Position numbers and translations under genes: made by a program. From the NCBI GenBank assembly GCA_028448965.1, contig JAONQT010000006.1, positions 1-34,147 of the forward strand: DNA of 34,147 nucleotides, in the 5' to 3' direction. The notes below the pieces were generated by a model, which worked only from the letters and a program-made list of their open reading frames with translations, did not search any database and was not told the DNA's origin. Of this stretch, positions 1 through 34,147 are shown in pieces (position 1 is the stretch's first letter; each line of letters begins with the position of its first letter). The DNA is from Candidatus Nitrosopumilus sp. Lineage in GTDB: Archaea; Thermoproteota; Nitrososphaeria; Nitrososphaerales; Nitrosopumilaceae.

Positions 1-867
1 ATTGTAATCTAAATTTTCAGAATGATGTGGTTTAACATATTCCATCCAATTATTTTGTATTTGATTATCAGATGAATCAATAGTGAATGTAATGGCATCT
101 CTATAATGATTTTCTTGTGGATCACCTGCTCTATGAATACATGCTGATGGTCTACCAAAAAACGATGTCCCAGCAAGTCCAGTCATTTTTGTTACAAACA
201 TTGGATCCTCCATTATAGTGGAAGGTAAATGATAATCCAATCTACTCCCAAATCCTTTTTCAATTAGTTCTTTAGTTCTAGAAATAGGTTGAACAGTAAA
301 TGGTCCATCATTTTCACTTACATCAGAAAGATAAACAAAATATTTAATTTGAGAGACAGGATCTAAATCAAAATGCCAAAAATTTGAAAACATTTCATGT
401 TCTTTACGTATATTTTCAGGTACAAAATAATTTCTATGACACTGTATGTGAGAAATTGTAAAATTAGATTTATAATATTTTTGTAAAAAAGACAAAACAT
501 CACTTGTAATTAATTTAGATAGTTCAGGAAAAATTTTGTATGGTTGATTAATCATACGTAAATAGGTCTTATTTTTAAATTGAGAAATAGGTTTAGAATA
601 TTTTTCATCTTCTATTAAATTTTGAAATTTATTTTGAATTTCTTTAATTAAGGAGATATCATAAGAATTATCAAATTTAGAAAATCCATCAGTTACTGTA
701 TGATATAATTGTGGATCAGTATTTTTTACACTTTCATCAAGAGAAGTAAAAATTTTTTGCCTACCACGCATATTTCTCATAAATCCAGTTTTATTACCAT
801 AAAATGTTTTACTTAAACGAGTATCAATTTTATTAAAAAGAATTGAACTTTTAGAATGACGTTTCAT
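1..867 (-). CDS. PhyH-like 2-oxoglutarate/Fe(II) oxygenase, C-terminus cut by window edge
   Basis: An open frame of 289 codons runs from ATG at 867 to the window edge without a stop, so the C-terminus is missing. Residues 165-167 (H-F-D in FWHFDLDP) form the HxD iron-binding motif, followed by a strand pattern ending in SDVSENDGPF typical of phytanoyl-CoA dioxygenase-like proteins. A distal histidine follows at H245 (ACIHRAGDP), with arginines R246 and R256 as candidate 2-oxoglutarate ligands. This family hydroxylates small molecules, lipids or sugars; the substrate here cannot be told. It sits at the edge of the glycan island and is divergent from the gene at 1002. A weak box A (GTTAAATC, around 890-898 on the minus strand) would give a leaderless mRNA. 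Family assignment is from motifs only. Confidence 0.7.
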   Translation of the reverse strand, partial: MKRHSKSSILFNKIDTRLSKTFYGNKTGFMRNMRGRQKIFTSLDESVKNTDPQLYHTVTDGFSKFDNSYDISLIKEIQNKFQNLIEDEKYSKPISQFKNKTYLRMINQPYKIFPELSKLITSDVLSFLQKYYKSNFTISHIQCHRNYFVPENIRKEHEMFSNFWHFDLDPVSQIKYFVYLSDVSENDGPFTVQPISRTKELIEKGFGSRLDYHLPSTIMEDPMFVTKMTGLAGTSFFGRPSACIHRAGDPQENHYRDAITFTIDSSDNQIQNNWMEYVKPHHSENLDYN

Positions 868-974
868 ATTTTTGATATTAAAATACAAGATTTAACATTA
901 TCGATTTTTTAATATTGTATTCACAATAAGAAAAAATTATGACTAGATAAGGTATTTAGAAATTACAATCTTTT

Positions 975-982
975 TTTATATG
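975..982 (+). promoter_or_regulatory. box A (TATA) promoter for the tandem membrane-protein pair
   Basis: TTTATATG is centred about 24-25 nt before the ATG at 1002, the spacing expected for a leaderless archaeal transcript. Confidence 0.55.
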
Positions 983-1001
983 TAATAAATTACTAAAAAT
1001 A

Positions 1002-1391
1002 ATGGGTCAAAGCTGGGTAAGAGAAAGATGGTGGGAATTTAGAACAGGTCATAGTACATATTTAATTTTTATGTTAACATTTGTAAATTTTGTTTTAATT
1101 TCATACAGGTTATTAATTGAAAAAGTACCAGCATTCCAACAATTAATTCCAGAATTATGGATTTTTGCGTTATTATTTCTTGGATTGTACATTCCAACTG
1201 CAATTATAATTGGTTACTGGCATAGACGCACACAGCTCAAAGTAGAAAATACAATCACAATGCAACAGAATCCATTTTATGCAAAATTATTTCGTATGCT
1301 AATAGATGTTGAATTAGGAAATTTAACAAAAGAGGAAATTGAAAAGTATAGATCTTTTTTAATTGATATTGAGAAAAAAATGGATTACTAA
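1002..1391 (+). CDS. small two-helix membrane protein, first of a tandem paralogous pair
   Basis: A 129-residue protein of unknown function. Two hydrophobic segments are visible, at about residues 19-36 and 53-73, followed by a conserved-looking IIIGYWHRRTQL turn and a charged C-terminal tail of about 45 residues. The N-terminus is basic and aromatic (WVRERWWEF). The next gene encodes a clear paralogue with the same layout. The stop overlaps the next start in TAATG (1389-1393), so the pair is translationally coupled. A box A 25 nt upstream supports this start. I do not recognise the family; it is not an obvious transporter or enzyme. Confidence 0.75.
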   Translation: MGQSWVRERWWEFRTGHSTYLIFMLTFVNFVLISYRLLIEKVPAFQQLIPELWIFALLFLGLYIPTAIIIGYWHRRTQLKVENTITMQQNPFYAKLFRMLIDVELGNLTKEEIEKYRSFLIDIEKKMDY

Positions 1392-1789
1392 TGAAGTTAA
1401 ATAAAAAATGGATTAGGACTAGATGGTTGGAAGAAAGATTTGGTCATGCATATTACTTGATGTTTGCATTAACTTTAGTTAATTTTATTTTAATTTCATA
1501 TAGATATTTTATTGAACAAGATCCAAAATTACAAGAAATAATACCAAATTTATCAATATTTACAATAATTTTAGTAATTTTTTATATTCCAACATCAATT
1601 ATAATTGGTTACTGGCATAGAAAAACACAATTAAGTACTGAAAACACAATTAAACGATTAGAAGATCCATTACTGGCTCATATTTGTAGAATTATTTTAG
1701 ATACAAGAATAGGAAATGTATCTAAAAAAGAAATTAATGAATTAAAAGAATTATTATTAAAAATTGATGATGAAAAAAATGAGGAATGA
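1391..1789 (+). CDS. small two-helix membrane protein, second paralogue
   Basis: A 132-residue paralogue of the upstream gene. It shares WIR-R-W near the N-terminus, the block LVNFILISYR in the first membrane segment, and IIIGYWHRKTQL after the second. The ATG uses the last base of the upstream stop codon, so it depends on translational coupling. The C-terminal tail is acidic/lysine-rich and differs most from its sister, suggesting an old duplication with diverged tails. The two could form a hetero-oligomer in the membrane (inference). Function unknown. Confidence 0.75.
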   Translation: MKLNKKWIRTRWLEERFGHAYYLMFALTLVNFILISYRYFIEQDPKLQEIIPNLSIFTIILVIFYIPTSIIIGYWHRKTQLSTENTIKRLEDPLLAHICRIILDTRIGNVSKKEINELKELLLKIDDEKNEE

Positions 1790-1844
1790 ATATTAAATTT
1801 TTGTATATAGATTAATTAAATTATAAGTAAAAATTCTAAAAATC

Positions 1845-2909
1845 ATGAAAGGAATAATTTTACACGGAGGTCATGGTACACGCTTACGTCCTTTAACACA
1901 TACAGGTCCAAAACAACTACTTCCAATTGCAAACAAACCAATGTCTCAATATTGTGTAGAAACTTTAGTTAATGCTGGAATTATAGACATTGCATTCATA
2001 ATTGGTGGGATAGGATCAGATAAAGTTAAAGATCATTATGGAAATGGTGAAGAATTTGGTGCCAAATTTACATATATTAAACAAGATTCTCCTAAGGGTA
2101 TAGCACATGCAATTTCATTATGTGAAGATTTTGTAAATGATGAAAAATTTGTAGTATTTTTAGGAGATAATATCATTCAACGTAAAATTAATGAATATGT
2201 TTTAGATTTCAAAAAATCTAATGCATCTGCTTCTCTTTTATTATGCGAAGTTGATAATCCCTCACAATTTGGAATTGCGGAAATAGAAAATAATAAAATA
2301 ATTAAAATTACTGAAAAACCAAAAAATCCTTCAACCAATCTTGCAGTTACAGGAATTTATTTTTTAACTCCATATATTTTTGAAGTAATAGAAAAATTAA
2401 AACCATCTTGGAGAGATGAATTAGAAATTGCTGATGCATTACAAATATTAGTTGAAGAAGAAAAAGAAATTATTTATGGAATGATAACGGATTTTTGGAA
2501 AGATACTGGTACACCAAACGATATCATTGAAGCTAATAAAATAATTTTAGAAAATATGCCCGAATCATTCCAAGGTATAAAAGAAGAAAATGTAATAATC
2601 AAAGGGAAAATAATAGTTGGTAAAGGTACAACTATTAAAAATGGAGTAAAAATTTTAGGACCGACAATAATTGGAAAAAATTGTATTATTGAAGGCAACA
2701 CAACAATTGGAGGAAATACAAGTATTGGTGGAAATTCTCATCTTGATGGCTGCAACATATCAGATTCAATTATCATGTCGAATTGTACAATTAAAGGTAA
2801 ATTAAATATTCAAAATAGCATAATTGCATCTAATTCAAAAATAACTAAAGAAGAAAATGAAAACTTGAAAAAATTCCTGTTAGGTGAAGGAACACAAATA
2901 TCATTGTAA
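1845..2909 (+). CDS. rmlA: RmlA-like sugar-1-phosphate nucleotidyltransferase (long form)
   Basis: The 354-residue protein has the nucleotidyltransferase signature at residues 7-24 (HGGHGTRLRPLTHTGPKQ) and the metal-binding LGDN at 106-109. The C-terminal third (about 245-335) is a hexapeptide-type left-handed beta-helix with repeated I-G-x-x patterns. This matches the long form of glucose-1-phosphate thymidylyltransferase, which makes dTDP-glucose from dTTP and glucose-1-phosphate. The usual LAGG is LHGG here. No rmlB, rmlC or rmlD is present in the window, so the activated sugar may be finished by the SDR enzymes of this island or by genes elsewhere; another nucleotide or sugar is possible. 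Family confidence is high, exact substrate moderate. Confidence 0.8.
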   Translation: MKGIILHGGHGTRLRPLTHTGPKQLLPIANKPMSQYCVETLVNAGIIDIAFIIGGIGSDKVKDHYGNGEEFGAKFTYIKQDSPKGIAHAISLCEDFVNDEKFVVFLGDNIIQRKINEYVLDFKKSNASASLLLCEVDNPSQFGIAEIENNKIIKITEKPKNPSTNLAVTGIYFLTPYIFEVIEKLKPSWRDELEIADALQILVEEEKEIIYGMITDFWKDTGTPNDIIEANKIILENMPESFQGIKEENVIIKGKIIVGKGTTIKNGVKILGPTIIGKNCIIEGNTTIGGNTSIGGNSHLDGCNISDSIIMSNCTIKGKLNIQNSIIASNSKITKEENENLKKFLLGEGTQISL

Positions 2910-3008
2910 GTTAATCAATCTAACCCATAATTACACGCCTAAAACGTATTAATTCTTAGTTAAGAAGATAAATCAGTTAAAAGATACTGAATTAGAGGCA
3001 GAATAGAT

Positions 3009-3839
3009 TTGAATCTACTGGGAATTGATTTTGAAGATTGGTATCATCCAGAATTAGTGAAACCTTTTGTATCTCAAGAAGACAGAAAACCTGCAATGTT
3101 CAAAGGTCTTGATAAGATTTTAGAACTTTTAAGAAAAAATGATTCACAAGCTACTTTTTTTACAGTTGGAGAACTTTTAAAATCCAATCCCGAAATACTT
3201 GACAAAATTATATCTGAAGGACATGAAATTGGTTTTCACACTATGAACCATACAAGATTGGATTCATTAAATTATGAATTAGAATTTAGAAAAGAATTAA
3301 AAGAATTTGAAAAACTTACTGATGGAAAATCAATTGGATTTAGAGCTCCTACTTTTTCATTAAATAAAAAAAGTTCTTGGGTAATTGATGAATTAATAAA
3401 AAATCGATACAAATATGATAGTAGTGTTATGCCTGCAAAGAGTAGCATGTATGGAATACCTAATGCACAAAAATCACCGTATCGGATAACCAGTTCAAAT
3501 ATAGAAAAAGATGACCCAAGTGGCACACTGATAGAATTTCCTTTAATGGTAACAAAATTTTTGGGAAAAACAATACCTGCTGCTGGTGGTTTTTATCTAA
3601 GATTTTTGCCATTAAAAATAATAAAAAATGCAATTAGATCATATCAAAAAATCAATACACCATCAACATTGTATATACATTCATGGGAATTAACTCCAGA
3701 ATATTTTCCTAAAATCAAATTACCAATAAAAAATCAATTTATTACATTTCATAAAATAGAAAAAACATTTTCAAAAATGAATGAATTGTTAAAAGAATTT
3801 GAATTTACATCATTTGAAACATATTATAAAAAAATATGA
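3009..3839 (+). CDS. NodB-type polysaccharide deacetylase
   Basis: A 276-residue carbohydrate esterase family 4-like protein. It opens with GIDFEDWYH, where an Asp (D7 or D10) takes the place of the catalytic/metal Asp, then TFFTVG (49-54) and the metal-binding His pair in GFHTMNHTRLD (H77, H81), FRAPTFS (111-117) and LYIHSWEL near the C-terminus. Such enzymes remove N-acetyl groups from polysaccharides or lipid-linked sugars. The start is TTG, supported by a Shine-Dalgarno GAGG at 2995-2998. There is no signal peptide, so action on cytoplasmic, lipid-linked precursors is likelier than on finished surface polymer (inference). Confidence 0.82.
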   Translation: MNLLGIDFEDWYHPELVKPFVSQEDRKPAMFKGLDKILELLRKNDSQATFFTVGELLKSNPEILDKIISEGHEIGFHTMNHTRLDSLNYELEFRKELKEFEKLTDGKSIGFRAPTFSLNKKSSWVIDELIKNRYKYDSSVMPAKSSMYGIPNAQKSPYRITSSNIEKDDPSGTLIEFPLMVTKFLGKTIPAAGGFYLRFLPLKIIKNAIRSYQKINTPSTLYIHSWELTPEYFPKIKLPIKNQFITFHKIEKTFSKMNELLKEFEFTSFETYYKKI

Positions 3840-3870
3840 ATCAACTATTATTAAAAAAATTTAAAAAGTG

Positions 3871-3880
3871 TTAATATATC
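3871..3880 (+). promoter_or_regulatory. box A promoter for the capsule-type gene
   Basis: TTAATATATC lies about 33 nt before the ATG at 3909, predicting a start of transcription near 3902 and a very short leader. Confidence 0.5.
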
Positions 3881-3908
3881 CAATTCCATCTAGAAAATTA
3901 TTACAATT

Positions 3909-5429
3909 ATGGAAAAATTAAAAACTAAAAATGAAGAGAAAAATATTCTAGTATGGTTAGATTTTGATGCTTATTCATACCTAAATTTTGGAATTATTAA
4001 TGCATTATCAAAACTAAATAATTTTAATTTCTTTGGAATCGTTACAACCAAACAGGATATTAGCTTTTTTGAAAAACAACAATTAATTCCCTTCAAAAAA
4101 ATCATGTATTATCCTGATTGTTACATAAATAAATCATCATTTAATATAGACAAATTAAAAGAATTTGAAAAGAAATATCAATTAAATATTTGGTCAGACA
4201 TTTTTACAGAAAGAAGTTTTTATAAATATTGGACAGATTTTTATAAATTTTCACGAGAAGAAATATTATCAATTACCCAGAATTCATTTTTATTTTTTAT
4301 AGAAATTCTAGAAAAAATTAAACCGAGTTTAATTTTAATGCAACATCCTGGAGAAAATATTTCAAATTTACTATTATACAAATTAGCAAAAAAAATGGGA
4401 ATTAAAGTATTATTTCCAAATCCATTATACATTCACAATAAAATTTTAATATCTGATAACATAGAAAGTAATGAAATTTTAGATGAGTATTATAAATTAA
4501 TTAAAAATTTTAAAAATGATGACCAAATATTTGATGAAAATTATATTAAAAAAAATAATTTAAGAGAGACTGTAAATATTCAATCTAGTTATAACTATGG
4601 AACTAGAAGTTTTTCACAAAAATTCCATTATTATATTAAGAGAATATCACAAAATTCAGAATCAATTTACAAAAATATGGGAAAAACAAAATATAATATG
4701 TTAAAATATAAAATTCAAACTTATTTTAAAGTAAAAAATAGAGCAAAATTCCTTAATGAAAATTCAATTAAAAAAATTAATGATGAAAAATTTTTTTATT
4801 TTCCACTCCAAAGTGAACCAGAATCAAAAATTTTAACATCATCACCATTTTATACTAATCAAATTGCATTAATTGAAAATATAGCAAAATCTATTCCAAT
4901 TAATTATGTACTATATGTCAAAGAGCATCCAATACAGAAAGTAAAATTATGGAGATCAGTAGAAGATTATAAAAAAATTATATCAATTCCAAATGTTAAA
5001 CTTGTTGATCCAAATGTTGATGCTCAAAAATTAATTTCTAAAAGTTCAGGCATCATATCAATTTCAGGGGCAACTGGATTTGAAGCACTATTTTATGGAA
5101 AACCAGTCATAATTTTTGCAGATGAATATTATGAAGGACTATCTTCAGTAACTAAAGTAAAAACTTTTTCAGAATTACATGATAAAATTAAAAAAACATT
5201 TTCTAATTCAGAAATCAATAATAGAGAATTAAATGTATTAATGAAATCATTAGAAATTCATTCAATTTCAATTCCATATTTTTCAATAATTGATGATGGA
5301 ATTATTTTATCATCAATTCAACGATATGGGGAAAATCCAATATTGACAATAATGAATTTTAAAAAATTTTATGAATTTCATAAAAAATCATTTAAATCAA
5401 TAGCTGAAGCAATATATTCCAAAATATAG
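3909..5429 (+). CDS. capsule-type polysaccharide biosynthesis protein (GT-B-like)
   Basis: A 506-residue soluble protein. The C-terminal half carries FPLQSEPES (298-306), KEHP (338-341) and GATGFEALFYGKPVIIF (387-403). This set is typical of capsule polysaccharide synthesis/export proteins of the KpsS/LipB-like group and related GT-B-fold transferases. The N-terminal half (to about 200) starts with a Rossmann-like ILVWLDFD strand. It likely transfers or processes a sugar during assembly of the surface glycan. The donor cannot be inferred. The gene is extremely AT-rich even for this window. Initiation at ATG is supported by a nearby box A. Confidence 0.65.
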   Translation: MEKLKTKNEEKNILVWLDFDAYSYLNFGIINALSKLNNFNFFGIVTTKQDISFFEKQQLIPFKKIMYYPDCYINKSSFNIDKLKEFEKKYQLNIWSDIFTERSFYKYWTDFYKFSREEILSITQNSFLFFIEILEKIKPSLILMQHPGENISNLLLYKLAKKMGIKVLFPNPLYIHNKILISDNIESNEILDEYYKLIKNFKNDDQIFDENYIKKNNLRETVNIQSSYNYGTRSFSQKFHYYIKRISQNSESIYKNMGKTKYNMLKYKIQTYFKVKNRAKFLNENSIKKINDEKFFYFPLQSEPESKILTSSPFYTNQIALIENIAKSIPINYVLYVKEHPIQKVKLWRSVEDYKKIISIPNVKLVDPNVDAQKLISKSSGIISISGATGFEALFYGKPVIIFADEYYEGLSSVTKVKTFSELHDKIKKTFSNSEINNRELNVLMKSLEIHSISIPYFSIIDDGIILSSIQRYGENPILTIMNFKKFYEFHKKSFKSIAEAIYSKI

Positions 5430-5475
5430 AATTTATTTAAAATGATTTATAATGAAATTGATTCAATTAAAAAAA

Positions 5476-6480
5476 TTAAAAATTACCTGCATCCCATGGC
5501 AAATATTTACCATTTAATCTTTGTTCCCATCTATGAATATCTTCATCGACCATAAGTTTTACTAAGTCAGTAAATTTTGTTTTAGGTTTCCAACCTAATT
5601 TCTTTTTTGCTTTAGAGTAATCACCTTGAAGGTGATTAACATCAAAAGGCCTAAGATTTTTTTTATTAGTTTTTAAACATTTAATTGAAATATTTGCAAT
5701 CTTACATGCTTCTTCAACAAATTCTTTAACAGAATGTGATTCATTTGTAGCCATAACATAGTCATCAGAATTTTTAACTTGTAATGATTTCCAAATTCCT
5801 TCAACATATTCTGGAGCATAACCCCAATCCCTTTTTGCCAATAAATTACCTAATTCCAATTTTTTAGAAATTCCAAGTGAAATTTTTGCAACTTGATTAG
5901 AAATTTTTCGAGTAACAAATTCTAAACCTCGTAAAGGTGATTCGTGATTAAATAGAATCCCATTTACTGCAAAAATACCATATGCTTCTCGATAAAGTTT
6001 TGTTTGCCAATAGGCATATAATTTTGAAATTGCATACGGACTTGAAGGCATAAATGGAGTTGATTCATTTTGGACAAGAGATTTACCAGATCCAAACATT
6101 TCACTTGATGATGCTTGATAAAATTTAATTTTTTTATTAAATTTCAAAATTTGATCTAAAATTCTAACGGTACCAAGACCTGTCACATCACTAGTGTAAA
6201 GTGGCTGATCAAATGATGCTGCAACAAAACTTTGAGCAGCTAAATGATAAATTTCTGTTGGATTTGAAATTTCTAATGCACGATATAATGAAGTCGAATC
6301 TAATATATCTGCAGAAATTAATTTAATTTTATCAGAAATATTGAGGTAATGCAATCTCCAAAAATTTCCTGAAGATTGTCTTCTATAAGTACCAAAAACA
6401 GTATATCCCTTTTTTAGTAAAAATTGTGCAAGATATGCACCATCCTGACCTGTAATGCCAGTAATCAGTACTCTTTTCAT
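5476..6480 (-). CDS. gmd: GDP-mannose 4,6-dehydratase
   Basis: A 334-residue extended SDR. It has GITGQDG (8-14) for NAD(P) binding, YRRQSSGNFWRLHYL after the first half of the Rossmann fold, HLAAQSFVAASF, the catalytic SSSE cluster (124-127) in QASSSEMFG, and SPYAISK with Y149 and K153. This combination is diagnostic of Gmd, which converts GDP-mannose to GDP-4-keto-6-deoxymannose, the precursor of GDP-rhamnose, GDP-fucose and GDP-perosamine. No clear aminotransferase is in the window; one of the short SDR proteins at 6573 or 10568 could act as the following reductase or epimerase. Gene family very sure. Confidence 0.93.
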   Translation of the reverse strand: MKRVLITGITGQDGAYLAQFLLKKGYTVFGTYRRQSSGNFWRLHYLNISDKIKLISADILDSTSLYRALEISNPTEIYHLAAQSFVAASFDQPLYTSDVTGLGTVRILDQILKFNKKIKFYQASSSEMFGSGKSLVQNESTPFMPSSPYAISKLYAYWQTKLYREAYGIFAVNGILFNHESPLRGLEFVTRKISNQVAKISLGISKKLELGNLLAKRDWGYAPEYVEGIWKSLQVKNSDDYVMATNESHSVKEFVEEACKIANISIKCLKTNKKNLRPFDVNHLQGDYSKAKKKLGWKPKTKFTDLVKLMVDEDIHRWEQRLNGKYLPWDAGNF

Positions 6481-6510
6481 AATATTTTACCTTGTATTTA
6501 CTTTTTAAGG

Positions 6511-6520
6511 CTATATAATA
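6511..6520 (-). promoter_or_regulatory. box A promoter for gmd
   Basis: On the minus strand this reads TATTATATAG, about 35 nt before the gmd ATG at 6480, predicting a short leader of roughly 9 nt. The AT-rich block might also serve the divergent gene at 6573, which lacks a good box A of its own. Confidence 0.5.
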
Positions 6521-6572
6521 AATTAATTAAAAGAGAAATTGAAATAATCCAATAAATAAGTAAAATAAGATT

Positions 6573-7466
6573 TTGAAAAAAATACTCATAACTGGTGCTA
6601 CAGGATTTATTGGAACTAATCTAATACCGCAATTAATTAAAAATCATAAAATTGTAGGAATATCAAAAAATAAAATAAAGTCTTCAAAAAATTTTAGTTC
6701 CTCTAGTGTAGATATTACAAATAAAAATTTAAAAATCAAAAATAAATTTACAGATATTATTCATATGGCAGCATATAGTGATGTCACTTATTGTAATCTC
6801 AATCCAACAAAATGTTATGAATTAAACGTAAAATCTACTCAAAAAATGTTAGAAATTGCAAGGAAAAAGGATTCTAATTTTATTTTCTTAAGTTCAAGTC
6901 ATGTATATGGTAATCCAATTAAACAACCCATTGCAGAAGATTCTTTATACAATCCATCAACACATTATGCTTCAAGTAAAAGAATGAGTGAAATACTATG
7001 TGAAACATATGCAAAAACTTATGGTTTAGATATACAAATTGCAAGACTCTTTTCGGTATATGGTCCTAAAAGTCCAAAATCAAATCTAATTTTTAATATT
7101 ATGAATCAAATAATTAATAATTCAAGAATAATTTTAGGAAATACATACCCAAAAAGAGATTTTATTTTTATTAGTGATGTAATTATGGGTTTAATAAAAA
7201 TTTTAAATTCAAAAAAGAAAGGATTTCAAGTTTATAATCTTGCAAGTGGTAAAAGTACGTCTGTAGAAAATATAGTAAAAAATTGTTTAACTATATCAAA
7301 TAAAAAATTAAAAATAGTCTCATCAAAAGAAAAAAGAAGAGAAAATGAAATAATGAATATACAAGCTAATGTTTCTAAAATGAAAAAAGAATTTAATTGG
7401 AAAACAGAAATTTCATTAAAAAAAGGACTAGAAATTACATATAATCATTATATTTCAAAAATATAA
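6573..7466 (+). CDS. NAD-dependent sugar epimerase/dehydratase (extended SDR)
   Basis: A 297-residue protein with GATGFIG (8-14), the SSSHVYGN strand (107-114) and the catalytic pair Y132/K136 in HYASSK. It belongs to the UDP-glucose 4-epimerase/RmlD-like extended SDR superfamily that modifies nucleotide sugars. It begins with TTG and is divergent from gmd with a 92-nt gap, so it may supply the reductase or epimerase acting on the Gmd product (inference). It resembles the SDR at 10568 in length and in the V-Y-G-N-P-x-x-x-P-I block; the two are probably paralogues. Exact sugar unknown. Confidence 0.8.
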   Translation: MKKILITGATGFIGTNLIPQLIKNHKIVGISKNKIKSSKNFSSSSVDITNKNLKIKNKFTDIIHMAAYSDVTYCNLNPTKCYELNVKSTQKMLEIARKKDSNFIFLSSSHVYGNPIKQPIAEDSLYNPSTHYASSKRMSEILCETYAKTYGLDIQIARLFSVYGPKSPKSNLIFNIMNQIINNSRIILGNTYPKRDFIFISDVIMGLIKILNSKKKGFQVYNLASGKSTSVENIVKNCLTISNKKLKIVSSKEKRRENEIMNIQANVSKMKKEFNWKTEISLKKGLEITYNHYISKI

Positions 7467-7503
7467 ATAAAAAAATAAACATAGTATAAAATAAATAATT
7501 TAA

Positions 7504-8340
7504 TTAAATTTCAATCATTTTTTTAGAACTTAAAGGATGACCTATATGTACACCATTAATTTTTTCACCATATTTTGGAGATCTGTACAAATCTTCAATA
7601 TCTTTAACTTTAAAATTTTTTATAAGCTCACTTTTACAAAAAAAAGCATTCACTCCATTACTGTCACAACCCAATAAAGTATAATTTTTTTCTAGACTAA
7701 GATTTTTTAACGCTAATAAGCTTGCTCCAAAATAATTTGTGCCATCCCATTGAGCATCAGAATCATAAGGTACTACTTTGCTTTGAGTAGGAGGTATAGA
7801 TGAATTAAATTCAATGACTAATACACGTGGATGAAATTTACTAATTGCTTTCCATACCCAAAAATCATTGTAATCAATATCTATAGATAATAAATCAAAA
7901 TATTCAGGAACTTGATATTTTTGAAGTAAATTTTCAATGTTTTCAGCAGTAATTCGTTCATTTTTAATATCTAGTTTATAATGTCTCGAACGTTCTTTAC
8001 GTTTAATTATTTTTTTAGAAAATTTAACATATTTTTTAATATTTTCACTAATTCCAATATTTTTATTCGACCAAGCTTTTTTCAATACTCCTTTCCATTG
8101 AATATCTTGATCTGCACCATAATCCATCATTAATCCAGTCCAACCTTTTTTTTCTAAAAGATTAACAGTATTACATTCAAATCCATTTCCTACTCCAAAT
8201 TCAACAGAAAATTTGTTAGTTGTTCCAATTTTAGAAAAAATATATTCTAAAATTCCATCTTCACCATTTTGAGAGTAAATTTTTTTTTCATGTAAATTAA
8301 TATCAAATATTTCTGAGTTCATTTTATTATCACAATTCAT
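7504..8340 (-). CDS. FkbM-like SAM methyltransferase family protein
   Basis: A 278-residue protein. It starts with YSQNGEDGILEYIF (22-35), a hallmark of a group of proteins near FkbM methyltransferases, followed by the SAM-binding motif I region SVEFGVGNG (45-53) and WTGLMMD (67-73). A later acidic strand, DLLSIDIDYND, fits motif IV. It would O-methylate a sugar or another part of the surface glycan. ATG at 8340 gives the longest version; an in-frame ATG six codons later is also possible. Spacing of 37 nt to the upstream glycosyltransferase suggests co-transcription. Fold assignment is fairly sure, activity is inference. Confidence 0.62.
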   Translation of the reverse strand: MNCDNKMNSEIFDINLHEKKIYSQNGEDGILEYIFSKIGTTNKFSVEFGVGNGFECNTVNLLEKKGWTGLMMDYGADQDIQWKGVLKKAWSNKNIGISENIKKYVKFSKKIIKRKERSRHYKLDIKNERITAENIENLLQKYQVPEYFDLLSIDIDYNDFWVWKAISKFHPRVLVIEFNSSIPPTQSKVVPYDSDAQWDGTNYFGASLLALKNLSLEKNYTLLGCDSNGVNAFFCKSELIKNFKVKDIEDLYRSPKYGEKINGVHIGHPLSSKKMIEI

Positions 8341-8377
8341 TATTTAGTATATTTTAACATATCATAAAAATTAGACA

Positions 8378-9355
8378 TTATATTAATTCATTATAAATTT
8401 TGATCACTTTTTTAATTTCAATATTTGCATTATAGTTTTTTAAAATTTCATTTTTTAATTTTTTACCTAGATCATTTCTAACATCTTCATTTTTTAAATA
8501 ATCAATTTGATTTGCTAAATCTTCATTTGTTTTTCCAAGACACACATAATCATTTTGAAAATCAAGATTTCCTATAGGTGTTGTAACTATTGGCATTTGA
8601 CAAGCTGCTGCTTCAATAAATTTCGTTTTTGAACCTAAATAACAAGCAAATTCTGGATAAGGAGCTAATAAAACACTGCATGTTGTTAAAGTATCAATAT
8701 AATTATCTACTTGGCCAGTGAATGTTGTATTTTTAAATTGTAATGCATCAAAAAATATTTTATCAGTTGGACCAATAAAAACAAATTCAATATCTGGAAA
8801 TTTTTGAACAATAAATTGAATCATATCAAAACCATAATAATTTAATTTTCCAGGTAAAAATGGACCCACTAAAGCAATTTTTAATTTTTTACATTGAGTT
8901 GGAATATAATTTTCTGGAAAAACGGCATTTCGAACTAAAGTTGCATTTTGAATATTTTTTACTTTATCAAGAATATTTTCTCCAGCACAAATAATATGTT
9001 GAGAATTTTTAAAAATTTTAGTTTCTAATTTTTTGTAGTGGTATGATTTAGCTAAAAAAGCCCATCTACGCCAAGAAGAATAAGAATAACCATTTACCAT
9101 ATGTGAAGAAAATACAAATTCAAGTCCATGTGCATCAACAATATATCGATGTTTTTTTAATAATCTACCACTCAATTGTTGAGCATGAATTAAATTATTT
9201 GATAAATGAGAAACTTTTTCTTCATTAAATTCATCAATTAATTCAACATTCTCAAAACCATTTTTTTTAAGAGCATTAAGTTCCCATTCAGCCCTATTTC
9301 CGCTAGCATCAAAACCATCAATTTTTCTTTCAGTAATCATTGAAACTTTGTTCAT
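8378..9355 (-). CDS. GT-B glycosyltransferase (GT4/GT1 type)
   Basis: A 325-residue glycosyltransferase-like protein. The C-terminal half shows VGPFLPGKLNYYGFD, FIGPTD and a donor-site region LLAPYPEFACYLGSKTKFIEAAACQMPIVTTPIG, with a Glu in the place where GT4 enzymes bind the nucleotide sugar. The N-terminal half is short for the family, as expected for a compact acceptor domain. ATG at 9355 has a box A (9379-9388) about 27 nt upstream, giving a leaderless mRNA. It is probably co-transcribed with the methyltransferase-like gene downstream. Donor and acceptor unknown. Confidence 0.78.
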   Translation of the reverse strand: MNKVSMITERKIDGFDASGNRAEWELNALKKNGFENVELIDEFNEEKVSHLSNNLIHAQQLSGRLLKKHRYIVDAHGLEFVFSSHMVNGYSYSSWRRWAFLAKSYHYKKLETKIFKNSQHIICAGENILDKVKNIQNATLVRNAVFPENYIPTQCKKLKIALVGPFLPGKLNYYGFDMIQFIVQKFPDIEFVFIGPTDKIFFDALQFKNTTFTGQVDNYIDTLTTCSVLLAPYPEFACYLGSKTKFIEAAACQMPIVTTPIGNLDFQNDYVCLGKTNEDLANQIDYLKNEDVRNDLGKKLKNEILKNYNANIEIKKVIKIYNELI

Positions 9356-9378
9356 TTTTGTATATCATCAGAATAATG

Positions 9379-9388
9379 ATTAAAACCT
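9379..9388 (-). promoter_or_regulatory. box A promoter for the GT/methyltransferase pair
   Basis: GGTTTTAATC on the minus strand is centred about 28 nt before the ATG at 9355. Confidence 0.45.
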
Positions 9389-9457
9389 TCTTCTTAATGA
9401 TAGGAATATGAATATCATGCTATGGAATTATAAAATTTATTAATATGAAAAAAATTT

Positions 9458-10462
9458 TTAATAAATTTCTAGTAACATTTTTTTGATTTCTAACTTTGTA
9501 ATAGGTTTTAAACTTTCAAAATAATTCTTAATATTTTTTGGTTTTTTTGCATTCCTGTATTTTTTTTGTAGAGAAGAATCAAACATAGACGGAATAATAA
9601 AAAAATCTTTAGTTTCTAAAACATGTTCTAATTCAAAATTACTTAGAAGATATTCAGTGATTTTCTCACCTGGACGAACACCAATAATTTTTGTTTTAAT
9701 ATTTAATGGTTTTAAATTATAATTAGGAGCTATTGTTTCCTTCATAACATCAAAAAGATCATTTAATAGAATTAGAGGCATTTTTAAAACGAATGTCTCA
9801 CCACCTTTAGCATATTCAGTTGCTTTTAATATTAAATCAACAGATTGATTTTTTGTCATAAAAAATCTTTTCATATTTTTATCAGTTAAAGTTACAGGAC
9901 CACCATTTTTAATTTGATTTTCAATTCTTGGAATTATTGAACCTCTTGTTTGTAATACATTTCCAAATCTTACGGATGAAAAAATTGTTTTTGATTTATT
10001 ATGAAATGATTCAGATGATATTAATTTTTCAGAAAGTAATTTTGTTGCTCCTAAAACACCAATTGGATTTACAGCCTTATCAGTACTGATATTAATTACT
10101 TTAGAAACAGATTCTTTAATTGATGCCTTGCAAATATTATACGTTCCAATACTATTAACGGTTAATGCTTCAAATGGATTTAATTCACATCTATCAACAT
10201 GTTTTAGTGCAGATGCATGAAATACAATATCAGTATCTTGTACAATTGAATTAACAGTTTCAGAATTACGTATATCTCCTATAATATACTCAGTATTTTT
10301 TCCAGAAAATTCTAATTCTGTTTCATAAAGAGCATTTTCATCATTACTAAATATTTTAACTAATGAAGCACCTTCAGAAAGTGATTTTTTAACTAATTCC
10401 TTTCCAATAGAACCGGAACCACCAGTCACAAGAATAGTTTTTCCTTTTAAAAGAGAAGACAT
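9458..10462 (-). CDS. CapD/PseB-like UDP-N-acetylglucosamine 4,6-dehydratase
   Basis: A 334-residue soluble SDR. GGSGSIG (14-20) binds the cofactor; ASALKHVDRCE and ISTDKAVNPIGVLGATK (125-141) are signatures of the polysaccharide-biosynthesis CapD/PseB/FlaA1 group, which makes UDP-4-keto-6-deoxy-hexosamines from UDP-GlcNAc. In PseB/FlaA1 the residue four before the catalytic Lys is Tyr; here it is Leu (L137, Lys at K141), more like the large membrane CapD/WbpM enzymes that have Met there. D128 and K129 are kept. The product would feed aminodeoxy sugars such as bacillosamine, quinovosamine or pseudaminic acid (inference). Confidence 0.82.
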   Translation of the reverse strand: MSSLLKGKTILVTGGSGSIGKELVKKSLSEGASLVKIFSNDENALYETELEFSGKNTEYIIGDIRNSETVNSIVQDTDIVFHASALKHVDRCELNPFEALTVNSIGTYNICKASIKESVSKVINISTDKAVNPIGVLGATKLLSEKLISSESFHNKSKTIFSSVRFGNVLQTRGSIIPRIENQIKNGGPVTLTDKNMKRFFMTKNQSVDLILKATEYAKGGETFVLKMPLILLNDLFDVMKETIAPNYNLKPLNIKTKIIGVRPGEKITEYLLSNFELEHVLETKDFFIIPSMFDSSLQKKYRNAKKPKNIKNYFESLKPITKLEIKKMLLEIY

Positions 10463-10567
10463 ATTTTATTTAAAAATGAATTGCAATAAATTATTTCCTA
10501 TACTAAATTTAATAGCATATAATTCAAAAACTTTAGATTAAATTCAAGTTGAATAATCATAATAGTG

Positions 10568-11416
10568 ATGAAAAACTCAATTTTGATTACAGGTACAACA
10601 GGGTTTATTGGAAAACATTTAGTTAAAAAAATTCCAAATTATAATATGGCAGTAGATCAAAATGGAAAAAAGATAGATTTACGAATTAGAGAAGAAGTAT
10701 TAAAAATTAAAAGAGTAGATATTGTAATACATTTAGCAGGAAAAATTCCGTCAGAAAAAAATTATTCAAAAAATATATTTTTTGAACATAATGTTTTAGG
10801 AACGTTAAATGTTTTAGAATATTGTATTAAAAAAAAAGTAAAGAAAATAATTTTTGTGAGTAGTTATGTATATGGTAATCCAGAAAAAAATCCAATAAAT
10901 GAGAAAAATAAAATAAAACCTCATAATACATATACAAAAAGTAAAGTTTTATCAGAAGAATTATGTAAAATATATGCAGAAAAATATAAAATAGAAATAA
11001 TAATACTAAGACCATTTAACATATTTGGGAATTTACAAAAAGATAATTCTCTTATTTCAAATACAATTAAATCAATTAAAAATAATAGTCATATTACAAT
11101 AATTAATAAAAATGATAAAAGAGATTATTTATTTATTGATGATTTAATTAATGCAATAGTTAAATTAATTGATTATAAATGTAAATTTGAAATTTTTAAT
11201 GTTGGTTCAGGGAAATCTTACTCGTTTGAAAATGTAGTTCAATTATTTGAAAAAAAAAATAAAAAGAAAATAAAAAGAAAATATAAAACATTTAAAAAAA
11301 ATAGTATACCTAAAATTCAAGCAGACATTAGTAAAATAAAAAAAGAGATAAAATGGATTCCAAGATACACTCTAGAAGAAGGTATAGAAAAAATTGTTTC
11401 AAAAAATACTAAGTAA
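10568..11416 (+). CDS. NAD-dependent sugar epimerase/dehydratase, lysine-rich
   Basis: A 282-residue extended SDR with GTTGFIG (9-15), VSSYVYGNP (97-105) and catalytic Y122/K126 in TYTKSK. ATG at 10568 is preceded directly by GTG at 10565, either of which could start the protein. It shares the V-Y-G-N-P block and overall layout with the protein at 6573, so the two are probably paralogues in nucleotide-sugar conversion. The C-terminal part is unusually rich in lysine (KKNKKKIKRKYKTFKKN), encoded by long A runs around 11246-11312. It overlaps the next, convergent gene by 8 nt. Confidence 0.78.
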   Translation: MKNSILITGTTGFIGKHLVKKIPNYNMAVDQNGKKIDLRIREEVLKIKRVDIVIHLAGKIPSEKNYSKNIFFEHNVLGTLNVLEYCIKKKVKKIIFVSSYVYGNPEKNPINEKNKIKPHNTYTKSKVLSEELCKIYAEKYKIEIIILRPFNIFGNLQKDNSLISNTIKSIKNNSHITIINKNDKRDYLFIDDLINAIVKLIDYKCKFEIFNVGSGKSYSFENVVQLFEKKNKKKIKRKYKTFKKNSIPKIQADISKIKKEIKWIPRYTLEEGIEKIVSKNTK

Positions 11417-12428
11417 GCAGAGATTCGTATAAATCTAAATATTTTTTTCCTATATGTTCCCATTCAAAATTTTTAATTAATTCAGATGATTTTTGACCAA
11501 AATTTTTAACAAGAATTTTATTTTCAGAAAGATTAATAATTTTTTCATTAATTTCATCAATAGCTTCAGGATTAACAAGAAATCCATTTTCATTATTAAT
11601 AATTAATTCCTTATTACCACCAACATTAGATGCAATAATTGGAATTCCACAAGCCATGGCTTCTAACATAGTAGTACTAATTCCTTCAGCAAGAGATGGT
11701 TGAATTAAAGCAAAAGAACCACGAATTAATGGTATAACTTCATTTTTTGGTAAATATCCCAAAAAATCTATGTTAGAATGATCTTTCGCAGTTTTTTTTA
11801 CTTCATTTTCTAAAGGGCCAGAACCAACAATTACTAGATGTATGTTTTTTGGCAAAATTTTGGATAAACGAATTAAAGATTCAATTCCTTTTTCTTTTGA
11901 TAAACGTCCTACAAAGATAATTTGTTTTTCATATTTTTGATTAATATCTAGAGGTAACGAATCAATCTCAATTGCATTTGGGATGTAGTGTGGATGATGT
12001 CCTTGATTTGAATAATAATTAAAGGAATCTTTGGATCCAGTTGTGATTGCATCTGCCCAATTTAATGCATTTTCTTCATATTTATTTGATAAATTTTGTG
12101 CAGTCTTCCCATGTAACATTCCAATTTGATTACTAAAAATTCCATGAAATGTTACAACTTTTTTAGCTGAACTGCCTTTAAATGCAAGAGCGGCCATTGG
12201 ATGATGGGCATGAATTATGTCATAATTTTTACTAAATTTTGTTTTAATTAATGCAGATAACATAAAACTTGGATTTTTTAATTTTTTTATAGGAATTGTA
12301 AATGTATTATCTGATGAAATTATTTTTACAAAATGATTTTTTGATTCTAAATAATTTGTAAGTCCTTGTACATGTTTAGCTGTTCCACCAATTCCTGATT
12401 GTGTAGTTGAAATTATTAGAATTTTCAC
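11409..12428 (-). CDS. family 4 glycosyltransferase
   Basis: A 339-residue GT-B enzyme. The acceptor domain starts with MKILIISTTQSGIGGTAKHV, containing the glycine-rich loop, and includes HAHHP. The donor domain has FVGRLSKEKG (172-181) and the E-x7-E nucleotide-sugar motif in AEGISTTMLEAMACGIP (E248, E256). It probably adds one sugar to the lipid-linked glycan that AglB, encoded next on the same strand, would transfer to protein. Start is GTG at 12428, supported by a box A 26 nt upstream. Retaining mechanism is expected from the family. Confidence 0.88.
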   Translation of the reverse strand: MKILIISTTQSGIGGTAKHVQGLTNYLESKNHFVKIISSDNTFTIPIKKLKNPSFMLSALIKTKFSKNYDIIHAHHPMAALAFKGSSAKKVVTFHGIFSNQIGMLHGKTAQNLSNKYEENALNWADAITTGSKDSFNYYSNQGHHPHYIPNAIEIDSLPLDINQKYEKQIIFVGRLSKEKGIESLIRLSKILPKNIHLVIVGSGPLENEVKKTAKDHSNIDFLGYLPKNEVIPLIRGSFALIQPSLAEGISTTMLEAMACGIPIIASNVGGNKELIINNENGFLVNPEAIDEINEKIINLSENKILVKNFGQKSSELIKNFEWEHIGKKYLDLYESLLT

Positions 12429-12449
12429 AAAAGAAAATTAATTGTAAAG

Positions 12450-12459
12450 CTTAAAAGGT
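12450..12459 (-). promoter_or_regulatory. box A promoter for GT4, leaderless GTG
   Basis: Minus-strand ACCTTTTAAG is centred 26 nt before the GTG at 12428, supporting a leaderless transcript and this unusual start. Confidence 0.5.
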
Positions 12460-12582
12460 ATTGGATTAAAACTTCTGTAATAATATTATTTTTTAGGCAC
12501 AAATATGATTAAATTATCATCAAGAAAAATAAATTTTAAGAAAATTAAGATTTTATAAATTAATTAAATATAGATAATTAAA

Positions 12583-14727
12583 TTATGGAATATTAGATGG
12601 AACATAATTTTGATTAATTTCATAAACAAAAACAAGATTTACTTGTCCATTTTCCTCATTACTAAAACTAGGTGATGAATGCACTAATTTTAGTGGACCG
12701 CTATCAGAGAAATATTTTACATCTTCAACATAGAGAGGGTAAAATCCAGGTCTAAATTCATTATATGATTGTCCAGATGTTTGATCATAATATGCAATTG
12801 GAGTATATGGAATCATTTGACCTAATAATGTATTATTGAAGAAATTATTATTTACAGTATACAAATCAGAAAACAAATAGTTTTGTACTGGTAATTCAGC
12901 TATTCGAATAAACCATTGTGCTTTAGTTTCATCTCCACCAGTACCAAGTATATACAAACGCTCACCTGAATTAGAATAATGGTTTAATCTTTCAGCTGCA
13001 ACAAATACAACTACATAATTAGCATCCCATTCTTTTAACATATTCCATGCATCATCAGGATTACTAAGAAAAATTTTTGCCATATGTTTAATTCTTGAAT
13101 CAATTAATGTGGCATTATCAACGAATGTTATCCTATCAGACATTGTAGTAATCCAATATCCGTAATCCCACCACGAAGCAATAATTGCATCTTGAGGAGT
13201 ATTATTTTTCATCCATTCAAGAGTTTCTAACCAATCATTACCAGGCGCTGCAATATTTCCTCCTCCAGTTAGAATTGTTGGAGGAATATCAAGAACACTA
13301 ATCCAATTTCCACTACTAGACTCAGGGTATACCAGTGGAATGGTAAATAGAACAAAAATAATTACTACATATGAGATTTTGAATGCATAGTTTTTCATAC
13401 CAGAAAAATTAATCTTAAAAATTTCTTTAGTTAAAATAGATAAACCAATTGATGCAAGAATAATTAATGATAAAGATGCGAATAATTCTAATCTTACAAA
13501 TGCAGAACTGATATACACACTAGTGATTCCCAAAATTAGAACAAATGCAATTATGTCTTTTTTTATGAAAATTTCACTTTGAATAACTTTTTTACTTAAA
13601 ATTATCCAAATTCCAATTCCTGCAAAAATCATATAAATTGAATTAAAAATAAAAGATGATGAAAGATCAGTAGTTGCATGTTCTGAAACTGAATCAGTTA
13701 ATGGATCCATTGTCAACATGAATGGATTAATTGCATTTAGATAACGATAACTTGGTAAATTAATAAAATTAGAATCTCCATTTATTATCATTAGAGATGA
13801 ACCAATCACAATAATAAATAATAATAAAATTAATCCATTTCTTGTTTTATTTTTCTCTTTGCTTAATTTTTGAATAAATATACAAGTTATTAGGAAAACA
13901 GTAGGTAAAATTAAAGAAAAACCTCCTAAACCAAATACAAATGATAATCCAGGTCTTTCAAAAAGACTTGCAGTTATAAGAAATGTTACTACAAATAATG
14001 GGATACTCCAAACTAAAAATTTATGATCTTTACGAATAAACGGTAATACAAGAATAAATATTCCAATTGGAATTATAAAAAATTGGTTTCCCCCCCATGA
14101 AGCCATTCCAAAAGTCATAATTACACCTCCAGAAATAATTTTTAAAATTGCGATTTTTTTATTTTCAGATTTTATTCCACTCAAAAAGAAATACAGTCCA
14201 AGTAAACCATAAAAAATTCCTAAAGGTTCAGATTTGAACCATCCAGCCATTCCTCTTATAGCAATTGGAAGGGATATTGCAATTAGTAAAGATGAAATTA
14301 AACCTGCAGTGGTTCCTGCAAATAATCTAACTAGTGCAAACATTACAAATATAGATAATGAAGAAACAACTAATGGAAAAAGTATAGTAAAATCATATAG
14401 ACTTGAATTTCCACCAAATATTTGATAAGTTATAGCTGCGGTTATGTGAAGCATAGTTTGAGAAGTTGCTGAAACATCTCTTCCTGTAGGATACCAACTT
14501 TTGTCATCATGCCATTCAAAATATTCAGAAAATCCATTTTCTACAATATATCCAGTAGCACGAAAATTGAAAAATGGATCAAATTCATTTAACTCATTTC
14601 CATAATCAAGTCCTTGAGATTTTATTGTATAAGATATTGAGAAAGATAGCAACAAAATTCCAATTACAGCAAGATGATGTAATTTGAACTTAAAAGAAGC
14701 AGTTTGAAATAATGTAGTATTATTCAT
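12583..14727 (-). CDS. aglB: oligosaccharyltransferase AglB (STT3)
   Basis: A 714-residue catalytic subunit for N-glycosylation of secreted proteins. Counting from the TTG one codon upstream of the chosen ATG, the protein shows EFDPFFNFRAT (49-59) with the first metal-binding Asp; HDDKSWYPTGRD (74-85); many hydrophobic segments from about 18 to 465; SVSEH (347-351) in an outer loop; and the sequon-recognition motif WWDYGYW (520-526) in the C-terminal soluble domain. The pattern SVSEH plus WWDYGYW-x-VDNAT is closer to eukaryotic STT3 than to bacterial PglB. It transfers the lipid-linked glycan to Asn-X-Ser/Thr on the outer face. It lies at the end of the glycan island and 52 nt downstream of tes. 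Confidence 0.95.
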   Translation of the reverse strand: MNNTTLFQTASFKFKLHHLAVIGILLLSFSISYTIKSQGLDYGNELNEFDPFFNFRATGYIVENGFSEYFEWHDDKSWYPTGRDVSATSQTMLHITAAITYQIFGGNSSLYDFTILFPLVVSSLSIFVMFALVRLFAGTTAGLISSLLIAISLPIAIRGMAGWFKSEPLGIFYGLLGLYFFLSGIKSENKKIAILKIISGGVIMTFGMASWGGNQFFIIPIGIFILVLPFIRKDHKFLVWSIPLFVVTFLITASLFERPGLSFVFGLGGFSLILPTVFLITCIFIQKLSKEKNKTRNGLILLLFIIVIGSSLMIINGDSNFINLPSYRYLNAINPFMLTMDPLTDSVSEHATTDLSSSFIFNSIYMIFAGIGIWIILSKKVIQSEIFIKKDIIAFVLILGITSVYISSAFVRLELFASLSLIILASIGLSILTKEIFKINFSGMKNYAFKISYVVIIFVLFTIPLVYPESSSGNWISVLDIPPTILTGGGNIAAPGNDWLETLEWMKNNTPQDAIIASWWDYGYWITTMSDRITFVDNATLIDSRIKHMAKIFLSNPDDAWNMLKEWDANYVVVFVAAERLNHYSNSGERLYILGTGGDETKAQWFIRIAELPVQNYLFSDLYTVNNNFFNNTLLGQMIPYTPIAYYDQTSGQSYNEFRPGFYPLYVEDVKYFSDSGPLKLVHSSPSFSNEENGQVNLVFVYEINQNYVPSNIP

Positions 14728-14779
14728 CAATAAATAAAAAATTGATTGAACTGTTATTACTCTTTTGAATTAAATTTTA

Positions 14780-16444
14780 CTACATTGTTGCTTGAGATGC
14801 ATCATGGAACATCTGACTTTTTGCACAGCCAGCAGCAAGTTCATCGCCTGCACCACGTCTCATAAGACCTCTATAAAGACCGTCTTCAAGTTTTACACCT
14901 TCACGTTCTTCCCATTCTTCTACAGTAATAGAATATTTCTTTTGAATTCTGTCTCTATACCATTCTGGGATTACATTAAATGCACAGAATGGAACTATTC
15001 TAAGATCTGGAGTAACATAGTGAATATCACATCTTTGTAATCTTTCAAGATCTTCATTGTATTTATCTTGGAAGTGCATCATACCAAGGAATAATCCTTT
15101 GACGTGCCATGAACCAACTGAATCAAATGATCTCTTCATGAGAATATTACCAAACATTTTTGCTAAATCTAATCCTGCTGGTTGTTTTTTAGTATCAACA
15201 AAGCCTTTTAGTTTTCTTACTACTTCAAGCATTGTAAAGTATTTGTTTTTACCAGAACGAATTTCTTCTGCTTTATCTTCAAAGAGTTCTAACATTCCTT
15301 GAATATCACAGAATTTAGTTAATGGAACAAATTTCTTTGTATCAGCATCTTCAAAGATGTATGTTCCTGCACCACAAGCAAAGTGAATAGATAGTTCATA
15401 TTTTGGTTTGCTTGAGAATGCTTCAATTACATTAGTTAGTGGCATACAACTTGGAACTGGGAACCAATCATCAACGGTTACTTGACCATCTGTTTGTTCT
15501 TCAATTCTTTGAACACAGTCAGGGACTGTAATTCTGTATTTTTCACGTTCAGATTTACCCATTCTTCCAGTTAATGATACTGGTTGGAAGTTAACGGCGT
15601 GAACTACATCCATATTCTTTTGTGCATATCTAATAATTCCACCTAGTTCATGATCGTTAATTGATTTGATTACAGTTGGAACAAATACTACAGTAGTACC
15701 TGTTTTTCTACAACTATCAAGAGCATATGGAATTTCCCAATGATTTTTAGGATTTGTTCTTGCAGTTACACCATCAAAGGAAAGATACAAGTTATTACAT
15801 CCGGCAAGTCTTACTTCTCTTGCTGCTTCTGGATCCATTGCATGTCTAATGCCATTAGTATTCATTTGAATATGGTCAACACCTTCTTCTTTCATAATTT
15901 GAATAACATCAGCAATATCTTCTCTGAGCATTGGTTCACCGCCAGTAATTTGCATAGAGTTTCCTGGAATTGGTCTTTCTGCTCTTAGAGTTTTCATCAT
16001 ACCTCTAACTTGAGTATGATCTGGTTCATACATGTAAGCGCCTTCAAGGCCTTTCTTTACATAAAAGAAGCAGTACCAACATGTTAAATCACATCTATTA
16101 GTTACAATCATGTTTGCTAATCCACTGTGAGATAAGTGATTTGAACACAAACCGCAATTATTTGGACAAGAACATTTGTCAATCATTACATTTGGAGAAT
16201 GTGCACCTTTTCCATCCATCCAATAGGTACTGAATTTTTTGTACATTTCATAAGAACCAAAGTATAATTCCTCACACTCACCATGAGTTGGGCAAATTTT
16301 TGACATGAAAACTTGACTATCTCGCTCAAAGACTTCAGCATCTAAAATCATATTACAATCAGGACATATACTTTGAGTAAATCTGATAGTAGATTTTTTA
16401 CCTAAATTTTTACTTGATTGATTGGAAATCTGAATTAGTGCCAT
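14780..16444 (-). CDS. tes: tetraether synthase (radical SAM, Tes/GDGT synthase family)
   Basis: A 554-residue radical SAM enzyme. Counting from the TTG seven codons upstream of the chosen ATG, it has an N-terminal Cys set (C34, C37, C58), a second cluster CSCPNNCGLC (98-107), the radical SAM motif CDLTCWYC (C125, C129, C132), GGEP (175-178), and a long C-terminal region with further Cys. The layout matches Tes (MJ0619 type), which joins the phytanyl chains of archaeol lipids head-to-head into membrane-spanning tetraethers. ATG at 16444 is chosen over TTG at 16465 because a strong box A at 16471-16480 puts transcription start near 16450, after the TTG. Family sure; that it makes tetraethers here is inference from the family. 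Confidence 0.88.
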   Translation of the reverse strand: MALIQISNQSSKNLGKKSTIRFTQSICPDCNMILDAEVFERDSQVFMSKICPTHGECEELYFGSYEMYKKFSTYWMDGKGAHSPNVMIDKCSCPNNCGLCSNHLSHSGLANMIVTNRCDLTCWYCFFYVKKGLEGAYMYEPDHTQVRGMMKTLRAERPIPGNSMQITGGEPMLREDIADVIQIMKEEGVDHIQMNTNGIRHAMDPEAAREVRLAGCNNLYLSFDGVTARTNPKNHWEIPYALDSCRKTGTTVVFVPTVIKSINDHELGGIIRYAQKNMDVVHAVNFQPVSLTGRMGKSEREKYRITVPDCVQRIEEQTDGQVTVDDWFPVPSCMPLTNVIEAFSSKPKYELSIHFACGAGTYIFEDADTKKFVPLTKFCDIQGMLELFEDKAEEIRSGKNKYFTMLEVVRKLKGFVDTKKQPAGLDLAKMFGNILMKRSFDSVGSWHVKGLFLGMMHFQDKYNEDLERLQRCDIHYVTPDLRIVPFCAFNVIPEWYRDRIQKKYSITVEEWEEREGVKLEDGLYRGLMRRGAGDELAAGCAKSQMFHDASQATM

Positions 16445-16470
16445 GACTGTATATTGAGTTTTCAAAAAAC

Positions 16471-16480
16471 AGTATATAAT
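16471..16480 (-). promoter_or_regulatory. box A promoter for tes
   Basis: Minus-strand ATTATATACT, an excellent TATA element, is centred about 31 nt before the ATG at 16444. It predicts a leader of about 5 nt and rules out the in-frame TTG at 16465. Confidence 0.7.
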
Positions 16481-16492
16481 TTGTTACATACT

Positions 16493-16531
16493 AACCCCCG
16501 TGTGGAATTTAGTAGATACGCGTGAGGGGTT
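16493..16531. promoter_or_regulatory. inverted repeat between tes and trmB promoters, candidate operator
   Basis: AACCCC (16493-16498) and GGGGTT (16526-16531) form a perfect 6-bp inverted repeat around a 27-nt centre. It lies exactly between the two divergent box A elements; the right arm touches the trmB box A. The block is strikingly GC-rich for this genome. Binding by the adjacent TrmB or DtxR protein is an inference. Confidence 0.45.
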
Positions 16532-16539
16532 TAAATATC
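16530..16539 (+). promoter_or_regulatory. box A promoter for trmB-dtxR
   Basis: TTTAAATATC is centred 26 nt before the ATG at 16561, giving a leaderless mRNA. It lies inside the longer frame that would begin at GTG 16522, which is therefore rejected. Confidence 0.65.
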
Positions 16540-16560
16540 AAAACTGATCGATTAGATCGC

Positions 16561-17328
16561 ATGAGTATATCTGATAAAACAAAAAAATCTTTAGAAAAAA
16601 TTGGTCTTACTAGTTATGAAATCAAAACATTTTCTACATTACTAAAATCAGGAGAAGTTACAGCATCTGATCTTAGTCAAAAATCAGGCGTTCCATATTC
16701 AAAAATCTATGAAGTATTAGGATCATTAGAAGAAAAAGGATGGATCGGTTCAGATGATTCAAGACCAACAAAATATTTTGCAAAATCGCCATCTACAGGA
16801 GTGGAAAGTACAAAACAAAAGATGGAAAGTGATTTTTTACAAAATCAAAATATTATTTTAAATGAATTAGTTCCCTTGTATGAAAAAAGTGGAACAAGTG
16901 AAAGACCAGACATATGGGTACTTTCAGGAGCAGTTAACATTACTGCTAAAATTTTAGAGATGGTAGAAAGTTGTAGAGATGAAGTAATGATCACATTGCC
17001 TGAAGCTGGTGTAGAATTAGTTAAACAGGCGTTACCAAAATTAAGAGCACTTCATGATAAAGGAGTTAAAATTACAATTCTTACATCAGATAAAATAGGT
17101 AAAGAAGCAATTACAGCAATTAAAAGAGTTGCAGAAGTTAAAATTAAGAAAGGTTTGTTTGGAGGAGGAATAATTTCAGATAAAAGATATGTTGTAATTT
17201 TATTAGGTCCAGAAATTGCAAGTGAAAATTCTTCAGAAGTTGTTGCAATTTGGGCAGATCATACAGGTTTAGCAGGATTTGCACGTCAGTATTTTGAATA
17301 TTTATTAAAAGATTCAAAAAAGGTATAG
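16561..17328 (+). CDS. TrmB-family transcriptional regulator
   Basis: A 255-residue protein. The first about 75 residues form a winged helix (LEKIGLTSYEIKTFSTLL, VTASDLSQKSGVPYSKIYEVLGSLEEKGWI) typical of TrmB. The rest resembles the TrmB effector domain with a phospholipase-D-like fold (VLSGAVNITAKILEMVESCRDEVMITLPE). TrmB proteins usually sense sugars or other metabolites, but many thaumarchaeal members have no known ligand. The gene is divergent from tes with a candidate operator between and is followed after 2 nt by a DtxR-type gene, so the pair is an operon. ATG at 16561 is chosen on promoter position. Confidence 0.85.
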   Translation: MSISDKTKKSLEKIGLTSYEIKTFSTLLKSGEVTASDLSQKSGVPYSKIYEVLGSLEEKGWIGSDDSRPTKYFAKSPSTGVESTKQKMESDFLQNQNIILNELVPLYEKSGTSERPDIWVLSGAVNITAKILEMVESCRDEVMITLPEAGVELVKQALPKLRALHDKGVKITILTSDKIGKEAITAIKRVAEVKIKKGLFGGGIISDKRYVVILLGPEIASENSSEVVAIWADHTGLAGFARQYFEYLLKDSKKV

Positions 17329-17330
17329 TT

Positions 17331-17777
17331 ATGGATATACTCAAAGAAGAAACATTGTTTGTTGGAACTGCAGAAGCAGAACATGTTGAAATGTATCTTA
17401 AAGCAATTTGGCACATAAGAGAAAGAGGAGAAGATGTTAAAATTAGTACAATTGCAAAAATGCTTAACATAAGACAGCCAAGTGTAGTTCAAATGTTAAA
17501 AAAATTAAATGGTAAAAATCTTGTTGAATATAACAAAGCAGGAGTAAATCTTACAGAAGAAGGAGAAAGAATTGGTTCTAGTATGATGAGAAATAGTCGA
17601 TTATTAGAAGTCTTGATGGATAGTGCATTAAAAGTAGCAATTGATGAAGAAATGGTATGTGGAATTGAACATCATATGAATAAACAATTTACAGATGCAT
17701 TATGTACAATGTTAGGACATCCAAGAAAATGTCCACATACTCATGATATTCCAATGGGCGAATGTTGTAATAACTAG
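17331..17777 (+). CDS. DtxR/MntR-family metal-dependent repressor
   Basis: A 148-residue regulator. Residues 15-80 form the winged helix (VKISTIAKMLNIRQPSVVQMLKKL) and the dimerisation/metal part follows. The primary metal site CGIEHH (C110, E113, H114) matches DtxR C102/E105/H106, and LGHPRKCPH (128-136) is the usual family C-terminal block. At the ancillary site the expected RHRLLE is RNSRLLE, so the His is Ser (S89). There is no SH3-like domain. The tail has extra Cys/His (CPHTH, ECC). An AAAGGT Shine-Dalgarno with AGGT at 17321-17324, inside the end of trmB, serves its ATG. It would control iron or manganese genes, possibly with TrmB. Confidence 0.85.
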   Translation: MDILKEETLFVGTAEAEHVEMYLKAIWHIRERGEDVKISTIAKMLNIRQPSVVQMLKKLNGKNLVEYNKAGVNLTEEGERIGSSMMRNSRLLEVLMDSALKVAIDEEMVCGIEHHMNKQFTDALCTMLGHPRKCPHTHDIPMGECCNN

Positions 17778-17785
17778 TATCCCAA

Positions 17786-17795
17786 AAGATATATC
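17786..17795 (+). promoter_or_regulatory. box A promoter for the 54-aa zinc protein
   Basis: AAGATATATC is centred 26 nt before the ATG at 17817, the textbook spacing for a leaderless mRNA, and is strong support that this small gene is real. Confidence 0.6.
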
Positions 17796-17816
17796 ATATT
17801 AAGAATTAGATTTGAC

Positions 17817-17981
17817 ATGGCATGTTTTTGTGGTTGTGAAACCTATGTGAAAAATGAAGATGGTTTTAAAATTGCATGTGTAAAATGTGAACACGGACCT
17901 CAAAATCATGATGATGCATTTAGAGATGCTGCAAGAAAGAATGAATCACAAAGTCAGAAACGTGATGCAGATTTTGGATAA
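17817..17981 (+). CDS. 54-residue Cys-rich small protein
   Basis: A small frame encoding MACFCGCETYVKNEDG and then IACVKCEHGPQNHDD and a charged, Gln/Arg-rich tail ending DADFG. C3, C5, C7, C21 and C24 plus H26 can hold one zinc ion as a tiny zinc ribbon, or possibly an Fe-S centre. A well-placed box A and coding-like composition support it. It sits 4 nt from the stop of the convergent YjbQ gene and just after the metal regulator. Function unknown; a nucleic-acid or regulatory adaptor is one guess. Confidence 0.7.
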   Translation: MACFCGCETYVKNEDGFKIACVKCEHGPQNHDDAFRDAARKNESQSQKRDADFG

Positions 17982-17985
17982 AATA

Positions 17986-18405
17986 TTATTCTCCAATAAT
18001 TTTAACTAAAACTCTTTTTAATCTTTTACCATCAAATTCTCCATAGAAAATTTGTTCCCACGGACCAAAATCTAATTGTCCATTTGTAATTGCAACTACA
18101 ACTTCTCTTCCCATAATCTGTCTTTTTAAATGAGCATCTGCATTATCCTCACCAGTATTATTATGATCATATTGTTCAATGGGTTCATGTGGTGCTAATT
18201 CTTCTAGCCATTTTTCATAATCATGATGTAATCCACTTTCATTATCATTAATGAAAACACTTGCAGTGATATGCATTGCATTAACAAGACAAAGACCTTC
18301 CTGAATTTTACTTTTTGATACTAATTTTGAAATATCAGAAGTAATGTTAACAAACCCTCTTCGTTTTTTAACTTGAAAAGTTAGATAATCAGTTAAGAAT
18401 TTCAC
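17986..18405 (-). CDS. YjbQ/UPF0047 family protein
   Basis: A 139-residue protein starting [22 protein letters not shown], the usual N-terminus of YjbQ-type proteins. It keeps [18 protein letters not shown], with the family His, and [42 protein letters not shown]. Some members have weak thiamin-phosphate-synthase activity; the true role is unsettled. GTG at 18405 is chosen because it gives the family's normal length and N-terminus; a longer frame to 18438 adds 11 residues unlike the family. A moderate box A (about 18429-18436, minus strand) fits a leaderless GTG. A C/D guide RNA gene lies just upstream on the same strand. Confidence 0.85.
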
Positions 18406-18440
18406 ATAATAACAATACAAATCAAGCATTAAAATCATAA

Positions 18441-18504
18441 GGCAGGCTCAGAACTCAAGATCCTCATCACTAGTCAGAAGGATAGGGATCATCACAGCCT
18501 GCAA
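18441..18504 (-). ncRNA. C/D box guide sRNA
   Basis: Read on the minus strand, all four boxes of an archaeal methylation-guide RNA occur in order: C GTGATGA (18495-18489), D' CTGA (18477-18474), C' GTGATGA (18470-18464), D CTGA (18451-18448). The guides are 11 nt (TCCCTATCCTT) before D' and 12 nt (GGATCTTGAGTT) before D, both the normal length. A perfect terminal stem GCAGGC/GCCTGC brackets the boxes. The RNA would guide fibrillarin 2'-O-methylation of rRNA or tRNA five nucleotides upstream of each D box. Targets were not verified. It lies 36 nt before the YjbQ start and may be processed from the same transcript. Confidence 0.85.
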
Positions 18505-18576
18505 GCCAAATTTTAGAGATATTCCTATTGAGTCTTTCAAGAAGCTTGATAAATGGCGAATAGTTAGTCAAGCAAA

Positions 18577-18993
18577 ATGGTCACAATTAGCACTCCATCA
18601 ACATTAGAAAGTTTTAGAAGATTTATCATATCTAGTACCTGTAAATCATATGCTCCAAGAAGTTATTTGGAAGATTCAGAAGTGTTTGCAGAAAGAGAAG
18701 ATAATTTGGGTGCAATATACGTTGAAGCTGCAGATAAAGTAACGTTAAAAAAAATTAGAGATATTACATTTATGAATGCAAGAGATGTACTTGGAATTAT
18801 TTATAATTCAAAAAGTGGAAACACATCTCTAAAATGGCGTCAAATAAGAAGAATGGAAGGTAAAGTAACAGGTGAAGCTTCCCCAAATTCTTTAACAAAC
18901 TTAGCAGAATCAGGAGTTCTTACTTTAGATTGGGTTGAAAGTTATCTAAAGAAAAAATCACAAGAAGAAAAAACTACTGAAACAACAAAATAA
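18577..18993 (+). CDS. conserved-looking hypothetical protein, 138 aa
   Basis: I do not recognise this protein. It has no membrane segment or Cys cluster. The middle (DNLGAIYVEAADKVTLKKIRDITFMNARDVLGIIYNSKSGNTSLKWRQIRRM) looks like a small mixed alpha/beta domain, then SLTNLAESGVLTLDWVESYLKKK and a low-complexity Lys/Thr/Glu tail. It lies 32 nt before pelota on the same strand, which may mean co-transcription; no strong separate promoter is seen before pelota. A role next to translation or mRNA quality control would be guesswork. Confidence 0.65.
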   Translation: MVTISTPSTLESFRRFIISSTCKSYAPRSYLEDSEVFAEREDNLGAIYVEAADKVTLKKIRDITFMNARDVLGIIYNSKSGNTSLKWRQIRRMEGKVTGEASPNSLTNLAESGVLTLDWVESYLKKKSQEEKTTETTK

Positions 18994-19025
18994 ACACTTT
19001 ACTTTTTGTAAATTATAACAGTATC

Positions 19026-20069
19026 ATGATTACAAAGATAATAGATGAAAATTTAATTTCAGTTATTCCAGAAGATTCAGAAGATTTATTGAATTTACGA
19101 CGTATAATTAAAGAAAATGATAAAGTGATCGGAGATACAACAAGAGTTTTAAAACAAGATAAAGAATATGCAAGACCAGATAAAGGAGAAAGAATTAAAA
19201 TTAGAATTGCATTAACTGTAGAAAAAATTTCTCTTGATGAAGTTTTAGATAAATTACGAATTGGAGGGGTAATTTCTGAATCAAGTAATGAATCAGTACC
19301 ACATGGTTCTCATCACTCATTTATTTTGCAACTTAATGATGGAATAACAATTTCAAAGAAAAAATGGCTACCAGTTGAAAAAAAACTTTTGAAATCAAGT
19401 AACAATCAAACAAGTTTTGTTTTAATTGCAATTGATACTGCAGATTGTGGAATTGCAAGATTAAGAGGAACCCATTTAGAATTTATGCCAAATATTTATT
19501 CAGGGTCTGGTGGAAAGAGATACAAAACTAATTTCAATATTGAAAAGTTTTTTGAGCATGTACATCAAGCAATAACTTCTATTTTCAAAGAAGGAGATAT
19601 GATAATAATTTTTGGTCCTGGTGAAACAAAAAAAAGATTTGCAAATCATATTCAAAAATTACAAAAGTATAAAATTCAAGTTGTTGATGGAATTGATTCA
19701 GGTGGAGAAGATGGAATTTATACATTTACAAAATCTCAAACAATGCATGAAATAATGTCAGATAGTAAATTAGCAAAAGCTGCATCAATAATTGATGAAA
19801 TAATGATTCTTGCAAATAAAAAAAGTAAAAAATTTACAATGGGTTATGATGAAACTTTGAACGCAAATCAATTGGGAGCAGTAGAATCAATAGTATTTTC
19901 AGATAAAGTGATTCAAGATAATAATGAACAAGAGATAATGAATTTTCTAAATGATGTTGAAAATAAAGGAGTTAAAATTTACAGTGTTGATTCATCTACA
20001 GACATTGGATTAAGAGTTACAGGATTAGGTGGAATAGTTTCTTTGTTACGATATTCTTTAGAAACTTAA
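19026..20069 (+). CDS. pelA: mRNA surveillance protein pelota (aPelota/Dom34)
   Basis: A 347-residue protein of normal archaeal length. The N-terminal Sm-like domain (1-130) includes the VPHGSHHS loop (91-98). The central domain (131-255) has FVLIAIDTADCGIARLRG. The C-terminal domain has NANQLGAVESIVFSDKVI and STDIGLRVTGLGGIVSLLRY. Pelota binds the empty A site of stalled ribosomes and works with an aEF1A-type GTPase and ABCE1 to recycle them. The stop codon shares TTAA (20066-20069) with the convergent cutA. Confidence 0.95.
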   Translation: MITKIIDENLISVIPEDSEDLLNLRRIIKENDKVIGDTTRVLKQDKEYARPDKGERIKIRIALTVEKISLDEVLDKLRIGGVISESSNESVPHGSHHSFILQLNDGITISKKKWLPVEKKLLKSSNNQTSFVLIAIDTADCGIARLRGTHLEFMPNIYSGSGGKRYKTNFNIEKFFEHVHQAITSIFKEGDMIIIFGPGETKKRFANHIQKLQKYKIQVVDGIDSGGEDGIYTFTKSQTMHEIMSDSKLAKAASIIDEIMILANKKSKKFTMGYDETLNANQLGAVESIVFSDKVIQDNNEQEIMNFLNDVENKGVKIYSVDSSTDIGLRVTGLGGIVSLLRYSLET

Positions 20070-20377
20070 TTTGTTGATTTTATTAACCAATTTAAATAAT
20101 CTTTATTTATTGAAGTAACATCAATTTCTGCTATTTCTGGAATATCATATGGATGAGTTTCAGCAATTTTTTTTTTGAGTTTAATTTTATTTTTTGTCAT
20201 AGTTTTGAATATTGCAATATATTCTGATGAATTTTGAATTTTACCATTCCATGAATAAACTGAATCAATTTTTGAAATATTCACACATGCTATAATCTTA
20301 GTTTTTACAAGATCATTAGCAATTTTTAGAATTGATTTTTTATTAGGATATGTTGAGATAATCAAGACAGGTTTCAT
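20066..20377 (-). CDS. cutA: CutA1-like divalent-cation tolerance protein
   Basis: A 103-residue protein of the CutA family: MKPVLIISTYPNKK, ACVNISKIDSVYSWNGKIQNSSEYIAIFKT and ETHPYDIPEIAEIDV are family hallmarks. CutA forms very stable ferredoxin-like trimers; it was linked to copper tolerance in E. coli but its role in archaea is uncertain. On the minus strand a T-rich box A (TTTTTTAAAG, about 20398-20407) is 26 nt before the ATG. It is convergent with pelota and divergent from the protease gene. Confidence 0.93.
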   Translation of the reverse strand: MKPVLIISTYPNKKSILKIANDLVKTKIIACVNISKIDSVYSWNGKIQNSSEYIAIFKTMTKNKIKLKKKIAETHPYDIPEIAEIDVTSINKDYLNWLIKSTN

Positions 20378-20420
20378 AGTAACCGATAAATGCCTGTACT
20401 TTAAAAAATTAACAATTAGT

Positions 20421-21617
20421 TTGGAACTTGATTTTATTACTGAAAATGCGATAATTTACGTCTTAATGGCTTGGGTAGCTATTTTTGTAACTGCAAAAGC
20501 TCTAAAATTAGAAAAATATGGTGTTGAAATTAAGGCATATAGTCTTGTTTACAAAAATAAAAGTGTCAATGATGTTTTAATTCGAATTCTTGGAAGAACA
20601 AAACGAGGTATCAAAGTATTTGCAAATGTTAGTGTAATCGCAGGTTTTATTATGATGGGTTTTGCATTTTGGTTTTTACTCAATAATGTTTCAAACTTTT
20701 TTGTTGCACAATCAGAATTTAATGAATTAACTGTACTAATTCCAGGAATTACTTTAACTTCAGCACCGGCTATTACTTACTTTTTACTTTCAATTCCAAT
20801 TGTACTTGTAATGCATGAAGGAGGACATGGAATTGTTGCTGCACTTGAAAAAATTAAAATTAAAACAGGAGGGTTTGCAATTTTTATTGCAATGTTTGCA
20901 GGGTTTGTAGAACCAGATGAAGAAGAATTTGAAAAAGCAAAAAAGATTTCAAAATTAAGAGTAATTGGAGCAGGTGCAACATCAAATGTATTATTTGCAC
21001 TTGTTTTAGGTGCCATATTATTAACAAATCCATTCTTTGCAATGGTAGTACCTGAACCATTATTGAGTATATTTTACGAATTACCAGAAGGTGTTTTGAT
21101 ACTTTCAATTATAGAAAATTCAGGAGCTGAACAAGCAGGATTACTTGCAAATGACATAATCACTACAATTAATGGTATATCTATTTTTAGCCCAGCTGAT
21201 TTTCCCAGTTTGAATCCAGGAGAAATAGCTAGTGTGTCTGTTCTTAGAGATGGTCAACCATTAGACTTTGGATTAGAAGTTATGCCAGCACCAGATGATC
21301 CTGAACGGGGATTAATTGGAATTATGAGAGATAATTCATTTGCATATACACCTGTAATGAATTTCATTGAGTGGAATGATCCTAATGTTTCAATGTTCTT
21401 GTTATGGTTATGGATGATTTCATTTTTTATAGGTATAATCAACATGCTTCCATTACCAATTCTAGATGGTGGAAAATTTATTCATATCATTATTGATAAA
21501 AGATTTTCAGATAAAGCAGTTAAAGCCACAATGTGGATAATTTACGCATTCACATTTGCACTATTTGGTCTCAATATTGCATTATCATATATGAAATCTG
21601 GTTGGTTTACAATCTAA
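20421..21617 (+). CDS. site-2-type membrane metalloprotease (M50) with PDZ domain
   Basis: A 398-residue integral membrane protease. The zinc motif is HEGGH (H132, E133, H136) inside the third hydrophobic segment, and the third ligand is D349 in NMLPLPILDGGKF. A PDZ domain lies between (about 222-290: VLILSIIENSGAEQAGLLANDIITTINGISI). Site-2 proteases cut membrane-anchored regulators within the membrane. About six to seven membrane segments are predicted by eye (10-28, 68-90, 116-136, 150-165, 186-208, 325-347, 368-388). The start is TTG; no better start exists nearby. Substrate unknown. Confidence 0.9.
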   Translation: MELDFITENAIIYVLMAWVAIFVTAKALKLEKYGVEIKAYSLVYKNKSVNDVLIRILGRTKRGIKVFANVSVIAGFIMMGFAFWFLLNNVSNFFVAQSEFNELTVLIPGITLTSAPAITYFLLSIPIVLVMHEGGHGIVAALEKIKIKTGGFAIFIAMFAGFVEPDEEEFEKAKKISKLRVIGAGATSNVLFALVLGAILLTNPFFAMVVPEPLLSIFYELPEGVLILSIIENSGAEQAGLLANDIITTINGISIFSPADFPSLNPGEIASVSVLRDGQPLDFGLEVMPAPDDPERGLIGIMRDNSFAYTPVMNFIEWNDPNVSMFLLWLWMISFFIGIINMLPLPILDGGKFIHIIIDKRFSDKAVKATMWIIYAFTFALFGLNIALSYMKSGWFTI

Positions 21618-21658
21618 ATTACCTAAAGAATAATTAATGAAAAATAATTATTCAGTTT

Positions 21659-22579
21659 ATGACCTGTGATAGATGTAAAAATCAAGCAGCTTATACAAGA
21701 AAATATTCAGGTGAGAAGTTATGTTCTCAATGTTTTTCAAAATCCATTGTAAAAAAAACTGCTAAAACTATTTCAAAATATAAAATGATTAAATATAATG
21801 AATTAGTTGCAGTTGCAGTATCAGGTGGGAAAGATTCACTAGCATTACTCAAAGTTATTCATGAAATGTCATTAACACATAGTTTTAGAATTAAAGTTAT
21901 AACAATTGATGAAGGGATTCCAGGGTATAGAAATGAAGCATTAGAAATTGTCAAAAAAGTTTGTAATCAACTTAATGTAGAATATAAAATTTATTCTTAC
22001 AAAGACCTTTTTGAATTAACACTTGATGAAGCATTAGATTTACGAGAAAATGAAAAAACATCATCATGTTCAATGTGTGGAACGTTTAGAAGACGTGCAA
22101 TGGATTATGCTGCAAAAGATATTGGAGCAGATGTAATTGCAACAGGTCATAATTTAGATGATACATTACAAACATTTGTCATAAATATGATCTCAGGTGA
22201 TACAACTAAAGTAGGTTGGATGAATCCAGATACATCTACAAATTCTCTAAGAAAAATAAAACCATTTTGTGAGATTTATGAATCTGAAATTGTTTTTTAT
22301 GCATTTACAAATAATATGCCATTTCAATCGGAACCATGTCCACACATGAATGAAGGAATAAGAACAGATATTCGTGAATTTTTAAATTCGTTAGAAACTC
22401 AACGGAGTGGAATTAAAAATAATTTTTATCAATCTATAATCAAAGTTTCTGAAGTAATGAAAAATTCTGATTCAAATATTAAAGTAAAAACAAATTGTGA
22501 AAAATGTGGGAGTGAATGTACAGGTAATGTATGCTCAGTTTGTACCATGGTTTTAAAATTAAAATCAAATCAAACCTAA
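21659..22579 (+). CDS. ttuA: tRNA 2-thiouridine synthetase TtuA/NcsA
   Basis: A 306-residue PP-loop ATPase. It has an N-terminal zinc finger (C3, C6, C22, C25), the PP-loop SGGKDS (55-60), and a C-terminal zinc ribbon (CEKCGSECTGNVCSVC). C137 and C140 in CSMCGTFRR and C227 in PCPHMNEGIR match the three Cys that hold a [4Fe-4S] cluster in TtuA. It adenylates the uridine C2 and inserts sulfur delivered by a ubiquitin-like carrier, at U54 or at wobble U34 depending on the orthologue; sequence alone does not decide. The SRP RNA gene follows on the same strand. Confidence 0.9.
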   Translation: MTCDRCKNQAAYTRKYSGEKLCSQCFSKSIVKKTAKTISKYKMIKYNELVAVAVSGGKDSLALLKVIHEMSLTHSFRIKVITIDEGIPGYRNEALEIVKKVCNQLNVEYKIYSYKDLFELTLDEALDLRENEKTSSCSMCGTFRRRAMDYAAKDIGADVIATGHNLDDTLQTFVINMISGDTTKVGWMNPDTSTNSLRKIKPFCEIYESEIVFYAFTNNMPFQSEPCPHMNEGIRTDIREFLNSLETQRSGIKNNFYQSIIKVSEVMKNSDSNIKVKTNCEKCGSECTGNVCSVCTMVLKLKSNQT

Positions 22580-22582
22580 TGC

Positions 22583-22590
22583 AAATATAA
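22583..22590 (+). promoter_or_regulatory. box A promoter for SRP RNA
   Basis: AAATATAA is centred about 24 nt before the first base of the terminal RNA helix at 22611. Confidence 0.55.
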
Positions 22591-22610
22591 CATACCTTCT
22601 TAGAAAAAAT

Positions 22611-22926
22611 GGTAGTAGGTAGGATTGGGGTGCTAGCCGTGCCCTATTCTGAAACCGGCTATATGCAGAGATCAGTAACTGTTGGGTAAATCTCTAGATG
22701 GGTAATTCCCGCTTGGTGTGCGGAAATGAAATCACGCCGAGGCGGGTGGTTGCAGGACTAGAAATATTCGAAGGAATAACTTCTAAGACCGAACCATCGA
22801 AAGGGATGAGGTCCGGGAGGGAGCAATCCTAAGATGGGGCATCCACGCTTCCTCGTCTACGTGGCGGATCTTGTACGCCTTGAAATGGGGCTATTCGTCT
22901 AGACTGGAACCAACGGATCTACTACC
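22611..22926 (+). ncRNA. ffs: signal recognition particle 7S RNA
   Basis: About 316 nt of GC-rich, folded sequence in an AT-rich genome. The ends GGTAGTAGGT (22611-22620) and ATCTACTACC (22917-22926) pair over 10 bp, forming archaeal helix 1. The S domain carries the universal helix 8 motif GGTCCGGGAGGGAGCA (22810-22825) with a GNRA-type GGGA loop, where SRP54 binds; the preceding CATC-GAAAGG-GATG hairpin fits helix 6 for SRP19. The 5' part (GCTAGCC...GGCTA) fits the Alu domain. A box A lies 24 nt upstream. Exact ends are estimated from pairing. Confidence 0.92.
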
Positions 22927-22936
22927 TTTATAATTA
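22927..22936 (+). promoter_or_regulatory. box A promoter directly after SRP RNA
   Basis: TTTATAATTA is centred 25 nt before the ATG at 22956. It begins at the base after the SRP RNA terminal helix, so the RNA 3' end and this promoter abut. Confidence 0.5.
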
Positions 22937-22955
22937 AAATTAAATTTGCAGGGTT

Positions 22956-23288
22956 ATGGATGGATTAATTTCATTTGGAAATAAAAGAAATTATGAAGAT
23001 TTTAAAAAACAAATTCCAGTATCAGTGTTACCTATGTTTGATTCAATTAGAGAATTCTGCTTCAATTTAGGTGAAAATGTCTTAGAAGATGTTAGAATGC
23101 ATAGAGTTGTTTTTTGTAAATCAATGACATTTAGATGGTTTCTTGATGTACAACCAGAAAAAGAAGGTGTAATAATTAAAATTCAAAAAAGTAGAAAAGA
23201 CCCAATCCAAACTATTCAAATTAAAAAAGATCAACAAATTTCAGAATTTACTGAATTATTCAAAATAGCATATGAAAATATCCATTAA
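22956..23288 (+). CDS. conserved-looking hypothetical protein, 110 aa
   Basis: A small soluble protein. SIREFCFNLGENVLEDVRMHRVVFCKSMTFRWFLDVQPEKEGVIIKIQ suggests an alpha/beta fold with three strands, vaguely like DUF5655-type domains; this resemblance is weak. Cys at residues 32 and 52 are not arranged for metal binding. The leaderless start is supported by a box A. The stop shares TTAA (23285-23288) with the convergent acylphosphatase. Function unknown. Confidence 0.7.
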   Translation: MDGLISFGNKRNYEDFKKQIPVSVLPMFDSIREFCFNLGENVLEDVRMHRVVFCKSMTFRWFLDVQPEKEGVIIKIQKSRKDPIQTIQIKKDQQISEFTELFKIAYENIH

Positions 23289-23563
23289 TACAAAACATCA
23301 AATTTTGTAAATTTATTATCAAATTTTTCATTATGAATTTCAACATTTTCAACTATTGCATTTGCAGGACCATCATGAGCCCATTTTACAAGTATAGAAA
23401 TATTTTCTTCAGTACCTTCTAAAAGGCATTCAACACGACCATCTTGAAGATTTTTTACCCATCCAAAAATATTATTTTGTATAGATTTAGCTTTTAGACT
23501 CTGACGAAAAAAAACTCCTTGTACTCTACCTGTTACAAAAAGTCTTATACATTGATTAGACAT
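23285..23563 (-). CDS. acyP: acylphosphatase
   Basis: A 92-residue enzyme that hydrolyses acyl phosphates such as carbamoyl or acetyl phosphate. Family motifs: GRVQGVFFR (12-20) with catalytic R20 and GWVKNLQDGRVE (34-45) with catalytic N38. Length is normal. A box A (GATTAATAAG, about 23583-23592 on the minus strand) lies about 24 nt upstream of the ATG. It lies 50 nt downstream of rpl2 on the same strand but seems to have its own promoter. Confidence 0.95.
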   Translation of the reverse strand: MSNQCIRLFVTGRVQGVFFRQSLKAKSIQNNIFGWVKNLQDGRVECLLEGTEENISILVKWAHDGPANAIVENVEIHNEKFDNKFTKFDVLY

Positions 23564-23613
23564 TGATAGAAAATTTGAGAAACTTATTAATCAATTTTAG
23601 CTTTAAAGAAAAA

Positions 23614-24348
23614 CTACTTTCTTTCTTTAATTCTAGCTCTACCAGTTTTTCTGGCAGCAATACTTCCGACCTTTGCGCCAGGAGGTGCATCTCTAGATAC
23701 AGTAGAACTTTGTCCAACGTGTTGATGTCTACCACCACCGTGTGGGTGAACATATGCTGCTTGTGCAACACCTCTAACAATTGGATATTTCTTTCCTTTA
23801 GCTTTAAAACTACGCCATTTGTTACCGGCACTCATAAAGTGACGTTCAGTTGCTCCTCCACCAGAAAGAGTACCAATCATAGCTCTATTTTTTGGATTAA
23901 GAGTTGCAAATTTACCAGAAGGAAGTTTAATTGTAACACCATCATCACCGTGAGAGAAAATAGTTGCATCAGTTCCTGCAGATTTTACTATGGCGCCACC
24001 GTCTCCAAAATGTCTTTCAATATTACAAACAATAGTTCCATCAGGAATATTTTGAACACTAATCACATTTCCTTTTTCAATTTTTGATTTTAAGCCAAAT
24101 TCTAAGGATTCGCCTACTTTAGTTCCAAGAACTGCTGGAATAAATGAAACAGAACCATCTTCAAATCTAACTTTAGATAGCGGTGCTTCTCTTCCACGCT
24201 CATGAATTAGATCTATAATTTCACCAGTATGATTTTCTGCAAGTGGAAAACGTGGATAAGTAGCAGTTTTTCCTACTTTACCAGTAGAAGTTGATCTAAA
24301 TTGATTACCTCCACGGCCTCGTCTACGTACTAATGGTCTTTTACCCAA
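23614..24348 (-). CDS. rpl2: 50S ribosomal protein L2 (uL2)
   Basis: A 244-residue L2 protein starting LGKRPLVRRRGRGGNQFRS, with KVGKTATYPRFPLAENHTGEIIDLIHERGREAPLS and the peptidyl-transferase-centre loop YVHPHGGGRHQHVG near the C-terminus. L2 helps subunit joining and peptidyl transfer. The start is TTG at 24348; longer frames up to 24417 are rejected because a box A (24373-24383, minus strand) sits inside them and predicts transcription from about 24350. It is separated from any other ribosomal gene in this window and is divergent from cdc48. Confidence 0.95.
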   Translation of the reverse strand: MGKRPLVRRRGRGGNQFRSTSTGKVGKTATYPRFPLAENHTGEIIDLIHERGREAPLSKVRFEDGSVSFIPAVLGTKVGESLEFGLKSKIEKGNVISVQNIPDGTIVCNIERHFGDGGAIVKSAGTDATIFSHGDDGVTIKLPSGKFATLNPKNRAMIGTLSGGGATERHFMSAGNKWRSFKAKGKKYPIVRGVAQAAYVHPHGGGRHQHVGQSSTVSRDAPPGAKVGSIAARKTGRARIKERK

Positions 24349-24372
24349 GTTGATCGTTTCCAATTGAAAAGA

Positions 24373-24383
24373 GAATTTTAAGC
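24373..24383 (-). promoter_or_regulatory. box A promoter for rpl2
   Basis: Minus-strand GCTTAAAATTC is centred about 29 nt before the TTG at 24348 and decides this start. Confidence 0.55.
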
Positions 24384-24422
24384 TTTGGTATGTATTATAA
24401 TATGAAAGAATTACCACAAAGG

Positions 24423-24432
24423 TATAAAAATT
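24423..24432 (+). promoter_or_regulatory. box A promoter for cdc48
   Basis: TATAAAAATT is centred 25-26 nt before the ATG at 24453, so the mRNA is leaderless and the in-frame TTG at 24447 is not the start. Confidence 0.6.
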
Positions 24433-24452
24433 AGATTAGAGGTTCTTTGTAT

Positions 24453-26654
24453 ATGAGTCAAAATGCACTTTCTCTCAAAGTTCTTGAAGCATATACAAGA
24501 GATGTCGGAAGAGGGGTAGCAAGAATTGATTATGATTCAATGGATACTCTAAATGCATCAACAGGTGATGTTATTGAAATTAAAGGTAAAAGAAGAACAG
24601 TAGCAAAATGTCTTCCACTTTATCCATCTGATGAGGGTAAAGGAATAATCAGAATTGATGGACTTGGTAGAAATAATTCAGGTATAGCAATTGGTGATAC
24701 AATTTCAGTTAGAAAAATTAAAGCAGTTGCTGCTGAAAAAGTAGTAGTTGCACCATTAGAAGCAATTCCTCCAATAGATGAAAGATATCTTGCAGATGCA
24801 TTAGAAAGTGTCCCATTAATCAAAGGTGACAATGTAATGGTTCCATACTTTGGTGGACGTTTAACATTCCAAGTAATTGGTGTAACACCAGCAGCTGATG
24901 CAGTTTTGATTACACAAAAAACAGTTTTCCATATTGCAGAAAAAGGTGAAACACTACGTGGTGTTCCTCAAGTTACCTATGAAGATATTGGTGGCATACA
25001 TAATGAAATTAAAAAAGTAAGAGAGATGATTGAACTTCCATTAAGACATCCTGAAATTTTTGAAAAGTTGGGTATTGAAGCTCCAAAAGGTGTTTTACTT
25101 TATGGTCCACCAGGAACTGGAAAAACTTTACTTGCAAAAGCAGTAGCAAATGAAAGTCAAGCACATTTCATTAGTATATCAGGTCCAGAAATAATGAGTA
25201 AGTTTTATGGTGAAAGTGAAGCTAGATTAAGAGAAATTTTTAAAGAGGCAAGAGAAAAAGCACCATCAATAATTTTCGTAGATGAAATTGATTCAATTGC
25301 ACCAAAAAGAGAAGAAGTTACAGGAGAAGTAGAACGTAGAGTAGTATCACAAATGTTATCATTAATGGATGGATTAGAAGGAAGAGGAAAAGTTATTGTA
25401 ATTGCAGCAACAAATAGACCAAATGCAATTGATCCTGCACTTAGAAGACCAGGTAGATTTGATAGAGAAATTGAGATTAAAGTTCCAGATAAAAAAGGAA
25501 GAAAAGACATTCTTGCAATTCATAGTAGAAATATGCCTTTAGCAGCAGACGAGCAAGAATATCCAGTAGATATTGATAAAATTGCTTCAGTTAGTCACGG
25601 ATATGTTGGTGCAGATTTAGAATATCTCTGTAAAGAAGCAGCAATGAAATGTTTGAGAAGATTATTACCAGAACTTAATTTAGAAGAAGAAAAACTTCCA
25701 CCTGAAACATTAGATAAATTAATTGTAAATCATGATGATTTTACAAAAGCATTGATTGAAGTTACTCCATCTGGAATGAGAGAAGTATTCATTGAAAATC
25801 CAGACATAAAATGGGAAGAGGTTGGAGGTTTAGAAGATGTTAAACGAGAATTGCAAGAAGCAGTAGAATGGCCAATGAAATATCCAGGGTTGTACGATAA
25901 ACTAGGACATAATATGCCAAGAGGTATCTTGCTTCATGGTCCAAGTGGAACTGGAAAAACTTTACTTGCAAAAGCAGTAGCAACACAAAGCGAAGCAAAT
26001 TTCATTTCAGTGAGAGGACCTGAACTACTATCAAAATGGGTAGGTGAATCAGAAAGAGGAATTAGAGAAATTTTCAAAAGAGCAAGACAATCAGCTCCTT
26101 GTGTAGTATTCTTTGATGAAATTGATTCAATTGCACCAATTAGAGGAGCAGGTGGAGAAACCGCAGTTACTGAAAGAGTTGTTAGTCAATTACTTACTGA
26201 ATTAGATGGTATGGAAAATATGCATGGAGTTATAGTTTTAGCTGCAACAAATAGAGCAGATATGATTGATCCAGCATTATTAAGACCAGGAAGATTTGAT
26301 AAAATTATTCAAATTCCACTTCCAGATAAAGAAAGTAGAAAGAGTATTTTGAAGATAAATGCAGAAAAAATACCAACAATTACCGAAGCAAGTGATCCAA
26401 AACATGTTGACTTTGAAAAACTTTCAGAAATAACTGATGGACTTAGTGGTGCAGATACAGCATCTATTGCTAATACTGCAGTATCATTAGTAATACATGA
26501 ATTCTTAGATTCACATCCAGATGTAAAAGATATTGAGAAAACCACTATTGATGCTAAAGTTACAATGAAGCATTTTGAAGAAGCAGTTAAGAAAGTTAGA
26601 GAGCAAAAAGACCTAAAGTTGGGCGAAAAACTAGTAGCTTCCTATTACAGGTAG
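24453..26654 (+). CDS. cdc48: Cdc48/VAT AAA+ unfoldase
   Basis: A 733-residue double-ring ATPase. The substrate-binding N domain (about 1-185) precedes D1 with Walker A GPPGTGKT (218-225) and Walker B IIFVDEID, ending 280, and D2 with Walker A GPSGTGKT (496-503) and Walker B VVFFDEID, ending 558. Arg fingers lie in RRPGRFDR and LRPGRFDK. The protein ends in SYYR, which fits a C-terminal HbYX motif used to dock on the 20S proteasome. It would unfold proteins for degradation; thaumarchaea are generally reported to lack PAN. Start by promoter position. Confidence 0.96.
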
Positions 26655-26664
26655 TTTTAATAAA
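26655..26664 (+). promoter_or_regulatory. box A promoter for gatDE
   Basis: TTTTAATAAA, immediately after the cdc48 stop, is centred about 27 nt before the gatD ATG at 26687 and predicts a leaderless mRNA. Confidence 0.45.
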
Positions 26665-26686
26665 ATAGTAAATCTAATTCTCATAA

Positions 26687-27976
26687 ATGTCAGAATATAC
26701 AGGATACAATGGAAATTCATTAGAATTTCTTAAAACAAATAAAATTTTAGTTGGTGATTCTGTAAAAATTTTGGCGGATATTACATATTCAGGAATAGTA
26801 ATGCCAAGATATGAACACAGTGATGATAAACATATTGTTTTAAAATTAAAAAGTGGATATAACATAGGTCTAGAAATTAACAAAATTATAAAAATTGAGA
26901 AAAAGGTATCAATAGGGAAAAAAATTGAGAAAAATCAAGAAGTTGAAAAAAATGATAATCTACCAAATATTTTATTATTATCAACTGGAGGTACAATTGC
27001 AAGTAAAATTGATTACAGAACAGGTGCTGTTACACCAGTATTAACAGCCGAGGAATTAAATTCATCAGTTCCAGAACTTGGTGAAATCGCAAACATTGAC
27101 ACAAAAGTACTATTTTCAGAATATTCTGAAAACATTATGCCTAAACATTGGTTAAAAATTGCTGAGACAATAAAAAAATATAGTCAATCAAATTATGCCG
27201 GAATAATTATTGCTCATGGAACAGATACTATGCATTATACTTCATCATATCTTTCTTTTTCACTGGCAGGTTTTCCAATACCTATAGCATTAGTTGGATC
27301 ACAAAGATCATCAGATCGTGCATCATCAGATGCAGCATTAAATTTAATCGGAGCAATAAAATTTCTTATTGAATCTAAAACAAATGGAATCTACATAGCA
27401 ATGCATCAAGATGAAAATGATGAAACAATTGCATGTCATATTGGTACACGTGTAAGAAAAAATCATACTAGTAAAAGAGGAGCATTTCAAACAGTAGGTA
27501 ATGATCCAGCATTTTTAATTGTAAATAATGAAATTCATAAAAATATTAAAACAGAATTTTTTACAGTAAATAAATTTGATCCTAAAATAAAAATAAATGA
27601 AAAAGTTGCTTTAGTAAAATATTACCCAGGATATAATCCAAATTTGTTAAAAAATATAATAGATTTAGGATGTAAAGCAATAATTTTTGAAGGTACAGGG
27701 TTAGGGCATATTGGAGAGAATATGTATCCAGTAGTAAAAATAGCAAATGAAAAAGGAATTTTCATGGGAATGACTTCACAATGTATTGATGGTAGGGTAA
27801 GAATGACAGTATATGAAAGTGGTAGAGATCTATTAAATCTAGGAATAATTCCACTTGAAAATATGATTCCAGAAATTGCATTAGTTAAAGCAATGTGGGT
27901 AACAGGAAATACTGAAAAATATGATGAAATTAAAAAAAATATGCTTAAACAAATTGCATCAGAATTTACAACATAA
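26687..27976 (+). CDS. gatD: glutamyl-tRNA(Gln) amidotransferase subunit D
   Basis: A 429-residue subunit of the archaeal tRNA-dependent amidotransferase. A short N-terminal beta domain (about 1-70) is followed by an asparaginase-like glutaminase domain: LLLSTGGTIAS (96-106) and IIAHGTDTMHY (174-184) hold the catalytic Thr, Asp and Lys region, and QRSSDRASSDA follows. GatD releases ammonia from Gln or Asn for GatE. It is directly upstream of gatE with an 11-nt gap, forming the expected operon. Confidence 0.95.
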   Translation: MSEYTGYNGNSLEFLKTNKILVGDSVKILADITYSGIVMPRYEHSDDKHIVLKLKSGYNIGLEINKIIKIEKKVSIGKKIEKNQEVEKNDNLPNILLLSTGGTIASKIDYRTGAVTPVLTAEELNSSVPELGEIANIDTKVLFSEYSENIMPKHWLKIAETIKKYSQSNYAGIIIAHGTDTMHYTSSYLSFSLAGFPIPIALVGSQRSSDRASSDAALNLIGAIKFLIESKTNGIYIAMHQDENDETIACHIGTRVRKNHTSKRGAFQTVGNDPAFLIVNNEIHKNIKTEFFTVNKFDPKIKINEKVALVKYYPGYNPNLLKNIIDLGCKAIIFEGTGLGHIGENMYPVVKIANEKGIFMGMTSQCIDGRVRMTVYESGRDLLNLGIIPLENMIPEIALVKAMWVTGNTEKYDEIKKNMLKQIASEFTT

Positions 27977-27987
27977 TAGGTGCTAAT

Positions 27988-29895
27988 ATGGAAAAATTTT
28001 CAATAAAAGATGTAGGTGTAAAAGTAGGCTTGGAAATTCATCAACAGCTCAAAACTAATAAAAAATTATTTTGTAATTGTTCTCCAATTGAATCAGAGGA
28101 TTACTCTCTTAAATTTCAAAGAAAATTACGAGTTTCTAAAAGTGAATTAGGTGAATTTGATCCTGCTGCATTATTTGAAAGTAAAAAATCAAAAACTATC
28201 ATGTATTATGCAAATGAAGAAAGTAGCTGTTTGGTTGAACAAGATGAAGAACCACCACATGAATTAGATAAAGATGCAAGAAAGATTGCATTAATTATTG
28301 CTGCTGCATTAAAATCAAATATTTTTAGTGAGATTTATCCTATGAGAAAAACTGTAATTGATGGTTCAAATACAACTGGATTTCAACGTACAATGCTAAT
28401 TTCACAAGGTGGATTTTATAATTCAGGGGAAACAAAAATTGGAATTCAATCAATTTGTTTAGAAGAAGATGCAGCAAAAATTTTAGGAGAAGAGGGTAGT
28501 ATTAGAAAATTTGGATTAGAACGTTTAGGTGTTCCATTAGTTGAAATTGCAACAGATCCTTTTGAAGTAGATTCAACAGAAATTAAAAAAATAGCATTAT
28601 CCTTAGGGAGAATTTTGAGAAGTACAAAAAAAGTAAAAAGAGGGTTAGGATCAATCCGACAAGATGTTAATGTATCAATTAGAGATGGAAAAGGAGTTGT
28701 AATTGAAGTTAAAGGAGTTCAACAATTAGATCAATTAGAAAAAGTTGTAGAATATGAAGCAAAAAGACAACATGGGCTATTAAAAATTTCAAAAAAAATA
28801 CAAGAAAGTAATTGGTCATTTGATAATGAAAATAAAAAAGATATTACAGAATTATTTACAAAATGTAATTCAAAAATTATTCAAAATGCTATAAAGAAAA
28901 ATCAGAAGATATTAGCTGTTTCTTTTAAGAATATGGCTGGAATATTTGGATATTTACCCTATGAAGGTATCAGATTAGGAAAAGAAGTAGCTGAATTAGT
29001 AAGATTTTTTGGAATTGGTGGAGTTTTTCATTCAGATGAACTACCAAACTATGGTATAGAACAGTCAGATTTAGAAGAATTAAAGAATTTTTTAAAAATT
29101 AATGAAAATGATGCATTTTTAATTTTAGCATCTCCTGAAGAAAAAATTCATACAATAATAGATCAAATTATTTTAAGAATAGAGCATATCAAAAATCAGG
29201 GCATACCAATCGATACAAGATTAGCTACTCAATCTGGTGAAACAAAATTTCTTAGACCAAGACCAGGAGCTGCACGAATGTATCCAGAAACAGACATTCC
29301 TCCAATAATTATTAGTAAAGATGAATTAATGGATGCAGAAAAAAATATTCCAAAATTATGGGATGAGTCAATTAAAGAAATAGAAATAAAATATGAAATG
29401 AATTCACAGCTTGCAGAACAAATTTTTGATTCTAAATATATTGAATTATTTGAGAATATAATTGAAAAAATTAAAACAAATCCAACATTTGTTGCATCAA
29501 TTCTTTGCTCAACAATTACAAACTTAGAAAGAAAAGGATTAGATTCAGATTTATTAAAAAATGAAGATATTTTTAAATTATTTAAATTATTAGAAAAAGG
29601 TGAAATTGCAAAAGAATCATTTGAAATAATATTTGAAAATATAATGTCAAAAAAATCAAAGAGTGTAGAGGAAGCCATGAAAAATACTTCAATTGAATCC
29701 ATTAATGAAGAAGATTTGGATGAAATTATCAAAGAAATAGTAGATAAAAATCAAGAAATTATTAAAAATCAAAAAGAGAGAGCAATGGGACCATTAATGG
29801 GAATTGTAATGAAAGAACTTAGAGGTAAAGCCTCTGGTGAAATAATAAACAAACTTCTTTTAAAAAATATTAAAAAAAAATTAGAAGATAATTAA
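27988..29895 (+). CDS. gatE: glutamyl-tRNA(Gln) amidotransferase subunit E
   Basis: A 635-residue partner of GatD. VGLEIHQQLKTNKKLFC (13-29) and MYYANEESSCLVEQDEEPPH belong to the GatB/GatE cradle, with QRTMLISQGG and LERLGVPLVEIATDPF downstream; an AspRS-like insertion and a YqeY-like tail (KERAMGPLMGIVMKELRGKASGEIINKLL) complete the archaeal GatE layout. It phosphorylates Glu-tRNA(Gln) and amidates it to Gln-tRNA(Gln). Its ATG is preceded by a Shine-Dalgarno AGGTG (27978-27982) with 5-nt spacing, in contrast to the leaderless first gene. Confidence 0.96.
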   Translation: MEKFSIKDVGVKVGLEIHQQLKTNKKLFCNCSPIESEDYSLKFQRKLRVSKSELGEFDPAALFESKKSKTIMYYANEESSCLVEQDEEPPHELDKDARKIALIIAAALKSNIFSEIYPMRKTVIDGSNTTGFQRTMLISQGGFYNSGETKIGIQSICLEEDAAKILGEEGSIRKFGLERLGVPLVEIATDPFEVDSTEIKKIALSLGRILRSTKKVKRGLGSIRQDVNVSIRDGKGVVIEVKGVQQLDQLEKVVEYEAKRQHGLLKISKKIQESNWSFDNENKKDITELFTKCNSKIIQNAIKKNQKILAVSFKNMAGIFGYLPYEGIRLGKEVAELVRFFGIGGVFHSDELPNYGIEQSDLEELKNFLKINENDAFLILASPEEKIHTIIDQIILRIEHIKNQGIPIDTRLATQSGETKFLRPRPGAARMYPETDIPPIIISKDELMDAEKNIPKLWDESIKEIEIKYEMNSQLAEQIFDSKYIELFENIIEKIKTNPTFVASILCSTITNLERKGLDSDLLKNEDIFKLFKLLEKGEIAKESFEIIFENIMSKKSKSVEEAMKNTSIESINEEDLDEIIKEIVDKNQEIIKNQKERAMGPLMGIVMKELRGKASGEIINKLLLKNIKKKLEDN

Positions 29896-29910
29896 CTAAA
29901 ACTACCAGGA

Positions 29911-30039
29911 ATGGAATTTAAACCACAAATTTCTAAAAAACAAGAATCTGAATATGATATCATGGTAATTATGTCGAGTAATTCCCGAATTATGAATTTA
30001 AAAATAACTTCTTTATTATACAAGAAAATTAAATATTAA
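29911..30039 (+). other. weak 42-codon frame after gatE
   Basis: The 161-nt gap between gatE and the next gene holds ATG...TAA encoding MEFKPQISKKQESEYDIMV and SSNSRIMNLKITSLLYKKIKY. AGG lies only 2 nt before the ATG, which is too close for a good ribosome site, and there is no clear box A. It may be chance. Nothing else is visible in the gap except the promoter of the following small gene. Confidence 0.25.
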
Positions 30040-30040
30040 A
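30029..30040 (+). promoter_or_regulatory. box A promoter for the second 54-aa Cys protein
   Basis: TTAAATATTAAA is centred about 23 nt before the ATG at 30057. Confidence 0.45.
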
Positions 30041-30056
30041 TTGATTAAGTGATAAA

Positions 30057-30221
30057 ATGGAATTTAGAGAAATTTATTGTACAAGTTGTAAAAAAGTAAT
30101 TGGACGCTATAACATAAAATTTTACAGTGAAGATAAGATTGCCGAATTAATGAAAACAAGCCATGTAACTCATGTTAGAAATGGACATCAAATAAACATT
30201 AGAAAGTTTGTAAAAAATTAA
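30057..30221 (+). CDS. 54-residue CxxC small protein
   Basis: A 54-codon frame encoding MEFREIYCTSCKKVIGRYN, then KFYSEDKIAELMKTSH and VTHVRNGHQINIRKF. C8 and C11 form a CxxC knuckle; H36, H39 and H44 could supply further zinc ligands. A box A 23 nt upstream and AT-rich but codon-like composition support it. The stop shares TTAA with the convergent nucleotidase gene (30218-30221). No family recognised; small zinc proteins like this are common in archaea and poorly studied. Confidence 0.6.
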   Translation: MEFREIYCTSCKKVIGRYNIKFYSEDKIAELMKTSHVTHVRNGHQINIRKFVKN

Positions 30222-30757
30222 TATGATTTGATTATTTCAATTGCTTCAGAAAGATTTGAAATTCTAAATAATTTATCATTAGAAATATGCTGATTCCAGG
30301 GTTGTGAATATAAAATCACTTTTTTATTATTTTCAAGAAATTTTATTGCATTCAAAGGTGAATCATCAATAAATATATCATAATCTAAATCAGCTTTCAT
30401 TGGACCATCAATTACTGATACATAATTATTATATGAAATATCATGATAGTTTAACCAATTTTTTACAAAAGAATCAGTGGAACGTTCTCTAGCAGTTACA
30501 ATATCTACTTGACCAAGAATTGAAAGATTTTTTGTAATATCTGATAAATTCTTTTGTGTAGTAGGAATGGATTTCCAATTTTTCCAACAAGAACTTAGTT
30601 CGGAATAAAAATCAAATGGATTAATGTCAAATTTTTTCCAAAATTCCCAATTAGTAACTTGATTTTTAGAAATATGTGGTCTAATTGAATTACTATAATT
30701 TATCCAAGATTCTATTACGTCTGCAAGAACTCCATCAACATCTAATGCAATTTTCAT
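30218..30757 (-). CDS. HAD-superfamily 5'(3')-deoxyribonucleotidase-like protein
   Basis: A 179-residue HAD phosphatase. Counting from ATG 30757, the first motif ALDVDGVLAD places nucleophile D6 and acid D8; motif II is the VTARER region and motif IV is FIDDSPLN. This matches the NT5C/YorS-like group that dephosphorylates deoxynucleoside monophosphates. TTG at 30766 follows directly after the dnaJ stop (30769-30767) and is an alternative start, three codons longer. It is last in the chaperone cluster, with no promoter of its own seen, so co-transcribed with dnaJ. Substrate is inferred from family. Confidence 0.78.
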   Translation of the reverse strand: MKIALDVDGVLADVIESWINYSNSIRPHISKNQVTNWEFWKKFDINPFDFYSELSSCWKNWKSIPTTQKNLSDITKNLSILGQVDIVTARERSTDSFVKNWLNYHDISYNNYVSVIDGPMKADLDYDIFIDDSPLNAIKFLENNKKVILYSQPWNQHISNDKLFRISNLSEAIEIIKSY

Positions 30758-30766
30758 TATTATCAA

Positions 30767-31822
30767 CTAATCAGAAGTTTTTTGAAATTCATCTAAAAGG
30801 TTTTTTTGATGTTTATTGAGTTTTTTAGGAATATTTACGACCATTCGAATATACTGATCTCCAGTTCCTCTTGAATTGATATGAGAAACTCCTTTTCCTT
30901 TTAATTTTATTATTGTATTAGGTTGACTTCCAGAATCAACTTTAATTTTTTCATTTCCTTGTAAAGTTGGAACACTAATTTCACAACCTAACGCAGCATC
31001 AATCATAGAAATATCTTGATCATAGAAAATATCTTTTCCATCTCTATTGAAATATCTATGAGGTTGTACTTTAACTCGAATTACTAAATCTCCATTTATT
31101 CCATCTGGAATTTCATTTCCTTCATTAGAAACAATATAGTCACCTGAATCTATTCCAGGTGGAATTTCAAAATCAACTTTTTTAGTTCCTTTAACTCGTC
31201 CTTGTCCTTTACAATTACTACATGGTGTTTCGATCATAAAACCTTCACCCCTACAACTAGGACATGGTGCAGCAGTTACAAATGAAGCAAATCCCATATT
31301 ACGAGTTTGTCTTACTTCTCCTTGACCGTTGCATGTTGTACATGTTTTTTTATTAGTACCAGGTTTACAACCAGAACCCTGACAATTATCACATTTAATC
31401 TGTTTTTGTAAATTAATTTCCATTTTTTTCCCATGTAACACATCTTCTAATGTTACTGTTGTTTGGTAAAGAAGATCAGATCCACGTTGTTGTTGTTGGG
31501 TAAAACCTCCAGCTCCACCACGGCCAAAAATTGATTCAAAAATATCATTAAAACCACCACCGCCTCCTTGAAAAATATCTTCACTGCTGTATCTACCATC
31601 CACTCCTGCATGACCATGTTGATCATAGGTTTGTTTTTTTTCAGAATCTGAAAGAACAGCATATGCTTCAGAAATTTCTTTGAAATGTTCTCCAGCATCT
31701 GCAGATTGATTACGATCAGGATGAAATTTTAATGCTAATTTTCGATATTGATTTTTTATTTCATCTGAAGAAGAAGTTTTTGTAACCCCTAAAACTTCAT
31801 AATAATCACGTTTTGCACTCAT
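30767..31822 (-). CDS. dnaJ: chaperone DnaJ (Hsp40)
   Basis: A 351-residue class A J-protein. The J domain has HPD at 34-36; a G/F-rich part spans about 85-112; four zinc-binding CxxCxGxG-type repeats start at C144, C161, C187 and C201; the C-terminal client-binding domains follow. It delivers unfolded clients to DnaK and stimulates its ATPase. It lies 50 nt after dnaK but has its own box A (31846-31856) 26 nt before the ATG, so it can be transcribed separately. Confidence 0.96.
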   Translation of the reverse strand: MSAKRDYYEVLGVTKTSSSDEIKNQYRKLALKFHPDRNQSADAGEHFKEISEAYAVLSDSEKKQTYDQHGHAGVDGRYSSEDIFQGGGGGFNDIFESIFGRGGAGGFTQQQQRGSDLLYQTTVTLEDVLHGKKMEINLQKQIKCDNCQGSGCKPGTNKKTCTTCNGQGEVRQTRNMGFASFVTAAPCPSCRGEGFMIETPCSNCKGQGRVKGTKKVDFEIPPGIDSGDYIVSNEGNEIPDGINGDLVIRVKVQPHRYFNRDGKDIFYDQDISMIDAALGCEISVPTLQGNEKIKVDSGSQPNTIIKLKGKGVSHINSRGTGDQYIRMVVNIPKKLNKHQKNLLDEFQKTSD

Positions 31823-31845
31823 GAGTTATTTGTTCATTATAATTA

Positions 31846-31856
31846 CACTATAAATG
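31846..31856 (-). promoter_or_regulatory. box A promoter for dnaJ
   Basis: Minus-strand CATTTATAGTG, between dnaK and dnaJ, is centred about 28 nt before the dnaJ ATG at 31822. Confidence 0.5.
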
Positions 31857-31872
31857 ATTAAATTCGAAAAAA

Positions 31873-33747
31873 TTAGTTAGTTTTAGTTTCTTCAGTTGAG
31901 TCTGATTTGGTAGTTTGTCCATCTGTACCTTGTTGTCCATCTGTACCTTGTTGTCCATCTGTACCTTGTTGTCCATCTGTACCTGGAGGTGGTGTAGCAT
32001 TTTTGTAAAGTTCTGTAGTTACTTCGTTAACTAAAGTTTGAAGTGCTTCAAGCTTAGGTTTTAATTCAGATGGTTCTTTATCCAAAACTTCTTTCACTTC
32101 TTTTACTGCATCAGTAATTTTAATTCCTTGTTCTTGTGAAATTTTATCTTTTAAATCATGATTTACTAATTTTTCAGTAGTATAGATATAACTCTCAGCT
32201 TCGTTTTTAATATCAATTTTTTCTTTCTTAATTTTATCTTCATCAGAAAACTTTTCAGCATCTTCTTTTAATTTTTCAATTTCTTCTGGAGATAATTTTG
32301 AATTAGATTCAATAGTAATTTTTGCTTCTTTTTGTGTACCAAGATCTTTTGCTGTAACATTGATAATTCCATTTGCATCAATATCAAATTTAACTTCTAT
32401 TTGTGGAACTCCTCTTGGAGCGGGTGGTAAATCGGTAAGATTGAAACTTCCTAATGAAACGTTATCAGTTGCCATTGGTCTTTCTCCTTGAACAACATGA
32501 ATAGTTACAGCTGTTTGATTATCAGCAGCTGTTGTGAAAACTTTACCTTTAGAAGTTGGAATAGTTGTATTTCTTTCAATTAGTGGTTCCCTTACACCAC
32601 CTAATGTTTCAATTCCTAATGTTAAAGGTGTTACATCTAGTAAAACAATATCACTGGTTACATCACCAGCAATGATTCCTGCCTGAATTGCAGCACCCAT
32701 TGCAACCGCTTCCATAGGATCAACACCAGATTCAGTTTCTTGTCCAACAACTTCACTAACAAATTTTTTGACTAAAGGAATTCTTGTTGGTCCACCTACC
32801 ATGACAATTTTATTAATATCAGAATTTGATAATTTTGCATCTTCTAATGCTTTTATTATTGAAGGCTTACATCTATCAACAATTGGTCCAATTAATTCAT
32901 CTAATTTAGCTCTTGTAATTCTTAATTCAAGATTTTTAGCACCTGCAGAAGGATCATGTGCAATAAATGGTAAATTTATATCAGTTTCCATAACTGTGGA
33001 TAATTCAATTTTTGCTTTTTCACAAGCCTCTCTAATTCTTGTCATTGCAGTTGAATCAGAAGTTAAATCAACACCCTCCTTTTTCTTAAATTCATCTACA
33101 ACATAATCAATTAGAACTTTATCCATATCCGTTCCACCTAATTTAGTATCTCCAGATGTACTAAGTACTTCAAAGACACCACCACCCATTTCCATTATAG
33201 TGACATCTAATGTACCACCACCAAAATCAAAAACGAGTATTTTCATATCTTGTTTAGCTTTATCTAATCCAAATGCCAAGGATGCAGCAGTTGGTTCATT
33301 AATAATTCTAACAACATCAAGACCAGCAATAGTTCCAGCATCTTTAGTAGCTTGACGTTGATTATCATCAAAATATGCAGGAACTGTAATTACTACTTTT
33401 TCAATTGGTTCGCCAACAAATGCTTCTGCATCTTTTTTAATTTTTTGAAGAATAAATGCAGAAATTTGTTGAGGTTTGTATTGTTTATCTAAAATTTTAA
33501 AAGTTTCATCAGAACCCATTTTTCTTTTAGCAGCGACAATAGTATTATCTGGATTTGTAACAGCTTGTCTTCTAGCAGGCTCACCAACTAAAAGTTCACC
33601 ATCCTTACTAAATGCAACAACAGATGGAAATGCTTTACCACCAACAGTTGCTCCCTCAGCAGCTGGAATAATAGTTGGTTTTCCACCCATTACAACTGCT
33701 GCTGCAGAATTACTTGTTCCTAAGTCAATACCAATAATTTTAGTCAT
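31873..33747 (-). CDS. dnaK: chaperone DnaK (Hsp70)
   Basis: A 624-residue Hsp70 starting [18 protein letters not shown]. It shows the ATPase domain (to about 365) with [32 protein letters not shown] and [10 protein letters not shown], the linker [12 protein letters not shown], and the substrate-binding domain with a helical lid. The C-terminal tail is a Gly/Gln-rich repeat GTDGQQ (about four copies) from an 18-bp DNA repeat. ATG at 33747 is the family start; an in-frame ATG at 33756 adds three residues, and a Shine-Dalgarno GAGG (33763-33760) does not clearly choose between them. It overlaps the end of grpE. Hsp70 in archaea is generally viewed as acquired from bacteria. Confidence 0.97.
31917..31984. 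repeat. 18-bp tandem repeat in the dnaK tail
   Basis: GTCCATCTGTACCTTGTT occurs three times in full (31917-31934, 31935-31952, 31953-31970), identical each time, followed by 14 matching bases. It is in frame and encodes repeats of GTDGQQ in DnaK. Perfect identity suggests recent expansion by slippage. Confidence 0.9.
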
Positions 33748-34147
33748 TTTTATCATTATCCTCTTTTTTTGAAATTTCTACTAGCGTAGGTCTTATGGTC
33801 TTCTCATGAGAAATATATCCCTTCCTGATCTCTTTAGTGATTGTATTATCATCTAAAGTAGGATCAGAGATTATAGAAATAGCCTCATGGAAATTTGGAT
33901 CAAAAATTTCACCTAATGCCTCAATAGGTGTAACATTATATTTTTGCATTAGTGATTCCATGTTTTTTAAAATCGAATTTAAACCATCTGCATTAATTTT
34001 ACTTTCAGATATTACTTCTTTAGCTCGTATAAAATCATCATAAATTTTGATAAAATCCAACATAAATTCATTAATTTTAGAATTAACACCATATTCAATA
34101 TTAGATTGTGTTTTTTTACTAAGATTTTGAAAATCTGCTAATACATG
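33740..34147 (-). CDS. grpE: nucleotide exchange factor GrpE, N-terminus cut by window edge
   Basis: The frame is open from the window edge to the stop at 33740, 135 residues visible. It begins [13 protein letters not shown], the typical start of the GrpE core helix (usually YLADFxNYRKR), continues through a long helix, and ends in the small beta domain [20 protein letters not shown] and [19 protein letters not shown]. GrpE releases ADP from DnaK. The true start lies beyond the window; internal ATG at 34063 is not the start because the GrpE pattern continues upstream. It overlaps dnaK by 8 nt, so the two are coupled. Confidence 0.93.

Follow-up and report, generated by a model that had tools for sequence, protein, structure and literature searches.

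A conserved element upstream of the tetraether lipid synthase gene tes and a neighbouring TrmB-family protein as its candidate regulator in Nitrososphaerales

The window analyzed in this study is the whole stretch of 34,147 nucleotides of contig JAONQT010000006.1 (positions 1 to 34,147, forward strand) from the Candidatus Nitrosopumilus sp. assembly GCA_028448965.1, a source genome with 0.65 Mb of sequence that is approximately 54% complete. In the window, the tetraether lipid synthase gene tes is encoded on the minus strand, and an operon of a trmB-family regulator gene and a dtxR-family gene lies opposite to it on the plus strand. Labels beginning with G, L, and f are arbitrary and denote genomes, loci, and families, respectively, with f1 including Nitrosopumilus. 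The features of the locus are as follows.

14780..16444, minus strand: tes, tetraether lipid synthase, 554 aa; NCBIfam NF045702 with 690 bits (curated cut-off 450), PDB 7TOL with E=5e-123
16473..16480, minus strand: tes box A, TATATAAT, in the tes direction ATTATATA; mean pairwise identity of 0.93 in 66 Nitrosopumilaceae intergenic regions
16476..16509, minus strand: conserved tes upstream element and its join to the TATA box, in the tes sense AATTCCACACGGGGGTTAGTATGTAACAAATTAT; from the EM motif and the conserved f1 blocks
16489-16494 and 16509-16514, no strand: TACTAA/TTAGTA inverted repeat, overlapping the conserved element
16493-16498 and 16526-16531, no strand: arms of the AACCCC/GGGGTT repeat; present, but with perfect arms in a single one of 66 relatives
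16530..16537, plus strand: trmB box A, TTTAAATA; mean pairwise identity of 0.90 in f1
16561..17328, plus strand: trmB-family gene for a regulator of 255 aa, proposed to control tes; PF01978 with E=1e-22, PF11495 over its first half only
17331..17777, plus strand: dtxR-family gene for a metalloregulator-like protein of 148 aa, sharing an operon with trmB; matches above cut-off to PF02742 and PF01325

The start codons of tes (16444) and trmB (16561) are separated by 116 bp, and the gap between trmB and dtxR is 2 bp. The divergent layout of tes and trmB-dtxR with two box A elements, as described in the initial annotation, was thus borne out. A gene for an AglB/Stt3-like oligosaccharyltransferase, a large membrane protein (12583-14730, minus strand), begins on the same strand 49 bp downstream of tes, and a homolog was also found downstream of tes in many Nitrosopumilus loci (34 loci with a match). 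Control of tes might reach this gene in the genus Nitrosopumilus.

The TrmB-family protein was assigned by its winged-helix domain, which scored 79.9 bits with PF01978 against a cut-off of 25.6. It reached 80.9 bits with the TrmB equivalog model, for which the cut-off is 600, and the effector domain PF11495 was matched only at positions 2-124 of 233, so that the protein classifies neither as a TrmB equivalog nor as a sugar-sensing TrmB. Both PF01978 and PF11495 were matched by all TrmB orthologs in set A1 (23 of 23). The DtxR-family protein scored 52.7 bits with PF01325 and 69.7 bits with PF02742, and among ammonia oxidisers trmB was followed by dtxR at a distance of no more than 120 bp in all 77 loci where dtxR was found.

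Across the order, tes was divergent from and adjacent to trmB in 85 of the 90 TrmB-ortholog loci examined. Two of the five exceptions had too little flanking contig, while three were real separations (G210, G018, and G032). Divergent tes/trmB neighbours were also present in the families f4, f6, f7, f10, f11, f13, f14, f16, and f17. Outside the order, the same divergent layout appeared in G459 (f57), and TrmB was located within 1-3 kb in G458 (f56) and G312 (f28). The earlier proposal that tes and a TrmB-family regulator share a divergent control region is therefore supported by an arrangement conserved far beyond the source genome.

A perfect AACCCC/GGGGTT inverted repeat between the two box A elements had been proposed as an operator at which TrmB or DtxR would bind and block trmB. 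The repeat is present in the source genome, where the spaced pair occurs a single time in 0.65 Mb and its right arm touches the trmB box A, but it amounts to little more than chance. Perfect 6-bp inverted repeats averaged 2.15 per shuffled version of the region, so such a repeat is expected by chance, although repeats with arms of at least 4 G/C were rarer than 6-bp repeats generally and were held by 3% of the shuffles. The arms are perfectly complementary in the source genome only (1 of 66 Nitrosopumilaceae tes-trmB intergenic regions). Elsewhere, the closest species included, the right arm is GATT- or GGTT-like and variable (CTGATT, GTGATT, CGGGTT), while the identity of both box A elements in f1 stays at 0.90-0.93. 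Conservation of the repeat across relatives had been set beforehand as the refutation test, and the repeat was not conserved where both promoters were. Blocking of trmB through the right arm fared no better, as the conserved element of the region is tied to the TATA box of tes, not to trmB. The AACCCC/GGGGTT pair was rejected as an operator, and its binding by either regulator with a block of trmB is scarcely credible.

A conserved inverted-repeat-like element does exist between tes and trmB, though it is not AACCCC/GGGGTT. In the tes sense it is a pseudo-palindrome, CtaTTCACCnTntGAntnGTnnGA, followed by BRE/TATA, and in most lineages 16-17 bp lie between the end of its core and the tes TATA box downstream. 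An EM search of 38 tes promoters yielded one motif, CtaTTCACCnTntGAntnGTnnGAAAAnnnTTAT, with a log-likelihood of 417 compared to 103-114 for shuffles, and this motif spans the TATA box at nearly fixed spacing. At the core, the dyad symmetry TTCA-N5-TGAA was paired to 52% at that axis compared to approximately 23% on most others; strict palindromic models fitted the 38 tes promoters worse than the unrestricted model. The element was found upstream of tes in most families of the order and in four families outside.

Nitrosopumilaceae carry a diverged form of the element, AATTCCACACGGGGGTTAGTATG in the tes sense, and intermediates such as CTATTCATCTGGTGTCAAGTAGG bridge the two. The sequence in the source window, AATTCCACACGGGGGTTAGTATGTAACAAATTAT, is this diverged form of CtaTTCACCnTntGAntnGTnnGA...TTATA. 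The conserved portion between the two box A elements in f1 is located on the tes side and reads TTTC(A/C)(T/C)ACTnnnC(C/A)CC(G/A). With a motif trained without f1, only 8 of 66 f1 regions exceeded the 1% null, the site of the source window not being among them, and at least 54 of the 66 best matches in f1 were at about the expected position. As so few f1 regions pass this null, the homology of the f1 form rests on position and intermediates and not on score. The TTAGTA half of the overlapping TACTAA/TTAGTA repeat is common to the f8 form, TTAGTAGG, and TACTAA...TTAGTA is a better operator candidate than AACCCC/GGGGTT.

The element belongs to tes, since its distance to tes is constant while that to trmB varies, and since it stays with tes after separation. 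Its TATA end is followed by the tes ATG after 25-36 bp, and the distance of the element from the trmB ATG ranges from 47 to 319 bp (representative loci were picked by the analyst). All 7 tes promoters separated from trmB (G210, G018, G032, and the four further lineages G012, G081, G513, and G312) contained the element when scanned with a motif trained only on linked loci, with scores of 17.9-28.3 bits compared to a 99th percentile of 13.1 bits for real random 150-mers. By inspection, no such element occurred in the trmB promoters split from tes in G210, G032, and G018. In G210, the separated trmB promoter (L048) directly follows a tRNA-like gene and contains a repeat of its own, ATTACACTATCAATAATGTGAT. 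In G006 (f7, L197), Tes is only 35% identical to the source Tes and still scores 607 bits with NF045702, and the same TrmB and the element TTACACCTTATGAAT adjoin its divergent tes. This divergence of the f7 Tes reflects either fast evolution or a replacement of tes in place. Two tes copies with equal scores were present in the Nitrosopumilaceae genome G189 (C1:1063474-1065135 and 1071476-1073137), 8 kb apart.

In 41 genomes searched with the f1-specific pattern, one mismatch being allowed, only a single site other than the tes promoter was matched. For the general pattern, which includes the TATA spacing, 250 genomes contained approximately 113 matches, of which about a third were at tes; the reversed control gave approximately 106. 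A wider regulon of the same architecture was rejected, as there was no excess over this control, and by these searches the element is nearly specific to tes.

None of the six tes promoters from genomes without a TrmB ortholog contained the linked-loci motif; this class, like that of the separated tes promoters, is small and phylogenetically clustered, and consists of two lineages, G264, G274, and G278 in f1 (each approximately 90% complete) and G013, G037, and G045 in f13. The three f1 genomes, which belong to the genus Nitrosopumilus, encode only distant TrmB paralogs (E about 1e-12), and their tes is without the element. They have kept dtxR, which is located beside an apparent A-type ATP synthase subunit gene. 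The element is thus not retained everywhere that dtxR is, and the role suggested for DtxR at the tes site, including that of reader of the element, did not find support, as dtxR persists where both the element and trmB are missing. In f13, the TrmB-less genomes are without the element, and G027 keeps TrmB beside tes together with the related TCACCCGGTGA.

In f9 and f23, TrmB orthologs are kept away from tes and the tes promoters are without the core element, which counts against TrmB as the regulator of tes. The recognition helix of TrmB in f9 (L185, L186, L190, L191, and L193) reads VPVSKIY in 5 of 5 cases, with Val for an otherwise constant Tyr, while all other TrmB examined have a VPYSKIY or IPYSK(I/V)Y-like helix. 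The changed helix in f9, together with the missing element at tes, speaks for TrmB as the reader. Genomes without tes, trmB, and dtxR (G093, G141, G258, G266, and others) were considered as natural knockouts and rejected, as contig ends, N runs, or the loss of the neighbouring pelota gene suggest missing sequence instead. In G093, a closed-looking single contig, neither tes, trmB, and dtxR nor the pelota gene nearby was matched well, and part of the sequence is apparently absent.

What was observed is the order of the genes, the element with its fixed spacing and its attachment to tes, and the lack of the element in two TrmB-less lineages; from these observations we infer that TrmB binds the element with an activating effect. 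We consider it fairly likely that TrmB is a transcription factor dedicated to tes, which it probably activates from just upstream of the TATA box. A TrmB dimer would bind the pseudo-palindromic element, with the core TTCA-CCnTn-TGAA, upstream of the tes TATA, and would most likely aid TBP/TFB assembly at the tes promoter, as TrmBL1/Tgr does at upstream sites. TrmB would thereby set tetraether lipid synthesis, and a ligand, probably not a sugar, may modulate it. Activation is the likelier sign because in most lineages the core stops 16-17 bp short of TATA on the upstream side, where TrmB-family sites activate (PMC4158304). AACCCC/GGGGTT and DtxR stand outside this mechanism on present evidence. 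The chances are about even that the pair represents an ancient dedicated regulation, in which one TrmB-family factor and one cis element for the single gene tes were already present in the ancestor shared by Nitrososphaerales and related lineages, the element being kept on tes despite separation or tes divergence.

Divergent regulator-target pairs are often repressor pairs, and TrmB could read the element as a repressor, or both ways, for example by holding tes down and, in loci with little intergenic space, regulating trmB as well. In f1, the trmB box A is within approximately 30 bp of the element. Such a role is nonetheless unlikely, as the site precedes the tes BRE/TATA without overlap, the trmB promoters separated from tes (G210, G032, and G018) are without the element, and upstream sites of the family activate while downstream sites repress (PMC4158304). 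Quite unlikely, too, is a basal or proximal tes promoter element read by another factor, with trmB merely as an old neighbour. While the TrmB orthologs without the element in f9 and f23 imply that the two can be uncoupled, the element is missing in lineages without TrmB, and its architecture is not enriched at other promoters in 250 genomes and is therefore not a general promoter feature.

It is highly improbable that the conserved GGTGA (trmB sense) serves as the Shine-Dalgarno sequence or 5' leader of trmB and is no regulatory site of tes. The short intergenic regions of L175, L101, and L102 do have GGTGAA a few bases before the trmB start, but elsewhere the motif is 47-319 bp away from it, and seven lineages with tes away from trmB keep the motif at tes with the same TATA spacing. 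The Shine-Dalgarno assignment was rejected by these separated loci, and a ribosome-binding role of GGTGA could only be an extra in few lineages.

The tetraether lipids of ammonia-oxidising archaea are products of Tes, and their fossil record is used as a thermometer (TEX86). The cellular control of GDGT formation is an open question according to the discoverers of Tes (PMC8941075). With TrmB as a candidate regulator and a mapped site, this question can be put to a direct test in cultures of Nitrosopumilus and Nitrososphaera. If TrmB does act on tes as proposed, the two would form an unusually old regulator-target pair in archaea.

The literature searched on Tes and TrmB regulation contained no described regulator of Tes. 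The tes of the window encodes an ordinary member of the Tes/GDGT-MAS family (MJ0619 structure 7TOL; PMC8941075; PMC9433317). The product of the gene downstream of trmB shares both DtxR domains with the DtxR/MntR family, but nothing ties this protein to the tes element. With TrmB of Pyrococcus furiosus (PDB 3QPH; site TACT-N3-AGTA), the regulator shares the N-terminal winged helix with its invariant Tyr region and the placement of a local regulator gene beside the target operon. It differs in its target, which here is membrane lipid synthesis, in the position of the site, and in a profile match that ends at position 174 of 338 with the C-terminal part unmatched. TrmB-family proteins bind inverted repeats, and their sites upstream of BRE/TATA activate while those downstream repress (PMC4158304). 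The TGM sequence of TrmBL1/Tgr in Thermococcales, TATCAC-N5-GTGATA, was not found in the tes element, whose consensus is TTCACCnTntGA. The likeness to TrmBL1/Tgr lies in the TrmB-family DNA-binding domain and in an inverted-repeat site upstream of BRE/TATA, which TrmBL1/Tgr has at the genes it activates (PMC4158304); the tes element was found at this position.
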